DNA of 64,000 bases from Megasphaera paucivorans (GTDB lineage Bacteria > Bacillota > Negativicutes > Veillonellales > Megasphaeraceae), in assembly GCF_900103535.1 (NCBI RefSeq), contig NZ_FNHQ01000005.1:1-64000 (forward strand), in the 5' to 3' direction. Of the stretch, positions 1 to 64,000 are shown in pieces. Position numbers and translations under genes: made by a program. Within the stretch, counting starts at the first letter, position 1. Each line of letters starts with the position of its first letter. The notes beneath the pieces are model-generated. The model was not told the DNA's origin. It saw only the letters and a program-made list of their open reading frames with translations, and ran no database searches.

Positions 1-150
1 CCCATCCTGAGGGCAGGTTGTTTACGCGTTACTCACCCGTTTGCCACTCGGTCTTTCAAGAAGCAAGCTTCTTGAAAAGCCTCGTTCGACTTGCATGTGT
101 TAAGCACGCCGCCAGCGTTCGTCCTGAGCCAGGATCAAACTCTCCATGAT
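1..150 (-). rRNA. 16S ribosomal RNA, 5' end only
   Basis: Read on the minus strand, positions 143-132 give the universal 16S start GAGTTTGATCCTGGCTCAG, followed by the standard ACGAACGCTGGCGGCGTGC block and GAGTAACGCG near position 30. Only about the first 150 bases of the gene are present; the rest lies left of the window. The 5' end at about 150 is estimated from the usual distance to the GAGTTTGATC motif. The sequence fits Negativicutes, but this stretch is too short to fix a genus. Confidence 0.97.
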
Positions 151-306
151 ATATGAAGAGCCATTCGGCTCATTCTTGCTATTGTTTTTGGTTCGTTTTC
201 TTACTCGTTTTGACGTCTTGTTTCCAAGACCTCGCACTCTGGCGTTTGTTTGTTCGTTACATTGTTCAGTTTTCAAAGGTCATTGCCGTCTCGCGACGAC
301 TTAATT

Positions 307-335
307 AGTTTACCATCATCACGAGTTCTTGTCAA
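307..335 (-). promoter_or_regulatory. rRNA operon promoter P2
   Basis: Minus strand: a perfect -35 TTGACA at 335-330, a 17-base spacer, then -10 TAAACT at 312-307, about 150 bases before the 16S start. It is the downstream member of a tandem pair, the usual rRNA arrangement. Confidence 0.75.
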
Positions 336-425
336 GCATTAATTCGAAAAAACTTTTTTTCAAATTCCATTAAAATGATTGCTCATATCTTAATAGTTGC
401 TCACGTCTTCCCTGATGGTTTGTTT

Positions 426-454
426 ATTATATCATACAAGCAGCATTTAGACAA
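426..454 (-). promoter_or_regulatory. rRNA operon promoter P1
   Basis: Minus strand: -35 TTGTCT at 454-449, a 17-base spacer, and a perfect -10 TATAAT at 431-426. It lies just beyond the terminator that follows glmS and reads toward the 16S gene. The rest of 151-550 shows no gene. Confidence 0.75.
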
Positions 455-481
455 TAGAAAAAAATAGAAAGTTCTATGATT

Positions 482-526
482 TTATAAAAAACCACCGTGA
501 TACACAACTAGGTGTATCACGGTGGT
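482..526 (-). terminator. Intrinsic terminator after glmS
   Basis: A perfect 15-bp stem (arms 491-505 and 512-526, 6-base loop) followed on the minus strand by a T-rich tail at 490-482. It lies 28 bases after the glmS stop codon and insulates the rRNA promoters from glmS transcription. Confidence 0.9.
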
Positions 527-553
527 TACCGTGTGCTAAAAGAGTATACGTGT

Positions 554-2383
554 TTATTCCACGGTAACGCTTTTTGCCAGATTACGAGGCTTATCTACAT
601 CGTTGCCGCGAACGACAGCCGTATAATACGCCAGCAGCTGCAGCGGTATTACCGTCATAATAGGAACGACGAAATTAGAGGTTTTCGGTATGGTAATAAT
701 AGCATCCACACATTTTGCCACTTCTGTATCATGTTCCTGCACGACACCTACCACAAATGCATCCCGGGCTTTTACTTCCTTGATGTTGCTGATCATTTTT
801 TCTTCTACGTTCCGCTGTGTAGCCAAGGCAATAACAGGCACGCCCGATATGATCAAAGCGAGTGTTCCATGCTTCAATTCCCCGCCGGCATAGGCTTCTG
901 CATGAATATAAGAAATTTCCTTGAGTTTTAGTGCCCCTTCCATCGCCAAGGCATAATCCATGGAGCGTCCGATAAAGAAAACATCTTCTTTTTCCTTAAA
1001 CTGGTTCGCATAGGCATGAATATCTTCCACATGGTCGAAAATCTGCTGGCACTGATCCGGTACATTCATCAGATCGCTCAAGATATTTCCTTCTAATTCA
1101 GCATCCAATTCGCCGTTCAGCTGTCCCATATACAAAGACAGCAGCAGCAGCGCTACCAATTGCGTAGTATATGCCTTCGTCGAAGCCACGGCGATTTCCG
1201 GTCCGGCCCACGTATATACAACTTGATCCGCTTCGCGGGAAATAGACGATCCCAGGACATTGGTAACGGCCAGCGAACGCGCTCCGCGGCGCTTGGCTTC
1301 TTTCAAAGCCGCCAGTGTATCAATGGTTTCGCCGGACTGGCTGATGACGATGCACAACGTTTTATGATCCGTCAACGGATCTCTGTATCTGTATTCCGAA
1401 GCAATATCTACTTCCACCGGGATCTTGGCGATTTTTTCAATAAAATACTTCGCCAGCAATCCGGCATGATACGCCGTACCACAGGCGGTAATCAAAATTT
1501 TGTCGATGGATTTAACATCCTCCGGCGTCCATTTCAATTCGTCAAATACGACATGCGTGCCATCATTGGCGATACGGCAGCTCATAGTGTCGCGAATCGC
1601 TTTCGGCTGTTCATAGATTTCCTTCAGCATGAAATGTTCAAATCCGCCTTTTTCTGCGGCTTCGGCATCCCAATTTACTTCAAAAACTTTTTTGGAAATA
1701 GGAATTCCTTCATAATCGGTAACCCAGATTTTATCCTTCTGGACAATCGCCATTTCCTCGTCGTTCAATATGTATGTACGACGTGTATAGCTTAAAATAG
1801 CCGGGATATCAGACGCAATATAATTTTCTCCGTTCCCAAGACCAATAATGAGCGGATTATCCCGTTTGCTGCAGATAATCTTATCCGGTTCAAAGCGGCA
1901 CATGAACACCAGCGAGAAGGATCCGCGCAGACGCAGCAATACGTGGCGTACGGTGCTGGCAAAATCGCCGTCGTACATGTCGGCACACAAGTGTGCGACT
2001 ACTTCTGTATCGGTTTCCGACTTAAAATGATACCCCTTGCCGATCAGTTCTTCCTTCAATTCCAGATAATTTTCGATAATGCCGTTATGAACAACAGCAA
2101 AATCTCCCTTTTCATCGGTATGCGGATGAGAATTCATGTCGGACGGGCCTCCGTGCGTAGCCCAGCGCGTATGTCCGATACCAACAGTTCCTACGTTCGG
2201 ATGTTCCTCTACTACCTTTTGCAGATTGACCAGCCGGCCAACCTTCTTCTGTACGGTGATTTTGTCATCATGATACACGGCAATTCCGGCAGAATCATAC
2301 CCTCGATACTCCAATTTTGCCAAGCCATCCATCAAAAATTCCGTTGCCTGACGATCACCAATATAACCTACGATACCACACAT
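554..2383 (-). CDS. glmS: Glutamine--fructose-6-phosphate aminotransferase (isomerizing)
   Basis: Makes glucosamine-6-phosphate from fructose-6-phosphate and glutamine, the first committed step to UDP-GlcNAc for peptidoglycan and lipopolysaccharide; cytoplasmic. The 609-residue length is standard. The N-terminus MCGIVGYIG carries the catalytic Cys2 of the class II glutamine amidotransferase domain (about 1-220). Two SIS domains follow, with CGTAYHAG near residue 300, and the protein ends in the family tail NLAKSVTVE. A GGAGG ribosome site sits about 9 bases before the ATG. The leader contains a glmS ribozyme, so the mRNA is predicted to self-cleave when glucosamine-6-phosphate is plentiful. 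glmM, the next enzyme of the pathway, lies directly upstream. Confidence 0.97.
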   Translation of the reverse strand: MCGIVGYIGDRQATEFLMDGLAKLEYRGYDSAGIAVYHDDKITVQKKVGRLVNLQKVVEEHPNVGTVGIGHTRWATHGGPSDMNSHPHTDEKGDFAVVHNGIIENYLELKEELIGKGYHFKSETDTEVVAHLCADMYDGDFASTVRHVLLRLRGSFSLVFMCRFEPDKIICSKRDNPLIIGLGNGENYIASDIPAILSYTRRTYILNDEEMAIVQKDKIWVTDYEGIPISKKVFEVNWDAEAAEKGGFEHFMLKEIYEQPKAIRDTMSCRIANDGTHVVFDELKWTPEDVKSIDKILITACGTAYHAGLLAKYFIEKIAKIPVEVDIASEYRYRDPLTDHKTLCIVISQSGETIDTLAALKEAKRRGARSLAVTNVLGSSISREADQVVYTWAGPEIAVASTKAYTTQLVALLLLSLYMGQLNGELDAELEGNILSDLMNVPDQCQQIFDHVEDIHAYANQFKEKEDVFFIGRSMDYALAMEGALKLKEISYIHAEAYAGGELKHGTLALIISGVPVIALATQRNVEEKMISNIKEVKARDAFVVGVVQEHDTEVAKCVDAIITIPKTSNFVVPIMTVIPLQLLAYYTAVVRGNDVDKPRNLAKSVTVE

Positions 2384-2407
2384 ATGTTTAGACCTCCTAG
2401 CCTATTC

Positions 2408-2551
2408 TACTTCTTATGATGAGTTTGTCCACCGCGTTACCGCTGTGTTTTCCCAACATATGACGACTGAAGCTGCCGAGAGACATCCGCTGAAAACTCG
2501 ATACTTCTCTACCTCGTCTACCCGGAACCCCGTTCCCGGGTACTAGCGCTA
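2408..2551 (-). ncRNA. glmS ribozyme (glucosamine-6-phosphate-activated self-cleaving leader)
   Basis: On the minus strand the leader contains the glmS ribozyme core: the cleavage-site element AGCGC at 2550-2546 (cut expected between A2550 and G2549), then GACGAGG, TATCGAG, a CGGATG segment and a downstream AAAACACAGCGG stretch, in the order seen in the Bacillus and Thermoanaerobacter elements. It lies just ahead of the glmS ribosome site. Recognition is by memory of the consensus; the 3' boundary is approximate. Confidence 0.9.
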
Positions 2552-2581
2552 TCCATTTTACGAACGGATTTCCAAACGCCT

Positions 2582-2620
2582 ATAAAAAAAACAGGATGGA
2601 ATCATAAAGAGATTCCATCC
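2582..2620 (-). terminator. Terminator between glmM and glmS
   Basis: A perfect 10-bp stem (2594-2603 with 2611-2620, 7-base loop) followed on the minus strand by eight T residues at 2590-2583. It lies 40 bases after the glmM stop. A promoter-like sequence sits immediately upstream of it, so it could also act as an attenuator in the glmS leader. Confidence 0.8.
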
Positions 2621-2624
2621 ATAC

Positions 2625-2653
2625 ATTTTAATATAATCGGGTCCATTGGTCAA
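2625..2653 (-). promoter_or_regulatory. Candidate glmS promoter
   Basis: Minus strand: -35 TTGACC at 2653-2648, a 17-base spacer, -10 TAAAAT at 2630-2625. It begins inside the last codons of glmM. A start near 2618 would put the terminator hairpin at the very 5' end of the transcript, which is odd, so this assignment is tentative. Confidence 0.45.
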
Positions 2654-2659
2654 TACCCT

Positions 2660-4015
2660 CTATTTTGCAGGTCCCATTTCATGCTCTACTACCGCAACAA
2701 TATCATCCACGATCCGTTCCAATTGCTGCTGATCGGGACCTTCCGCCATAACCCGGATCAACGGTTCCGTACCGGAAGGACGGACAAGGATACGCCCATC
2801 TTCTCCCAGTTCATCTTCACCGGCCGCAATAGCTGCCATGATCAAGTTATTTTCTTCCCATCCCGATTTAGTCTGAACACGGATATTTTTCAAAATCTGC
2901 GGATATTTGACCATCATATCCGATAATTCAGATAATGGCTTGTTTTTGTTCTTCATAATAGTGAGCAGCTGTACAGCCGTCAGCAAGCCATCTCCTGTCG
3001 TGTTATAATCGGAAAAAATAATATGTCCCGATTGTTCTCCGCCGAGACAATATCCGTTTTTACGCATATTTTCCAATACATACCGGTCTCCTACGGCCGT
3101 GATTTCGCTGCGGCAGCCGATCTGCTGCAGCGCCTTATGAAATCCGATATTGCTCATAACCGTACCGACAACCGTATCATACTTCAAATGCCCGTCTTCT
3201 TTCAATTTGAGCGCGCAAAGCAGCATAATTTGATCGCCGTCCATTTCACGGCCCTTTTCATCGACAGCCAGACACCGATCGGCATCGCCGTCGTTCGCGA
3301 TTCCCAAATCAGCCCCATGCTCCAGAACAGCTTTCTTTAAGCTTTCCAAATGAGTCGAGCCGCACTTATCATTAATATTGACGCCATTGGGTTCGTGATG
3401 AATCGCGATTACTTCGGCTCCCAGGCGCCGGAAAATTTCCGGTCCCAAAACAGAAGCCGAACCATTCGCCCCGTCATGAACAAGTTTAAGGCCCGTCAAA
3501 TCCACATTGGTTGTGCTCAACACAAAATTCATATATTCCTCCTGCAGGTTATGCCAGTCGGAAATAGTCCCGATTGCTTCCCCCGTAGGGCGGCTGTGCA
3601 GTCCGCACTGTTCATCCTTGAGCATATATTCTTCCAGTTGATCTTCCTTTGCATCGGGCAGTTTAAAACCATATTTGTCAAAGAATTTAATGCCATTGTA
3701 TTCAAACGGATTATGTGAAGCCGAAATCATAATTCCCGCATCCAAATGATGGATACGTGTCAAATAAGCGATTGCCGGAGTAGGAATAACGCCCACCATA
3801 TAGCAATTCCCGCCAACAGACGCAATACCTGCTGCCAAAATAGAGGCTAACATCGTACCGGAACGGCGTGTATCCCGTCCGATAAGAAATGTCGGATGTT
3901 CCTTATCCCGACCGAAAATATAGGCAGCAGCCCGGCCTAAATGATATGCCAACTCCGGTGTCAATGTATCATTTGCAATGCCTCGTACCCCATCAGTTCC
4001 AAACAATCTTGCCAT
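2660..4015 (-). CDS. glmM: Phosphoglucosamine mutase
   Basis: Interconverts glucosamine-6-phosphate and glucosamine-1-phosphate on the way to UDP-GlcNAc. The 451-residue length is typical. The phosphoserine loop ISASHNPFEYNG gives active Ser100, the Mg-binding loop DGDADR lies in the middle, and the phosphate-binding RPSGTEPLIRVMAEG is near the C-terminus. It is the last gene of the cdaA operon: the stop codon of the preceding FAD oxidoreductase gene directly abuts this ATG, implying coupled translation. In Bacillus and relatives GlmM also binds and inhibits CdaA, and the same clustering with cdaA is kept here. Confidence 0.97.
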   Translation of the reverse strand: MARLFGTDGVRGIANDTLTPELAYHLGRAAAYIFGRDKEHPTFLIGRDTRRSGTMLASILAAGIASVGGNCYMVGVIPTPAIAYLTRIHHLDAGIMISASHNPFEYNGIKFFDKYGFKLPDAKEDQLEEYMLKDEQCGLHSRPTGEAIGTISDWHNLQEEYMNFVLSTTNVDLTGLKLVHDGANGSASVLGPEIFRRLGAEVIAIHHEPNGVNINDKCGSTHLESLKKAVLEHGADLGIANDGDADRCLAVDEKGREMDGDQIMLLCALKLKEDGHLKYDTVVGTVMSNIGFHKALQQIGCRSEITAVGDRYVLENMRKNGYCLGGEQSGHIIFSDYNTTGDGLLTAVQLLTIMKNKNKPLSELSDMMVKYPQILKNIRVQTKSGWEENNLIMAAIAAGEDELGEDGRILVRPSGTEPLIRVMAEGPDQQQLERIVDDIVAVVEHEMGPAK

Positions 4016-5620
4016 TTAAATTCCCTCCAAAAGTTTGTATTTGTTGATGATTTCTATTGCCGTTTCCATTCCATCGATCGATGCACTCATAATGCCGCCT
4101 GCATACCCGGCACCCTCACCGATGGGGTATAGTCCCGGCACGCCGGAAGCTGCACGGTCTTCCCCCCGCACGAGCCGGACGGGAGCACTCGTTCTGGTTT
4201 CAACTCCGGTCATGACCACCCCGCTGTTATCAAATCCGTGTATATGCCGTCCGAAATACGGCAGTGCCTGTTCCAGCGTCGCACTGACAAAATCAGGCAG
4301 TACGGTATGCAGATCTACCCAGGCAACGCCGGGTTTATAGGAATACACGAGCGGTTTGGCATCTGTCTCAGGGCGCTTCAGAAAATCTCCGACCGTTTGC
4401 GCCGGTGCGCAGTAATTGCTCCCTGCCGCTTCAAAGGCTAATCGTTCATAATGCCGCTGGAATGCAATGGCTGCCAACGGTCCGGTACCGCCTATATCCT
4501 CTGTCGATACGTTGACGACCAGTGCACTGTTGGCAATGCCGCTGTCGCGGTGATACAGACTCATGCCGTTGGTAACGACCATGCCTTCTTCTGATGCCGC
4601 TGCTACGACGACACCGCCGGGACACATGCAGAAGGAATAGGCGGACCGGCCATTTTTATCATGGTATACCAATGCATAATCCGCTGCATCTAATCCCAGT
4701 TCGGCTGCGGGGCAGCCATATTGCGACTGGTCGATCATATCCTGCGGATGTTCGATCCGCACTCCCATAGCAAAGGGTTTTCTCTCCATGACAATACCCT
4801 TGTCGTACAACATCTGATACGTATCACGGGCACTGTGACCGATTCCTAACACAACAATGTCTGTCGGAATTTCCTCTGCATCATTTACGGTTACCGAACG
4901 TACCGCTCCTGCCGCATCCCGGTTAACCGCGGTTACACATTGATTAAAATAAACATTGCCGCCCATCTCTTCAATGGTATGGCGCATATTTTTCACGACA
5001 TCCCGCAATATATCCGTTCCCACATGAGGATTGTAGGCATACATGATTTCCTCCGGCGCACCGGCTTCTACAAATTGCTTCAAAATCATCGGTATGAGCG
5101 GATGATTGACACGCGTCGTAAGTTTTCCATCGGAAAATGTCCCGGCTCCGCCCTCTCCGAATTGAACATTGGACGCAGCCCGGAACGCTCCTGTCTGCCA
5201 AAACTCTTCGACATGCCTGGTCCGTGTATCCACATCACAGCCCCGTTCCAATACGATAGGGCGGTACCCATATTGGGCAAGCAGAAACGCCGCCGCCATA
5301 CCGGCAGGTCCGGTTCCCACAACAACAGGACGGTTAGACAGCGCCAGCGGCCCCGGCACGATGGAAATCGGATCCGGTTCCGTTATCCGGCGGACATCCT
5401 TATCCTCCTGGCAGCGGGTATACACTTCTTTTTCATTTTTCAAACGTATATCGACGGTAAACACAAAATAAATTCTCGGTTTACGGCGTGCATCAATAGA
5501 CCGACGCACAATACAGATATCCGTAATATCCTGCCAATTACAATGGAGCTTATATGAAATTAATTTCTCCAAGGTCTTTTCCATCGGCACTTTTGTCCGG
5601 ATATTTAAAATACGTAACAC
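4016..5620 (-). CDS. NAD(P)/FAD-dependent oxidoreductase (COG2509-like)
   Basis: A 534-residue flavoprotein. Residues 1-80 form a basic N-terminal domain, followed by a dinucleotide-binding loop (GTGPAGM at about 102-108) and the ERG motif that binds the FAD ribose. The C-terminal part has GEGAGYAGGIMSASIDG, typical of uncharacterised FAD dehydrogenases of this group. Substrate and role are not known. It sits between cdaR and glmM, 15 bases after cdaR and touching glmM, so it is co-transcribed with c-di-AMP and amino-sugar genes; whether it takes part in either is open. Confidence 0.8.
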   Translation of the reverse strand: MLRILNIRTKVPMEKTLEKLISYKLHCNWQDITDICIVRRSIDARRKPRIYFVFTVDIRLKNEKEVYTRCQEDKDVRRITEPDPISIVPGPLALSNRPVVVGTGPAGMAAAFLLAQYGYRPIVLERGCDVDTRTRHVEEFWQTGAFRAASNVQFGEGGAGTFSDGKLTTRVNHPLIPMILKQFVEAGAPEEIMYAYNPHVGTDILRDVVKNMRHTIEEMGGNVYFNQCVTAVNRDAAGAVRSVTVNDAEEIPTDIVVLGIGHSARDTYQMLYDKGIVMERKPFAMGVRIEHPQDMIDQSQYGCPAAELGLDAADYALVYHDKNGRSAYSFCMCPGGVVVAAASEEGMVVTNGMSLYHRDSGIANSALVVNVSTEDIGGTGPLAAIAFQRHYERLAFEAAGSNYCAPAQTVGDFLKRPETDAKPLVYSYKPGVAWVDLHTVLPDFVSATLEQALPYFGRHIHGFDNSGVVMTGVETRTSAPVRLVRGEDRAASGVPGLYPIGEGAGYAGGIMSASIDGMETAIEIINKYKLLEGI

Positions 5621-5635
5621 AAGTATCTCTCCTTT

Positions 5636-6556
5636 TTACTGATCCGGCTCAACTTCAACACGTATTTGTACCGTATCCGGATTCATGACGACACCATCCA
5701 AAGGCGGAATCGCCACTTTCCATTCTCTATTCTTTTCCAGCCCGTCGACGCTGATAGGCATCAAGTTAATTCGATCAATATTCTTGACTGCATTGGCATT
5801 GCCGCGGATTTCTATTTCATTCGGCGTAATGACCACCTGTTTCATATGCACCTTAGGAGACAGTGCTCCATAGGTAATGAGATTGACCGGAACCTTCTTT
5901 GCCACGGCATTATGTGTAAGCGTAACCTTCACATTGCTCTGCCACGGCGTAATTTCAAGACCTTCTACCGGATTTCCATCCTTCTGCAGCAAATGAATCG
6001 GCGCCATCAATGAGAAATCCTTTACCTTGCCATCGACAGGAATATCGATCGCAACCCGATCGATTTTGTTGATTAATCGACGTGCACCACTAACAATAAC
6101 CTTTTCTGGAACTAATTTCAAGTTTTCCACGGAAATATTTTCTTCCAAGCTGCCGACTAAATGCGGCGTGATCTGGAATTCCTGCACGGCGTAGACATCG
6201 ATATACAGATTGGCAGTAGTCGTACTCTGCTTCTTCAGCTCCGTACCTGCTGGCAGTTCCAAATGGATCGGCACGGTCGTCTCTCCTTCTTCCGCCTTGC
6301 TCAGGTCAATATATGCTTTAATATCCGATGCCCCTATATTGATGATCGTATTGCGAGGTCCCGACAAACGGACATATACCGTCTTAGGCGCATTGGTCGC
6401 AATGTACTTGGAATCCAGATTTTCTATAACGACCGGAACCGTATAGCTTCCTTCACTCGTGGGATTTTGCTGATAAATAACTACAAACCAAAGCACAATA
6501 GCCAAAAGCAGGCAAATAATCTTTAGCTGCCAATTTTTACCTAATGTTTTCATCAT
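5636..6556 (-). CDS. cdaR: YbbR/CdaR-like regulator of diadenylate cyclase
   Basis: A membrane-anchored partner of CdaA. One N-terminal transmembrane segment (about residues 9-27) is followed by a secreted region of about 270 residues with beta-rich YbbR repeats. The start was set at 6556, not at the in-frame ATG 15 bases earlier: GGAGG lies 8 bases before 6556, and that ATG overlaps the cdaA stop as ATGA, a classic coupled junction. Length is 306 residues. In Bacillus and Listeria CdaR adjusts c-di-AMP synthesis by CdaA; a like role is inferred from gene order. Confidence 0.88.
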   Translation of the reverse strand: MMKTLGKNWQLKIICLLLAIVLWFVVIYQQNPTSEGSYTVPVVIENLDSKYIATNAPKTVYVRLSGPRNTIINIGASDIKAYIDLSKAEEGETTVPIHLELPAGTELKKQSTTTANLYIDVYAVQEFQITPHLVGSLEENISVENLKLVPEKVIVSGARRLINKIDRVAIDIPVDGKVKDFSLMAPIHLLQKDGNPVEGLEITPWQSNVKVTLTHNAVAKKVPVNLITYGALSPKVHMKQVVITPNEIEIRGNANAVKNIDRINLMPISVDGLEKNREWKVAIPPLDGVVMNPDTVQIRVEVEPDQ

Positions 6557-7371
6557 TTCGAAGGCCTCCATTTAAAGATATTTGCCAATCCTTTAGAAGG
6601 TCTATTTAAAAATGTCATCAATACATTGCGCAATGCCGTATTATCCAAATGCCGATAAATATGACCGCCGTACGTATACGAAACAGATCCCGTTTCCTCA
6701 CTGACAACAACGACAACAGCATCTGCCAATTCACTGATGCCGATGGCCGCCCGATGACGCGTTCCCAGCTCCGTCGACAAAGAACGATCTGAAGTTAATG
6801 GCAATAAACACCCCGCCGCCATAATCTTATTCTCACGTATAATAACCGCTCCATCATGAAGCGGCGTATTGGGAATAAAAATATTGCCCAATAATTCCCG
6901 TGAAATTTTGCCATCAATCGCAATTCCTGTATCGATATAGTCATTAAGCCCTACTTCTCTTTCAAAGACGATCAGGGCTCCGACTTTTTCCTTTGATAAA
7001 TTATCTACGACCGCTACGACTTCATCCAAAAGCCGTTCCACTTCCTCCAAGCTGATGACCTGTCCGGAACGCAGAAAACGGCCGCGGCCGATTTGTTCCA
7101 GCGCACGCCGCAGCTCCGGCTGAAACACTACCGGAAGAGCTACCAGAATAATCGTCATCCCCTGCTGCAGCATCCAGTTAATAACGTGCAGATCGAGGAT
7201 CCTGCTGACTACCGTAACCACGCCCAGAACCAGCAGCCCTTTCACCAAGGCAACGGCCCGGGTATTGCGGATCAGCATGAATAATTTGTAAAGAACAAAA
7301 GCAACCAGAATGATATCTAATATATCCAGTAGTCTAAAGCTGCTGATAAATCCTTGCATCGGAATAAACAT
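6553..7371 (-). CDS. cdaA: Diadenylate cyclase CdaA (c-di-AMP synthase)
   Basis: Joins two ATP into cyclic di-AMP, a second messenger for potassium, osmotic and cell-wall balance. Three N-terminal membrane helices (about 10-85) precede the DAC domain, which carries both signature motifs: DGA at 173-175 and RHR at 205-207. Length 272 matches the family. The start was placed at 7371 because GGGGAG lies 5 bases upstream; an in-frame GTG at 7401 has no ribosome site. First gene of the cdaA-cdaR-FAD oxidoreductase-glmM operon. Confidence 0.95.
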   Translation of the reverse strand: MFIPMQGFISSFRLLDILDIILVAFVLYKLFMLIRNTRAVALVKGLLVLGVVTVVSRILDLHVINWMLQQGMTIILVALPVVFQPELRRALEQIGRGRFLRSGQVISLEEVERLLDEVVAVVDNLSKEKVGALIVFEREVGLNDYIDTGIAIDGKISRELLGNIFIPNTPLHDGAVIIRENKIMAAGCLLPLTSDRSLSTELGTRHRAAIGISELADAVVVVVSEETGSVSYTYGGHIYRHLDNTALRNVLMTFLNRPSKGLANIFKWRPSK

Positions 7372-7439
7372 ATGCGCTCCCCATATATAAGAAAAATACA
7401 CTATTCACAAAAAATAACCTTATCATCATATGTAGTCTT

Positions 7440-7468
7440 ATTTTACTATATATTTTGCATAATGGCAA
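7440..7468 (-). promoter_or_regulatory. Promoter of the cdaA operon
   Basis: Minus strand: -35 TTGCCA at 7468-7463, a 17-base spacer, -10 TAAAAT at 7445-7440, about 70 bases before the cdaA start. It lies just beyond the Rrf2-gene terminator. Confidence 0.65.
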
Positions 7469-7474
7469 AAATAT

Positions 7475-7514
7475 GACAAAAATAAACGTGGTATACATAA
7501 AATATATACCACGT
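7475..7514 (-). terminator. Terminator of the Rrf2 regulator gene
   Basis: A perfect 10-bp stem (7486-7495 with 7505-7514, 9-base loop) followed on the minus strand by a T-rich run, 31 bases after the stop codon. Confidence 0.75.
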
Positions 7515-7545
7515 CCGCTGCCACAGTGTCGGTTAGATCACCTAT

Positions 7546-7977
7546 TCATTTATTAGCATGAAACGTTCTTTCTTGTTCTGCCAACCCTTCAAAATTAATA
7601 GCCTTCAGCCGTTCTGCCAACTGATGCTGGATGTCTGAAAAAGCTCCGTAAATAGCACACATACCGCCGCATTCGCGTGTACAGGAACTCATGTCATGCA
7701 AGCAGCGCTGTAACTCCGTCTGTCCCTCTACTGCTTCTATGATATCAAACAATGTAATTTCTGATGGATGACGCTGCAAAGCAAACCCGCCATCCACACC
7801 GCGGTAGGATTTCATAATGCCTGCCGCCGTAAGGCTCCGCATGATTTTTAACAAAAAGCGTTCGGGAATATGTTGATTTTCAGCCAATGCCGCTCCGGTC
7901 ATTTTCGTTCCTTCCGGCAGTGAGGCCAGATACAATACCATTCGAAATGCATAATCCGTAGCTTGATTCAATTTCAT
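7546..7977 (-). CDS. Rrf2-family transcriptional regulator with a cysteine cluster
   Basis: A 143-residue Rrf2 winged-helix protein. The N-terminus (MKLNQATDYAFRMVLYLA) and the recognition region ending in RGVDGGF are characteristic. Four cysteines at 92, 99, 103 and 107 sit where IscR and NsrR bind an Fe-S cluster, so iron-sulfur, NO or redox sensing is likely. No Fe-S assembly genes lie nearby, so its targets cannot be named. A GGGAGG ribosome site precedes the ATG; the gene is monocistronic with its own terminator. Confidence 0.85.
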   Translation of the reverse strand: MKLNQATDYAFRMVLYLASLPEGTKMTGAALAENQHIPERFLLKIMRSLTAAGIMKSYRGVDGGFALQRHPSEITLFDIIEAVEGQTELQRCLHDMSSCTRECGGMCAIYGAFSDIQHQLAERLKAINFEGLAEQERTFHANK

Positions 7978-8040
7978 GTGATGACACCTCCCATGCCGCC
8001 ATTATACAATAATTAACCGAAAAAGTATAGTTTAATGCGT

Positions 8041-8074
8041 AAAAAAAACTGCATAAGCAGCTCGCCTTATGCAG
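8041..8074 (-). terminator. Terminator of the DUF47-pit operon
   Basis: A perfect 10-bp stem (8048-8057 with 8065-8074, 7-base loop) and a run of seven T on the minus strand, 13 bases after the pit stop codon. Confidence 0.85.
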
Positions 8075-8086
8075 TAAAAGCAATCA

Positions 8087-9085
8087 TTACAAACCAAACA
8101 GCACTTTCATAATAGAATAAATAATAGCGGAAATAAGAGCACTGGTCGGAATCGTAATGACCCATGCCAACAGCATGCTGCGGGCAACTCCCCAATGAAC
8201 GGCGCGAACGCGTTCTGCCGAACCGATCCCCATAATAGAACCGGATACGACATGGGTAGTAGAAACTGGCAGATGCAGGAACGTTGCGGTAAAAATAACA
8301 ATGGAAGAATTCAAATCAGCAGCAAAGCCGTTGATCGATTCCATCTTGAAAATTTTGGTTCCCATCGTGGAAATAATACGCCAGCCGCCGGCCGATGTAC
8401 CTAATGCCATAGACGTAGCACACGCCATTTTGACCCAGATCGGTATTTCCAAGGTATCTATATATCCTCCGCTCAATAACGCCAGTGCGATGATTCCCAT
8501 AGCCTTCTGCGCATCATTGGATCCATGAGAAAACGCCATCAAGCTGGCCGAAACAAGCTGCATCTTGCGAAATTGGTGATTCAGTGTAATAGGCGAAAAA
8601 TTACGAAATATCCATAACAGGGCGATCATGACAAAATAACCGGTTCCTAACGCAACGATTGGAGAAAGTATCAATGCCATCACGATTTTTCCGATACCGT
8701 AATAGGATAAAGCCTGCGGTCCCACACTGACCGTAACTGCGCCGATAACGCCGCCGACCAGGGAATGGGACGAACTGCTGGGAATACGATAATACCAGGT
8801 AGCTAAATTCCAAATGATCGCACCGATCAAAGCTGCGACAATAACTTCCAAACTGATGCCGGCAGGATTCACTACGAGATCGCCGCCTATAGTTTTTGCG
8901 ACCCCTGTACTGATCATTGCCCCTGCAAAATTAAGCGTAGCCGCCATCAAAACAGCATGGCGAGGTGAAATAGCACGGGTCGAGACACTCGTGGCAATGG
9001 CATTCGCCGTATCATGAAAGCCATTTATATAATCAAAGAGGACAGCAAATAAAACGACTGTCCATATGACCCAATGCTCAGGCAT
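8087..9085 (-). CDS. pit: Inorganic phosphate transporter, Pit family
   Basis: Low-affinity cation-coupled phosphate permease of the inner membrane. The 332-residue, highly hydrophobic protein has both PiT repeats: the N-terminal signature GFHDTANAIATSVSTRA and its C-terminal copy FSHGSNDAQKAMG. Its ATG overlaps the end of the upstream DUF47 gene by 8 bases, the standard DUF47-pit pairing, so the two proteins probably work together. Confidence 0.93.
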   Translation of the reverse strand: MPEHWVIWTVVLFAVLFDYINGFHDTANAIATSVSTRAISPRHAVLMAATLNFAGAMISTGVAKTIGGDLVVNPAGISLEVIVAALIGAIIWNLATWYYRIPSSSSHSLVGGVIGAVTVSVGPQALSYYGIGKIVMALILSPIVALGTGYFVMIALLWIFRNFSPITLNHQFRKMQLVSASLMAFSHGSNDAQKAMGIIALALLSGGYIDTLEIPIWVKMACATSMALGTSAGGWRIISTMGTKIFKMESINGFAADLNSSIVIFTATFLHLPVSTTHVVSGSIMGIGSAERVRAVHWGVARSMLLAWVITIPTSALISAIIYSIMKVLFGL

Positions 9086-9707
9086 ACTTTAACACAACCC
9101 GTCTGAACGTAATGACTAAATCCTCGCAATCATCAATAACATCCTCCACGGACTGAAGAATTTCCTTCCATTTGATGATTTCAATGGGATCCTTGCAATC
9201 CGTAAACAACTTCGCCATTTCCGAATGATATAAATCATCACCTTCTTGTTCCAGTGCAAGAATCTTATTACTGCGGGCTTCGACTTTCAAATAATCTTTT
9301 TTCAGATTTTTCATATACGCGATATTTTTCCGGGTTTCCTTAATGGACTTAGCCGCAATAGACGCCAGCTGCTTGGCCCCTTCCGTTGCATCCCCGACTT
9401 GGTATATGCACATCTTATCCATGATTTCCTTAATCGCGTCAATGGCATGATCCAGCTGATCAATAAGCTGCTGAATATCTTCACGGTCCATAGGGGTAAT
9501 AAACGTTTTCTGCAGCCGTTTCATTGTTTCCATGACCAGCTCATTGGCCTTACCTTCTAATACAGAAATTTGTTCCAAAGCTTCGTTTTTTTCGACATCG
9601 CCATCCATAGCCTGCTTCAATAAATTTGCAGCTTCATAGCAAAGCTGGGCATGTTGTTCCAATAACGAAAAAAATTTTTCTTCCTTAGGCTTCAATCGGA
9701 ATGCCAT
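9078..9707 (-). CDS. PhoU-like DUF47 (TIGR00153) phosphate transport accessory protein
   Basis: A 209-residue all-helical cytoplasmic protein of the TIGR00153/DUF47 family, distantly related to PhoU and nearly always encoded next to Pit transporters. Conserved features include the early FRLKPKEEKFF and a repeated acidic helix pattern (MDREDIQQLIDQLDHAIDA). The start was set at the ATG at 9707, about 10 bases after AGGAGA; an in-frame TTG at 9716 is too close to that site. Family knowledge suggests it tunes Pit activity. Confidence 0.88.
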   Translation of the reverse strand: MAFRLKPKEEKFFSLLEQHAQLCYEAANLLKQAMDGDVEKNEALEQISVLEGKANELVMETMKRLQKTFITPMDREDIQQLIDQLDHAIDAIKEIMDKMCIYQVGDATEGAKQLASIAAKSIKETRKNIAYMKNLKKDYLKVEARSNKILALEQEGDDLYHSEMAKLFTDCKDPIEIIKWKEILQSVEDVIDDCEDLVITFRRVVLKYA

Positions 9708-9771
9708 AATAATCAATTCTCCTTATAGATGTAAGAACAGAGCATATAACGATACATGCTCTTTACAATAA

Positions 9772-9800
9772 ATTATAGCATAGGAAAATTCATTAATCTA
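9772..9800 (-). promoter_or_regulatory. Promoter of the DUF47-pit operon
   Basis: Minus strand: an extended -10 (TGC then TATAAT) at 9780-9772, with a weak -35 (TAGATT) at 9800-9795. Between it and the gene, 9740-9763 forms a short 7-bp hairpin. Confidence 0.55.
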
Positions 9801-9842
9801 CACATAACCGCCATCTACCTTAAAAATATTAACAACTTTAAA

Positions 9843-9857
9843 ATGCAAAATTTGCAT
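9843..9857. promoter_or_regulatory. Perfect 15-nt palindrome upstream of DUF47-pit
   Basis: The sequence ATGCAAAATTTGCAT reads the same on both strands around one central base. It lies about 65 bases upstream of the DUF47-pit -10 box and beside the tpiA terminator, and may bind a dimeric regulator. No regulator is assigned. Confidence 0.3.
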
Positions 9858-9866
9858 ACGGCCATG

Positions 9867-9910
9867 CAAAAAACCGGCATCCAGAGTAATTTCCCCCTTG
9901 ATACCGGTTT
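9867..9910 (-). terminator. Terminator of the glycolytic operon (after tpiA)
   Basis: An 11-bp stem with one wobble pair (9871-9881 with 9900-9910) followed on the minus strand by T residues, 10 bases after the tpiA stop. Confidence 0.8.
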
Positions 9911-9919
9911 GACGATAGA

Positions 9920-10681
9920 CTATTTTATGACTGCATGGTCAATAATATCCATGAAGTCATCGGCCTGCAAACTGGCGCCGCCAACCAAGGCTCCGTCAAT
10001 ATCCGCACACTGTGTAAGCGCTGCTATATTGCCGCCTTTGACGCTGCCGCCGTAGAGAATGGAGATCCCGTCCGCAAGAGACGGATCATACAATGTCCCT
10101 ATCTTATGCCGGATAATAGCGCATACCTCCTGCGCTTGTTCATGCGTAGCCGTCCTGCCGGTACCAATCGCCCAAATCGGTTCATACGCAATAACGACCT
10201 GCGTCATATCTTCTGCCGCAACATCAGCAAAAGCCTGTTGGATCTGTCCTTCAATCCATACTTTCATTTCGCCCCGTTCTCGTTGTTCCAGCGACTCTCC
10301 GCAGCAGACGATAGGAGTAAGCTTGTGAGAAAGGGCGGCCTTTACCTTCAAATTTACCGTTTCATCTGTTTCATTAAAATATTCACGGCGTTCTGAATGG
10401 CCGATAATCACATGGGTAACACCAATGTCGACCAGCATAGCCGGTGAAACTTCACCGGTGTACGCCCCCGTATCCTTCCAATGCATGTTCTGGGCGGAAA
10501 TGGTTACAGAACTCCCGGCAGCAATCTGCACCGCAGACGCCAAATAGGGGAATACCGGAGCTACAACGACCTCCATACCCTCTTTTGCCGTGACTCGCGC
10601 AGCCAGTGATTGCAAGACAGCAGCACCTTCTTCTCCGGTATGATTCATTTTCCAGTTACCTGCAATAATTGTTTTTCTCAT
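9920..10681 (-). CDS. tpiA: Triose-phosphate isomerase
   Basis: Interconverts dihydroxyacetone phosphate and glyceraldehyde-3-phosphate. The 253 residues carry the substrate lysine in GNWKMNH, the catalytic histidine in GHSERREYF, the catalytic glutamate in AYEPIWAIGTG, and a C-terminal phosphate-binding LYGGSVK. Last gene of the gap-cggR-gap-pgk-tpiA unit, 29 bases after pgk. Confidence 0.98.
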   Translation of the reverse strand: MRKTIIAGNWKMNHTGEEGAAVLQSLAARVTAKEGMEVVVAPVFPYLASAVQIAAGSSVTISAQNMHWKDTGAYTGEVSPAMLVDIGVTHVIIGHSERREYFNETDETVNLKVKAALSHKLTPIVCCGESLEQRERGEMKVWIEGQIQQAFADVAAEDMTQVVIAYEPIWAIGTGRTATHEQAQEVCAIIRHKIGTLYDPSLADGISILYGGSVKGGNIAALTQCADIDGALVGGASLQADDFMDIIDHAVIK

Positions 10682-10710
10682 GAGCTTAACTCCTTCTCTT
10701 CATTGCTATA

Positions 10711-11892
10711 TTATTTATCGGATAAAGCTTCAATTCCCGGAAGCTTTTTACCTTCCAAATATTCCAGCGAAGCACCGCCGCCGGTGGAAATATGACTTAT
10801 CTTATCAGAAAGTCCCGTTTTATTGACAGCCGCAACGGAGTCTCCGCCGCCGACGATAGAAACAGCCTGCGAATCAGCTACAGCCTTGGCAACCGCCTCC
10901 GTGCCGCGGGCAAACGCTTCCATTTCAAATACCCCCATCGGACCATTCCAAACAATAAGCTTCATAGAATCCAGGACCTTGGCAAAGGCCTGCCGGCTTT
11001 GACTGCCGATATCCAGGATCATCCAGTCCGCAGGAACCGCATCAATGGGCACTTCTTCTTTATCTGCATCATTAGAAAATGCAGAAGCCACAACGACATC
11101 CGTCGGCAGCATAAGCTGCTTTCCTTGCGTTTTAGCCTGTTCAATCAGACTCTTAGCCAATTCGATTTTATCCGTTTCCACTAAGGATTTTCCAATCGAA
11201 TAGCCCATTGCCGCAATAAACGTATTGGCCATGCCGCCGCCAATAATCATGACGTCGATCTTTGGCAGCAGATTGGAAATAACTTCAATTTTGTCGGACA
11301 CCTTGGCGCCGCCGATAATAGCGGCAAAGGGATGGGCCGGATGACTTACCGCGCCGCCGATAAAGCGGATTTCCTTTTCCAGCAGGAACCCTGCCGCCAT
11401 AGGCAAATAAGCCGTAATGCCGGCAACTGACGCATGCGCGCGGTGAGATACGCCGAAGGCATCGTTGATGCCGATTTCAGCCAATCCCGCCAATTGACGG
11501 GAAAATTCGGGATCATTTTTTTCTTCTTCTTTATGGAAACGAAGATTTTCCAGCAGCAGTATTTGTCCCGGCTGCAACGCATCTGCCATAGCCTGCACAT
11601 TGGCACCGATGCAGTCCGGTGCCATCTGCACGGGTACGCCAAGCAGTTCGCTGAGTCTGCCGGCAACAGGACGCAGCGAATACGCAGGAACTGCCTGTCC
11701 CTTAGGACGTCCTAAATGACTGGCCAGTATCACTTTTGCATGATGTTCCAGCAAATAGCGGATCGTCGGCAAGGTCGCCTGAATCCGTGTATCATCCGTG
11801 ATAGTACCTGCATCATTCAGGGGTACGTTAAAATCAGCCCGTACAAATACTCGTTTATTATCTACTATTATATCGGTTATATTTTTTTTCAT
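10711..11892 (-). CDS. pgk: Phosphoglycerate kinase
   Basis: Transfers phosphate from 1,3-bisphosphoglycerate to ADP. The N-terminal signature RVFVRADFNVP, the substrate loop with HLGRPKG, GGAKVSDKIEV and the C-terminal nucleotide loop GGGDSVAAV are all present. An upstream in-frame extension was rejected: GGAGG lies 8 bases before the ATG at 11892 and the family N-terminus begins there. Length 393 is standard. A 145-base gap to gap upstream holds hairpins. Confidence 0.97.
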   Translation of the reverse strand: MKKNITDIIVDNKRVFVRADFNVPLNDAGTITDDTRIQATLPTIRYLLEHHAKVILASHLGRPKGQAVPAYSLRPVAGRLSELLGVPVQMAPDCIGANVQAMADALQPGQILLLENLRFHKEEEKNDPEFSRQLAGLAEIGINDAFGVSHRAHASVAGITAYLPMAAGFLLEKEIRFIGGAVSHPAHPFAAIIGGAKVSDKIEVISNLLPKIDVMIIGGGMANTFIAAMGYSIGKSLVETDKIELAKSLIEQAKTQGKQLMLPTDVVVASAFSNDADKEEVPIDAVPADWMILDIGSQSRQAFAKVLDSMKLIVWNGPMGVFEMEAFARGTEAVAKAVADSQAVSIVGGGDSVAAVNKTGLSDKISHISTGGGASLEYLEGKKLPGIEALSDK

Positions 11893-11910
11893 ACTATCGT
11901 CCTCCTTTAT

Positions 11911-12009
11911 ATAACACCCGGCATCGTGTGCCGTTATATTACATATAGTTCTTAACGCTATACTTAGTATATAACGAATGCGCGACGGAGTACACCCCCG
12001 CCGCGCATT
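11911..12009 (-). other. Hairpin-rich spacer between gap and pgk
   Basis: The spacer holds an 8-bp GC-rich stem (11977-11984 with 12002-12009), a perfect 13-nt palindrome TATACTTAGTATA at 11959-11971, and a stem around CGGCA/TGCCG next to the pgk ribosome site. None has a T-tract, so these look like mRNA processing or stability elements, or an operator, rather than a terminator. Confidence 0.4.
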
Positions 12010-12036
12010 ACATCCCACTTATATATATTACGCAGC

Positions 12037-13050
12037 CTAATGGCAAAAACCTTTGCGGGCAAGGAATTTAACAAGATCAATGACCCGGCGGGCGTAACCC
12101 CATTCATTATCATACCAAGCCAAAATTTTTACCATGCCGCCTTCCATGGTAATATTTAAAGGCAAATCAATGGTCGTCGTATTTTCATTTCCTCTAAAAT
12201 CAACGGAAACAAGTTCATCCTCTGTCCAGTCGATGATCCCTTTGAAAGGTCCTGCCGCCGCTTCCTTAAATGTACGTTTCAATTCCTCTGCCGTAACTTC
12301 CGTGTCTAATTCCAAAACGATATCGACAATAGAAACATCGGGAGTCGGCACACGAACAGCATAACAGCTCATCTTGCCGGCATATTCCGGAAGCACCTTG
12401 GTAATCGCTTGTGCCGCTCCTGTCGTGGTAGGAATAATAGAAACTGCCGCTGCCCGGGCCCGGCGCAGATCCTTATGTGAAACATCCAATATCTTTTGAT
12501 CGTTCGTATACGAATGAATGGAAGTTGTCATGCCGCGTACAACGCCGTAGGTATCGTTCATGAGTTTTAAAATAGCCGCTAACACGCAAGTCGTGCAGGA
12601 AGCCCCGGAAATCACATTATGCTTGACCGGATCATAGACATCATCATTGACGCCCAAAACGATCGTCAAATCCTCATGCCGGGCCGGTGCCGTGATCAAG
12701 ACCTTCTTCACCGAGCCGCCCAATTCCACGCGAGCCTTATCGGCATCAATGTATTTTCCCGAAGCTTCTACGACAATATCGGCACCCAAGGCATCCCAAT
12801 CGACACGGGTAACGTCTTTTTCACAAAAATAAGGATATTTTTTACCATCGACGATGATATGGGTATCATCATAGCTTACTTCGGCATTCATTCTCCCGTA
12901 AATACTGTCATATTTCAATAAATGCGCCATATTCTTTGCGCTCGTAATATCATTGATTCCTACGATCTCAATTTCATCTTTATATCGCATGGCAATTTTA
13001 AACGCAGATCTGCCAATACGTCCAAAGCCATTAATCCCGATTTTTACCAT
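12037..13050 (-). CDS. gap: Type I glyceraldehyde-3-phosphate dehydrogenase, divergent active site (gap paralogue 1)
   Basis: A 337-residue GAPDH directly after cggR. The NAD loop INDITSAK keeps the aspartate expected for NAD use, and the catalytic cysteine and histidine are present (ASCTT; SIHSYTND). The usual [12 protein letters not shown] is altered to SGASCTTCVLAA: the Asn before ASC is Gly and the Asn after CTT is Cys. Phosphate-site motifs (IIPTTTGAAQA) and the C-terminal WYDNEWGYARRV are normal. Start at ATG 13050, after AAAGGGTG; a GTG at 13059 is less well placed. Position in the CggR operon implies the glycolytic role, but the altered signature leaves room for another aldehyde substrate. 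Confidence 0.9.
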   Translation of the reverse strand: MVKIGINGFGRIGRSAFKIAMRYKDEIEIVGINDITSAKNMAHLLKYDSIYGRMNAEVSYDDTHIIVDGKKYPYFCEKDVTRVDWDALGADIVVEASGKYIDADKARVELGGSVKKVLITAPARHEDLTIVLGVNDDVYDPVKHNVISGASCTTCVLAAILKLMNDTYGVVRGMTTSIHSYTNDQKILDVSHKDLRRARAAAVSIIPTTTGAAQAITKVLPEYAGKMSCYAVRVPTPDVSIVDIVLELDTEVTAEELKRTFKEAAAGPFKGIIDWTEDELVSVDFRGNENTTTIDLPLNITMEGGMVKILAWYDNEWGYARRVIDLVKFLARKGFCH

Positions 13051-13078
13051 TATATACACCCTTTCCCACTCTATATCC

Positions 13079-14101
13079 TCAAATCAATTTGGCTATTTCC
13101 GATGCTGCTGCTTCATCTGTGACCAGCGTCCCCGTATGACAAGCCCGCATAACGGCGATAATAGCCTTGGCCTTGCTCGATCCGCCGGCCACTGCGATAA
13201 CATGCAGATTATGTTGCAGCTCTGTCAGGGAAATACCCACATTATTCGTTGCGTAAACCACCTCGCCGGACACATTGCAGTACGATCCCAAGGCTTCCCC
13301 CAGGGCACCGCCATCCGCCAATTTCTTGCGTTCCGATACTGTAAGTTCCCGTCTGTCTGCCATGATATCGGACCGTCCGATACCAAATAGAATAACCTCT
13401 GCTGTTTTAGCCATCGCTACTATTTTTTTAGTCTGCATATCGCTGCGAAGCATGACCCGCAAGGTCGATTCGCTCAACCCGTCGGGAATGTGAAGCATAT
13501 GATACGTACCGTTTGCTTTCGAGGCGATCTGTGCCGCAATGACATTGGCCTGAAATTCTACACGATTCCCAATACCACCGCGGGCAGGCACGACAGCAAC
13601 TCCCGACGCATTTTCCGGAAGCGTTGCCGCCACTCCGGCCATCGTCGAACCACCGCTGATCGCTACCGTCTTTACGCCGTCCAATAAATCGGCCAGCAGC
13701 AGCGCCCCCTTGCGGCTTAACTCATCCTTTGCCGTTTTGTCGCTATCGCAGTTTCCCGGTACGATGCATACTTCTTTCAACCGCAGTTTCTGGCGAATAT
13801 ACTGCTGCATTTCATCTAACCGGTTCAGCCGCAAAAAGCATTCCAGCAGATCCGGCATCATTGCTTTCCCTTCCGGTTCCAAGGCGATGCCCATCGTCGT
13901 AAAGCGGACGATACCGCTGCGCCGCAGCACATCGACATGAGCTCGTACGACCCGTTCGGAAAGGCCCGATATGCCGGCTAATGTCCGCCGTCCCACGGGT
14001 TCTGCATCCGAAATATGACGCAGCAATAAATACCGTTCCTTGACGGTCCCCATCAAATCCGGGGCAATTTTTTGAAATATTTCTAAGAAATCTTGCTTCA
14101 T
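13079..14101 (-). CDS. cggR: Central glycolytic genes regulator, SorC/CggR family
   Basis: A 340-residue repressor. An N-terminal winged helix (about 15-75; GRRTLAGISGLSERVVRAHVD) is followed by the SorC sugar-binding domain with the phosphosugar loop ISGGSTMAGVA and GIGRSDIM. In Bacillus, CggR represses gap-pgk-tpi-pgm-eno and is released by fructose-1,6-bisphosphate. Here it lies between two GAPDH genes and ahead of pgk and tpiA, so autoregulation of the operon is expected. GGAGG precedes the ATG. Confidence 0.92.
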   Translation of the reverse strand: MKQDFLEIFQKIAPDLMGTVKERYLLLRHISDAEPVGRRTLAGISGLSERVVRAHVDVLRRSGIVRFTTMGIALEPEGKAMMPDLLECFLRLNRLDEMQQYIRQKLRLKEVCIVPGNCDSDKTAKDELSRKGALLLADLLDGVKTVAISGGSTMAGVAATLPENASGVAVVPARGGIGNRVEFQANVIAAQIASKANGTYHMLHIPDGLSESTLRVMLRSDMQTKKIVAMAKTAEVILFGIGRSDIMADRRELTVSERKKLADGGALGEALGSYCNVSGEVVYATNNVGISLTELQHNLHVIAVAGGSSKAKAIIAVMRACHTGTLVTDEAAASEIAKLI

Positions 14102-14143
14102 ATAAGTTCCTCCGCTATATATCGCGCTGCCCGTACCGTGGGA

Positions 14144-15157
14144 TCAAAATCCCTTTTTCGCAATATAGGCTGCCAAATCGTTGACGCGCAGCGAATATCC
14201 CCATTCATTATCATACCAGGCAACGGTCTTTACCATGTTGCCTTCTACGACTTGTGTATCCAGTGCATCGACAATAGAGCTGTGCGGATCACTGATATAA
14301 TCAGACGATACCGTATGTGCTTCGGAATAGGCCAAAATTCCTTTTAACGGCCCTTCTGCCCATTTTTTCAATGCACGGTTTACGTCCTCTACGGTAACAT
14401 TTTTTTCTAAAATAGTAACTAGATCGGTCATGGAAACATTCGGAGTCGGCACCCGCAGCGCCATGCCCGTAAACTTTCCTTTGAGTTCCGGCAGAACAAG
14501 CGCCACGGCCTTAGCGGCACCGGTAGACGTCGGAACAATAGACTGTGTTGCACAGCGGGCCCGGCGCATATCTTTATGCACGCCGTCGACCAGCAGCTGA
14601 TCATTGGTATAGGAATGGACCGTCGTCATCATGCCGCGAACGATACCAAATTCACGGGACAGTACTTTGGCCACCGGAGCCAGGCAATTCGTCGTGCAGG
14701 AGCCGTTGGAAATAATATGATGCTTGTCCGGTTCATACATGTCTTCATTGACGCCCATGACGATCGTAACATCTTCATTCTTTCCGGGTGCCGTAATAAT
14801 GACTTTTTTTGCACCATCAGCTAAATGTTTAGCTGCCGAATCGCGGTCCTTGAATTTGCCCGTTGATTCAGCTACAATATCGACGCCCATTTTATTCCAA
14901 GGAATATTGGCGGGATCGGTTTCACTTGTAACCGGAATCGGTTTGCCATCAATGATCAACTGCGATTTTTCCGAATCAAACGATACCTCATGATTCCACG
15001 TGCCATGAACGGTATCGAACTTTAACAAATCGGCCATAATAGGTCCGACTGTCCGGCTGTTAATAGCCGCAACCTCAACATCCGGACGCAGGAACGAAGT
15101 CCTGAAGGTACACCGTCCAATTCTTCCAAACCCGCTGATACCCATTTTTACTGTCAT
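14144..15157 (-). CDS. GapB-like glyceraldehyde-3-phosphate dehydrogenase, probably NADP-dependent (gap paralogue 2)
   Basis: First gene of the glycolytic operon, 337 residues. The coenzyme loop reads AINSRTVGP: the Asp that selects NAD in ordinary GAPDH is Ser followed by Arg, as in NADP-using GapB enzymes. The C-terminal part (DPHSSIVDALDTQVVEGN) also resembles Bacillus GapB. Active site [12 protein letters not shown] has Gly where Ala is usual before Ser-Cys; HSYTNDQ carries the histidine. Likely role is gluconeogenesis or NADPH formation. GapB is normally repressed by glucose in Bacillus, so its place in a cggR operon is unusual. Confidence 0.9.
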   Translation of the reverse strand: MTVKMGISGFGRIGRCTFRTSFLRPDVEVAAINSRTVGPIMADLLKFDTVHGTWNHEVSFDSEKSQLIIDGKPIPVTSETDPANIPWNKMGVDIVAESTGKFKDRDSAAKHLADGAKKVIITAPGKNEDVTIVMGVNEDMYEPDKHHIISNGSCTTNCLAPVAKVLSREFGIVRGMMTTVHSYTNDQLLVDGVHKDMRRARCATQSIVPTSTGAAKAVALVLPELKGKFTGMALRVPTPNVSMTDLVTILEKNVTVEDVNRALKKWAEGPLKGILAYSEAHTVSSDYISDPHSSIVDALDTQVVEGNMVKTVAWYDNEWGYSLRVNDLAAYIAKKGF

Positions 15158-15176
15158 TACTTTTCCTCCTTACATT

Positions 15177-15205
15177 TTAAGTGGTACGATTTATGTCCCA
15201 CTTAA
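15177..15205 (-). promoter_or_regulatory. Candidate CggR-type operator (inverted repeat in gap paralogue 2 leader)
   Basis: Perfect 8-bp arms TTAAGTGG (15177-15184) and CCACTTAA (15198-15205) around 13 bases that include GGGAC on the minus strand. It sits between the promoter and the ribosome site, the place where Bacillus CggR acts as a roadblock. Confidence 0.5.
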
Positions 15206-15226
15206 GCTAGACAAAGGTCTTTTACC

Positions 15227-15244
15227 AAGGGACACTCGGCCCTT
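15227..15244 (-). promoter_or_regulatory. Second candidate operator in the glycolytic operon leader
   Basis: Arms AAGGG (15227-15231) and CCCTT (15240-15244) around 8 bases, containing GGGACA on the plus strand. It lies about 15 bases downstream of the expected transcription start. Confidence 0.35.
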
Positions 15245-15264
15245 TACTAAAATCTTACAGCTAT

Positions 15265-15293
15265 AGTGTATACTAAACTTTATTTCTTGTCTA
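15265..15293 (-). promoter_or_regulatory. Promoter of the gapB-like-cggR-gap-pgk-tpiA operon
   Basis: Minus strand: -35 TAGACA at 15293-15288, 17-base spacer, -10 TACACT at 15270-15265. A start near 15258 leaves about a 100-base leader holding the two operator-like repeats. The rest of 15294-15377 is AT-rich and shows nothing else. Confidence 0.6.
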
Positions 15294-15374
15294 CTACTTT
15301 TGCATTATTTTTTAATTAGAATAAACAATTGAAGAAAGAAAAGGCTAAATACTTGGTATTTACCTTATTTTATA

Positions 15375-15411
15375 AGAAACAACGCATATCCTCGTTTGAA
15401 TATGCGTTGTT
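15375..15411 (-). terminator. Terminator of the uxuA-MFS unit
   Basis: A perfect 12-bp stem (15378-15389 with 15400-15411, 10-base loop) with only a weak T-tract on the minus strand, 50 bases after the MFS gene. Confidence 0.65.
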
Positions 15412-15461
15412 AAAAATATCTTACATACATTATATAATAAGTACCATAAACTATAAAAATA

Positions 15462-16733
15462 TTATTTTATATCTATAGGTAAAGGTTCTACCCTACCTAC
15501 AAGAAATAAATATGACAGAGCTCCTACAATACATAAAATACCAGCAACGGCCAGCGGAATAAAAAACGATCCTTGTGTAATAGTCAACATTACCCCCGTA
15601 AAAGTAGTAATAAAAATACCGGCTAAATTACCAGCAAAATTCATAATTCCACCAATAGAAGCTACGTGTCCTGGCGTTGGCGATATTTCCCCAACTATTA
15701 CCCATGTATTAGATCCTGCAAAAGACAAACTAGCATAAGATAATGCAAATAAAGCTAAACAAATCCATATGCTATCGACAAAAGCACACAAAGCAATACA
15801 AGAAGAAGTCAACATCCCACCTACAAGGCAAACTTTACGAGAAAAAGTAGCGGTATGTCCTCGACGCAAAAGCCAATCGGAAGTAAATCCACCTAACCAG
15901 CCCCCCGGTATCGCTAATAATGCGGGCAACATACCTAAAGTTCCCAGTGCCTTCAAAGAAAATCCTCGTGTATCCATTAAATAACTCGGAAACCATGTAA
16001 TAAAAAAATAAATTGCAAAATTCAAACAAAATAATCCAATCATAAGTCCCCATACGGTACGATAATGAAATAAGCTAGACCAAGCCACTTTCTTCTGAGA
16101 AGTTTCCTCTGTTGCTTGTTCTCCTCGTTCGGCCAATAAAGCTTCTACCTCTTTCGGTGCAATATCGCGGTATTTTTCCGGATCACGATAGATAAACCAC
16201 CATGCAAAAGCCCAAAGAATACCCATAGCACCAGTAATAATAAATGATCCTCTCCATCCAACAATAGTAATAATCCAAGCAATGAGAGGTAATGACAAAG
16301 CGGAACCAACGCGAGAGCCACTATCAAAAATACTGCAAGCTATTCCTCTTTGACTATGAGGGAACCAATTATAAGCAACCTTAGCAAAAGATGGCATAGC
16401 TGCCGATTCACCGACACCAAGTAAAAATCGGGAACCAATCATTTGTCCTATGCTATGAGCAAGCCCCGTCGTTGCCGTAAAAATAGACCACCACCCCACA
16501 GCAAATGCCAAGCTAACACGTACACCGACTTTGTCAATAAACCATCCAGATGGCAATTGGAATAGTGCATAAGTCCAGAAGAACGCACTTAATACTAACC
16601 CCATTGTAGCTGCATCTAATCCCAACTCAAGTCGAATATGCGGTGCTGCTATCGCTAAATTAGCTCTATCAATATAATTGATAGCATTCGCTAAAAAACA
16701 CAACCCAATGAGTCCCCAACGCATTTTAAACAT
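15462..16733 (-). CDS. MFS hexuronate transporter (anion:cation symporter family, ExuT-like)
   Basis: A 423-residue twelve-helix major facilitator of the ACS family, to which ExuT (hexuronates) and GudP (glucarate) belong. The N-terminus NAINYIDRANLAIAAP and the loop after helix 2 (GWFIDKVGVR) are family-typical, with a cytosolic loop near 190-225. The start was set at 16733, 7 bases after GGAG. It follows uxuA by 27 bases, so glucuronate, galacturonate or an aldonate is the likely substrate. The gene is visibly more AT-rich than uxuA, a hint of separate origin. Confidence 0.85.
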   Translation of the reverse strand: MFKMRWGLIGLCFLANAINYIDRANLAIAAPHIRLELGLDAATMGLVLSAFFWTYALFQLPSGWFIDKVGVRVSLAFAVGWWSIFTATTGLAHSIGQMIGSRFLLGVGESAAMPSFAKVAYNWFPHSQRGIACSIFDSGSRVGSALSLPLIAWIITIVGWRGSFIITGAMGILWAFAWWFIYRDPEKYRDIAPKEVEALLAERGEQATEETSQKKVAWSSLFHYRTVWGLMIGLFCLNFAIYFFITWFPSYLMDTRGFSLKALGTLGMLPALLAIPGGWLGGFTSDWLLRRGHTATFSRKVCLVGGMLTSSCIALCAFVDSIWICLALFALSYASLSFAGSNTWVIVGEISPTPGHVASIGGIMNFAGNLAGIFITTFTGVMLTITQGSFFIPLAVAGILCIVGALSYLFLVGRVEPLPIDIK

Positions 16734-16760
16734 AAAACCACTCCTTTTTTTATGTATCAC

Positions 16761-17840
16761 TTATTTTTGTCCGCAGATACGACAAATTGCATCCCACAAG
16801 CCGCATAAATAATTGGCTCCCAGCGCTCTGTCGAACAATCCATACCCCGGACGGCCTTCTTCATCCCATATCATACGGCCGTGATCCGGGCGGATCGGTC
16901 CGTCGAAGTCAATATCATACAAAGCCTTCATAATTTCAAACATATCCAGGGATCCATATTTTGATTTATGTGCCACTTCGTTAAATACCCACGGTTCATG
17001 GACCTGAATATTGCGGACATGCATAAAATTGATGCGCTTTTGCTTGCCAAACTTCCGAATAATATGAGGAATATCATTCTGCAAATTAGATCCCAGCGAC
17101 CCGGTGCAGATAGTAAAGCCATTGCTTTCACTATCTACCATAGCCGCAATTTTGTCCAGATCCTTTTCATTTTTGACAATCCGCGGAAGTCCAAACACGG
17201 AAATAGGAGGATCATCGGGATGAATAGCCATCTTGATACCGCATTCCTCAGCCACCGGAACAACGGCCTTCAGGAAATATTCCAAATTCCTGCGCAATCC
17301 GTCTTCGTCCATTCCGGCATACTGTTCAAATAAAGAGGACAATTCCGTCAACCGTTCCGGTTCCCATCCGGGAAGAATAAAGCCATTGCTGTTGTCGATA
17401 ATTTCTTTGGCCATATCCTGCGGTGTTTTACCGGCAATCAAATGATAATCATAGGATAAGACCGTAGAACCATTATACAGCGGCTTCGCCAAATCCGTCC
17501 GAGTCCAGTCAAATACGGGCATGAAATTGTAGCAAACCATTTCGATACCCGCTTTTGCTGCATTGCGCAGAGACATAATATAGTTTTCAATATACTGATC
17601 CCGGCTGGGAAGACCCAACTTAATATCTTCGTGAACATTTATGCTTTCCAAATCTTTAAAGACCAGATGATGTGCTTCTGCCTGCTTCCGGATCGCCATA
17701 AGCGGTTCCACCGGCCATGCCGCTCCTACAGGAACATCAAACAAAGCCCCTACGATGCCATCCATGCCGGGAATCTGCTGAATCTCCTGCAATGTGATTT
17801 TATCATCTTTCTCTCCATACCAACGAAATGTCATTCTCAT
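16761..17840 (-). CDS. uxuA: Mannonate dehydratase
   Basis: Dehydrates D-mannonate to 2-keto-3-deoxygluconate in glucuronate breakdown. The 359 residues begin MTFRWYG, and include the conserved CYNFMPVFDWTRT segment and the metal/active-site region IRPDHGRMIWDE. A GGAGG site lies about 10 bases before the ATG. Upstream is a promoter overlapped by an inverted repeat; the GntR gene that probably controls it is the next gene upstream. Confidence 0.96.
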   Translation of the reverse strand: MRMTFRWYGEKDDKITLQEIQQIPGMDGIVGALFDVPVGAAWPVEPLMAIRKQAEAHHLVFKDLESINVHEDIKLGLPSRDQYIENYIMSLRNAAKAGIEMVCYNFMPVFDWTRTDLAKPLYNGSTVLSYDYHLIAGKTPQDMAKEIIDNSNGFILPGWEPERLTELSSLFEQYAGMDEDGLRRNLEYFLKAVVPVAEECGIKMAIHPDDPPISVFGLPRIVKNEKDLDKIAAMVDSESNGFTICTGSLGSNLQNDIPHIIRKFGKQKRINFMHVRNIQVHEPWVFNEVAHKSKYGSLDMFEIMKALYDIDFDGPIRPDHGRMIWDEEGRPGYGLFDRALGANYLCGLWDAICRICGQK

Positions 17841-17900
17841 TGTCGTATGCCTCCATTATGAAATATATAGTGTATTCTGCCATCGACTTTTGCTTCTTAC

Positions 17901-17936
17901 ACAGATATACTACCATACTAGTATATCTGTTTGCAA
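17901..17936 (-). promoter_or_regulatory. uxuA promoter overlapped by a GntR-type operator
   Basis: Minus strand: -35 TTGCAA at 17936-17931, 18-base spacer, -10 TAGTAT at 17912-17907. The region 17901-17930 is a perfect inverted repeat with 10-bp arms ACAGATATAC/GTATATCTGT. A 14-nt stretch of it, TAGTATGGTAGTAT at 17920-17907, recurs upstream of the gntR gene in the same orientation and position. Repression by the neighbouring GntR protein is inferred. Confidence 0.7.
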
Positions 17937-18007
17937 TATACGCGCTTTATAATGCAAAAAACATACTATTTTATCAGCATCCATGCATTTTTCGAATATA
18001 TGCACAT

Positions 18008-18045
18008 AAAAAATGACCGGCTGCTTGTACGTACACAAACAACCG
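18008..18045 (-). terminator. Terminator of the gntR gene
   Basis: An 11-bp stem with two wobble pairs (18018-18028 with 18035-18045) and a run of six T on the minus strand. It separates gntR from the uxuA promoter. Confidence 0.75.
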
Positions 18046-18083
18046 ATCTTCTTTATGCGCATCGTATAAAAAGCACCCTGCGT

Positions 18084-18773
18084 TTATTTAAAATACTCCG
18101 GATACTGCTTTTTCAATGCATCTACGTCGCCGATTACTTTATTGACATGCTTCGTTATGATATCGATCCCCGCCGACACATTATGTTCGGCAATAGACTG
18201 CACGATCAGTCGGTGCTGCTCATAGAGCAGCTGCATTTCCGTCTGCGCGGCAGACACATTCAGTACGCGGGCACGGATATAATTGATATTGGCATTTTGC
18301 AGCAGCTGCCAAATACTCGGCTTATCACAGCCGGAGAAAATGATATAATGCATTTCATTATCCAATTCATAAAACCGGCTGGCATCGAATTTCTGCAAAA
18401 CCTGTTCCTGCCCCTCTAAACATACCTTCAGGCTTTTTAAATGTGCCTCGGGAAAAGACCGACAGGCTAGTTCCATGACAGCCCGTTCCAACGTTACGCG
18501 CAGAAAACGGAACTCGGTGATCTGCGCCGTATCAATTTTCGATATATAGGTCCCGCGCTGCGGCAAAATCTCCAGCAACCCTGCCTGAGCCAAGCGGATA
18601 AACGCTTCCCGTACGGGAGTTCTGCTGATGGATAATCGATCGGATATTTCTTTTTCGGATATTGCCGTTCCCGGAACCAAATGCAGCGACATAATATTCT
18701 CAAAAATAACACGATATGCATACTCTCGTACAGATTCATTTGCTTTCTGTTCCAACATTTCCAACTTGCTCAC
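18084..18773 (-). CDS. GntR-family (FadR subfamily, FCD domain) regulator, UxuR/ExuR-like
   Basis: A 229-residue regulator. The N-terminal winged helix spans about 12-75 (SEKEISDRLSISRTPVREAF), followed by an all-helical FCD ligand domain with metal-binding histidines (MHYIIF; EQHRLIVQSI). It begins with GTG, preceded at 9 bases by GGAGG. The shared 14-nt site upstream of itself and of uxuA, and the gene order, point to control of the uxuA-MFS unit with a hexuronate-pathway effector. Confidence 0.88.
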   Translation of the reverse strand: MSKLEMLEQKANESVREYAYRVIFENIMSLHLVPGTAISEKEISDRLSISRTPVREAFIRLAQAGLLEILPQRGTYISKIDTAQITEFRFLRVTLERAVMELACRSFPEAHLKSLKVCLEGQEQVLQKFDASRFYELDNEMHYIIFSGCDKPSIWQLLQNANINYIRARVLNVSAAQTEMQLLYEQHRLIVQSIAEHNVSAGIDIITKHVNKVIGDVDALKKQYPEYFK

Positions 18774-18858
18774 ACTGGCACGCCTCCATTTTACGTGTTG
18801 ACGGAATCCGGTCTCCCGTGACCCCTTTCATACACGGACATACATATATTTATTAATT

Positions 18859-18892
18859 ATACTACCATACTACAATTAGATTATGCAAACAA
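18859..18892 (-). promoter_or_regulatory. gntR promoter with the same operator core as uxuA
   Basis: Minus strand: -35 TTGCAT at about 18896-18891, 18-base spacer, -10 TAGTAT inside the 14-nt core TAGTATGGTAGTAT at 18872-18859. The spacing and core match the uxuA promoter, implying autoregulation. The coordinates of the -35 are approximate. Confidence 0.6.
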
Positions 18893-18979
18893 ATGGCAAG
18901 GCATCTGTACATATTTTCTGTCCTATACATTATATCATTTACAATAATCGCATATTCACGGACATCTTTACTATATAAG

Positions 18980-19558
18980 TTAACCTAGATGGTATCGGCG
19001 GCATTTAGTTAAAACAAATCTCTCTATACGCTGGTACGCAATCATAACCATCGTTCCTAAATAACGATGGTAAACTATAGAGGTACACCAGACAATAATA
19101 AATCCTCCCAATACATCCATAGGATAATGATGACCTACGTATATACGAGAAACCCCCACTAGTATCGACAATATAAATAACAGGCGTCCCACCCAAGGGG
19201 AACTATATAGAATTCCCATAGCTATGCTCATAGTCCCAACTGCATGATCACTTGGAAATCCGGCATCGGGAACATGAGGCAGCAGCATATTGACTTTGTG
19301 ATCTACAAAAGGACGGTTTTCATAATATACCCTGCCAATACAAAGAGTAATAAACAAGGACAATATCACATATACTCCTGTAGCGAAAGCCTGTTGACGC
19401 AAATGGGAGTTTTTATAAAAAACTCCCATACCATACATTCCCATTAAAATAAGTATAAACACAATCGGCACATATTCCGTACATGCTTTCATTATGATGT
19501 CCAAAAGGTATATGTTGCCAGCAGCTCCATTGATCAAAGTAAATACTTCATAATTCAT
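18980..19558 (-). CDS. PAP2-family membrane phosphatase (undecaprenyl-diphosphatase-like)
   Basis: A 192-residue membrane protein with about five helices and all three PAP2 motifs: a divergent first motif GRVYYENRPF, PSDHA (about 103-107), and SRIYVGHHYPMDV (about 136-148). BcrC-type enzymes of this size recycle undecaprenyl pyrophosphate for cell-wall synthesis; a lipid phosphatase role is equally possible. It is the last of four genes read from the PadR promoter, in an AT-rich stretch. No clear terminator was found. Confidence 0.82.
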   Translation of the reverse strand: MNYEVFTLINGAAGNIYLLDIIMKACTEYVPIVFILILMGMYGMGVFYKNSHLRQQAFATGVYVILSLFITLCIGRVYYENRPFVDHKVNMLLPHVPDAGFPSDHAVGTMSIAMGILYSSPWVGRLLFILSILVGVSRIYVGHHYPMDVLGGFIIVWCTSIVYHRYLGTMVMIAYQRIERFVLTKCRRYHLG

Positions 19559-19578
19559 AGTTCCGTTGTTCCCTCCGA

Positions 19579-19893
19579 TTAATTTCCATCATCAGCAGCA
19601 GTAGTATGCAATGGAGCTGAATTGGAATTATCCTGTTGTTCGAATGATTTTTTCCCTTTCATAAAATCATCGGACGGTTCTTGTTTAAGTTGTTCCTTAT
19701 GATTGCGCCCATCCTTTGTATCGTGAACATATTTTCTATAATGATCCTTCTCCTGTTTTTCAAAATGTACTACCTGTTTGCCATAGTCGGTATACCAAGA
19801 AGTAATATGGGTAATGTCATTTACTATAAAAGAAGTGAAGCCTATTCCTAAACAAAATAACGACAATATAGCTGTAATTAATATTTTTTTCAT
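19579..19893 (-). CDS. Small exported or membrane-anchored protein of unknown function
   Basis: A 104-residue protein with a basic start and one hydrophobic segment (MKKILITAILSLFCLGIGF, about 1-22), then a polar, Lys/Asp/His-rich tail. It could be a single-pass membrane protein or have an uncleaved signal. The start at 19893 fits the hydrophobic N-terminus; an upstream in-frame start would overlap the preceding gene. No family recognised. It lies between a HAAS-domain gene and the PAP2 gene in one operon. Confidence 0.6.
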   Translation of the reverse strand: MKKILITAILSLFCLGIGFTSFIVNDITHITSWYTDYGKQVVHFEKQEKDHYRKYVHDTKDGRNHKEQLKQEPSDDFMKGKKSFEQQDNSNSAPLHTTAADDGN

Positions 19894-19909
19894 ATTCCGA
19901 TCCGCCCTT

Positions 19910-20458
19910 TCAAACATGGTTACGCCATTTCATAATTTCCTTACCAATAAAGAAGAACGTCAACCCTCCGCAAAACCCAAATCCGGCAAGTGCTGTCAAC
20001 GTAATCGGTGAAATCACCGGCAATGGCGGTAAATTAGTAAAAGGCTGCCATACTATTGATAATAAATACACCAAAATCGGCGTCACAAACCAGAATAAGA
20101 TAGTCAATATGTATGACAAAACCCCGGAAGCCAATATAACGGTTTTTGATACACTTCTAGCCATATAAGGCAGTTGTGGCTGCACGGTTGTCTTAAATGA
20201 TTCTTGTGCTCGTTCTACCATTTCTTGTATATTTCCTTTAAGCAATCCTTTCCGTTCACTTATAACGCCTTCACTCATATAAGCCTCATAGATATCTTTA
20301 GGACTTCCCAGCGATTCTATTATTTCTTGTTCGGTAAGGCCTTGTTCTGCCCCAATTCGAAAATGTTCTTCATAATCATATAATATTTCAGTTAGGTCAT
20401 CTTTTTTAGCTTTACTAAAATAGTATCGCAATAAATCTATAAATTCTGTTTTATTCAT
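19910..20458 (-). CDS. HAAS-domain (DUF1700) membrane protein
   Basis: A 182-residue protein. Residues 1-75 form the helical HAAS domain (MNKTEFIDLLRYYF, and LGSPKDIYEAYM), followed by two to three membrane helices in the C-terminal half. Such proteins are paired with PadR repressors in Firmicutes and are thought to sense or modulate them; here the padR stop codon abuts this ATG. Function beyond that is unknown. Confidence 0.82.
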   Translation of the reverse strand: MNKTEFIDLLRYYFSKAKKDDLTEILYDYEEHFRIGAEQGLTEQEIIESLGSPKDIYEAYMSEGVISERKGLLKGNIQEMVERAQESFKTTVQPQLPYMARSVSKTVILASGVLSYILTILFWFVTPILVYLLSIVWQPFTNLPPLPVISPITLTALAGFGFCGGLTFFFIGKEIMKWRNHV

Positions 20459-20773
20459 TTATTTCACCTCGTTTAGTAACTGATTTACCGCTTCCGAAAA
20501 AACAATCCACTCATCTCTCATTTTTAAAAAAGCCCTTTTTCCCATTTCTGTCATTTTATAATATTTACGTGGAGGTCCGCTATTTGACTCTGCCAAATAG
20601 GTTTCTACAAACAGATCTCTTTTTAAACGATTAAGCAAAGGATATATCGTTCCTTCTGATATTTCCATATGTTTTGATACTTCTGCCACAATTTCATAAC
20701 CATAACAATCTTTATGGACAAGTTGTGCTAAAACAAGCAATTCAATAACACCTTTTTTTAATTGAATATTCAT
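20459..20773 (-). CDS. PadR-family transcriptional regulator
   Basis: A 104-residue one-domain PadR protein: winged helix across the whole length (GVIELLVLAQLVHKDCYGYEI ... EGTIYPLLNRLKRD ... YYKMTEMGKRA). First gene of the padR-HAAS-small protein-PAP2 operon. A 15-bp perfect inverted repeat covers its promoter, strongly implying autorepression. These genes are more AT-rich than the sugar-acid genes on either side, suggesting acquisition as a unit. Confidence 0.9.
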   Translation of the reverse strand: MNIQLKKGVIELLVLAQLVHKDCYGYEIVAEVSKHMEISEGTIYPLLNRLKRDLFVETYLAESNSGPPRKYYKMTEMGKRAFLKMRDEWIVFSEAVNQLLNEVK

Positions 20774-20843
20774 TCGTTCACCTCCCGGGTCATATTTAAA
20801 ACTGCAAGGTTCTTATTTTTACTACTTTTTTAAACTTACTGTT

Positions 20844-20889
20844 ATTATATAGCATAGTATCTTTTATTGCAAGGTACTATGCTATATAA
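20844..20889 (-). promoter_or_regulatory. padR operon promoter inside a 15-bp perfect inverted repeat
   Basis: Minus strand: -35 TTGCAA at 20872-20867, 17-base spacer, perfect -10 TATAAT at 20849-20844. Arms at 20845-20859 and 20875-20889 (core ATAGCATAGTA) are perfect 15-bp complements separated by 15 bases; one covers the -10, the other lies just upstream of the -35. Typical of a dimeric repressor operator. Confidence 0.8.
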
Positions 20890-20950
20890 TATTTATTTTT
20901 TATAAAAATAAATACAAAAGTTATATGTACCTTACCAACTATATTCTTAT

Positions 20951-20985
20951 AATATTAAAAAGCTCTCTGTAAAAAGAGAGCTTTT
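20951..20985 (-). terminator. Terminator of the uxa operon (after the HIT gene)
   Basis: A perfect 11-bp stem (20958-20968 with 20975-20985, 6-base loop) with T residues following on the minus strand, 15 bases past the HIT stop codon. Confidence 0.8.
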
Positions 20986-20999
20986 CCTATCTGCTGCGC

Positions 21000-21419
21000 T
21001 TACAAATTATCTTTGATTTTTTGGATCATAGCCGCATAGGCTTCTTCTTGTAAAAAAGTTTTCTGCGGATTCATTTGAAAAACTCCGTTCCATTCAAATT
21101 GATCCTTGTATTTTGGCACGAGATGCATATGAAGATGATGTCCTGTATCCGCATAAGCCCCATAATTGATTTTGTCCGGATGAAACGCCGCATGGATCGC
21201 TTTCGCTGCCCGATTGACATCGGCAAAGAAGGCGTTCCGTTCCTCGTCACTGATATCCGTCATTTCACTGACATGTTCTTTATAGGCTACGATACATCGT
21301 CCCGGATGACTTTGTTCCTTGAACAAAACCAGCATGCTGACAGACAAATCACAAATATATATGCCGAAGGCATCCAGCGGTTTTCCTTTTACGCAATATC
21401 CACAAGTAGTATCTATCAT
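21000..21419 (-). CDS. HIT-family nucleotide hydrolase/transferase
   Basis: A 139-residue histidine-triad protein with the motif GHHLHMHLVPK near 100 and an N-terminal CGYC that may form half of a zinc site. Members cleave phosphoramidates, adenylated compounds or dinucleotides. It is the last gene of the uxaCBA operon, where its role is unclear. An ATG at 21419 after GGGGACG is preferred; a TTG at 21443 overlaps the transporter gene. Confidence 0.8.
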   Translation of the reverse strand: MIDTTCGYCVKGKPLDAFGIYICDLSVSMLVLFKEQSHPGRCIVAYKEHVSEMTDISDEERNAFFADVNRAAKAIHAAFHPDKINYGAYADTGHHLHMHLVPKYKDQFEWNGVFQMNPQKTFLQEEAYAAMIQKIKDNL

Positions 21420-21435
21420 GACTTCGTCCCCTTTG

Positions 21436-22881
21436 TTATTCAATATTTCCTTGTTCCCATTTGCCGTTATTCAAATCTTCGGCAATTTCCTTGAATTTAT
21501 CATCTGTAAGACCATAGAAGAAGAATAATATCAATGCGGCTAAGCCCAGCGCAACCCCCGGATAGAGGGTCATCGCCGCCTTGATCCCGGTCAGTGTTTC
21601 TTGATTCTGTACCTGATTGGCAACATATCCCGTAAGAGCCAATATGCCGGAACTGACGATCGCCGCAATAGCCTGCGCTATCTTACGGGAGAAGTTGAAT
21701 GCGGCATAGGTAATCCCTTCCTTGCGGATGCCGTTGTGCCATTCACTATAATCGATTACATCCGAAACAAAAGCCCACGTTACACCATTGGGAATAGCCA
21801 GCGCAACATAACCGATAGTCACAAGAATAACGAAGGTATACAAATTGGTCGGAATAACAAAATTGAGAAGATCCGCAGCACACCCGATCAATAAGCCGCC
21901 GATAGCGGTCTTTTTCTTACCGAACTGTTTTACCAGCCGGGGAATCAAGAGAATCCCGACGATGGAGCAGCCCATCATGATGCCGTTAACAATTGGCTGT
22001 AATCCCATACTTCCTAAATTATACTGGCAGAAAAAAATCATCATCTGATTATTTGTATTCATTGCAGAAATAGTAAATAAGGTCATTAAAATGATACATA
22101 AGAGCGGTTTTTTTGTAAATACGATTTTAATATAATCAGAAAATTTCGCTTTTTCTTCTGCGTGCGTATTTCGTTTGACCGGAACATGTTCCTTGCAGTT
22201 TAAATAACAGATTGCAAAGCCGATGATACCGCAGATCGCCATGACAATAGCCGCAATGAAAAAGCCATGATGCGGTGAAGCAAACATCAATACGATCGGC
22301 ACAAAGGCGATTCCCGTAATCAGCTGCGCCCCAATAGATCCCGCCTGCCGTGTCGTCGCCATTTGACTTCGTTCATTCGTATCCCGGGTCATGACGCTCG
22401 CCATGGATGCATAGGGAATATTCGTAAAAGAATACACCAGTCCCCAGGCCATGTACGCTCCATATGCAAACAAGATTTTTCCGGTAGGAGATACATTCGG
22501 CATCGTAAAAGTAATAATCGTAAGTATGGCCAGCAAGATACTGGAAATCATCATGACCGGTCGAAATTTACCGCGGCGTCCGATATGTTTGCGTCCGTCG
22601 ATAACAGAACCGGCGATAGGATCCATAAACGCATCAAATATCTTGGTAAAAGCAAAAATTCCTGCTACCGCTGCTGCCGGTATCGTACAAACATCGATCC
22701 AGTACTTCGTCAAATACGCCTGTCCCAAATCAAACATAAATCCATTGCCAAAATCGCCGAACCCATAGCAGATTTTTTCCCGCCAAGATAATTTCACATG
22801 ACCGCGATCCGCTTTTTCCGGTACGTCTGCCGCTGCAGTTTCCGTTACTGCCGCATCGGTACCCATCATTTTTTCACTCAT
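21436..22881 (-). CDS. GPH-family sugar (glycoside-pentoside-hexuronide):cation symporter
   Basis: A 481-residue membrane carrier with about twelve helices. Family marks are GDFGNGFMFDLGQAYLTKYW in helix 1, DAFMDPIAGSVIDGRK after helix 2, and NIPYASMASVMTRDTNERS. The group includes the glucuronide carrier UidB. Its place between uxaA and the HIT gene points to import of galacturonate, glucuronate or their glycosides. Confidence 0.88.
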   Translation of the reverse strand: MSEKMMGTDAAVTETAAADVPEKADRGHVKLSWREKICYGFGDFGNGFMFDLGQAYLTKYWIDVCTIPAAAVAGIFAFTKIFDAFMDPIAGSVIDGRKHIGRRGKFRPVMMISSILLAILTIITFTMPNVSPTGKILFAYGAYMAWGLVYSFTNIPYASMASVMTRDTNERSQMATTRQAGSIGAQLITGIAFVPIVLMFASPHHGFFIAAIVMAICGIIGFAICYLNCKEHVPVKRNTHAEEKAKFSDYIKIVFTKKPLLCIILMTLFTISAMNTNNQMMIFFCQYNLGSMGLQPIVNGIMMGCSIVGILLIPRLVKQFGKKKTAIGGLLIGCAADLLNFVIPTNLYTFVILVTIGYVALAIPNGVTWAFVSDVIDYSEWHNGIRKEGITYAAFNFSRKIAQAIAAIVSSGILALTGYVANQVQNQETLTGIKAAMTLYPGVALGLAALILFFFYGLTDDKFKEIAEDLNNGKWEQGNIE

Positions 22882-22920
22882 TAGTACGCCTCCTAAGCAT
22901 TAGTTTCACGAACTTCTTTT

Positions 22921-24414
22921 TTATAAAGTCACGCCATCCTTAAAGATAGCAAGATCATGCTTATCGAGCTTTTCTGATTTTGCATGCTTTTTTCCCGATG
23001 CCACATCGAGTATATACTGCATCAATCGGTCAGCTCCTTCTTCCATAGATTCTCCCCGGATCAATCCTTCGGCGTCAAAATCTATCCAGTTTTTTTTGTA
23101 TGCTGCCAGCGGACTGTTGCTCGAAATCTTGATCGTCGGCACGGGACAAGCAAACGGGGTGCCCCGCCCCGTCGTAAACAAGACCATATCGGCACCGGCT
23201 GCCGCCAATGCATTGGCGGCTACCAGATCATTGCCCGGTGCCTGCAGCAACTGTAATCCAGACCCTTGTATCCGGTCACCGTACGCAAGGACATCTTCAA
23301 TGATTGCCTGTCCGCCCTTTTGCACGCATCCCAGAGATTTATCCTCCAGCGTGGTAATGCCACCGGCTTTATTTCCCGGTGACGGATTTTCATTGATTTT
23401 TTCTCCGTACCGCATAAAGTATTCTTTAAAATGATTGATAAGAGCCGCAATCTTATCGAATACAACCCGATTCCGCGCCCGGTTCATCAATAACGTTTCA
23501 GCACCGAACATCTCCGGCACTTCGGTCAATATCGAGGTACCGCCGGCTGCAATGATCCGGTTGGATATTTCTCCGACCAGTGGATTGGCGGTAATACCGG
23601 ATAACCCGTCAGAACCGCCGCATTTTAATCCGATCGTCAACTGGCTGGCATCGCAGGGTACCCGTTCAAATTGATCGGCATACCTGCATAGTTCCTCGAC
23701 GATCGCCGTTCCCGCAGCTACTTCATCTGCTACCTCCTGGCAGACAAGGAACTTCACCCGATCCGGATCATACTCACCGATAACAGCCTTCATCTGGTCG
23801 ATTTGGTTGTTTTCACATCCCAGACCCAACACCAATACGGCTCCGGCATTGGGACTATGAACCAACCCGCTCAATATTTTCTGAGTATGGATATGATCCT
23901 CTCCGAGCTGAGAACAGCCGTGCGGATGACTATAGGCAAAAATACCGTCGATGTGTGCTGTTTTGAATGGCTGTGCCGCTTCTTCGATCGCCCGTGCGAT
24001 CGCATTGACACACCCCACCGTAGGAATGATCCAAACCTCGTTGCGGATACCGGCTTTTCCAAATTTCCGCGGATATCCCAGGAATTCGTACTGCCGCGTC
24101 CCGGCAAGTTCGGGCCGTACCGCGGTGTCCGGTTCATAGGTATAGGTCAAAAGATTTCCCAGTTTGCTTTTCATATTATGGGTATGCACCCATGCACCTG
24201 GTGCGATCGCCTCCCGGGCTGCGCCGATGGGGAAGCCGTACTTAATGATATCCTCCCCAGCTGCAATCGGTCGTATCGCCATCTTATGGCCTGCCGGAAT
24301 AACAGCTCCGGCCACAATAGACTGGTGCTGCACAACAACCACCGTACCTTTGGAAATAGGGGCTGCCGCAACTGCCACATTGTCTTTTTCGTTGATCTGA
24401 TACATATCTGCCAT
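22921..24414 (-). CDS. uxaA: Altronate dehydratase
   Basis: Dehydrates D-altronate to 2-keto-3-deoxygluconate. The 497 residues show the small N-terminal SAF-type domain (about 1-95; NDK-like MYQINEKDNVAVA) and a large C-terminal catalytic domain with GLKCGGSDGLSGITANPLVG and FTTGRGTPFACPVPTIKISSN. It starts 3 bases after the uxaB stop, so translation is coupled. An iron-sulfur or iron centre is expected from the family. Confidence 0.95.
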   Translation of the reverse strand: MADMYQINEKDNVAVAAAPISKGTVVVVQHQSIVAGAVIPAGHKMAIRPIAAGEDIIKYGFPIGAAREAIAPGAWVHTHNMKSKLGNLLTYTYEPDTAVRPELAGTRQYEFLGYPRKFGKAGIRNEVWIIPTVGCVNAIARAIEEAAQPFKTAHIDGIFAYSHPHGCSQLGEDHIHTQKILSGLVHSPNAGAVLVLGLGCENNQIDQMKAVIGEYDPDRVKFLVCQEVADEVAAGTAIVEELCRYADQFERVPCDASQLTIGLKCGGSDGLSGITANPLVGEISNRIIAAGGTSILTEVPEMFGAETLLMNRARNRVVFDKIAALINHFKEYFMRYGEKINENPSPGNKAGGITTLEDKSLGCVQKGGQAIIEDVLAYGDRIQGSGLQLLQAPGNDLVAANALAAAGADMVLFTTGRGTPFACPVPTIKISSNSPLAAYKKNWIDFDAEGLIRGESMEEGADRLMQYILDVASGKKHAKSEKLDKHDLAIFKDGVTL

Positions 24415-24417
24415 CGC

Positions 24418-25887
24418 TTAGACCTGCTCTCCCAATTCAGCAATATGCGCTTTGACTCCGATTTCGGCCATGCGTTCCAGATGGGCTGTAACCGCTTCGG
24501 CCAACCCTGCTATCCGGGTCAAATCTTCCCCCCAAAAGGAGGCATGCGCCATCATGGCCCGTACATAGTCAGCAGCAGCAAGACCGGCATGCGTGCAGAC
24601 GAATGCAAGATTATCCGGTTCATCATGAATCTCATACACCGCAGTCCCGCGATTTCCGATCAGACAGCCGTCACCCTTATGCTCGCTGCGATAAAACGCC
24701 AACAGCGCCGCCAAAGAATAGGTCAGCCATTTCGGCAGTCTGCCCGTCTGCGCTATGCTATCCTTCAGTGTCGGCAATACCCGGCCTTTCCATTTTGCAA
24801 TGGAATTCAGCGAAATAGAAAGCAGAGCATGCTTTACAAACGGATTTTCAAACCGTTCATATACATCTGCCGCAAACGCTTCGGCTTTTTCCCGCGACAT
24901 ATGCACCGTAGGGATGATTTCACCATATACAGACTGATCCAGCTGCCGACGGATCACCGGATCCGCCATACAGTCTCCCACATACTCCTTGCCGGCAAGA
25001 TAGGCTCCCAATACCATGGAGGTGTGCGCCCCGTTCAAAATACGGATTTTCCGTTCCCGGTACGTCTCCAGATCATCGGTAAACTCCACCTGCCACTGCG
25101 GACTGCTTACCGGAAATTTTTCCTTCAAGGATGCCGCACCGATGACCCAGCTGTTGAACGGTTCCGCAATGTCCAGCAGTTCATCTTCATATCCCAGTTC
25201 TTCGTACATTGCCGCAATTTCTTCTTCTTCCTTGGGATATCCTGTTACAATGCGGTCCACCAACGTACTGACAAAGGCACACTTTGTGTCTACCCAATTT
25301 CTAAAATCTGCCTCCATCTGCCATACGTCAATATATTGAAAAACGCATGTTTTAAGCGCTTCGCCGTTATTATCGATCAATTCCACGGGAAGCATCGTCA
25401 ACGCCTTATCGGCCGCTCCCTTAAAAAATCGGTACCGTTCATACAGGAATTGCGTCAATTTACCGGGAAACGTGTTCGCCGGTGTATCCGGCAGCGGCTG
25501 ATCCGTATCATCAAACAGTATTCCTGCATCTGTCGTATTGGAAATCACAAATTCCAGCGTATCCATATGAGCCAGACGGAGAAATCCGCTGAAATCATAA
25601 TTGGCGGATACAACCGTTTCTACACAAGTAATAATACGGTTTTCCCGATAAACACTGCCGTTCTTCTGCCCGCGCAGGCAAACCGTATACAAATTATCCT
25701 GCTTGTCAAAGGCTTCTTTTTTAGGAGAACGCGGCACGACCATCGCAACATTGCCATTATAATCCAATGTTTCATTCGCTATATCAATGCCATACTCAAT
25801 GAATGCTCTCAAAAAATTTCCTTCGCCGATCTGCAGAATTTTGACAGGCCGGGAAACACGTGACGATACATCTTTAACATTTTTCAT
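24418..25887 (-). CDS. uxaB: Tagaturonate reductase
   Basis: NADH-dependent reduction of D-tagaturonate to D-altronate. The 489-residue long-chain mannitol-dehydrogenase-like protein has the N-terminal coenzyme motif ILQIGEGNFLRAFIEYG and the catalytic region RIVTGYP and KIRILNGAHTS, both close to E. coli UxaB as remembered. It lies between uxaC and uxaA. No fructuronate reductase gene (uxuB) is present in the window, so this enzyme might also supply mannonate, or uxuB lies elsewhere. Confidence 0.93.
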   Translation of the reverse strand: MKNVKDVSSRVSRPVKILQIGEGNFLRAFIEYGIDIANETLDYNGNVAMVVPRSPKKEAFDKQDNLYTVCLRGQKNGSVYRENRIITCVETVVSANYDFSGFLRLAHMDTLEFVISNTTDAGILFDDTDQPLPDTPANTFPGKLTQFLYERYRFFKGAADKALTMLPVELIDNNGEALKTCVFQYIDVWQMEADFRNWVDTKCAFVSTLVDRIVTGYPKEEEEIAAMYEELGYEDELLDIAEPFNSWVIGAASLKEKFPVSSPQWQVEFTDDLETYRERKIRILNGAHTSMVLGAYLAGKEYVGDCMADPVIRRQLDQSVYGEIIPTVHMSREKAEAFAADVYERFENPFVKHALLSISLNSIAKWKGRVLPTLKDSIAQTGRLPKWLTYSLAALLAFYRSEHKGDGCLIGNRGTAVYEIHDEPDNLAFVCTHAGLAAADYVRAMMAHASFWGEDLTRIAGLAEAVTAHLERMAEIGVKAHIAELGEQV

Positions 25888-25914
25888 TCCAGATACTGCC
25901 TCCCTCCTTGCCGT

Positions 25915-27324
25915 TTACATCTTGAATTGGAAATAGGCAGCGGCATTGTTGAAACAAATATTTTGCACCAGTTGTCCTAAAAATTCCATATCCGCGGGAT
26001 ATTCTCCGTTTTCTACCAGATTGCCGATCCAGTTGCAAAGAATACGGCGGTAATATTCATGCCGTGCATAAGACAAAAAGGAGCGGGAATCCGTCAGCAT
26101 CCCCAGTATATTTCCGAACACGGAAAGATTGGCAATACTGGTCATCTGGTCGATCATGCCCTGCTTGGTATCGTTGAACCACCAGGGAGCTCCCTGCTGG
26201 ATTTTGCCGCAAGCTTCCGTTCCTTGGAAAGAGCCGATAATAGTCCCGATCATTGTATTATCGGCCGGTGTGCCGGAGTACAATACCGTTCTCGGCAAAA
26301 TGCCCCGTTCATTCAAATGATCCAGGAACGCCACCAAGCCCTTGCCGCAATTTCCTTCTGCGATGCAGTCAAACCCCGTGTCAGGTCCTAACTTTTTAAA
26401 CATCTGTGTGTTATTATCTCTAAGCGTCGCATAATGGATCTGCATGACCCAGCCGCGTTTTGCATATTCACCGGCCAAATACGTAAGCAGTGCCGTTTTA
26501 TAGGCTTCCATTTCTTCTATGGAAACCGATTCGTGCCGCAGTGCCTTGTCTACGATAGCATCCAATGTTTTTTCATCTGCTTCCCGGCAGAATACATATT
26601 CCAAGGCATGATCCGTTGCCCGGCAGCCCATGGTTTCAAAGAAAGCAATCCGGTTTCCCATGGCGGTGCGGATATCCTGCATCGTCCAAATAGATACGCC
26701 TGCCGCCTGTCCCAATACAGCCATGTACTCCGCAAACCCGGGTTTATCTATATTAAGTGCTTTATCCGGCCGCATCGCGGGGTATACCTTGGCACTGCAG
26801 GACTGTTCCTCCTGCAGTTTTTTATGCCATTTTAAATCATCTGCCGGATCATCGGTCGTACAAATAACTTTTACATTGGATTTTTTGATAAGGCCTTGTA
26901 CGCCCATATCCGGCTGTTTTAACTTTTCGTTGCAGAAATCAAAGATTTGTTGTGCTGTTTTTTCACTAAGTGGTGTGGTACAGCCAAAATACCGCTGTAA
27001 TTCCAAATGGCTCCAATGATACAGCGGATTTCCGACCGCTTTTGAAAGAGCTTTCGCATATTCTACAAATTTTTCTAAATCGCTGGATGCTTCACCGGTG
27101 ATTTTTTCTTCCGGTGTTCCATTGGAACGAATCAAACGCCACTTGTAATGATCACCGCCAAGCCATGCTTCCGTAATACTTCTGAACATGTGGTCCTCTG
27201 CTATTTCCTGCGGAGAAATATGACAATGGTAGTCAATTATCGGCATATCTTCGGCATAATCATGAAATAATCGTTTTGCTGTTTCCGTTTCCAATAAAAA
27301 ATCTTCATCCATAAATTTTTTCAT
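25915..27324 (-). CDS. uxaC: Glucuronate/galacturonate isomerase
   Basis: Converts glucuronate to fructuronate and galacturonate to tagaturonate. The 469-residue amidohydrolase-fold enzyme has the N-terminal IIDYHCHISPQEIAED, the mid-section CTTDDPADDLKWH, and the C-terminal LTDSRSFLSYARHEYYRRI. The start at 27324 has GGAG 9 bases upstream; the in-frame ATG at 27339 does not. First gene of the uxaC-uxaB-uxaA-GPH-HIT operon, divergent from a LacI regulator. Confidence 0.96.
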   Translation of the reverse strand: MKKFMDEDFLLETETAKRLFHDYAEDMPIIDYHCHISPQEIAEDHMFRSITEAWLGGDHYKWRLIRSNGTPEEKITGEASSDLEKFVEYAKALSKAVGNPLYHWSHLELQRYFGCTTPLSEKTAQQIFDFCNEKLKQPDMGVQGLIKKSNVKVICTTDDPADDLKWHKKLQEEQSCSAKVYPAMRPDKALNIDKPGFAEYMAVLGQAAGVSIWTMQDIRTAMGNRIAFFETMGCRATDHALEYVFCREADEKTLDAIVDKALRHESVSIEEMEAYKTALLTYLAGEYAKRGWVMQIHYATLRDNNTQMFKKLGPDTGFDCIAEGNCGKGLVAFLDHLNERGILPRTVLYSGTPADNTMIGTIIGSFQGTEACGKIQQGAPWWFNDTKQGMIDQMTSIANLSVFGNILGMLTDSRSFLSYARHEYYRRILCNWIGNLVENGEYPADMEFLGQLVQNICFNNAAAYFQFKM

Positions 27325-27375
27325 TCTATTCGTCTCCATTCATTTTTTTATCTCTGAATTTTATCTCGGTTATAA

Positions 27376-27389
27376 TGTAACCGCTTACA
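27376..27389. promoter_or_regulatory. LacI-family operator (cre-like) upstream of uxaC
   Basis: TGTAACCGCTTACA is a 14-bp near-perfect palindrome with central CG that fits both the general LacI-family operator form and the CcpA cre consensus TGWNANCGNTNWCA. It lies just downstream of the uxaC promoter, suited to repression by the adjacent LacI protein or by catabolite control. Confidence 0.65.
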
Positions 27390-27401
27390 TTTATTAATGA
27401 T

Positions 27402-27430
27402 AATGTATCATTCGTTTCCTGATTAGTCAA
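27402..27430 (-). promoter_or_regulatory. Promoter of the uxaC operon
   Basis: Minus strand: -35 TTGACT at 27430-27425, 17-base spacer, -10 TACATT at 27407-27402. The start near 27395 falls just ahead of the cre-like operator. Confidence 0.6.
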
Positions 27431-27499
27431 TATGATTATGACAAATCGGCATGAAAACGTGAAAAATAGCACACACATATATCATATTCACATAATACA

Positions 27500-27528
27500 T
27501 TGCAAATCTTCGGCAAACCCCCTACTAT
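27500..27528 (+). promoter_or_regulatory. Promoter of the LacI-family regulator
   Basis: Plus strand: -35 TTGCAA at 27500-27505, 17-base spacer, -10 TACTAT at 27523-27528. Downstream, at 27586-27595, the palindrome TATACGTATA has a central CG and could be an autoregulatory site. Confidence 0.55.
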
Positions 27529-27617
27529 TATCCATGAGGGCTTCTCTCTTTCCATGTTCCGCAAATCATGTTATTATATGTAGTTATACGTATAGTAACA
27601 ATATAAAGAGGAAAATC

Positions 27618-28616
27618 ATGACTATTTACGATATAGCAAAAAAATGCAATGTATCGATCGCTACGGTTTCACGTGTATTGAACGGCAGCGATCGCGTAAG
27701 CGAAAAAACGAGAGCCAAAGTACTGGCTGCCATGAAAGAGCAAGATTACGCTCCCAACCCATTTGCCAGAGGCTTGGGGCTGGATTCTATGAAAATGGTC
27801 GGAGTCCTCTGCTCGGACGTAGCCGACGCATTTTATGCCAAAGCCGTATCGCTCATCGAAAACGCCCTGCAAAAACATAATTTTGATGTGATGTTATCGT
27901 GTACGGGGGAATGTAACGGCAAAGATATCAAGGCCCTCCGTTACCTGATGCAAAAACATGTGGATGCCGTCATTATCATCGGGACTCCCTTTGCCGTGCA
28001 AGGCAATGTCGCTGCAATAAAAAAAATAGCGGAACAGATTCCCCTCGTCACGATCAATAACAATTATAAACTTCAGGGAACCTACAGCATCGTCTGCGAT
28101 GAACAAACAGGCATGCGAAATGCCGTATATGCCCTGGCTAACAAAGGCTGCCGCTCTATTCTGTATCTGTATGACTCTCTTACCTACAGCGGACAGCACA
28201 AATTAACCGGGTATAAGCAAGGTGTTCTCGAGCTCGGACTGGACGCCCAGCCTGCCTTGATACAAAAAACACCGCGTACCTTCGAAGCGGTAGAAAGCAT
28301 GATCCATATGCTCCTGAAACAGAAGGTACCGTTTGACGCCATTCTCACTTCCGAAGATATCCTGGCAGTTGCCGCACAGCGGATCGCACGAAGAAATAAT
28401 CGCTGCGTCCCCGTCATCGGCTGCAATAATTCAATCATTGCCGAATGTGCGACTCCGACGCTTACCAGTTTAGATAACCAGCTGGATTGTCTTTGTGAAA
28501 CGGCGATCAAAACGGTCATCCATCTCATGCAAAGCAATGCTCCGGCACTTCCCAGCAAAACCGTATTCGACGCCAAATTGATCGAACGGGAAAGTTTTCA
28601 AATTCATCCCCAATAA
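27618..28616 (+). CDS. LacI-family transcriptional regulator of the uxa operon
   Basis: A 332-residue repressor. The start is the ATG at 27618, since MTIYDIAKKCNVSIATVSRVLNG is the standard LacI helix-turn-helix; AGAGG lies upstream. Hinge helix and sugar-binding domain follow (MVGVLCSDVADAFYAK). Divergent from uxaC, so it probably controls the uxa operon in response to a hexuronate or ketodeoxygluconate; the ligand is inferred from position only. Confidence 0.9.
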   Translation: MTIYDIAKKCNVSIATVSRVLNGSDRVSEKTRAKVLAAMKEQDYAPNPFARGLGLDSMKMVGVLCSDVADAFYAKAVSLIENALQKHNFDVMLSCTGECNGKDIKALRYLMQKHVDAVIIIGTPFAVQGNVAAIKKIAEQIPLVTINNNYKLQGTYSIVCDEQTGMRNAVYALANKGCRSILYLYDSLTYSGQHKLTGYKQGVLELGLDAQPALIQKTPRTFEAVESMIHMLLKQKVPFDAILTSEDILAVAAQRIARRNNRCVPVIGCNNSIIAECATPTLTSLDNQLDCLCETAIKTVIHLMQSNAPALPSKTVFDAKLIERESFQIHPQ

Positions 28617-28625
28617 TAAAACTAT

Positions 28626-28678
28626 GCCAAACACCAACAGGAGGTATCCGCTGCGGATACCTCCTGTTGGTGTTTGGC
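28626..28678. terminator. 25-bp perfect hairpin between convergent genes
   Basis: Arms 28626-28650 and 28654-28678 pair perfectly over 25 bp with a 3-base loop. It starts 10 bases past the LacI stop and lies 70 bases past the end of the opposite phosphodiesterase gene. Neither side has a strong T-tract, though the minus strand has TTTTATTATT further on. Probably a bidirectional terminator or transcript-end protector. Confidence 0.65.
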
Positions 28679-28748
28679 GTGGAAGCAGGGTGCGCACTAC
28701 CTGCTTTTTTTGCTTATATATACGAATGCCGAGAATACAGGACAGCCA

Positions 28749-29861
28749 TTAACCATCCTCGAGAATCGCCCGCACGATATCGGCAGTATAAGTATAATAT
28801 GCGGCATTTCTCCTGGCATTAACAGCGATCAGCGGGATGTCTCTTTCATACAGGGAGCCGTGGGTACGGCTATGTATATACATTTCCGATGCCTCTCCGT
28901 CCAGTTCGGCAAAAACAGCGTCTTCACTGCAGAAAGCAAGGATGTCGCCTATACCGTGGACAGGAAGATGATATGCACCGGCGGCGGTCGCTGCATCATA
29001 GGCTGCATCAATATAGTCACACTGTTTCATATACTCCAGCACGGCGGGAATATGTGCCTCCTCCCATACGTACACATATGCAGCTCCGCCCTCCTGATGC
29101 GGGTGATTTTCTATATATCGGTCCTTTAATGGCAGCAGGCAAAATGTTTTATACCCTGCTGCGGCCAGCTTCTTCTGCAGATCGATGCATCTGCTTTTGG
29201 GATTCATGCCATGATCCGCGGTAATATATATTTCCCGGCCCGGATCCACCTCATATAGTTTGCCGATCCATCGGTCTATGCACTGCATAACCGCATGCGC
29301 TTCTTTCGAATCCGGCGCATAGTGATGCATCATATAATCATTGGTCGTACAATATATAAAATCAGGATCCTCGATAGTCAATACCTGATAACACGCCTTG
29401 AAAATCCACTCATACGTTTCCAGCGAAGCAACCTGCGGCGGAGCCTCCAATTGCAGCCGCTCCCACACGGCCGCCTCCGGTCGTTGAAGATTGATGCCTA
29501 TATCGGCCTGCCTGCCGAATACATCTAACACCTTGCCTTTTACCGTAAGCAGTGCCGTACGTTTCCCCCGCCGTCTGTAAACATCGATAACCGATTCCGT
29601 CTTCATCGCCTGCGAAGTCTCGATACATCCTTCCTTGCCAGTCTGCCTGTCATAATAATAATTTCCTAAAACACCATGCTCATCGGGAAATTTCCCAGAA
29701 AGAATACTGGCATGATTTACATTGGTAACAGAAGGCATCGCCGCCTTCACGGTTGAATAAAAGCCGGCTTTTCCCATCTTGTACAAATGAGGTGTATAGT
29801 CTTTGGAAATATACGCTGCCGCGCATCCATCAATAACAATGAGTATTGTTTTTTCTGACAT
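28749..29861 (-). CDS. Alkaline-phosphatase-superfamily hydrolase, phosphonoacetate hydrolase (PhnA)-like
   Basis: A 370-residue protein of the alkaline phosphatase/nucleotide pyrophosphatase superfamily. The N-terminal ILIVIDGCAAAY gives the first metal Asp; MPSVTNVNHASILSG places the Thr nucleophile; TNDYMMHHYAPDS and TADHGMN supply further metal ligands. The layout resembles PhnA, which splits phosphonoacetate to acetate and phosphate. No phosphonate transporter is adjacent, so substrate is uncertain. Start at 29861 after GGAGGGG. A divergent LysR gene is next to it, as for PhnA of Pseudomonas. Confidence 0.75.
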   Translation of the reverse strand: MSEKTILIVIDGCAAAYISKDYTPHLYKMGKAGFYSTVKAAMPSVTNVNHASILSGKFPDEHGVLGNYYYDRQTGKEGCIETSQAMKTESVIDVYRRRGKRTALLTVKGKVLDVFGRQADIGINLQRPEAAVWERLQLEAPPQVASLETYEWIFKACYQVLTIEDPDFIYCTTNDYMMHHYAPDSKEAHAVMQCIDRWIGKLYEVDPGREIYITADHGMNPKSRCIDLQKKLAAAGYKTFCLLPLKDRYIENHPHQEGGAAYVYVWEEAHIPAVLEYMKQCDYIDAAYDAATAAGAYHLPVHGIGDILAFCSEDAVFAELDGEASEMYIHSRTHGSLYERDIPLIAVNARRNAAYYTYTADIVRAILEDG

Positions 29862-29999
29862 GCTATCCCCTCCTTTTTTATACACGGTCTTGTTTTTATA
29901 GGTGTTGCTATGTTAATTTTACATATAGAAAAAACAATTGTAAAACAAATATTTTATGTATATCATATAGAATTATTTTATATATCAGGAGGGATATAT

Positions 30000-30890
30000 A
30001 TGAATGCTGCCGGAATAGAAGCCTTTCTGGCTATTATGCAAGTTCACAGTTTGAATAAAGCGGCGGAACGGTTGAATGTAACGCAGGCGACCGTCAGTTA
30101 CCGTCTGAAAATGCTCGAGGAGGAAATGGGCGGAACACTGATCGCACGCAGCAAAGGAACGCATACCATAGAATTAACTCCGTTTGGGGAGAATTTTGCT
30201 GTCATTGCCGAACGCTGGCGCATATTAAAACAAGATACAGAAGTACTGCAAGCTGTCGGACCGCAATTACGACTGACCATCGGCGGCTCCAACAGCCTAA
30301 ATACCTATGTATTGTCGCCGCTGTACACCGCCTTGATGCAGCATGTTCCCCGCCTGTCGCTCCGCTTTCGCACACAGCATTCCACGGAACTGTACGATAC
30401 CTTGGAACGCCGGGAAATAGACGTTGCCTTTGTAAAAATGAAAAAAAATCTGCCGAATATCACGGTCGAACCGTTTTTTGTCGATACAATGGTCTTGATC
30501 CGATATGCCGCACCGGAAAATAAAGCATCCGATATACTAGACCCCGCCTCGCTGCAACGGAAAGATGAAATGTATATGAATTGGGGCCCTGCCTATGAAG
30601 CCTGGCACAATACGTGGTGGGATCCGTTGGATCATACCTATATTCCCGTAGATACGGCCGGACTGATTTACTCTCTGCTATGCAATGCCAAGCAATGGGC
30701 TGTCGTGCCGCAATCGACAGCCCGTGCCTTTGTTAAATCAGGCCGTTTTGTCATACAGAAATTATCCGATCCTCCGCCGGCAAGAATTTGCTATAAAGCG
30801 ACCCATATCCATCTCTCCGCTGCAACACGCAGTGCACTGGAAATTCTGAATCACTATATGGAGCGGATAAAAGAACCGCTGTCCCAGTGA
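30000..30890 (+). CDS. LysR-family transcriptional regulator
   Basis: A 296-residue LysR protein: N-terminal winged helix (MNAAGIEAFLAIMQVHSLNK, AAERLNVTQATVSYRLKMLE) and a periplasmic-binding-like effector domain from about 88. The start at 30000 has AGGAGGG 9 bases upstream. Divergent from the PhnA-like hydrolase across an AT-rich 138-base gap, and so its likely activator; effector unknown. Confidence 0.88.
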   Translation: MNAAGIEAFLAIMQVHSLNKAAERLNVTQATVSYRLKMLEEEMGGTLIARSKGTHTIELTPFGENFAVIAERWRILKQDTEVLQAVGPQLRLTIGGSNSLNTYVLSPLYTALMQHVPRLSLRFRTQHSTELYDTLERREIDVAFVKMKKNLPNITVEPFFVDTMVLIRYAAPENKASDILDPASLQRKDEMYMNWGPAYEAWHNTWWDPLDHTYIPVDTAGLIYSLLCNAKQWAVVPQSTARAFVKSGRFVIQKLSDPPPARICYKATHIHLSAATRSALEILNHYMERIKEPLSQ

Positions 30891-30909
30891 TACCATTTTA
30901 ACGCAAAAA

Positions 30910-30963
30910 CAGGGACTACCTACACATCGGCTAATTGTCCGCGTGTAGGTAGTCCCTGCTTTT
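30910..30963. terminator. Bidirectional terminator between lysR and gpmI
   Basis: A perfect 16-bp stem (30910-30925 with 30943-30958, 17-base loop). T residues follow on both strands: CTTTT on the plus strand after lysR, TTTTTGCG on the minus strand after gpmI. Confidence 0.8.
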
Positions 30964-30972
30964 CAGTTTCTT

Positions 30973-32502
30973 TTATTTTGTTATCAGTAAATTTTTACCG
31001 GTCATTTCCTCCGGTTGTTCCATTCCTGCCAGATGCAGCAAGGTAGGCGCTACGTCTGCCAGAATTCCATTTTCCAGTGTATCCGCTTGATGCTGTCCGC
31101 TCACGAGAATACATGGCACGGGGTTTGTCGTATGTGCCGTATAGGGAGATCCGCTTTCCGGATCGACCATTTTTTCAGCGTTGCCGTGATCCGCAATGAT
31201 CAGGATTTGTCCCCCTATCGGAAGCATGGCATCGACAATGCGTCCCACGCAGGCATCTACTGTTTCCACTGCTTTGACTGCCGCGGCAAATACGCCTGTA
31301 TGGCCTACCATATCGACATTGGCAAAGTTAAGCATGATCATATCATAGGTACCTGTTTCGACAGACGCAATAACCTTGTCGGTAACAATAGAGGCATTCA
31401 TTTCCGGCTGCAGATCATACGTCGCCACCTTGGGAGAGGGCACCAGAATACGGTCTTCTCCCGGAAAAGGTGTTTCTACGCCGCCATTGAAAAAGTATGT
31501 TACATGCGCATATTTTTCAGTTTCTGCAATACGCAGCTGTTTTTTGCCGGCAGCACTCAGCACGTCTCCCAGCGTATGCGTGAGTTCTTCTTTTTCATAT
31601 ATGACATGCGCCGGAAGCCCTTCCTCATACAGGGTCATCGTGGCATAATATATTGCCAGTTTTTTAGGACGAGAAAATCCTTGAAAATCCACTGCAGTAA
31701 AAGCTTCACTTAGCTGCCGCGCACGATCGGGACGGAAATTGAAAAATATCACACTGTCTCCCTCTTCGACCGGATGTTTGTGAATGACCGTCGGAATAAC
31801 AAATTCATCCGACACATCGGCAGCATAGGATTGCTGCAGCACCGTCTGCGCATCGGAGGCTTCCGGACCCTCTCCTAACGCAACGGCGGCATACGCTTTT
31901 TCTACCCGTTCCCACCGCTTATCGCGATCCATCGCATAATATCGTCCGCTGACCGTAGCGATTTCGCCGACTCCTATGTCTTTGCACTTCTCTTCAAGTT
32001 CCGCCAGATACGCACCGGCACTGCGCGGCAACACGTCTCTTCCATCCAGGAATGCGTGGATATAGACCTTGGAAAGGCCATATCGTTTGGCCATTTCCAG
32101 CAGCGCATATACATGTGCCTGACTGCTGTGCACACCGCCTGGGGAAACCAATCCCATAATATGCAGCGCTTTATTATTCCGAACAGCTTGCTGCATCGCT
32201 TCTATGAGAACCGGTTTTTGAAAAAAAGTACCTTCTTTTATATCCCTTGTAATGCGTGTCAATTCCTGATACACTACACGCCCGGAACCAATATTTAAAT
32301 GACCGACTTCAGAATTGCCGATCTGTCCCTCCGGCAGCCCCACGGCCTCACCGGAAGCCTCCAGCTGTGCATGCGGATAGGTCTGTACGAGCTTAGGCAG
32401 TACCTGCAGATCGGCTTGTGCTACGGCATTGCCGTCCCGCAGGGAACTGCAGCCAAAGCCATCCATAATAATTAACATAATCGGTTTTTTCGCTGATGTC
32501 AT
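30973..32502 (-). CDS. gpmI: 2,3-bisphosphoglycerate-independent phosphoglycerate mutase
   Basis: Interconverts 3- and 2-phosphoglycerate with two Mn ions. The 509 residues have the metal motif IIMDGFGCSS near the start, the catalytic serine in QIGNSEVGHLNIGSGR, and the second metal cluster in IIADHGNAEKM and YTAHTTNPVP. It lies 17 bases downstream of gap paralogue 3, forming a two-gene unit for lower glycolysis. Confidence 0.97.
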   Translation of the reverse strand: MTSAKKPIMLIIMDGFGCSSLRDGNAVAQADLQVLPKLVQTYPHAQLEASGEAVGLPEGQIGNSEVGHLNIGSGRVVYQELTRITRDIKEGTFFQKPVLIEAMQQAVRNNKALHIMGLVSPGGVHSSQAHVYALLEMAKRYGLSKVYIHAFLDGRDVLPRSAGAYLAELEEKCKDIGVGEIATVSGRYYAMDRDKRWERVEKAYAAVALGEGPEASDAQTVLQQSYAADVSDEFVIPTVIHKHPVEEGDSVIFFNFRPDRARQLSEAFTAVDFQGFSRPKKLAIYYATMTLYEEGLPAHVIYEKEELTHTLGDVLSAAGKKQLRIAETEKYAHVTYFFNGGVETPFPGEDRILVPSPKVATYDLQPEMNASIVTDKVIASVETGTYDMIMLNFANVDMVGHTGVFAAAVKAVETVDACVGRIVDAMLPIGGQILIIADHGNAEKMVDPESGSPYTAHTTNPVPCILVSGQHQADTLENGILADVAPTLLHLAGMEQPEEMTGKNLLITK

Positions 32503-32519
32503 TCGTTCATTCTCCTTTG

Positions 32520-33605
<1,086 letters not shown>

Positions 33606-33620
33606 TTACTTCTTATGGAT

Positions 33621-33649
33621 ATTATGGCACATTAAGAGAAATAATACAA
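33621..33649 (-). promoter_or_regulatory. Promoter of gap paralogue 3-gpmI
   Basis: Minus strand: -35 TTGTAT at 33649-33644, 17-base spacer, -10 CATAAT at 33626-33621. The gap paralogue 4 promoter has the same -10 and spacing. Confidence 0.6.
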
Positions 33650-33718
33650 TTTTATCCCCTGCAGCCGCAGCAAAAGAATCGGTTCGCACAAAAAAGATTC
33701 CGGCTTTTGTCAAAAAGA

Positions 33719-33753
33719 AAAAAGCAAAAAGCGGCGAAGTTTCCCTCGCCGCT
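33719..33753 (-). terminator. Terminator of gap paralogue 4
   Basis: A perfect 8-bp GC-rich stem (33730-33737 with 33746-33753) and a T-rich tail on the minus strand (CTTTTTGCTTTTTTC), 16 bases past the stop codon. Confidence 0.8.
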
Positions 33754-33769
33754 CCCATCTGCGTATATA

Positions 33770-34897
<1,128 letters not shown>

Positions 34898-34922
34898 TTA
34901 ATTTCATCGTTCTTACAATGCC

Positions 34923-34951
34923 ATTATGCCACTCTGGGTAGTTTAATGCAA
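34923..34951 (-). promoter_or_regulatory. Promoter of gap paralogue 4
   Basis: Minus strand: -35 TTGCAT at 34951-34946, 17-base spacer, -10 CATAAT at 34928-34923, about 68 bases before the start codon. Confidence 0.65.
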
Positions 34952-34956
34952 TGCCA

Positions 34957-34974
34957 TGGACAAATGTTGTCCCA
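34957..34974 (-). promoter_or_regulatory. CggR-like box upstream of the gap paralogue 4 promoter
   Basis: Minus strand: GGGAC at 34973-34969, 6 bases, TGTC at 34962-34959, matching the Bacillus CggR half-operator CGGGAC-N6-TGTC except for the first C. The core is also a palindrome (GGACAA-CAT-TTGTCC). It lies just upstream of the -35, a place more usual for activation than for roadblock repression. Confidence 0.45.
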
Positions 34975-34992
34975 ATAAATAAATAGAAAAAT

Positions 34993-35028
34993 TGAAAAAA
35001 AAACAGGCCTTATTGCAGACCTGTTTTT
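34993..35028 (-). terminator. Terminator overlapping the end of the ydcF-like gene
   Basis: A 9-bp stem (34999-35007 with 35020-35028) with T residues after it on the minus strand. The stop codon of the ydcF-like gene lies within the loop, so gene and terminator overlap. Confidence 0.7.
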
Positions 35029-35765
35029 GCGGCAGCGATGCCTACATATTCTTTTATAGCCAAACACGAAGTATATAACGTAAACGAATTCGGGATAACG
35101 GAAAACGCCGACCAATGATATGGCTCATCTGTATAATAATCGCAGGGATACGGAGTAATATCCATGCCCGCCCGTTTAAAAAACACAACAGACCGCGGCA
35201 TATGAAATGCACTGGTGATCACAATAGGATGCTTCCATCCTTGTTCTGTGCAGATGTCTTTGGAAAACCGGGCATTTTCCGCAGTATTGCGACTCTGATT
35301 ATCCAGAAAGATCCTATCCTCCGCCACCCCCAGGGAAAGAAGCATGCGCTTATCGATTTCCGCTTCGCCGGCATCATAGGAAAAAACCGCGCCGCCCGAA
35401 AGCAATATCGGCAGATCCAGTTTACGCTGCATCCGCACTGCCGTCAAAAATCGATTAGCCGCCGCCGAGCCTACCTGTCCGGTTCCGTCAAAATCAGGAA
35501 CGCCGGCGCGTGTGCCGCCGCCCAGCAGGATGATGACATCTCCCTGTACGGTGTGCGGCGGTGCATAGCTGTTTTCCAAAGGCTTCATGAGCATATTGGA
35601 AACGGGCTGCACCGACAAAGCATACAACAATACGGTAATCACCAGCAGCGGTTTCCGCCCCGGTGACCGGCGCCAATATAAATATATCGTCAAAAACACC
35701 AAAGCCGCTGCAATGCACCCGATAGGCAGCAACCAGGCATATATCCATTTAATCAGAAAAAGCAT
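35010..35765 (-). CDS. YdcF/ElyC-family (DUF218) envelope protein
   Basis: A 251-residue protein with two N-terminal membrane helices (about 5-30 and 38-58) and a DUF218 domain after about 75: VIILLGGGT, a middle LSGG, NTAENARFS and TSAFHMPRSVVFFKRAG. ElyC and SanA of this family act in envelope integrity and undecaprenyl-linked synthesis. The exact reaction is unknown. AGGAG precedes the ATG; 15 bases after the upstream secreted-protein gene. Confidence 0.82.
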   Translation of the reverse strand: MLFLIKWIYAWLLPIGCIAAALVFLTIYLYWRRSPGRKPLLVITVLLYALSVQPVSNMLMKPLENSYAPPHTVQGDVIILLGGGTRAGVPDFDGTGQVGSAAANRFLTAVRMQRKLDLPILLSGGAVFSYDAGEAEIDKRMLLSLGVAEDRIFLDNQSRNTAENARFSKDICTEQGWKHPIVITSAFHMPRSVVFFKRAGMDITPYPCDYYTDEPYHWSAFSVIPNSFTLYTSCLAIKEYVGIAAAKTGLQ

Positions 35766-35780
35766 GTTCTACTCCTATAG

Positions 35781-36374
35781 TTAATAGTCACGCCGTACGG
35801 TATATTCAAATTCACGATTCACCGTAAGGTTCTGTCCCTTTTGTATCGTGATCCGGCGCAGAGAATATTCATTGCCGTCAAGAACAAAGGCGTTGAAATA
35901 ATCCCAATTGCGGATATACTGAAGTACCTCATTCTCCGGATAGGCATAATACGCCCTGGCCTTGGCAGACACAATAAACAGCATGTATTCCCCAGCCGGA
36001 ACATCGTTGATTTCATAATATCCGGCATTATCTGCCTCTACAAAGAAAATATGGGTTCCTTCCGGCGGCAGGTTCGAGCTGTACCAGAGCCGTTCTTGAA
36101 CATCAGTAATGCTGTTTTTGTTGAAGGTGACAGGAATCAATTCTATTTTAGCCCCCACATCGCCCCGGGGCTTGGCATATTCCTTATCCCGCAGTGCATT
36201 GAGATTCAGTCCGCCCTGAGAAACACCATTATATCCCCGTTCCCGTATAAACTTACTGTACTTCCAGGTAACAACCCCTCGAACACCGCCGGTGTCCGAA
36301 GCCGCCGCTGAAACATACACCGCTCCGCAAACCAATATAACCAAAAATACCCATACCCGCATCATTCGCTTCAT
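35781..36374 (-). CDS. Secreted protein with a carboxypeptidase-regulatory-like fold
   Basis: A 197-residue exported protein: signal peptide MKRMMRVWVFLVILVCGAVY with likely cleavage after VSAAA (about 25), then a Tyr/Arg-rich mature region. GYYEINDVPAGEYMLFIVSAKA looks like a carboxypeptidase regulatory or CNA-B-like beta sandwich. Start at 36374 chosen for the signal peptide. No known function; it precedes the ydcF-like gene in one transcript, suggesting an envelope role. Confidence 0.65.
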   Translation of the reverse strand: MKRMMRVWVFLVILVCGAVYVSAAASDTGGVRGVVTWKYSKFIRERGYNGVSQGGLNLNALRDKEYAKPRGDVGAKIELIPVTFNKNSITDVQERLWYSSNLPPEGTHIFFVEADNAGYYEINDVPAGEYMLFIVSAKARAYYAYPENEVLQYIRNWDYFNAFVLDGNEYSLRRITIQKGQNLTVNREFEYTVRRDY

Positions 36375-36465
36375 GTTATGATCACCCTTTTCTATGCTGT
36401 ATACAATACTCCGCAAATTTTACATATCATCTATAGTATATCGTATATTTTGCTACAGCACCAGC

Positions 36466-36507
36466 ACGAAAAAAGACGGCAGATTTCTGAGAAAAATCCG
36501 CCGTTTT
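36466..36507 (-). terminator. Terminator of the nucleoid-associated protein gene
   Basis: A stem of about 15 bp with two wobble pairs (36472-36486 with about 36493-36507) and a T6 run on the minus strand. Confidence 0.75.
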
Positions 36508-36515
36508 GCCGTATG

Positions 36516-37514
36516 CTATTTATCCGTGATTTTGCCGATATTTTTGATTTCGATGGAAATAGTCCCATTGGGATTATTAACAAATTCGATATATTCCTGA
36601 TTTTCAAAATAAGCTGCCGGAAATATAACTTCGATTCCGGTATCCGTCTTGATTTTATGATTTTTTCCGGTCTTGACGGCAACCTGCTTTTCTACCTTCA
36701 CATCAACCGGCAGTTTTTCCTCTGCCACCTGGGTTTCAAAAGCCTGCTGCATCTCGCGGGAATCGGAAAATACTTCTTTTCCCAATGCCACCGGAGAAAA
36801 TCCATCAGATACGGCTGCGTTCTCCATAATATAACTTTTCGCCTTGGAAAGCGCTACCGCGGAATTAGCCCCATATTCCTTTGCCACCTTGCCGACCGTT
36901 TGATTGACTTTTTTAATAGCATCTTTAGCCGAGATCTGCGTCGTGCACTGCAATACACGGTCTGCCAGAACAAACACCTCTTGCCCGTCTATGATCCGTT
37001 TCTTATCAAATAAGCGGATCGACAAATCATCGCACCGAATGACTGCATAGGACTCTATCTTCTGTGTCACATTAGGCAAAATAGCAAAATGGCGGATAAG
37101 CTGATTGGAGATCCTGCCGTCCGTCCGGTTCACTTCATGCGTATACGCCGTCTTATGCCCTAACAGCAATACCGCCACATACGGGATATCATTATCCGTA
37201 TAATCAACCACCACCAGATCAACCGACGCCGTCTCCTCGCTCCCCGACAGTCCTTCATACAGCGTATTTGCCACCTCCGCCGTAAAGGAAGCAAACTCCA
37301 TCTGCTCGCTCCTATACTGCTGCAAGCGCAGTTTAAACGGACTGGACTCATAAAAAATACCCGTTTGGCTGGCGGAATCATTCTGCGCCCGTTCTATATG
37401 TTTCTCTAAAAATATATCTACCTCTCCACGAGAAAAATCCAGTTCTTCCTGCGATAAAATACACACGCCTGAATTAAAATCCAAAATATGGAGAATTCCT
37501 TTGCGAATCATCAT
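36516..37514 (-). CDS. Nucleoid-associated protein, NdpA/YejK family
   Basis: A 332-residue cytoplasmic protein of the 37-kDa nucleoid-associated family: N-terminal HILDFNSGVCILSQEELD, central VVVDYTDNDIPYVAVLLLGHKTAYTH (only part shown as family mark: ILLLG and YTH), and C-terminal GIEVIFPAAYFEN. The family binds DNA in enterobacteria but has no settled function; in other Firmicutes it often sits with mobile or defence genes. The start at 37514 follows AGAGGTGA; a GTG 12 bases earlier is less likely. Divergent from the helicase-exonuclease gene over 172 bases. Confidence 0.78.
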   Translation of the reverse strand: MMIRKGILHILDFNSGVCILSQEELDFSRGEVDIFLEKHIERAQNDSASQTGIFYESSPFKLRLQQYRSEQMEFASFTAEVANTLYEGLSGSEETASVDLVVVDYTDNDIPYVAVLLLGHKTAYTHEVNRTDGRISNQLIRHFAILPNVTQKIESYAVIRCDDLSIRLFDKKRIIDGQEVFVLADRVLQCTTQISAKDAIKKVNQTVGKVAKEYGANSAVALSKAKSYIMENAAVSDGFSPVALGKEVFSDSREMQQAFETQVAEEKLPVDVKVEKQVAVKTGKNHKIKTDTGIEVIFPAAYFENQEYIEFVNNPNGTISIEIKNIGKITDK

Positions 37515-37686
37515 AATAAAAATCACCTCTGCCTAAGGCAGTATACCACCGGAAACCGCTATCATGCAAGAAAAAAAATGTGCCGCATTTGCCGCAGCAC
37601 CACCCTGCACGCACAGGGACAAGTATGGTATGATAGATGGTATATACAAGTCCTGCCCCAAGGAACCGAAAAGGAAGTGTTATACT

Positions 37687-40305
37687 ATGCTTGATCTGTC
37701 TCAATTAAACCCTGCCCAGCGCCAAGTAGTAGAAGAATGGGACCGCAACATCCTGCTCATCGCCTCTGCCGGTACCGGCAAAACCAATACGCTGGCCTAT
37801 CGGGTTGCTTACGGCATCGAATCGGGACGTGCCAAACCGGAGGAAATTCTGTGTCTCACCTTCACCAATAAAGCCTGTCGTGAAATGCGGGAACGCATTA
37901 TATCCTGTGTCCGCGAAAACGGTACCCGCGTCGTAGTGCGCACCTTTCATAGTTTCTGCTCCGACGTCGTCCGCTCGGAAGCAAAACGGCACTCCGATCT
38001 ATATGCGGACTATATGATCTTCGATGAAGAGGACTGCAAGGAAATCATCGCCTCCCTATATCCGGACTATGCCGTGCATGCCCTGCAAAGCTTCATCGAC
38101 CTCGTCAAAGAAAGCCGGCCCGCCTATGACTATTACTCGGAGGATGCCGCCCATGACTATCAGCAGACCATTGCCCGCCTGTATGTCGAAAAGGAAGCAC
38201 GCCTGCGTGAAATATGCGCTGCTTCCCGGCACACGCTGGACGAAGGACTGTATACCCTGCTGAAAACCTCCGGCGAAACCTTCGTCATGACCTATAATGC
38301 CGCTCTCCGTGATACACACGGTCTTGATTTCAACGATCTCATCATTACCGCCTATGAATGCTTCAAAAACGAAACGATTCGCACGACCTGGCAGAACCGC
38401 TTCACGTATATCAATATTGATGAAGTCCAAGACACGAGCGAGCTGGAATATCATATTCTCGCTTCGATTTTCGGACACAATAGGATACTGCTTTGCGGCG
38501 ACTATTTTCAAACCGTATATGAATGGCGCGGGTCCCATCCCAAGGCCATACTCGCCAGTTTCAAAGCAGACTATGATCCGCGCTGCATCCTGTTCAACAA
38601 AAACTACCGTTCCACGCAGACGCTGCTGCACGCTGCCGCAGACTGCCTGAAAAATTTATTTGGTTCCGAAACGGTCACCGCGATGTATACCAAGGATCCG
38701 GAAACACCCCCGGAACAAACAATCGGCAGCCGGATCACGATCAAATCCTGCCGCAATATTACCGAGGAAGCCCGCTGGATCTATCGCCGCATACAGGAAA
38801 TCCGCAGCCTTTCCGAAGATCCCGCCATACTATCTAAAATCTGTATTCTCACACGCGTTAACCGATACAACAGGCAGCTCAGCCAGCAATTGGATTTTCT
38901 GAATCGACAGCATACAGAAACCGCACCCCTGGACTTTATGCTCGTCGACGAATTCAAATTCTTCCGCCGCCAGGAAATAAAAGATGTGCTGGCTTTTGCC
39001 AAAGTAAGCATCAATCCCCATGACACAATCAGTATGACGCGTATCATAAAGCGATTTGTTCCGGGCATCGGCAGCGCCGCACTCCAAACCATTGCCTCCG
39101 AAGACTGGAAAAAGGCCGGCATCCGCCTTACAGATTATCTGGATTCCTCTACGCTGAACCAGAAAGATGCCTTTGCCGTACTGGAACAAGAACTGGAGAA
39201 AGAAAACATCGTTGTCTTTGACGTAGAATCTACGGGTGTTGATACCCTAACCGATGAAATCATTCAAATAGCCGGTATCCGTCTTGACAAAACAGGAAAC
39301 ATAAAAGAAAAATTCATGCACTTGCTCAAGTTAAAGGATAAAACAACCGTCGGTGATTCCGTGTGGATCCACCATTTTACCGATGAACAACTGCAGCAGC
39401 AGGGAGAAGAACCGGAAACCGTATTAGCCGCCTTTCTTTCTTTTATACAGGGAGCCGTACTCGTAGGACACAACGTTTCCTATGATATCCATATTCTCAA
39501 AAGTTATCTGGGCCGGCTGCACATGGCGCAGCCACAGTATCTTACCTATTACGATACACTGGATATATTCCGCCGTTTCCATCCCAATTTAAAAAATCAT
39601 ACACTGGAATACTTGGGCCGGTATTTCCACGTGACCCATCGCTCATCTCATGATGCTGCCGACGATATTCTGGCAACAGCGGAGCTGCTATGGTATGCCG
39701 TATCTCACGATATTCGCCCGACAGCGGCAGTACGCCGGGCCTATACGGAAAAATACCTGGAAAAATTCAAGCCGGCAGCCGCGGTTCTGCAGGCGCTGCG
39801 GCAAAAAGCAGCGGTCCTGCGTCCCTGTGATTTTCTCTTTGAAGTCATTAAAACCACCGGCATTGTCACCTATTACGAAAAAAAAGGAGAAGAAAACCGG
39901 GTAGAAAATTTGCGTTCTCTTTACCGCAAGGCCAAAGAACAGGATATCCCCGGCCAAACGTCTCATGATGCCCTGCTCAGTCTGCTTACCTACACTGCGT
40001 TATCCAATACGGAACTGGATATGCTGCTCGCTAAAAAGCCAAAAATACCGATCATCACCATCCATCAGGCCAAAGGCAGCGAATTTGACTATGTCTTCCT
40101 TGCCGGCATGCAGCAAGGCACTTTCCCAACAGGGTTCGCCTTAAAAACCAACGACCTGGATGAAGAAAAACGTCTCTTTTACGTAGCCGTGACCCGGGCC
40201 AAGAAGAAATTATCCATCACCTGGTGCCAGCAAAGCCGCAATACAGAACACACACAAAGTCAGTTTTTAAATACCCTGCCCAGTATCTATACCGACTACG
40301 AATGA
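37687..40305 (+). CDS. UvrD/PcrA-like superfamily 1 helicase with a nested DEDDh 3'-5' exonuclease domain
   Basis: An 872-residue fusion. SF1 helicase motifs run in order: Walker A ASAGTGKTNT (about 30), Ia LTFTNKACREM, II NIDEVQDTSE, III CGDYFQTVYEWRGS, IV NYRSTQT (about 305), then a 2A segment ending GIGSAAL. At about 505-675, where UvrD has its 2B subdomain, a complete DnaQ-type exonuclease is inserted: ExoI VVFDVESTG, ExoII VGHNVSYDIHIL, ExoIII HDAADDILATAELL. Helicase motifs V (ITIHQAKGSEFDYVF, about 790) and VI (RLFYVAVTRAKKKL) follow. All DEDDh and helicase catalytic residues are visible. The start at 37687 marks the helicase N-terminus; upstream in-frame codons are rejected. Role not known: DNA repair or defence. 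Confidence 0.9.
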   Translation: MLDLSQLNPAQRQVVEEWDRNILLIASAGTGKTNTLAYRVAYGIESGRAKPEEILCLTFTNKACREMRERIISCVRENGTRVVVRTFHSFCSDVVRSEAKRHSDLYADYMIFDEEDCKEIIASLYPDYAVHALQSFIDLVKESRPAYDYYSEDAAHDYQQTIARLYVEKEARLREICAASRHTLDEGLYTLLKTSGETFVMTYNAALRDTHGLDFNDLIITAYECFKNETIRTTWQNRFTYINIDEVQDTSELEYHILASIFGHNRILLCGDYFQTVYEWRGSHPKAILASFKADYDPRCILFNKNYRSTQTLLHAAADCLKNLFGSETVTAMYTKDPETPPEQTIGSRITIKSCRNITEEARWIYRRIQEIRSLSEDPAILSKICILTRVNRYNRQLSQQLDFLNRQHTETAPLDFMLVDEFKFFRRQEIKDVLAFAKVSINPHDTISMTRIIKRFVPGIGSAALQTIASEDWKKAGIRLTDYLDSSTLNQKDAFAVLEQELEKENIVVFDVESTGVDTLTDEIIQIAGIRLDKTGNIKEKFMHLLKLKDKTTVGDSVWIHHFTDEQLQQQGEEPETVLAAFLSFIQGAVLVGHNVSYDIHILKSYLGRLHMAQPQYLTYYDTLDIFRRFHPNLKNHTLEYLGRYFHVTHRSSHDAADDILATAELLWYAVSHDIRPTAAVRRAYTEKYLEKFKPAAAVLQALRQKAAVLRPCDFLFEVIKTTGIVTYYEKKGEENRVENLRSLYRKAKEQDIPGQTSHDALLSLLTYTALSNTELDMLLAKKPKIPIITIHQAKGSEFDYVFLAGMQQGTFPTGFALKTNDLDEEKRLFYVAVTRAKKKLSITWCQQSRNTEHTQSQFLNTLPSIYTDYE

Positions 40306-40320
40306 TCCAGACGCCGGCAT

Positions 40321-42255
40321 CTATTCTTCAAAACAGTTGTACATCGTATGATATCGGTAAGACAACGTATCCCCGGACTTCCCGTAGCGGTTTTTCAATA
40401 TGGCCAGCTCAATGCTGCGAATGGGATGTGCGCTCTCTATGTCGTTATAGGTCTCTCCGGCCAGCTGCATGCTGATGAGCACATCACTGGAATGTTCGAT
40501 GGCCCCAAGTTCCTTTATCTCACCGGGAGAAGCATACGCATAGGTACCGCCGTCTACACTGTCTACCCCGGAAACAGCAACCACAGGGACCTTGAAATCC
40601 CGGCTGATCCGCTTCAATTCCAATACGGCCTTATTGGTATTCTGCCGATCGTTCATCCGTTCATCATACGGCGACAGCCGGTGAATATAATCGACGATCA
40701 CCACGGGGCGGCGGCCGGTAAAACGGATATGCTTGTCCACCATTTTCCGGATATCTTCTACTCCGATATCCCCCAAGCCTTCACTGATATACACATGACC
40801 GGCATATGTTTTATACGTTTCAATCGCGGCATTGATCAAATCTATCTCTTCTTGATCATAAGAGGTATACCGGCGGCCCGTGCTGATAGCCCGCGCCGTC
40901 TTGGCCAGTTTGGCCTCCGCCGACTGCTGCATGGCCTTTTCAAAGGTAATGCGGGAAATACTCTTAGCCATTAACGCGGACCGGCCGGTCTCCAGAGAAA
41001 AGAAAATGACATCGGAGCCGCCCTTTTCGGCATGCTCTCCTTTGCCTGCCGCAATTTGGTCGGCCATCTGCAGCACAAACGTCGTCTTTCCCAGCGAACC
41101 GGCGGCACTGATAATATACAGTCCTTCATACAGGCCGCCGTCCAGCACTGCATCCAACTTGGCAAACCCTGTAGGTATAATGGAAGCATGGACGCTGGTA
41201 TTGATGGCACGAATGAAAGACGGTATATGATTCAGCATACTATTTTGCAAATATCCTTCTTTGTCGACCTCCCGCGCCGGTTCCTCGATACTTTCATTCT
41301 CCACCACGATCGTCCGGAACCCATCCCGTGCTTCTACCAACGCCTCACTGGCATCCTTATACGGTCCCGTCAAGTTGACACAATAAAAGGGAATATTCAT
41401 CTGCTTCAAGGCGATCTGCAGTTCTCGGGACGCAGACCGGCCCTGGGAATCGTTATCCATGGCAATAAGCAGTGGATGCTTGGGACGGCACGTCTTCAGC
41501 AATTCAATAAACTTGTTGATATTAGAGGTCGTACCCAAGGCCACCGCATCTCCGCCGACTTCCATAATGCTCAGCGCATCGAGTTCGCCCTCCACGACGA
41601 ATACGGGCTGCTGGGCATTTTTGATGGCAATCGCATTATAAATCGAATTCGGGCCAGTTTTGCGATACCGTTCGTTCGATGCCGTATCTGTATTGCGAGC
41701 GATAAATCCCGATTTATTTTTAGGGATAATGACAGCTTTCCAGACCTTGCCGCCTGTCCCCCGCGTATAATTGGGATCATAGCCGAGCCCGGCCCACTGA
41801 ATAATCTCATCACTTAACCCCCGCTGATGCAGATAGTTTATTTCCCCTATACGCTTGGCACACGCCTTGAAATACTCCGTATAATCTACAGCGCCGCGGC
41901 GCCGCATCATAGCCTCACGCCGTTCCCGCAGTCCCTCATAGAGAGGCCATGCTTCGGGAACAGTTTGTTCATCTTCATCCACTACCACGTCAAAAAGCTC
42001 GCAAGCCCGCCGAAAAACGGCTTCTCTGTCGGATATATCCTCCAACACGCGAATCACATCAAAAATATCATAATCTACACCGCAGCCAAAACAATGTACT
42101 CTGTTCCGCTTTTCATTAAACCGCATCGATTGAATTTCTTTTTCCGCATGAAGTGGATTCAAACACGGAAACGAATCACTCGTACTAATCCCGCGATTTT
42201 TCAAATACTGTCCCAACTGTCCGCGAATAAACTCCACTGCCGCATCCCGCTTCAT
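40321..42255 (-). CDS. T7 gp4-like primase-helicase (CHC2 zinc finger, TOPRIM, DnaB-type ATPase)
   Basis: A 644-residue protein in phage primase-helicase order: CHC2 zinc finger (C31, H36, C55, C58), a TOPRIM domain (VVEGELDALSI with E222; MDND with D267/D269), and a RecA/DnaB-type ATPase (IPTGFAKLDAVL, Walker A AAGSLGKT at 384-391, VDYIHRLS as Walker B, and a C-terminal ILKNRYGKSG). GGGAGG precedes the ATG at 42255. It ends 15 bases from the opposite helicase-exonuclease gene. No integrase, terminase or capsid gene is near, so it is either a domesticated phage or element gene or part of a compact unknown unit. Confidence 0.9.
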   Translation of the reverse strand: MKRDAAVEFIRGQLGQYLKNRGISTSDSFPCLNPLHAEKEIQSMRFNEKRNRVHCFGCGVDYDIFDVIRVLEDISDREAVFRRACELFDVVVDEDEQTVPEAWPLYEGLRERREAMMRRRGAVDYTEYFKACAKRIGEINYLHQRGLSDEIIQWAGLGYDPNYTRGTGGKVWKAVIIPKNKSGFIARNTDTASNERYRKTGPNSIYNAIAIKNAQQPVFVVEGELDALSIMEVGGDAVALGTTSNINKFIELLKTCRPKHPLLIAMDNDSQGRSASRELQIALKQMNIPFYCVNLTGPYKDASEALVEARDGFRTIVVENESIEEPAREVDKEGYLQNSMLNHIPSFIRAINTSVHASIIPTGFAKLDAVLDGGLYEGLYIISAAGSLGKTTFVLQMADQIAAGKGEHAEKGGSDVIFFSLETGRSALMAKSISRITFEKAMQQSAEAKLAKTARAISTGRRYTSYDQEEIDLINAAIETYKTYAGHVYISEGLGDIGVEDIRKMVDKHIRFTGRRPVVIVDYIHRLSPYDERMNDRQNTNKAVLELKRISRDFKVPVVAVSGVDSVDGGTYAYASPGEIKELGAIEHSSDVLISMQLAGETYNDIESAHPIRSIELAILKNRYGKSGDTLSYRYHTMYNCFEE

Positions 42256-42389
42256 AAAAAAACCTCCCATGTATGCTGTATTTAAAAACGCCGGTCCCTT
42301 CCCTGCCTGTTTCTTCTGCATCAATTGCCGGGTACGAGTTCCGTCCGGCGGCGACCTAAAAACAGCTGCTTTTTGGCTATACACATAGT

Positions 42390-42395
42390 ATTATA
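42390..42395 (-). promoter_or_regulatory. Possible -10 of the primase-helicase gene
   Basis: Minus strand TATAAT at 42395-42390, 135 bases before the start codon. No good -35 is seen at the right distance, so this is weak. Confidence 0.3.
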
Positions 42396-42473
42396 TCGCG
42401 CAACGGCCAAATACACCACATAAAAACGTGAATATATCACACAAAACAAAAAAGCTTTTATGCTATCATTTTT

Positions 42474-42488
42474 GACACTGACAGTGTC
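42474..42488. promoter_or_regulatory. 15-nt perfect palindrome upstream of the aminotransferase promoter
   Basis: GACACTGACAGTGTC is symmetric about one central base. TTGACACTG, which includes its left arm, recurs at 42532 as the -35 of the aminotransferase promoter. A dimeric regulator site is likely; the regulator is unknown. Confidence 0.45.
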
Positions 42489-42531
42489 TATGTTAAGCCT
42501 GCCACCATGGAATACTTATATATAACATCTG

Positions 42532-42560
42532 TTGACACTGCACAAAAGTCCCTTTATAAT
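42532..42560 (+). promoter_or_regulatory. Consensus promoter of the aminotransferase gene
   Basis: Plus strand: perfect -35 TTGACA at 42532-42537, 17-base spacer, perfect -10 TATAAT at 42555-42560. Expected start near 42567, giving a leader of about 85 bases that contains a terminator-like hairpin. Confidence 0.85.
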
Positions 42561-42590
42561 AGAAAAATCAAATGTATAAATTTATAGGCA

Positions 42591-42627
42591 AAGACGCTGT
42601 GATTTAGGGGAATCACGGCGTCTTTTT
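42591..42627 (+). terminator. Leader terminator (attenuator) ahead of the aminotransferase gene
   Basis: A 14-bp stem with one wobble pair (42591-42604 with 42611-42624) followed by T5, lying between the promoter and the GGAGGGGG ribosome site at about 42634. Full strength here would stop nearly all transcription, so regulated readthrough is likely. No riboswitch class was recognised. Confidence 0.65.
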
Positions 42628-42651
42628 GTATGTGGAGGGGGAAACAAGTAC

Positions 42652-43827
42652 ATGAAAAAATTATCGTCACTGCTTGATCATATGCCGCCAAAGGGAATCG
42701 GCATCGTTACGGAAAAAGCAAAAAAAATGGAACAAGAGGGCGCCAGCGACATGATCTATATGACCAGCGGCCGTCCTGATTTCGATACGCCGGACTATAT
42801 CAAAGAAGCCTGTATACAAAGCCTGCGCAGCGGCAACACCTCGTATACGCCGACGCAAGGCCAGCTGAATCTCCGCACCGCCATCGCCGGTAACCTCGCC
42901 AAAGAGTACCAGCTGTCGTATACAGCCGATGAAATCGTCGTAACCTCCGGCTTATCCGAAGCGGTGTATGACGTATTGAACGCATTGGTCGAAGAAGGCG
43001 ACGAAGTCCTGCTGCCCGATCCCTGCTGGCCTTCTTACAACGGCATCTGTCATATGCTTAAAGCTGGCATCGTAGAATACAGTCTGCAGGCCGACAATGA
43101 TTTTCAACTTTCAACAGAAGAATTGGAACAGCGTATAACGGCAAAAACAAAGGTGCTGGTCTTGATTACTCCGCATAATCCGACAGGCACGGTCCTAACT
43201 AGGGAAACCTTGGAAAAAATTGCCGCCCTTGCCCAAAAATATGACTTTTATGTTGTTGCCGATGAAATATATAACCGCATTCTATATGATGATCTGGAAG
43301 CTCCCAGCATCGCGGCACTGCCGGGCATGAAAGAACGGACGCTTACCTTGAACGGCTTTTCCAAGATATACTCCATGACCGGCTGGCGTGTCGGGTATGT
43401 GGCCAGTTCGCCGGCGCTCATCGAAGCGGTAACCGCGATACACAGCTACGGCTCCAGCTGCCTTCCCGGCTTTATTCAAGACGCGTGTGTTACGGCACTG
43501 CAGGAAGAAGATGAATCGATCGCACACATGCAGGCAGAATATAAAAAAAGACGGGATTATGTATTTCAAGCCATAAATGAAATAGACGGACTCTCTTGTC
43601 CCAAACCCACAGGTGCTTTCTATGCTTGGATAGATATACAGGCATTGCACCTGAGTGCCCAGGAGGCCTCCGACTTTTTCATGAAAAACGCCCATGTAGC
43701 CTTAGTCCCGGGAAATGTCTTTGGCTCCGCTTGCGGAAACACGTATCTGCGGATGTCCTATGCAGCCAGTTTAGACATCATCAAAGAAGCCTGCCGGCGG
43801 ATGAAAGCCGCCGTAGAAGCACGGTAA
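42652..43827 (+). CDS. Pyridoxal-phosphate-dependent aminotransferase, class I/II
   Basis: A 391-residue fold-type I aminotransferase, AspC/PatA-like. Conserved features: YTPTQGQLNLRTAIA, LLPDPCWPSY, VLITPHNPTGTV, the Asp/Tyr pair VADEIYNRI, the PLP lysine in LNGFSKIYSMTGWRVGY, and the C-terminal LRMSYAA carrying the substrate arginine. Substrate (aspartate, alanine, aromatic or methionine-derived) cannot be fixed. It is followed by a remnant of an amino-acid binding protein, and has a strong promoter with an attenuator-like leader. Confidence 0.9.
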   Translation: MKKLSSLLDHMPPKGIGIVTEKAKKMEQEGASDMIYMTSGRPDFDTPDYIKEACIQSLRSGNTSYTPTQGQLNLRTAIAGNLAKEYQLSYTADEIVVTSGLSEAVYDVLNALVEEGDEVLLPDPCWPSYNGICHMLKAGIVEYSLQADNDFQLSTEELEQRITAKTKVLVLITPHNPTGTVLTRETLEKIAALAQKYDFYVVADEIYNRILYDDLEAPSIAALPGMKERTLTLNGFSKIYSMTGWRVGYVASSPALIEAVTAIHSYGSSCLPGFIQDACVTALQEEDESIAHMQAEYKKRRDYVFQAINEIDGLSCPKPTGAFYAWIDIQALHLSAQEASDFFMKNAHVALVPGNVFGSACGNTYLRMSYAASLDIIKEACRRMKAAVEAR

Positions 43828-43854
43828 GCACATATTTTTATAACACAGCAAGAG

Positions 43855-43900
43855 CAACGACGCTTTGTATCTGAGGGGAAATCAAAGCGCCGTTGTTTTT
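43855..43900 (+). terminator. Terminator of the aminotransferase gene
   Basis: A 12-bp stem with one wobble pair (43855-43866 with 43884-43895) followed by T5, 27 bases past the stop codon. Its arms and GAGGGG loop resemble those of the leader hairpin upstream of the same gene. Confidence 0.8.
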
Positions 43901-44219
43901 ATATGCAAAAAAAGCCAACATCAAACTGAAATTCACAGAATTCCCAACGAACACGGAAAGCCTGTCGGCCATGAGTTCCGGACGTGCCGCGGCTTACAGC
44001 ACGGACTCTTCCATCCTGAATAGTATGAAAACGCCGGACATGATGATCCTGCCAGAAAAATTTGCGCCGCAGGACTATGGCATTGCCGTACGCAAAGACA
44101 ACAATGCCCTGCTGCAGGAGCTAAATAAAGTCATCCAGCAGATGAAGGCTTCGGGAGAACTCGAATCCCTGATAAAGAAAAATGATTTAGTAGATTTCCA
44201 CGGAGAAGGGGAAGAGTAA
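43893..44219 (+). pseudogene. Remnant of an amino-acid ABC transporter substrate-binding protein (C-terminal part)
   Basis: An open frame of about 108 codons matching only the C-terminal lobe of a family 3 solute-binding protein: LSAMSSGRAAAYSTDSSIL, then EKFAPQDYGIAVRKDN, then ELNKVIQQMKASGE. Signal peptide and first lobe are absent; homology begins immediately after the aminotransferase terminator, and no ribosome site or ATG is present. A deletion has probably removed the rest, along with any permease and ATPase genes. Confidence 0.8.
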
Positions 44220-44250
44220 CTCCTTCACTCTATAGCATCCCATACGCAAA

Positions 44251-44306
44251 GACAGCCGGAAATCGTTGTATCTATTGGGGTATAGATACAACGATTTCCG
44301 GCTGTC
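44251..44306. terminator. 24-bp perfect hairpin between convergent genes
   Basis: Arms 44251-44274 and 44283-44306 pair perfectly over 24 bp, 8-base loop. It lies between the binding-protein remnant and the oppositely oriented Fe-alcohol dehydrogenase. No strong T-tract on either side, like the 25-bp hairpin at 28626. Confidence 0.6.
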
Positions 44307-44394
44307 TGCCATGTACATATATAAAGGAAATATATAAAAAATTCCCGTAAACCAGCGAACTGCAACAGTATCGCGGAGGTTCTCCTCCTTGCGA

Positions 44395-45483
44395 TCAGCC
44401 TAATGTACCGTAAATATGAGCGACCAGTTCCGCGGTTACATCATAGGAGGTATGCTGCACTGCTTTAGTCGGCATCGTCAATTTTGTAAATTGGTCGATT
44501 TCTTCTTGGGTAAGTACCACCGTATCCGGCATCAGTTGTTTCATGAGCGCCGTGAATTCCGCCAGCCCGCTCACGTCCAAAAGTTCCCAGATCGTATCGA
44601 CTTTATCCGGCATCGTTTCGCTCATGTATTTCATATACTGGGGAAATAGTATCCCATTGGCCCGGCCATGTGTCAGCCCTTTATAATAGGTCAGCGGATA
44701 ACCCATGCCATGGATCAAGGTCGTGCCGGTCTGGGCAATGACGATACCTGCCAGCGTCGAGCCGTACATCAGGTCCTCCCGGGCATCATAGGTCAGCGGT
44801 CCGCCCAATGCCGGCAGCTGGGAACCCAGAAAACGCATTGCTTCTTCCGCCCATACATCACTGACCGGCGTCGCCGTGCGGGCCATATACCCTTCCACCG
44901 CATGCGATACGGCGTCGATAGCCGTATCCACGGTAACCGACTCCGAAACGCCCAGGGTAAACGCCGGATCTGCGAAGGACAGCGTCGGGAAAATAAGCGG
45001 ATCTGCTACGGATTGTTTGGTCCCTGCGTGTGGATTCGTGAGTATCGCCGCTTTGGTCACTTCGCTTCCCGTTCCGGCGGTCGTCGGGACGGCAACAATA
45101 GGCAGCGCGTTGTTGTAGGGCCCGGTAAAAAGCTGTGTGTCGTCCAACTCGTTGGTACATAATAAAGCAATGACTTTCCCGGCATCCATCGGCGAGCCGC
45201 CGCCGATAGCCACCACAAACTCCACCTGTTCCGCTCTGCCTATGGCGGCAGCGCGGCGTACCGTTTCAATGGACGGATTGCTTTCCACTTCATCAAATAC
45301 GACCCAGGAAATATGCAGTGCCTCCAGCACATCGACAACAGCCTGCTGTGACCCATTCACTTTGGCAGAATGACGGCCCGTCACCAAAAGTGCTTTTTTT
45401 CCGAGCCGTGCCAGTGCCGCTCCGGACTGGGCAATGCAATCTCTGCCAAAAAATAATGTTGTCGGCATTTCATACGTAAACAT
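44395..45483 (-). CDS. Iron-containing alcohol dehydrogenase
   Basis: A 362-residue group III Fe-ADH. The NAD loop AIGGGSPMDAGKV and VPTTAGTGSEVTK are present, as are metal ligands in DTAIDAVSHAVEGY and the HGMGYPLTYYKGLTHGRANG segment with its histidines. It reduces an aldehyde or oxidises an alcohol with NAD(P)H. It follows the class III aminotransferase on the same strand after a hairpin. If that aminotransferase makes malonate semialdehyde from beta-alanine, this enzyme could reduce it to 3-hydroxypropionate; that is inference from context. Confidence 0.88.
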   Translation of the reverse strand: MFTYEMPTTLFFGRDCIAQSGAALARLGKKALLVTGRHSAKVNGSQQAVVDVLEALHISWVVFDEVESNPSIETVRRAAAIGRAEQVEFVVAIGGGSPMDAGKVIALLCTNELDDTQLFTGPYNNALPIVAVPTTAGTGSEVTKAAILTNPHAGTKQSVADPLIFPTLSFADPAFTLGVSESVTVDTAIDAVSHAVEGYMARTATPVSDVWAEEAMRFLGSQLPALGGPLTYDAREDLMYGSTLAGIVIAQTGTTLIHGMGYPLTYYKGLTHGRANGILFPQYMKYMSETMPDKVDTIWELLDVSGLAEFTALMKQLMPDTVVLTQEEIDQFTKLTMPTKAVQHTSYDVTAELVAHIYGTLG

Positions 45484-45524
45484 ACGATCATCTCCATGCA
45501 GTAATAAGTATATAGAAAATTTCC

Positions 45525-45560
45525 AAAAAGAGATATCTACCTGCGCAGATACCTCTTTTT
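45525..45560 (-). terminator. Terminator between the class III aminotransferase and the Fe-ADH genes
   Basis: A 14-bp stem with one wobble pair (45525-45538 with 45547-45560). The T run is within the stem, so efficiency is doubtful and some readthrough into the Fe-ADH gene is likely. Confidence 0.6.
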
Positions 45561-45600
45561 AGGATGCTTTGTGTATATTTCAAAAACTATCCGATTGCAC

Positions 45601-46929
45601 TTACAAGGCGATCATCGCATCGACTTCACATAATACGTCGTCCATGATCGCCATGGCTTCCCGCAGCTGTTCCTCTGTAATAATAAGCGGCGGTGCCACC
45701 ATAATAATATTTTCATGAGAATAAGTGAAAAAGCCTTTAGCAAGAAGTTTTTTAATGATGGCCGACATGACACCGTCAGGATCTTTTCCGTACGGCACCA
45801 ATGCTTCCTTAGTCGCTTTATCTTTGACCAGTTCGATCGCCGACCACAAGCCGATATACCGGACATCGCCGACACAGGCATGCTTTTCCTTCAATCCTTC
45901 TTCTATCTCTCCCAGCACGGCCCCGACTTCGTTTACGTGTTCCAGAATATGCGCCGTATCATAATAATTCAAGCAGGCAATACCCGCAGCACAAGCCAGC
46001 GGATGGCCGCTGTACGTCAAGCCGCAGGATAACACATGATCATCAAAGAAGGCCGCAATCTTCTTGGATACCGCTACGCCGCCCAATTGCACATAGCCGC
46101 AGGTAATACCCTTGGCAAAGGACACAATATCCGGCTTGACATCGAAATTTTCGAAGGCAAACATTTTACCCGTCCGGCACCAGCCGCCCATTACTTCATC
46201 ACAAATCATCATGATACCGTAATCATCACAAATCTTGCGTACGCCTGGCAGATACCCCTTCGGCGGGATAATGATGCCGTTAGAACCTGTTACCGTTTCC
46301 ATCACGATAGCCGCAATGCTGTCCGGTCCTTCATACTGTACCTGTTCCCGTAATTTAGTGATATAAAAGCGTGTTGCTTCTTCTTCACTGGCAAACGAAA
46401 CGGCTTCACGATACACATACGGATCAAAAAATTTCACAAATCCCGGAATGCCCGGTTCCAAGGCATACCGCCGCGGTTCACCCGTAATATTCCCGGCGCC
46501 GAAGGAGGACCCGTGATAACTGCGGTACCGGCTCATGATCTTATGCCGTCCCGTATACATTCTGGCAATTTTAATGGCGTTTTCGTTAGCATCGGCACCA
46601 CCGTTCGTAAAAAACACCTTTCCCATCGTATCCGGCATGCGGTCAATGACCATCTTAGCCAGCTTGGCTCTCGGTTCCAGCGCGAAAGCCGGTGATAAAA
46701 AGCAAAAGAGGTCGGCTTGTTTCTTAATGGCTTCTATAATATCCCGATTGCCATGTCCCACATTAGAGTTGACCAATTCTGACGACATATCCATGTATCG
46801 TTTGCCGTCACTATCCCACAAATAGATTCCTTCCGCCTTAGTAATAACCATGGGATGTAAAGAACCTTGCTTCGCCCACGAATGCAGATTATATTGCAAA
46901 TCCATTTCTTTGATTTCCTGTCCGGTCAT
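45601..46929 (-). CDS. Class III (omega) aminotransferase
   Basis: A 442-residue PLP enzyme of subgroup III, the family of beta-alanine:pyruvate and 4-aminobutyrate aminotransferases. Marks: SSELVNSNVGHGN, FFTNGGADANENAIK, RYRSYHGSSFGAGN, the ICDEVMGGWCRTG Asp and the PLP lysine in FAKGITCGY. The start at 46929 follows GGGGTGACGGGG; upstream in-frame codons reach back to 47088 without a ribosome site. Last gene of the nitrogen-compound operon after pucR; a substrate such as beta-alanine or another omega-amino acid would fit. Confidence 0.88.
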   Translation of the reverse strand: MTGQEIKEMDLQYNLHSWAKQGSLHPMVITKAEGIYLWDSDGKRYMDMSSELVNSNVGHGNRDIIEAIKKQADLFCFLSPAFALEPRAKLAKMVIDRMPDTMGKVFFTNGGADANENAIKIARMYTGRHKIMSRYRSYHGSSFGAGNITGEPRRYALEPGIPGFVKFFDPYVYREAVSFASEEEATRFYITKLREQVQYEGPDSIAAIVMETVTGSNGIIIPPKGYLPGVRKICDDYGIMMICDEVMGGWCRTGKMFAFENFDVKPDIVSFAKGITCGYVQLGGVAVSKKIAAFFDDHVLSCGLTYSGHPLACAAGIACLNYYDTAHILEHVNEVGAVLGEIEEGLKEKHACVGDVRYIGLWSAIELVKDKATKEALVPYGKDPDGVMSAIIKKLLAKGFFTYSHENIIMVAPPLIITEEQLREAMAIMDDVLCEVDAMIAL

Positions 46930-47108
46930 ATCCCCGTCACCCCTTAAATATAATGAAATACATAAAATAAAAAAACAACGGAACCATCTAGCACGACAGC
47001 ACCATTGCTTTTTTTCTGTATCTTCATTATAGCATTGTCCAGAGGCAATACAATTAGTCAATTCCTCGACTTTATTGTGCACGTGCACTATGCGGACATC
47101 ACCGGATT

Positions 47109-48245
47109 TTACTTTTGAAATTCAATATCTCGGATTTTAAATGCCATGAGAATCGCTAATTTGTTTTCCTCCACTGCAATATCCATTCCAATAATACTGC
47201 CGATCTTATTGAGTTTATACATGATGGTGTTCCGGTGTACATATTCATGTGCCGCCGTTTCTTTTACATTACAATCGTGCATCAAATAGTAATATAACGT
47301 ATCGGTTAAATTGGCATTGTGCATGGCATCGTGTGTCTCCAGCGCTCCCAATACTTCATTATAATAATCCTGCAGAAGGGCCGGGTTGTTCCCCTCGAGC
47401 AGGAGCTTGTAGATTCCCAGTTCTTCATAGAAAAAGATATGCTTTCCTTTTTTGCACGCCAGATGCACGATCGTATGTGCCTGCGCATAGCTGCAGGAAA
47501 GTTCCGTAATATGGGAAACCGCCGCGCCGATGCTGATGCAGACCTTTTTCACCCGGCTGGTCAGATAGGCATACAATTCCTCCGTAATCCGCCGTTCTGC
47601 TTCATAGGATGCCTCCGTCAATACGACGACCAGATCATCATGATAAGAAAACACGATAACATGATTATTCCACATTTTCAGCAGCGCCATAATGGCATCT
47701 TGATCATATTCCCGCGACTTTGACCAGATAATGGCTGCCCGAAATCGTCCCGCCGCGCTGAATCCTTGATTTTCCAAGGACAAGCAGATGGATTTTCCTT
47801 GTTCCGGCATGATCAGTATCTGCTGCAATAAGTTCAAAATACTCAGCCGCTGCTTTTCTTCGTTAATGATAAACCGGCATAAATACCGGGTAATATCAAC
47901 AAGGTGCACACTCCAGGGCAGTACGAATAAGGGAAACGCATGTTCATCACAATAGCGCACCGCCTCCTGCGGCACCTTTTTGATATACGGTCCTATATTG
48001 AAAACGACACCGGCTCCGCCATGCAGATGCAGCTGCCGGACAAAATCAACCAGCCAGGCTTCGCCCTTGTTCATAACCCCTGTCGTAAATACCAGTTCGC
48101 CGCCGTGAAGAAAAAAAGCCGAATCGGGACTTTCCAGCATGTGTATCCATTCGACAGGATGATCCACCCCGCTTTTGCCGCCTATGAGCTCCATGCGATA
48201 AAGATGCGAGCTCTTTTCATATAAATACTCAATGGAAACTCCCAT
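47109..48245 (-). CDS. PucR-family transcriptional regulator
   Basis: A 378-residue regulator: N-terminal PucR ligand domain (about 1-120; ESPDSAFFLHGGELVFTTG), a GGDEF-like middle (AERRITEELYAYLTSRVKKV), and a C-terminal PucR helix-turn-helix (TAAHEYVHRNTIMYKLNKIG). The family activates purine, allantoin and amino-acid catabolism. It lies between the binding-protein and aminotransferase genes, so it probably controls this same operon. Confidence 0.88.
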   Translation of the reverse strand: MGVSIEYLYEKSSHLYRMELIGGKSGVDHPVEWIHMLESPDSAFFLHGGELVFTTGVMNKGEAWLVDFVRQLHLHGGAGVVFNIGPYIKKVPQEAVRYCDEHAFPLFVLPWSVHLVDITRYLCRFIINEEKQRLSILNLLQQILIMPEQGKSICLSLENQGFSAAGRFRAAIIWSKSREYDQDAIMALLKMWNNHVIVFSYHDDLVVVLTEASYEAERRITEELYAYLTSRVKKVCISIGAAVSHITELSCSYAQAHTIVHLACKKGKHIFFYEELGIYKLLLEGNNPALLQDYYNEVLGALETHDAMHNANLTDTLYYYLMHDCNVKETAAHEYVHRNTIMYKLNKIGSIIGMDIAVEENKLAILMAFKIRDIEFQK

Positions 48246-48264
48246 AATTACCTCCTATATACGG

Positions 48265-48303
48265 AAAGAGCCCTCGATAACTACAAACGGCATCGAAGGC
48301 TCT
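48265..48303 (-). terminator. Weak terminator or processing hairpin after the binding-protein gene
   Basis: A 12-bp stem with one wobble pair (48267-48278 with 48292-48303) between the binding-protein gene and pucR. Only TTT follows on the minus strand, so it may partly reduce expression of pucR and the aminotransferase rather than stop it. Confidence 0.5.
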
Positions 48304-48318
48304 GGTTCCTGTCACTAT

Positions 48319-49503
48319 TTATTCTGCTACCGGTTTTACGAGTCCATCCGACTGATAGACAATATCAAACGCGAGATTGTCATTTACTTTGCCGATATAA
48401 CTGTTAAGCCAAGCATGATGATTGGTATCATCCATTTTTATCTTCCCTGCAGGCGTATCGATTTCCAGCCCTGCCGCTGCCTTGATGATATCAGCCGCAC
48501 TCTTGGAATCAGCCTTGGCGATCGCCGCCGCCAGCATATATACACCATGGTACGCCCCTTCAGCCTGATTGGTTACGGTCGTATCGGTGCCGAATTTTTC
48601 CTGATACTTCTTGATAAAATCTTTATTAGCCGGCGTATCGATCGTATTGAAATAATCAAAGGACGAATAGGTCCCGATAGCCGCTGCACCGATTCCCTTC
48701 AAGGTCGCTTCGCTGGTAGAAATGGAGCAGATAGGCACCTTTTTAGGATCCATGCCGTACTGGCTGTATTGCTTGTAGAACGGAACTGCCGCATTGCCGG
48801 CTACCACCGAGAAGACAACATCCGGTTTTGCTTCCTTGATCTTGTTGATCATCGAAGAAAAGTCCGTCTGCGTCGTCGGTACATATTCTTCTCCTACAAC
48901 AACACCGCCGTTATCTTGGACGAGCTTCTTGGCAATGGCGATGCTCTTCTTGGGAAATTCATAATCCGTACCCGCAAAGAATACCCGTTTCCCGAGATTC
49001 TTCATCATCCAAGGTACAAAGGCATCGATCTGCTGACTCGGCACGCTGTTGGTATACAGCACATTAGGCGACGGCTTTTCCCCTTCATAATACGTATTGT
49101 ACACCAGCAGCGAGTCATTCTGTTCCACTGTCGGAATAACCGCCAGCCGCGTCGCCGACGAATTGGTCCCGACGATCGCACAAACTCCGTCTTTCAGGAT
49201 GAGCTCCTGGGCCTTCTGTGCCGCCATCGTCGGATCCGAACCGTAATCCATGTAGATCGCATCTATCTTTTTGCCGTTTATGCCGCCTTTTGCGTTAATT
49301 TCGTCGATCGCCATTTTGGCAGCATTCTGCATCGGTGTTTCATTAATGGAAAAGGCCCCCGTCGTTGAGTACAGCACCCCGATTTTCACACTGTCACCCA
49401 ATCCCTTTTCCGCGGTTTTCGTCTCTCCGCCGCAGCCGCTAAGCGCCGCACAGCATACCATTGCCGACACTCCCAATACCAATAGTTTTTTTAACTTTTT
49501 CAT
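48319..49503 (-). CDS. ABC transporter substrate-binding lipoprotein, UrtA/amide-binding type
   Basis: A 394-residue lipoprotein: signal peptide with lipobox ALSGC (Cys about 24), then a type I periplasmic-binding domain. GVLYSTTGAFSINETPMQ, AAQKAQELI, GTDYEFPKKS and the C-terminal NHHAWLNSYIGKV resemble UrtA (urea) and AmiC (short amides) more than amino-acid LivK. It is separated from its permease and ATPase genes by two hydrolase genes, which suggests it captures the compound those enzymes cleave. Outer leaflet of the inner membrane. Confidence 0.88.
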   Translation of the reverse strand: MKKLKKLLVLGVSAMVCCAALSGCGGETKTAEKGLGDSVKIGVLYSTTGAFSINETPMQNAAKMAIDEINAKGGINGKKIDAIYMDYGSDPTMAAQKAQELILKDGVCAIVGTNSSATRLAVIPTVEQNDSLLVYNTYYEGEKPSPNVLYTNSVPSQQIDAFVPWMMKNLGKRVFFAGTDYEFPKKSIAIAKKLVQDNGGVVVGEEYVPTTQTDFSSMINKIKEAKPDVVFSVVAGNAAVPFYKQYSQYGMDPKKVPICSISTSEATLKGIGAAAIGTYSSFDYFNTIDTPANKDFIKKYQEKFGTDTTVTNQAEGAYHGVYMLAAAIAKADSKSAADIIKAAAGLEIDTPAGKIKMDDTNHHAWLNSYIGKVNDNLAFDIVYQSDGLVKPVAE

Positions 49504-49558
49504 GTACTGTTCCCCCTATATATATAATTCCTATCTATCGTCAATCGGATACCCGATG

Positions 49559-50437
49559 TTATTTTCCAGTCAGTTCTGTATACATAGCAGCATAACAAGC
49601 CGGCCGGAAATCTGCTTCCTTTCGTCCCTCCTTCGGTACATACAAACTCCGTGATGCCAATGTCAAATCGATAACGGCGCTGTACATTTCTGATTCCGGA
49701 GCCGCCGGATCATCAAACGTCCGTCCGGCATAATAATGAACCTCGCCATACGTCCGTGACGGCCCCATGATACTGCTGCCGCCCAGAAAATCAGTAACCA
49801 GATCCACTCCGCCTAAATTGGCCGTAGCAATATATATATCTTCGCGCAATACAGACGCCTCCAGCGTAGTTCTGGCACGATTCGGATTACGCGATTTGGC
49901 AAAAGCCGTCGCATTGATATACAAGCGGCACCCCTTCGCCGCATAATATCGTATTAACTCCGGAAAACTGTACGCGTCATAGCAAATACTGCACCCAATA
50001 GGTCCCCAAGGCGTAGGCAGCAGCAGCGGTGTATCTCCATGTGCCGCCCAATTGGGTTCCTGCAGGGGCAGATGCATTTTTTTATACGAAACGATTGTCC
50101 CCTCCGGCGAACAAGCCGCCAGAGAATTATACACCCGGCCCTCATACATCTCGGGCATGCCGAACAAAACATAGATACCATGAGCTTTCGCCGCCTGTGC
50201 CACCGCCTCCGATGCCGGACCAGGAATCGTCTCGGCCAGCCGTGTCTGCATTTTCAAAGCGGCCGGTACCTGTCCTTCATCGTCATACCCGGTCAAGCTC
50301 ATTTCAGAAAACACGATCAAATCGCTTCCCTGTCGTGCCGCATGCTCTATATATCCCAGCATGCGCTGCAGATTTTCTTCTTTCTTTCCCCATTGTGCCT
50401 GAAACGTCACAACGGATATGCCTATAATATCTAACAT
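49559..50437 (-). CDS. Carbon-nitrogen hydrolase, nitrilase superfamily
   Basis: A 292-residue amidase with the Glu-Lys-Cys triad in view: Glu in VFSEMSLTGYD, Lys in YKKMHLP, Cys in IGCSICYDAYSFPEL. Candidates are N-carbamoyl-amino-acid amidohydrolase, beta-ureidopropionase or a simple amidase. It lies between the M20 hydrolase and the binding protein in the ABC operon, 17 bases after the former. Confidence 0.9.
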   Translation of the reverse strand: MLDIIGISVVTFQAQWGKKEENLQRMLGYIEHAARQGSDLIVFSEMSLTGYDDEGQVPAALKMQTRLAETIPGPASEAVAQAAKAHGIYVLFGMPEMYEGRVYNSLAACSPEGTIVSYKKMHLPLQEPNWAAHGDTPLLLPTPWGPIGCSICYDAYSFPELIRYYAAKGCRLYINATAFAKSRNPNRARTTLEASVLREDIYIATANLGGVDLVTDFLGGSSIMGPSRTYGEVHYYAGRTFDDPAAPESEMYSAVIDLTLASRSLYVPKEGRKEADFRPACYAAMYTELTGK

Positions 50438-50454
50438 GAGTATCGTTCCTTTCC

Positions 50455-51684
50455 CTATATGTTTACGACGGTATCAGCCAGCCGCAAAAAAGCACGGATC
50501 GCCTGTTTTAAAACAGGCAGCGGTGTATCTTCTTCCTTGCAGTGGGACAAGCCGTTATGGGACATGGCAAACATCATAACAGAGGGTACGACCTTGGAAA
50601 TTTCGACTGCATCGTGAAGAGGTCCGGAATACATCGTCGCAGCCTCGCCCGTTTCAGCTTCTACAGCCTGTTGACACAATGCCGTTAAGGACGCATCAAA
50701 TACTGTCGGCGGCGTATACCATATTTCTTCAAAGGAAACAGTGACGCCATTGTCTGCAGCTGCTTGTTCAGCTGCCTGTTTCGCTTCTGCCACCATGATA
50801 TCCAAGGTCGCACCCTCAATGGAACGCTGATCCAAAGAAATAATGCAGCGTCCCGGAAAAATAGTAACCACATCCGGTTCTACCGCCACCTTGCCGACGG
50901 TGCAGTACCCTTCGTGCCGTATTCCTATCTCGCGGAAGGCCAGCGATGCTTGAGCGGCCGCCAAAAACGCATCGTGCCGCATAGCAATCGGGGAACCGGA
51001 ATGGGACTGTTGTCCGGTAAAGGTAAGGTACTGGCGGTAACACCCTGTCACCCCGTATACACAGGCCACAGACTTATGCGCCTGTTCCAGCACCGGTGCC
51101 TGTTCAATATGCAGTTCCAGATACGCCGCAATCGGCTTTTCCAAAAATTCCGCCCTTGCCTTGCTGAAATCTTCTGCCTGCAGTCCGTAACGCTGCAAGG
51201 CTTCCTGGAATCGTACTCCCTCATTATCCGTAAGATTCTTTGCCTTTTCGGCAGTAAACATGCCGCTGATCGCTGCCGATCCCATGCAGCTTTGACTGAA
51301 CCGGGCACCTTCTTCATCTGCCCAGCAGACGATATAGATCGTCTTTTTAGGTTTTACCCCATGTATTCCATACCGCTTGCCGATCCCCATACCGGCAACA
51401 ACGCCCAGCGCACCATCCAGCCAGCCGCCGTCAGGAACACTATCCAGATGGCTGCCGATGATGACCGCCTCCTCCGTCTCTCCGGCAAACTTCGCCCACA
51501 CATTATGCGCCGAATCCACGGTAACGGTTGCTCCTTCGGCTGTCATTTTTTCCTTGAACCATGTTTCCGCAGTATCCCACACCGGCGTCCAAGCTACACG
51601 CTGTGCGCCTTTTTCATCAGACGTCAGGGCTGCCAGTTCCTGCAGGTCGGCAATAACGCCTGCCGCCGTATATTCTATATCCAT
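50455..51684 (-). CDS. Zn-dependent M20-family amidohydrolase (hydantoinase/carbamoylase type)
   Basis: A 409-residue enzyme of the allantoate amidohydrolase/N-carbamoyl-L-amino-acid hydrolase/beta-ureidopropionase group. Metal ligands: GSHLDSVPDGGWLDG, DEEGARF and ELHIEQAPVLE, with SHNGLSHCKEED at the end supplying the last histidine. It cleaves carbamoyl or ureido groups and releases ammonia and CO2 with many substrates. Position next to a nitrilase-type enzyme and urea-type transporter supports ureide use. Confidence 0.9.
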   Translation of the reverse strand: MDIEYTAAGVIADLQELAALTSDEKGAQRVAWTPVWDTAETWFKEKMTAEGATVTVDSAHNVWAKFAGETEEAVIIGSHLDSVPDGGWLDGALGVVAGMGIGKRYGIHGVKPKKTIYIVCWADEEGARFSQSCMGSAAISGMFTAEKAKNLTDNEGVRFQEALQRYGLQAEDFSKARAEFLEKPIAAYLELHIEQAPVLEQAHKSVACVYGVTGCYRQYLTFTGQQSHSGSPIAMRHDAFLAAAQASLAFREIGIRHEGYCTVGKVAVEPDVVTIFPGRCIISLDQRSIEGATLDIMVAEAKQAAEQAAADNGVTVSFEEIWYTPPTVFDASLTALCQQAVEAETGEAATMYSGPLHDAVEISKVVPSVMMFAMSHNGLSHCKEEDTPLPVLKQAIRAFLRLADTVVNI

Positions 51685-51702
51685 GCTATATTCCCCTCAC
51701 TC

Positions 51703-52395
51703 TTACACACTTAAATACGCAATGCTGACTTCATCTGTCAATTTTTCTATCGGACCGGATTCGACAATAGTCCCTTTTTGAATAATCAGGAATTTGTTTC
51801 CCAGTTTTCGTGCAAACTTTAAATTCTGTTCGACCACGATGAGCGGAATATGCTTTTCCTCGTGATACCGCGTCAAAATATGAGAAATATGAGACACGAT
51901 ATTCGGCTGGATGCCTTCTGTCGGTTCGTCCAGCATCAATACGGCCGGTTCACTGATAAACGCTCTGGCAATCGCCAGCTGCTGCTGCTGTCCGCCGGAC
52001 AGGACCCCGCCCTTGCGCTTCATGTGCTCTGTCAAAATGGGAAAATACTCGAGTACCTCCGCCAATTTATTTTTAAAATCGACCGGGTGCGACATGGCCC
52101 CGATCTGAAGATTTTCTTCTACTGTCAAATCGGGAAATATTTCCCGTCCCTGCGGCACATACGCTATGCCGCTGCGGGAGCGCTTCGATGCGGAATAGGT
52201 TGTAATATCCGTATCCTTGAATGTCAGCGTTCCTTTGATCGGCAAAATCCCCATAATGCCCTTGAGCAAGGTCGTTTTGCCTACGCCGTTGCGGCCCAAA
52301 ATGATCAATTTATCGTCTGCGTTCACAGTGAAGGAAACATGCGATACGATAGGTCCCGCTCCATAACTGACAGATACATCTGCTGCCTGCATCAT
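51703..52395 (-). CDS. ABC transporter ATP-binding protein, UrtE/LivF-like
   Basis: A 230-residue ATPase: Walker A GRNGVGKTT, signature LSGGQQQQLAIARA, Walker B VLMLDEPTEGIQPN. Family-specific VPQGREIFPDLTVEENL separates it from LivG. Its start overlaps the end of the UrtD-like gene by 4 bases. Confidence 0.92.
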   Translation of the reverse strand: MMQAADVSVSYGAGPIVSHVSFTVNADDKLIILGRNGVGKTTLLKGIMGILPIKGTLTFKDTDITTYSASKRSRSGIAYVPQGREIFPDLTVEENLQIGAMSHPVDFKNKLAEVLEYFPILTEHMKRKGGVLSGGQQQQLAIARAFISEPAVLMLDEPTEGIQPNIVSHISHILTRYHEEKHIPLIVVEQNLKFARKLGNKFLIIQKGTIVESGPIEKLTDEVSIAYLSV

Positions 52396-53156
52396 ACGCT
52401 TTCTGCCTCCTCTTCCTCCGTATCATCCGTTTTTAAATATACGCGGATGACCTCTGCATTATGCGAAACTTCTTCATACGTGCCTTCCGCCAGTATTTCT
52501 CCCTGGTTCAGCACCGTTACGGTCTTGGCGATCTGCTTGATAAAATCCATATCATGCTCCACGACGATGACCGTCTTATCCTTCATGACCGACTTGATCA
52601 TTTCCCCTGTTTTAAAGGTCTCATCATCCGTCATGCCCGCCGCCGGTTCGTCGAGCGTGATAATCGCCGGATTCTGTGCCAGAATCATGCCCATCTCCAG
52701 CCACTGCCGCTGTCCGTGAGATAAGAAACGCGGCAGCATATCCCGCTGTTCCGTCAAATTGATCTGGCTCAGTATTTCCTCCAGCCGGACATCTACTGCC
52801 CGCGTCCGGCGGTACGTAAACGCCTGCCATAAACTCGTATGTCCGGAAAGGGCTACCTCCAGATTTTCATACACGCTCATTTCATCAAACACATTCGGTC
52901 CCTGAAATTTACGTCCGATCCCATAGGTATTGGAAATATCATAGGACTCCTTGCCGGCGATATTGACACCGTTCAGCAGTATCTCTCCCTGCGTCGGCTT
53001 TGTCTTTCCCGTGATCATATCGATAATAGTCGTTTTACCGGCCCCGTTCGGCCCGATAATGACTCGTGTTTCCCCTTTTTCGATTCCCAAACTTACATCA
53101 TGCACGGCCAAAAAGCCATTAAAATCAACGGTCAAATGCTTTAATTCCAAATACAT
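52392..53156 (-). CDS. ABC transporter ATP-binding protein, UrtD/LivG-like
   Basis: A 254-residue ATPase: Walker A GPNGAGKTT, a diverged signature LSHGQRQWLEMGMIL as in UrtD, and Walker B IITLDEPAAGMTDDE. The LSHGQ form with QWLE is typical for urea-type systems. C-terminal Glu-rich tail. It starts 3 bases before the permease stop region, one tight operon. Confidence 0.92.
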   Translation of the reverse strand: MYLELKHLTVDFNGFLAVHDVSLGIEKGETRVIIGPNGAGKTTIIDMITGKTKPTQGEILLNGVNIAGKESYDISNTYGIGRKFQGPNVFDEMSVYENLEVALSGHTSLWQAFTYRRTRAVDVRLEEILSQINLTEQRDMLPRFLSHGQRQWLEMGMILAQNPAIITLDEPAAGMTDDETFKTGEMIKSVMKDKTVIVVEHDMDFIKQIAKTVTVLNQGEILAEGTYEEVSHNAEVIRVYLKTDDTEEEEAESV

Positions 53157-53159
53157 CGC

Positions 53160-54266
53160 CTACACCTCTACTTTCCGCGCAGGAGGAACCGGATCTGACC
53201 CGGGATTTGCATGCTGCCTGCCGTGAATGCGCCGCATATACTGCCAATCGATCAAACTGCCTATCAGGCCTTTGGGCAGAACCATAACGATAAGGATCAA
53301 GCCGACACCCAGAACGACCTGCCACATGCCGCCGAAATATCCGGATAAAATGTTTTGCAGAAAACTGACCAATAAGGCTCCGGCCATCGCTCCCGTCAGG
53401 TTTCCCCTGCCGCCTACGGCCAGCCAGATGATGATCATCGTAGAAAAGGCGACTCCTGAATTTTCGATCGACACAAAGGAGGACATCGGTACGTACAAAA
53501 GTCCTGCAAAGCCTGCAATGGCCGCTGAAATAGTGAAGATAGCGATCTTAAAAACCGCCGGATTATACCCTAAAAACTGTACCCGCATTTCATTATCGCG
53601 GATAGAATGGATGATTTTGCCAAACCGGCTGTGATTGAGCCATACGCAGAACATATAAATAATCACCAGAGAGGCGAACGCAATATAATACCAATCAAAA
53701 ATCGAAATTTTGCTGCCGAACAGCCGCAGCGTCATAAGGCCTGTCGGGATGCCGTTGACACCGCTGGCTCCGCCCGTATAAATCTGCTGATCTGTAATAA
53801 ACAGTTCAAAAAGTGCTACAAAAGCCAAGGTAATAATACTGTAAAAAACGCCTTTTATTTTGCTCGTAAATACAAAATACCCGAGGATCAGCGCGACCAG
53901 TCCGGGAATCACGATGCAAAGGAGCGCGGCGACGGCCGGACTTTGAAGCGGTACATATAACCAAGGCAGTTCCGTAAGTCCGCCGAAGGACATAAACGCC
54001 GGCAACCCTTTTTGTATCGCCATGGAAATCCCGAAAATGTAACTGCCTAAACCGAAGAAAATGGCAAAGCCCAGATTCATAAGTCCCGTACTGCCCCAGA
54101 GAATATCCAGCCCCAGAGCCAGTATAGTATAGGTAATGTACTTACCGAATATCTGCACGCTGTACCGCGAGGAAAGCAGCGGCAATATCAACAGTCCGAT
54201 AAAAATAAACAACGCGATATATTTATCAATCGTCATATTTTCCAATATCGATTTTATGTTTTTCAT
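53160..54266 (-). CDS. ABC transporter permease, UrtC/LivM-like
   Basis: A 368-residue permease with about ten membrane helices. LGLDILWGSTGLMNLGFAIFFGLGSY and the conserved LNHSRFGKIIHSIRDNEMRVQFLGYN coupling loop (about 205-230) mark the LivM/UrtC group. 15 bases after the UrtB-like gene. Confidence 0.9.
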   Translation of the reverse strand: MKNIKSILENMTIDKYIALFIFIGLLILPLLSSRYSVQIFGKYITYTILALGLDILWGSTGLMNLGFAIFFGLGSYIFGISMAIQKGLPAFMSFGGLTELPWLYVPLQSPAVAALLCIVIPGLVALILGYFVFTSKIKGVFYSIITLAFVALFELFITDQQIYTGGASGVNGIPTGLMTLRLFGSKISIFDWYYIAFASLVIIYMFCVWLNHSRFGKIIHSIRDNEMRVQFLGYNPAVFKIAIFTISAAIAGFAGLLYVPMSSFVSIENSGVAFSTMIIIWLAVGGRGNLTGAMAGALLVSFLQNILSGYFGGMWQVVLGVGLILIVMVLPKGLIGSLIDWQYMRRIHGRQHANPGSDPVPPARKVEV

Positions 54267-54281
54267 GTCGTCCTCTCCCTC

Positions 54282-55145
54282 CTAGCGCTTATCCTTGTTG
54301 AAGAACAAGCCCTGCGGCCTGAACCGGATAACTCCGATGATTACGATAAAAATCAAAAGCTTCGCCGTGATTTCACTCATGTATCCGGCCATGACCGTAG
54401 ACGATTCACTGACTACAAAGGAGCCCATAAAACTGCCGAAAATAGAATTCAGGCCGCCCAGTACGACTACCATGAAGCTATCGACGACATAGGTAACTCC
54501 CATATCCGGCGTAACGCTCTTGACCGGTGCGATCAGCGCTCCGGCCAGACCCGCCAGTGCACAGCCGTAGCTGAAGGTCAGATTATCAATGCGGGCAGAA
54601 TTAACACCCAGGCATTGCACCATCGTACGATTCTGGACATTGGCCCGGAGCTGCATCCCGAATTTTGTTTTGATCAACAGCAGCAGCGTTCCGGCCAAAA
54701 CGATGACAGAAACAACGAGCAGCACCACATTATAAACCGGCACGACAATAGATCCGAAATGCAAGGTCGTATCAATGGGAAGCGCCATCAGCTGATCCTC
54801 CGGCCCGAAAATAGTGCGGACAAGCTGCTGGAAAATATAACTTAAGGCAAACGTCCCCAGCAGTGTTTCCGCCACCTTGCCGTACAGCCGCTGAATGATA
54901 AATCGTTCTACGACCGATCCGATAAGAGCCGTAAACAACGCCGCGATCAATACTGCCACGACAAACGGCAGATGCAGCGTATTGACACATACCACGGCAC
55001 TATAGGCACCAAACATGATAAATTCCCCATGGGCCATATTGACGACATCCAGCAATCCAAAAATAACGACCAATCCGACGGCCACCAAAAACAGAATAGA
55101 TGTATTGGTTAACCCGTTAATAACTTGCGATGCAAGCAATCCCAT
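54282..55145 (-). CDS. ABC transporter permease, UrtB/LivH-like
   Basis: A 287-residue permease with about eight helices and the family motif GLLDVVNMAHGEFIMFGAY; the coupling loop is MQLRANVQNRTMVQCLGVN. The VNMAHGEF form favours UrtB-like systems. First gene of the operon; AAGGAGG precedes the ATG. Its leader carries two terminator-like hairpins. Confidence 0.9.
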   Translation of the reverse strand: MGLLASQVINGLTNTSILFLVAVGLVVIFGLLDVVNMAHGEFIMFGAYSAVVCVNTLHLPFVVAVLIAALFTALIGSVVERFIIQRLYGKVAETLLGTFALSYIFQQLVRTIFGPEDQLMALPIDTTLHFGSIVVPVYNVVLLVVSVIVLAGTLLLLIKTKFGMQLRANVQNRTMVQCLGVNSARIDNLTFSYGCALAGLAGALIAPVKSVTPDMGVTYVVDSFMVVVLGGLNSIFGSFMGSFVVSESSTVMAGYMSEITAKLLIFIVIIGVIRFRPQGLFFNKDKR

Positions 55146-55194
55146 CTTGACTCCTCCTTATATACATGAATTCCTCCAGGACCTCCTGCCATGC

Positions 55195-55240
55195 AAAAAA
55201 AAGTGTTCATTCCACCCCTTGCAAAGAGGCAGAAGAACAC
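55195..55240 (-). terminator. Leader terminator 2 of the ABC operon (attenuator)
   Basis: A long stem (55203-55220 with 55224-55240, a bulge and wobble pairs) followed on the minus strand by eight T at 55202-55195, about 50 bases before the first start codon. It lies inside the leader, so it is an attenuator or it would block the operon. Confidence 0.75.
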
Positions 55241-55265
55241 CATTGTCCTGTACAGATTAAAGTAA

Positions 55266-55304
55266 TAAAAAAAGCAAAGAAACTATTTCAAGCTTCTTTG
55301 CTTG
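55266..55304 (-). terminator. Leader hairpin 1 of the ABC operon with alternative pairing
   Basis: A 10-bp stem (55272-55281 with 55294-55303) plus T-tail forms a terminator at the very start of the transcript. The same 5' arm can instead form CAAGC/GCTTG (55289-55293 with 55300-55304), so the two structures exclude each other. CAAGC-N6-GCTTG is also a plausible operator at the start site. Confidence 0.55.
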
Positions 55305-55309
55305 AAAAT

Positions 55310-55338
55310 AGTATACTAAATAAAATTATTACGTGCAA
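55310..55338 (-). promoter_or_regulatory. Promoter of the ABC/hydrolase operon
   Basis: Minus strand: -35 TTGCAC at 55338-55333, 17-base spacer, -10 TATACT at 55315-55310, start near 55303. Beyond it, 55339-55630 shows a GC-rich hairpin at about 55541-55563 and nothing else recognised. Confidence 0.7.
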
Positions 55339-55630
55339 CATCAATTATTTTTAATTTTATTAGTATAAATAGCCAATAAATCAAAAAAACACAAAGGCAG
55401 CCTATATGAAAACACGCCCTTGTGTGTATGCCTATGGTTTAATGTACATGGTATAGTATATCCACTTCATCGTATAAATTCCATCAGTAAATCATACAAT
55501 ATTTTCGCTATATTTTGTATAGTTGCACAACGCACGGCTCCTGCGCCGGCCCCCAGCCGGCAGATGGCACCACATTCGAGCCTCAGCATATGCACAAAAT
55601 GCAGTAAAAAACCAGACGGCCCCTAAAAAA

Positions 55631-55738
55631 TCACTCGCCATATTGCAATGACATGATCGTCAACAATACTAAACTGAAATAAATGAATACGATGTAGTAT
55701 ATTTCAAATTTATACTCTTCCAGTATGCCTTTCATCAT
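55631..55738 (-). CDS. 35-residue single-pass membrane microprotein, unknown function
   Basis: A short frame in the long gap between the ABC operon and the barrel gene: ATG at 55738 (a second ATG follows at once), TGA at 55631. GGGGGAG lies about 7 bases upstream. The product is MMKGILEEYKFEIYY then a hydrophobic stretch IVFIYFSLVLLTIMSL and a short QYGE end, i.e. a polar start and one membrane helix. No family recognised. Strong ribosome site and clean topology support it; no clear promoter was found, and readthrough from the barrel gene is possible. Confidence 0.5.
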   Translation of the reverse strand: MMKGILEEYKFEIYYIVFIYFSLVLLTIMSLQYGE

Positions 55739-55825
55739 ATCCTATCTCCCCCTCAATACCGTTTCCCTTCCACCTGTACCCGGACACATTCCCCCACAAT
55801 GACACAGCGTGCTCCTTTCCCTGCA

Positions 55826-55868
55826 ATAAAAAAAACGACGGCATCCATGTAAAGATAACGCCGTCGTT
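55826..55868 (-). terminator. Terminator after the Wzi-like gene
   Basis: A 9-bp GC-rich stem (55834-55842 with 55860-55868) and a T8 run on the minus strand. It lies 150 bases past the stop codon; the stretch between is AT-rich with no gene seen. Confidence 0.75.
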
Positions 55869-56017
55869 ATGTGCTATTTTTTATTTTTATTAAGTATAAC
55901 ATCATCATGCGCACGAAACAATTGTGTAACAGCAATAAAATTGCCCTTCCGTTTTGTGCATATGCCCAATTGCGGACACCGCAATTCTCCGTGTCCCGTT
56001 TTTGTCTGACAGCGCCA

Positions 56018-57556
56018 TTAATACAGCCATTTCACACTGGCCATGGCAAAGGTATCATGATCGGTGCTGCTCGTATAGTTAGCATGTTCTACCCGTGCCG
56101 CTCCGATCGTGCCGTTCAGATAGACATTGGCACGCAGTTTCCGCTGTCCCGTAATGCCGATTTCATCGACCGTGGGATGCTGGGCCGTTCCCCGATCCAT
56201 ATCCGTCCGCATGACATAGACGCCGATAGTCCCTTCCCGGCGAAAATGCCGCGTAAGACCCACATAATATTTGCGGGCATTGGTTCCCATGGCATCGCCT
56301 ATGATATCGCCGCGGTACGTCCAGCCGTTCTGGAACTTACTGTGGATATACCAGCTGTTATTTGTATTTACGATTTCAGCCGTCATATCCCAGCTGCCAT
56401 CCTTGGTAAGCTGCGGCAGGTAGACGCCTGCCCGATATGCAATATCCGAAGGCAGATATCCGGCCTGATCCTCTCCGTACAACTCTCCGTACAACTGCAC
56501 GCCGGGAAAGCGCAGCCGGAAATCCACCCCGGCAATATCATCCCACCGGTCCTTCCGATTATCATCGTTGCGTCCGTATATCCAGTGTCCCCAGTCGGAG
56601 GCATTCAAGCCGTTGCCGTTGCCGCCAAGCATGGATATCCGTTCCAACCCCACGGTAACATACGATGTCGGCGTAATATCGACACGCATACCGAGCAGTC
56701 CGGCATCATCATACTCCGTCCGGCCGTACGCTGCCGCCCGATCCGATCGGTCGCTCTCCAGTTTTCCGTAAAACAGATGAACGTCGGCCTGTCCGAGAAA
56801 ACGGAAAAACCCACCGACCTGCTGCGGTTCCATAAAATGGGCCTGCAAAGTCGTCAAAGGACTCATCGTATTGCTGAGAGCCAGCGTGCCCGTGGCTCCC
56901 TGTCCCCATCGCATAGCCTGACGGCCGGCTTCAAATGCCCAGATACCGCTGCGCGTTTTGATATATCCTTCCTCCAAACTCATGCTGAGATGATTATTCT
57001 TGTCGTAGCTCACCCGCGGGCGGATATAGACTGCCGTTTCATGCCCGATCATGCCGGAGGCTTCAAAGGAAGCAATCGCATTGCCATCCGCCCCGTACTG
57101 GTATCCGTTGCGATTTGTCCCAAACGGCTGCCAACTGCCGTGGACTCCGGAAGGATAGCGGTACGAAGACGCATCGCCGCCTTGATAAGCCAGCGCCGCC
57201 GTCACGGAATACAGCCGTACCCCGTCATAGGTACGATGTCCCTGCAGCGTCGCCAGTTCGGGAGCAAACTCCGTCTCCATAGCTTGCAGCACATCCTGCA
57301 AATAGCCGGGCATCGGCTTTTTCTTCGCCGTTTTTTCCGCCTCCTGCACCCACTTGGCCATTTCCATGCGGCTGTACGGTCTGGCACCATTCGGCAGGGA
57401 GGTAATATATCCCATGCCGCTTAACTTGTCTACATACGAATAATACACACTGTCCGCCGAAACATTTGCCGTCACAACCGGAGCCGCCGCCATTCCTACT
57501 GCCGGCAGCGCCGCCAGACACACACTCATACCAAAACGCAACACCTTATTCATCAT
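56018..57556 (-). CDS. Outer-membrane beta-barrel protein, Wzi/capsule-assembly family-like
   Basis: A 512-residue exported protein. Signal peptide with likely cleavage after VGMAAA (about 25), a short SLH-like region (about 35-75; VYYSYVDKLSGMGYITSL), then a barrel of many Tyr/Trp-rich strands ending in an aromatic residue (ASVKWLY), as outer-membrane proteins do. Segments such as GRQAMRWGQGATGTLALSN and PGVQLYGELYGED resemble Wzi-type capsule surface assembly proteins. Its presence implies a diderm envelope. Start set at the first of two ATGs after GGGAG. Confidence 0.78.
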   Translation of the reverse strand: MMNKVLRFGMSVCLAALPAVGMAAAPVVTANVSADSVYYSYVDKLSGMGYITSLPNGARPYSRMEMAKWVQEAEKTAKKKPMPGYLQDVLQAMETEFAPELATLQGHRTYDGVRLYSVTAALAYQGGDASSYRYPSGVHGSWQPFGTNRNGYQYGADGNAIASFEASGMIGHETAVYIRPRVSYDKNNHLSMSLEEGYIKTRSGIWAFEAGRQAMRWGQGATGTLALSNTMSPLTTLQAHFMEPQQVGGFFRFLGQADVHLFYGKLESDRSDRAAAYGRTEYDDAGLLGMRVDITPTSYVTVGLERISMLGGNGNGLNASDWGHWIYGRNDDNRKDRWDDIAGVDFRLRFPGVQLYGELYGEDQAGYLPSDIAYRAGVYLPQLTKDGSWDMTAEIVNTNNSWYIHSKFQNGWTYRGDIIGDAMGTNARKYYVGLTRHFRREGTIGVYVMRTDMDRGTAQHPTVDEIGITGQRKLRANVYLNGTIGAARVEHANYTSSTDHDTFAMASVKWLY

Positions 57557-57632
57557 ACATCGTCTCTCCCATACATCCCAAATCAATGTCTCATATGATA
57601 AAAATCTATATAACGACAGTCTTTCCGTCACC

Positions 57633-57675
57633 GTTCCTGAAAAATAAGCAGAATATCCGTTTCTCTTTCAGGAAC
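57633..57675. repeat. Inverted repeat between the Wzi-like and pilin-like genes
   Basis: Perfect 10-bp arms GTTCCTGAAA (57633-57642) and TTTCAGGAAC (57666-57675), 23-base loop. No T-tract follows on the minus strand. It may protect or process the mRNA. Confidence 0.35.
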
Positions 57676-57706
57676 AACGGCACTTCGGGCTGCTTTATCC
57701 CGCCGA

Positions 57707-58249
57707 TCACAGGTTCGGAATATCGGCGGGCAATACATTTCTCATTTTATGTGTATCTATGCTCGTGCCGGATACTTGTTCTATCGTCGTATTGCTTCCG
57801 CCGTTTTCCACTAATTTATAATACTTGCCGTCCGTATCTTCAAAATACGAAGTTCCTCCCAGATATGCCTGCAAGCTGTTGCCGCCGCCCCGTGCGCTCA
57901 TTCCCACTTTATATTCTTTATTTCCCTTACCGCCGTCGTTGATGAACCAGTATACCCGATAGTCCTTGGTCGGATCATTGCTCCCGTTCCTCGTCTGATA
58001 GGTCAGCGTGGTCTGATGCCATACGTTTCCCTGTGAATCCGTAACGGTGATTCCCGTATCGTAATCCGTTTTCTGTCCGTTCACAATAGAATGTAAATGG
58101 GTAGAGGCCGCACTGTACAGTGAGCTGATGTTTTGGCCTATATTTCCCGAATAATATTCACTGACTCCCAAGAGTGCGACAAATAGCAGAATTATGCCAT
58201 ATTCAGTTATACCTTGCCCTTTTTTATTGAGTATTGGGTGTAAAAACAT
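57707..58249 (-). CDS. Flp-type pilin-like protein with a large C-terminal domain (1)
   Basis: A 180-residue protein. The N-terminus NKKGQGITEYGIILLFVALLG is a class IV/Flp prepilin signal: cut expected between G and Q, leaving Glu at +5 and Tyr at +6 before a hydrophobic helix. Flp pilins are only about 50-70 residues; here a further 130 residues, rich in Gly, Thr and Tyr, form an unrecognised domain. A similar gene lies 66 bases upstream. No prepilin peptidase, secretin or Tad ATPase gene is in the window. Confidence 0.75.
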   Translation of the reverse strand: MFLHPILNKKGQGITEYGIILLFVALLGVSEYYSGNIGQNISSLYSAASTHLHSIVNGQKTDYDTGITVTDSQGNVWHQTTLTYQTRNGSNDPTKDYRVYWFINDGGKGNKEYKVGMSARGGGNSLQAYLGGTSYFEDTDGKYYKLVENGGSNTTIEQVSGTSIDTHKMRNVLPADIPNL

Positions 58250-58315
58250 GTAAATAGGTTCCTTATCTGCACGTAACGTATCATTGTAACTAAGCGATTC
58301 GTTTCCCCTTGTCGA

Positions 58316-58888
58316 TCAGCTGCGGTCATATGCCGTAACATTCCGGTAATATGGCTGCCGCTGAATCGTACTTGTATTGCCGGTGAATACGGTCAGCTGT
58401 GTATCCGCATTGCCGTAATCTGTAATTTGATAATAGTACTCCCCCGATTTAAAAACCGTTGTCCTGCCGCCATCCTCTTCGATACGGACATGCGCATCAT
58501 TGCCGCCTTGTATCGGACTGCCGTAATAGGTGTAACGCTGTCCCTCATGATATAAGGTATAGACCTTCTGCCCATACCGGCTCTCATACCAATATACGGT
58601 ATAGGCAGTATCCTTGCCCACGGTCAAATTGGTCTTATGCCCCGTCACCGGCTTGATTCCCAATGGATCACTCTCCATAATAGTAAAGGTTTCGCCTGTA
58701 TCAAATACATCTCCGACTCCCAAAATGGACTGCAGTTTTTCCGTAATAGCCGAATATATTCTGTGTTCGGAGCCTTTCAGCTGGTACACCGTATATATCC
58801 CGGTCCCGATAGACAAGACAATCAGCAAAATAAGGCCGTACTCTACCAATCCCTGTCCCTTGCGATTTATAAAAATGACGATGGGCAC
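58316..58888 (-). CDS. Flp-type pilin-like protein with a large C-terminal domain (2)
   Basis: A 190-residue companion of the preceding protein. N-terminus NRKGQGLVEYGLILLIVLS has the same prepilin signal (G, then QGLVEY). The C-terminal domain shares the plan but little evident sequence: Thr, Tyr and Gly rich (YYGSPIQGGNDAHVRIEE). Translation seems to begin at GTG 58888, with GGGGGG directly against it, an unusual spacing. Both proteins may be minor pilins or pseudopilins. Confidence 0.72.
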   Translation of the reverse strand: MPIVIFINRKGQGLVEYGLILLIVLSIGTGIYTVYQLKGSEHRIYSAITEKLQSILGVGDVFDTGETFTIMESDPLGIKPVTGHKTNLTVGKDTAYTVYWYESRYGQKVYTLYHEGQRYTYYGSPIQGGNDAHVRIEEDGGRTTVFKSGEYYYQITDYGNADTQLTVFTGNTSTIQRQPYYRNVTAYDRS

Positions 58889-59062
58889 CCCCCTTTATGC
58901 AGCACCCACAGGGTACTGTCTCCTCCCGGATACGATCCCGCCATCCCCCCGACCGCAGGGACAGCAACGATTGCTTATTTAAAATATTCGGCATCCTGTA
59001 CCAGACTCCTGCTGCTGTTGCATTGCAAAATGAATATTGGAAAAATAAAAGTGCAAATCTTA

Positions 59063-59113
59063 ACAAGTTCTTGACAAGTTCTTCATATCCTCTGTATATG
59101 CCCTTTGTATACT
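59063..59113 (+). promoter_or_regulatory. Promoter with tandem direct repeats for the membrane protein/two-component genes
   Basis: Plus strand: two copies of ACAAGTTCTT at 59063-59072 and 59074-59083, 11 bases apart, just upstream of a -10 TATACT at 59108-59113. There is no good -35 at 17 bases (a TTGACA at 59071 is better placed for a -10 at 59094). Head-to-tail repeats at one helical turn suit an OmpR-type regulator such as the one downstream. Confidence 0.6.
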
Positions 59114-59146
59114 AAAGGCATATCAAAGAAAAGGAGTGCATATCCT

Positions 59147-59674
59147 ATGATAATGACACATTATATGGAACTATTAGCAATGAATCAGCCATGGAACTTA
59201 ATCCTGTTCATGGTCATCCCCGTCGGAATGGCGGAGGCCCTCGTAGCAACAGAATTTTTTACACTGTATTGGGGAGAAAGCAAAAACAAGTACTGGCGTC
59301 TGTGGAATAAATATATCGGAATGATATTAGGAGTATACTTCCTTATCGTATTCCTTTATTTAGCGCGTATCGTCGTGCCCTCTCTGACTTGGCGCGGATG
59401 GATCGATCAGGTCGCGGTATATGCCTACATGCTGGGTGTAGTCCCCTTATTTTCCATCACCCTTATGGAATGGGGTCTCCTCGGCTCCGGCCGCAGCGAA
59501 CATAAGCGCCTCAAAATACATGCGGTACTGTTGATCGCATTTCTCGTCGTCAGCCATATTGCCATGATTTTCGGCATGGTAAATCCCACCTTGGGCGGCT
59601 GGCAGGAACCCCTGCCTGCCGGATACAGGCAGATGGACCATTCCCAAATGAACCATGACAGGAACCGCCCCTAG
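59147..59674 (+). CDS. Four-helix membrane protein with a Met/His tail (DUF6803-like)
   Basis: A 175-residue protein with four membrane helices (about 12-35, 52-75, 85-112 and 125-148) and a short polar C-terminal tail with MDHSQMNHD. That pattern resembles the copper-binding Met/His clusters of CopA/PcoA-type proteins. AAAGGAG lies 10 bases before the ATG. No firm family assignment; DUF6803 is a recollection, not a search result. First gene of a unit with the two-component system. Confidence 0.6.
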   Translation: MIMTHYMELLAMNQPWNLILFMVIPVGMAEALVATEFFTLYWGESKNKYWRLWNKYIGMILGVYFLIVFLYLARIVVPSLTWRGWIDQVAVYAYMLGVVPLFSITLMEWGLLGSGRSEHKRLKIHAVLLIAFLVVSHIAMIFGMVNPTLGGWQEPLPAGYRQMDHSQMNHDRNRP

Positions 59675-59806
59675 CAGCCTATCCGCCGGGAACAGCCTTT
59701 TCACGCTGTCCCCGGCACTGTTGTACCGGAAAATAAATACGCCGCAGCGCTTGAAGTATCTATCCCGGACAGTGTATAGTAAAGAAAAGAGACAGGAGGG
59801 ATCGCG

Positions 59807-60508
59807 ATGCTGCAACATTCTATTTTGATCGTAGATGATGATGTCAAACTGATTCAGGTACTGCGTACCTATTTCGAACGGGAACAATTCGTCGTATATA
59901 CAGCCTTTGACGGCCGGAGCGCGTTAGCTCTGCTGCGGCGCTATGAACCGCAGATCATGATTCTGGATCTGATGATGCCCGATATGGACGGCTTTGAGGT
60001 TTGCCGCCGTGTCCGGCAGAACAACGATCTTCCTATTTTGTTTTTGACCGCCAAAGATGATGAAACCGATCGGCTCGTAGGCTTGAATATCGGCGCTGAT
60101 GACTACCTGACGAAACCGTTCAATATCAAAGAACTCGTGGCCCTGGTATATGCACGGCTGCGCCGCGTCCGCGGCGAAATCGTGCAGGCGTCGACGCATT
60201 ACGTCATCGGTGATCTGCACATTGACAAGGAAAAATATACCGTATACCGCGGTACGGAGCCCATCCTGCTGACCCCGACGGAATTCAATATGCTGGAAGT
60301 GCTCTCGTCTTCCCCGGACCGGGTGTACAGCCGCCTGCAGCTCATGGAAAAAGCCCAAGGCGGTTACAGTTTCGAAGGCTATGAGCGAACCATCGACACC
60401 CATATCCGCAATCTGCGGAAAAAACTGGAACGGGATCCCGCCCACCCTGAATATATTCTAACGGTATACGGTATCGGATACAAATTTTCCGGAGGCAGCC
60501 ATGCGTAA
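59807..60508 (+). CDS. Response regulator, OmpR/PhoB family
   Basis: A 233-residue regulator. Receiver domain with the acidic pair VDDD, phospho-Asp in ILDLMMPDMDG (about 52) and Lys in YLTKPF; C-terminal winged helix with TPTEFNMLEVL and RTIDTHIRNLRKKLE. GGAGG precedes the ATG. It overlaps the kinase gene by 8 bases. Direct repeats upstream of the first gene are a likely binding site. Confidence 0.93.
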   Translation: MLQHSILIVDDDVKLIQVLRTYFEREQFVVYTAFDGRSALALLRRYEPQIMILDLMMPDMDGFEVCRRVRQNNDLPILFLTAKDDETDRLVGLNIGADDYLTKPFNIKELVALVYARLRRVRGEIVQASTHYVIGDLHIDKEKYTVYRGTEPILLTPTEFNMLEVLSSSPDRVYSRLQLMEKAQGGYSFEGYERTIDTHIRNLRKKLERDPAHPEYILTVYGIGYKFSGGSHA

Positions 60509-61616
60509 ATATAACAGCATTGTCTATCGCTTGACAGGAATGTCGTTTATTCTTCTCATCTCGACGATCGGGATCCTGCTGTTCCTTGTCAATCTGCAAA
60601 TGGACCAGCATTTTTCCGAATACCTGCAGTATAACGGTGCGGCACTGACGCTGCCCTACTCGGCACACGGAACGCCGGAACAGCACTTTATGGCCTCCGT
60701 CCATCACTCTCTTATCTGGGTAGGCGCTGCCATCTTGACGATCAGCCTGTTCATCAGCTATTTGACAGCCCGCAGCATTACAAAACCGTTATGCACGCTC
60801 AATGAAGCTGCCCAAACGCTGAAAGAAGGAACCTACGGAAAAACCGTGGCGATTACGAGGCAGGATGAAGTCGGCATGCTGGCCGACACGATCAACGCCA
60901 TGTCCCTGCAGCTGCACCAAAACGACCAGATGCGGCATCACCTTTTTACCAATATTGCTCACGAGCTCCGGACGCCGCTGGCTATTATACAAGGAAATCT
61001 GGAGGGCATGATCGATGATGTGATTCCGGTCAACAAAACCATGCTCCTGTCAATGGAGGAGGAAGTACTGCGGGTCAATCGTCTGGTACAAGATCTGCGT
61101 GATTTATCCTTGGCGGAAATCAACGAATTGGAACTGCACAAAGAGGATACGGACATCAATGCCATGCTATCCCGTGCCGTCAATATGCTGCAGCCCCTGA
61201 TCGATGAAAAAAATCTATCCGTGCAGCTGGATTTGCTGAAAAACGGCTGTACCGCCTATATCGACAAAGACCGGATCAATCAGGTACTATATAATATCAT
61301 CAGCAACGCGATCCGCTATATTCCGGAAAAAAGCAGTATTTGTATTGTCACGGACCGGGTCGAAAAGGAAAAAGTTCCCTATATCAGCATACGGATCACC
61401 GATACGGGCCCCGGCATCGCCCCGGAGGATATCCCCTATATCTTTCAATATTTTTACCGCGGCGAAAAATCGCGGAACCGCAAAAGCGGCGGCTCCGGCA
61501 TCGGATTGGCACTAGCCCGGCAATTTGTCCTCAGTCACGGCGGCACCATTGCGGCAACAAGTCACCCCGGGAAAGGCACTTCCTTTTCCATACTCCTGCC
61601 GGCAGGGCCTGCCTGA
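60501..61616 (+). CDS. Sensor histidine kinase
   Basis: A 371-residue kinase: membrane helix 1 (about 9-30), a small outside region of about 40 residues, helix 2 (about 73-95), HAMP domain, HisKA H-box FTNIAHELRTPLAII (His about 156), N-box LYNIISNAIRY, G1 DTGPGIAPED and G2 GSGIGLALARQF. The small sensor region has few His or Cys and does not itself reveal the signal. Partner of the overlapping response regulator; a metal signal is inferred only from the neighbouring Met/His tail. Confidence 0.92.
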   Translation: MRKYNSIVYRLTGMSFILLISTIGILLFLVNLQMDQHFSEYLQYNGAALTLPYSAHGTPEQHFMASVHHSLIWVGAAILTISLFISYLTARSITKPLCTLNEAAQTLKEGTYGKTVAITRQDEVGMLADTINAMSLQLHQNDQMRHHLFTNIAHELRTPLAIIQGNLEGMIDDVIPVNKTMLLSMEEEVLRVNRLVQDLRDLSLAEINELELHKEDTDINAMLSRAVNMLQPLIDEKNLSVQLDLLKNGCTAYIDKDRINQVLYNIISNAIRYIPEKSSICIVTDRVEKEKVPYISIRITDTGPGIAPEDIPYIFQYFYRGEKSRNRKSGGSGIGLALARQFVLSHGGTIAATSHPGKGTSFSILLPAGPA

Positions 61617-61638
61617 TCCCATTTTTTACCGACAACAT

Positions 61639-61691
61639 AACACACCGCCTCCTTCCGCAGTGCAGTCGCAGATGGAAGCGGTGTGTTTTTT
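61639..61691 (+). terminator. Terminator of the two-component operon
   Basis: A 10-bp stem (61639-61648 with 61678-61687, long loop) followed by a T6 run on the plus strand, 22 bases past the kinase stop. The sigma-54 activator gene ends 15 bases beyond it on the other strand. Confidence 0.75.
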
Positions 61692-61705
61692 GCGGAATTC
61701 GGCGT

Positions 61706-63067
61706 TTATCGGTGTATGTGCGCCAGTTTCCGATACAAGACAGATCGTGAAATATGCAGCAGCTGTGCCGCTTTCGTTTTATTTCCCTCCGCCTGTTCCA
61801 AAGCCTGTAAAATCAATTCTCGTTCATTCTCCTTAAGAGATAAGGGCGCCTGCTGCGCCGTCTCCCCTGCTGCATAGGTACACTCCCAGGGCCGGAAAGG
61901 TATCTTATTGACATCGATCACGGGTTCATCATTCCAGCAAATAGCCTGTTCCAAAATATTTTCCAACTCCCGTACATTTCCCGGCCAGGAATAACTCTTC
62001 AGCAAGTCCAGTGAAGTTCGCGTCACGCCCTGGGCATTAGAACCGATCCGCACATTGATCCGATGGATCAGCCCCGGCACCAGCATATCCAGATCCTCCA
62101 GCCGCTGCCGCAGCGGCGGCATGTTGATCTCCAGGACATTGATGCGATAAAACAAATCCCGGCGGAATTTTTTCTCCTCCACCAATTGCCGCAGATCCGT
62201 ATTCGTAGACGCCATCACCCGGACATCCAACGGAATCGGCATCGTCGCTCCGATACGCCATACGTTCCGTTCCTGCAGGACACGCAGTAATTTGACCTGC
62301 ATATCCATCGGCATATCTCCGATTTCATCCAGCAAAATAGAACCGCCGTTGGCAAGTTCAAATTTCCCCGGATTGCCGCCTTTTTTAGCCCCCGTAAAGG
62401 ACCCGTCAACATAGCCGAACAACTCTGATTCCAGCAGATTTTCCGGGATAGCCCCGCAGTTCACGCTGATAAACGGCGATTCCCGGCGCACCGAACGCGT
62501 GTGGATCGCCTGCGCAATAATTTCCTTGCCCGTCCCGCTTTCCCCGGTGATCAGCAGGGTGGAATTGGTCCGTGATGCTTTTCTTGCCAATTTCTTGACA
62601 TACAACATCTGCGGCGTCTCTCCGATAATATCCATGCACGTATATAATTTTGTGCAGGCTCCGGCCATGACGTTGACGTTTTGGTGGGACAGTTTGCTGA
62701 CAATTTCCTTGGCAACCATTTGATCCGGAAAAATCGTCTTGACCACTGCGCCGACTACTTGATGTTTATTGCGAAGGGGAAATCGGGCAACCAAAAAACT
62801 CTTATCTTTGATTTTCAGCGTTTCACCCCAAATCGAGTAGCCCTGTTCGATGGTTTCATTCAACCGGCAATGGGGAATCACATCGACGACTTTTTTCCCG
62901 ATAATATCTTGGCGTTTGCAGTCCAGCGCTTTTAGAAAAAAATCATTGACAAACGAAATGCACCCATCCAGATCGATTGCTAAAATGCCCTCGAACGGCG
63001 TGTCGGCAATCGCATTCAAATATACGTTATTAAAAAACGTCTCCGGCATTTTTACAGGCAGTGTCAT
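61706..63067 (-). CDS. Sigma-54-dependent transcriptional activator with a PAS domain
   Basis: A 453-residue activator: N-terminal PAS domain (about 15-110; GILAIDLDGCISFVND), AAA+ domain with Walker A TGESGTGKE, the sigma-54 contact loop as GSFTGA (usual form GAFTGA), Walker B ILLDEIGDM, and a C-terminal Fis helix-turn-helix (NKTKAAQLLHISRSVLYRKL). GGAGGGAG precedes the ATG. In Negativicutes such proteins control fermentation and acyl-CoA genes; the adjacent acyl-CoA dehydrogenase on the same strand is a candidate neighbour but no -24/-12 promoter was found in the gap. Confidence 0.93.
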   Translation of the reverse strand: MTLPVKMPETFFNNVYLNAIADTPFEGILAIDLDGCISFVNDFFLKALDCKRQDIIGKKVVDVIPHCRLNETIEQGYSIWGETLKIKDKSFLVARFPLRNKHQVVGAVVKTIFPDQMVAKEIVSKLSHQNVNVMAGACTKLYTCMDIIGETPQMLYVKKLARKASRTNSTLLITGESGTGKEIIAQAIHTRSVRRESPFISVNCGAIPENLLESELFGYVDGSFTGAKKGGNPGKFELANGGSILLDEIGDMPMDMQVKLLRVLQERNVWRIGATMPIPLDVRVMASTNTDLRQLVEEKKFRRDLFYRINVLEINMPPLRQRLEDLDMLVPGLIHRINVRIGSNAQGVTRTSLDLLKSYSWPGNVRELENILEQAICWNDEPVIDVNKIPFRPWECTYAAGETAQQAPLSLKENERELILQALEQAEGNKTKAAQLLHISRSVLYRKLAHIHR

Positions 63068-63123
63068 GGGGCTCCCTCCTTTTCTATCGTTGCATATATG
63101 GTATATATACTATTATATCATGT

Positions 63124-63151
63124 AATGCCGTTTATGTGAGGAGGCGGCATT
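63124..63151. promoter_or_regulatory. Inverted repeat upstream of the sigma-54 activator gene
   Basis: Arms AATGCCG (63124-63130) and CGGCATT (63145-63151), 14 bases apart, adjacent to an extended -10 TGATATAAT on the minus strand near 63120. Possible autoregulatory site of the Fis-type domain. Confidence 0.4.
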
Positions 63152-63202
63152 GCAAAATATCCATTGTATTCAATTGTATCTTGTATATTTCGTATGCGCG
63201 GC

Positions 63203-63243
63203 TGTCCAAAAAATATGCCACTATGCAGTATAGTGGCATATTT
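63203..63243 (-). terminator. Terminator of the acyl-CoA dehydrogenase gene
   Basis: A perfect 13-bp stem (63211-63223 with 63231-63243, 7-base loop) with a T-rich minus-strand end, 16 bases past the stop codon. Confidence 0.8.
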
Positions 63244-63259
63244 CCGGAAACAAGCAGCG

Positions 63260-64000
63260 TTATGTTGTCGTGCGTATATCCTTGGCGATCGTCATGCCGA
63301 CCACCATTTTCAAAACCTCGGAGGCTCCGACTCCGATATCCAGAAGCCGGGCATCTCGGGCATACCGCTCTACATCATTGTATTTCATATATCCATGGCC
63401 GCCGTATATTTGCAGCGCCTGATGGCAGATATCCGTGATGACACGGCTTACAAATAATTTCGCTGTCGACGCCTCCAGCGAGTATTCCGCCTGTGTATCG
63501 CGCTTCTCCGCGGCAGCACGTACCATGTGTTCCGCGGCTTGGATCTGTACATACATATCGGCTATTTTTTCCTGAATCGCAAACAACGATACTAAGGGCT
63601 TGCCGAAAACCACGCGTGTATTGGCATACGATACAGCATCCTGCAAGGCGGCCTCGGCAATTCCCAATCCCATGGCCGCCATCCCCAGCCGACCGCTTAC
63701 CAATCCGTACATCGCAATTTTAAACCCGCCGTTGACCGGACCGATCCGCTGGTCGTCCCGTATCAGGCAATGGTCAAAGTGCAATGCCGTCGTACGCGAA
63801 CTACGGCAGCCAAGCTTTTCCTCCGAGGGACCGACCGTAAACCCCGGTGTCCCTTTTTCCACCAAAAACAGGCTGATTCCTTTGGCCCCCAATTCCGGCG
63901 CCGTTTTAGCCGCTATGATATATACCTCCGCCAACCCGCCGTTGGTGGCAAAGAACTTCGCTCCGTCAAGCTGCCAGCCGCCGTCCCGGGCTGTCGCCGT
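63260..64000 (-). CDS. Acyl-CoA dehydrogenase, C-terminal part (gene continues beyond the window)
   Basis: About 246 codons read to the right edge without a start: the frame stays open through 64000 (GWQLDGAKFFATNGG), so the N-terminus is cut off. Family marks: GFKIAMYGLVSGRLGMAAMGLGIAEAALQ domain (helical C-terminal), RVVFGKPL, catalytic glutamate region QIYGGHGYMKYNDVERYARDAR. FAD enzyme that oxidises acyl-CoA, or reduces enoyl-CoA with an electron-transfer flavoprotein in anaerobes. The ATG-like start near 63934 is internal (a TTG) and is rejected. Confidence 0.92.
   Translation of the reverse strand, partial: TATARDGGWQLDGAKFFATNGGLAEVYIIAAKTAPELGAKGISLFLVEKGTPGFTVGPSEEKLGCRSSRTTALHFDHCLIRDDQRIGPVNGGFKIAMYGLVSGRLGMAAMGLGIAEAALQDAVSYANTRVVFGKPLVSLFAIQEKIADMYVQIQAAEHMVRAAAEKRDTQAEYSLEASTAKLFVSRVITDICHQALQIYGGHGYMKYNDVERYARDARLLDIGVGASEVLKMVVGMTIAKDIRTTT

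Follow-up and report, generated by a model that had tools for sequence, protein, structure and literature searches.

The window analyzed here, a 64,000-nucleotide stretch of Megasphaera paucivorans DNA, was found to encode a protein in which a complete DEDDh 3′–5′ exonuclease is nested within the 2B region of a UvrD-type helicase. Judged from its sequence, the 872-residue product is an SF1A (PcrA/UvrD-like) helicase with complete motor motifs. We gave it the working name ExoUvrD. Sequence analysis and modelling showed how its domains are ordered, where the insertion lies, that the catalytic residues are intact, and how the protein folds, and they established the single clade, the distribution, and the genomic context. 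Helicase–exonuclease fusions are already known; a DEDDh domain nested in a UvrD-type 2B region appears to be new. ExoUvrD represents an old, conserved family, not a one-off, and this family probably repairs chromosomal DNA. The features of the gene are listed in Table 1.

Table 1. Features of the ExoUvrD gene, with nucleotide positions in the window
Feature	Residues	Position	Strand	Basis
CDS of the UvrD-like helicase with nested DEDDh exonuclease (ExoUvrD), 872 aa		37687..40305	+	ORF, Pfam, start as in relatives
UvrD-helicase N-terminal Pfam domain (1A/1B)	7–290	37705..38556	+	Pfam, E 4e-59
UvrD_C Pfam domain (2A + 2B), interrupted by the exonuclease	301–849	38587..40233	+	Pfam, E 2e-96
Walker A / motif I, ASAGTGKT	26–33	37762..37785	+	K32 invariant
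Motif II, DEVQD	245–249	38419..38433	+	D245, E246, Q248, D249 invariant
GIG motif of 2B, duplex-contacting element in UvrD	460–462	39064..39072	+	Alignment; role from PMC13238157
Inserted DEDDh 3′–5′ exonuclease domain	about 505–676	39199..39714	+	Pfam, AlphaFold2, fold match
ExoI, D512-x-E514	512–514	39220..39228	+	Alignment
ExoII, D600 (GHNVSYD)	600	39484..39486	+	Alignment
ExoIII, H655-x4-D660 (HDAADD)	655–660	39649..39666	+	Alignment
Motif V region, IITIHQAKGSEF	789–800	40051..40086	+	Sequence and alignment
Motif VI, EEKRLFYVAVTRAKK	826–840	40162..40206	+	Sequence and alignment

An alternative in-frame ATG lies upstream at position 37564 and would add 41 residues to ExoUvrD. The start at 37687 was preferred because the relatives start at this position of the frame in the alignment and because an RBS-like sequence, AAGGAAG, is located approximately 10 nt before it. 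The GC content of the gene showed nothing unusual.

Further intact SF1A motifs were TFTNKA (residues 58–63), GDYFQTVYEWRG (271–282), NYRST (306–310), and ITIHQAKGSEF (790–800). Motifs Q, I, Ia, and II–VI, together with the UvrD N- and C-terminal domains, place ExoUvrD in the SF1A superfamily, and the AlphaFold2 model, compared with known structures, had the 1A/1B/2A/2B fold. The motor residues K32, D245/E246, Q275, R308, E826, and R837 and the nuclease residues D512, E514, D600, H655, and D660 were invariant in 51 Bacillota relatives with 42–52% identity to the window protein, a conservation far beyond chance. Both activities have apparently been kept by selection, and neither half looks like a relic.

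Pfam located an RNase_T/exonuclease domain at residues 509–668 (2e-28), within the UvrD_C match at residues 301–849. The alignment with PcrA runs to the GIG stretch (GIGASTIDKL, which ends at residue 430 of PcrA) and starts again farther on in 2B, and seven plain PcrA/UvrD/Rep helicases have 23–24 residues where the ExoUvrD family has about 170. The exonuclease was therefore assigned to an insertion in 2B after the GIG motif. The D-x-E ... D ... H-x4-D residue set and the RNase H-like exonuclease fold identify the insert as a DEDDh exonuclease. The original prediction, made from the DNA sequence, had called the motifs and coordinates of this gene accurately, as judged from the ORF, Pfam, and alignment, and its claim of a complete DEDDh exonuclease nested in 2B was borne out by the Pfam domain order, the PcrA alignment, and the intact catalytic and motor residues.

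The full-length protein was modelled by AlphaFold2 with 50 relatives, giving a mean pLDDT of 90.9 and a pTM of 0.82. The exonuclease sat inside the helicase fold, as had been expected. When the model was compared with the UvrD–DNA structure from D. radiodurans (4c2u), 619 of the 658 residues of that structure were aligned (Z 40.8) with a large rmsd of 7.0, which in this model probably reflects domain orientation. This extent of alignment indicates that the helicase fold, 2B included, is intact around the insert. The exonuclease domain modelled in isolation had a pLDDT of 96, and its fold matched those of PolC, S. aureus DinG, S. thermophilus DnaQ, E. coli epsilon, and ExoI with Z values of 20–22.

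To place the protein among its relatives, homologues with the same nested order were counted. A full-length copy was present in 36 of 60 related genomes, with 26/27 in family f4, 9/17 in the window's own family (f1), 1/12 in f2, and 0/4 in f3; some of the genomes lacking the gene (8/17, 11/12, and 4/4 in f1, f2, and f3, respectively) are incomplete assemblies. Absence from these relatives indicates that the gene is not essential. Among named genomes, 213 relatives were confirmed by a scan, and the 80 best of them matched nearly the whole query with 42–52% identity and came from Selenomonas, Pectinatus, Mitsuokella, Anaerovibrio, Schwartzia, Megasphaera, Veillonella, Clostridium, and their kin. 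In a phylum-wide sample of 398 genomes, 27 had matches spanning the 2B–exonuclease–2B junctions, and ten further hits were partial, several of them in frames of PolC length (about 1400 aa). Remoter members were found in Acetoanaerobium (33% identity), Prevotella, Phocaeicola, Bacteroides, and Chryseobacterium, those of Prevotella and Chryseobacterium having 22–25% identity to the window protein, and their domain order was unchanged where scanned. Negativicutes, Clostridium, other Bacillota, and Bacteroidota all had full-length relatives in which the insertion site was the same and every catalytic residue was present, and the Bacteroidota members retained identical catalytic residues in the alignment. 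At L131:7271-10929 (G135), other UvrD-like frames of 484 and 704 aa directly adjoin the nested helicase gene.

A tree of 27 nested proteins and seven plain PcrA/UvrD/Rep helicases was built without the exonuclease columns. All 27 nested proteins, each of which has the DEDHD catalytic set, fell on one side of a branch with a support of 100/100. This single clade is consistent with one insertion event. The Bacteroidota branch was long, and its exact placement is unsure. A scan of IMG/VR with the window protein found no relative, and one starting from a Bacteroidota query gave only partial matches, the best of which (L153) encodes a split helicase and, in an ORF apart, an exonuclease, not a nested protein. 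The top matches in the phage collection, such as H1 (96% coverage), were plain PcrA without the insert.

Gene neighbourhoods were compared across the family, with the neighbours named from their sequences rather than from curated annotation, and no neighbour conserved across the whole family was found. In the window, the ExoUvrD gene has a divergent neighbour encoding an NA37/YejK-type nucleoid-associated protein (36516–37526, minus strand) and a convergent neighbour encoding a phage-like DnaG–DnaB-like protein, in which a primase with a zinc ribbon and Toprim is fused to a DnaB-type helicase (40321–42255, minus strand). The surrounding region is metabolic, with genes for GAPDH, aminotransferases, and uronate metabolism. 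The NA37-type gene was present in 39 of the 60 genomes, at other loci, and the primase–helicase, perhaps a domesticated element, was not found in the other 59 of the 60 related genomes searched. For these reasons, a functional link of ExoUvrD to either neighbour was rejected.

The relatives are arranged differently. The order in Veillonella is dnaX–ybaB–recR–(bofA-like)–ExoUvrD gene, and in five of these genomes the ExoUvrD gene lies 3–17 bp after the small bofA-like gene. Several Selenomonadaceae have the order comEA–comEC–ExoUvrD gene–holA; at three loci (L055, L057, and L073) comEC and holA flank the gene closely, with short gaps or overlaps, and at another (L058) it directly follows comEC. 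This position raises a possible link to DNA uptake, and it would suit an enzyme of competence and transformation that acts next to ComEC on incoming ssDNA, either by processing it or by limiting its integration. We regard such a role as very unlikely, since the comEC-adjacent order is confined to Selenomonadaceae. The comEA–comEC–holA order is common in Bacillota, and the adjacency may therefore be a chance landing.

A separate PcrA and a separate AddA are encoded in the same genome as ExoUvrD, and AddA was present in 59 of the 60 related genomes with or without the ExoUvrD gene, so replacement of AddAB by ExoUvrD was rejected. Because it coexists with PcrA and AddA, ExoUvrD appears to add a function and to replace none. 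The original prediction had left the choice between repair and phage defence. Its repair alternative was strengthened by the recR and comEC–holA operon contexts in some lineages and by the stable chromosomal, mostly lineage-wide occurrence of the gene; the lack of a neighbour conserved across the whole family and the unrelated neighbours of the window copy count against it. The operon contexts and the separate PcrA and AddA suggest that the window gene serves chromosomal DNA maintenance, not phage defence.

The defence alternative found no support for the window gene, whose neighbours are metabolic and whose matches to RTasHel and GajB were non-specific, the genome's own PcrA scoring the same or better. 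The PADLOC RTasHel profile gave 449 bits for ExoUvrD and 452 bits for this PcrA, and identity with RTasHel (DRT) was rejected because the profile is non-specific and no reverse transcriptase is adjacent. Gabija was rejected because no GajA OLD-family nuclease is adjacent and the own PcrA scored higher to the GajB models. Next to the window gene, no OLD nuclease, reverse transcriptase, or other defence partner was found. As for the profile itself, PADLOC-DB PDLC03802 (RTasHel) scores ordinary PcrA above 450 bits and, used alone, would mislabel PcrA/UvrD proteins.

Defence-gene neighbours were seen only for Bacteroidota plasmid relatives, in three kinds of islands. On plasmid pE2-28 of Prevotella sp. 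E2-28 (L140:8235-27652), ExoUvrD belongs to a long same-strand run of TerY-C, Ser-Thr kinase, vWA, PP2C, three unknowns, FGE, ExoUvrD, FtsK, an unknown, ZorA2–ZorB2–ZorE2, and FtsK; in this run, a Zorya II system is combined with a TerY-P-like module and a helicase–exonuclease of the nested type. On the Chryseobacterium plasmid pA2BH1 (L028:1-10526), the ExoUvrD relative comes after genes for a methyltransferase, a Res-like helicase of type III R-M, and a TmtA/Sacsin-like ATPase of 1612 aa. Plasmids of Phocaeicola vulgatus (L138:13127-18631) and B. fragilis (L139:5170-10615) have the order Fic–unknown–RhuM–ExoUvrD with an adjoining recombinase gene; the annotation splits the B. fragilis copy into two ORFs that overlap. 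The P. nigrescens copy lies among housekeeping genes. The plasmid neighbours are a lead, not proof, for defence, and this lead does not extend to the window gene. An anti-phage or anti-plasmid nuclease–helicase would agree with these islands; we consider it an improbable explanation of ExoUvrD, because the window copy and the Bacillota copies are surrounded by genes of metabolism, competence, or repair, and the gene is common within the order.

We consider it rather probable that ExoUvrD is a bifunctional chromosomal DNA-maintenance enzyme that trims 3′ ends in a manner coupled to unwinding. We infer both activities, their polarity, DNA rather than RNA as the substrate, and the role in repair. 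PcrA, UvrD, and Rep move 3′-to-5′ on 3′-tailed ssDNA and unwind duplex or strip proteins. By analogy, the SF1A motor (1A/2A) would load on 3′-tailed ssDNA and run 3′-to-5′, unwinding duplex or stripping proteins, and the DEDDh domain in the 2B arm would shorten a 3′ end lying on the motor's duplex side. Such an end may belong to a 3′ flap or to a primer with an abnormal terminus, or it may be an invading or nascent end that has been unwound, and the site may be a gap, a stalled fork, or a recombination intermediate, where trimming would be coupled to unwinding. The unwinding and 3′ trimming in one step that had originally been proposed is geometrically not obvious, because a 3′-to-5′ motor leaves the 3′ end of its own strand behind and 2B faces the duplex. 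As inferred from family structures, SF1A motors leave the 3′ end of their own strand, so the 3′ end most reachable by 2B would be on the duplex side.

In PcrA/UvrD/Rep, the 2B region is in contact with the duplex and keeps the monomer inhibited, and it has to rotate before unwinding can occur (PMC13238157). Being inside 2B, the nuclease therefore rides on a regulatory switch. If the nuclease captures a 3′ end, this could set the position of 2B, and gating of the motor in this way is speculative. A broader and rather doubtful scenario is that an ancient single DEDDh insertion into the autoinhibitory 2B gave a self-switching helicase–nuclease, in which 3′-end capture would move 2B and turn the motor on, and which would act in repair in Bacillota and Bacteroidota chromosomes and would have been separately recruited to Bacteroidota plasmid defence islands (Zorya II, type III R-M, or Fic/RhuM).

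A DEDDh domain would suit RNA or R-loop substrates equally well. ExoUvrD might process R-loops in the way suggested for ExoDinG of B. subtilis, with its motor opening RNA–DNA hybrids at transcription–replication conflicts and its DEDDh domain digesting the RNA. ExoDinG combines the same pair of activities; it degrades the RNA strand of RNA–DNA hybrids and, like PcrA, clears R-loops from the genome (PMC12525004); moreover, the exonuclease folds match (Z 22.0). No ExoDinG (TIGR01407) was detected among the 60 related genomes, which leaves room for an R-loop analogue. However, the distributions are not cleanly complementary, since families f2 and f3 mostly lack both ExoUvrD and ExoDinG, and the neighbours are recR, comEC, and holA, not RNA genes. 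On this evidence, R-loop processing seems unlikely, and DNA maintenance remains our preferred reading.

In the open-access literature searched, no description of a nested UvrD–DEDDh family was found, and public annotation calls the relatives only "3′-5′ exonuclease" or "ATP-dependent helicase." Among the 25 best NCBIfam matches, no model passed its cut-off for the whole protein. The family is apparently undescribed. A working nuclease in the regulatory arm would be a natural test of the control of unwinding by 2B movement, and the family would likewise be a natural test of helicase–nuclease coupling in one chain. Many Veillonella, Selenomonas, Megasphaera, Clostridium, and Prevotella genomes hold this conserved, generically annotated, predicted DNA-processing enzyme.

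Compared with known systems, ExoUvrD shares the SF1A motifs, the 1A/1B/2A/2B fold, and the GIG motif with PcrA/UvrD/Rep, and UvrD and PcrA structures in a matching conformation gave Z values of 36–41 to the model. It differs from them in the 170-aa DEDDh insert in 2B, its separate clade, and the normal PcrA alongside it, and its scores were far below the NCBIfam cut-offs for pcrA (TIGR01073, 357.6 vs 911), uvrD (TIGR01075, 282.6 vs 1144), and rep (TIGR01074, 284.6 vs 951). AddAB, RecBCD, and AdnAB also combine a UvrD-like motor and a nuclease in one chain, and the ExoUvrD model matched the AddA, AdnB, and RecB motors; however, the nuclease of these systems is a PD-(D/E)XK domain at the C-terminus, and they act as hetero-complexes. 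The contrast with AddAB/RecB drawn originally holds, as Pfam detected no PD-(D/E)XK domain in ExoUvrD. Membership in AddA/RecB/AdnA was rejected on this ground and because the chain ends after motif VI. The ExoUvrD gene has no AddB neighbour. Gram-positive PolC has the closest exonuclease by sequence and one of the closest by fold, but PolC is a polymerase and shares only the exonuclease module.

The ExoDinG motor is of the SF2 XPD-like type, with a polarity opposite to that of SF1A. ExoDinG (the DinG of B. subtilis and S. aureus) resembles ExoUvrD in having a DEDDh 3′–5′ exonuclease (fold Z 22) and a helicase in one chain. Its exonuclease is N-terminal (PMC11981726), whereas that of ExoUvrD lies inside the motor. 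Identity with ExoDinG was rejected because the ExoUvrD motor is SF1A, the exonuclease is internal, and TIGR01407 matched the exonuclease only (68 bits vs a cut-off of 547.7). With its two activities arranged in a different order and on a different motor, ExoDinG is a precedent for fork and R-loop maintenance (PMC12525004, PMC11981726). In mitomycin repair in B. subtilis, MrfA–MrfB provides a helicase working with a DEDDh (DnaQ-family) 3′–5′ exonuclease (PMC10889028). The closest analogues of ExoUvrD are ExoDinG (SF2) and MrfAB. MrfA and MrfB are two separate proteins, and their helicase differs from the UvrD-like type.
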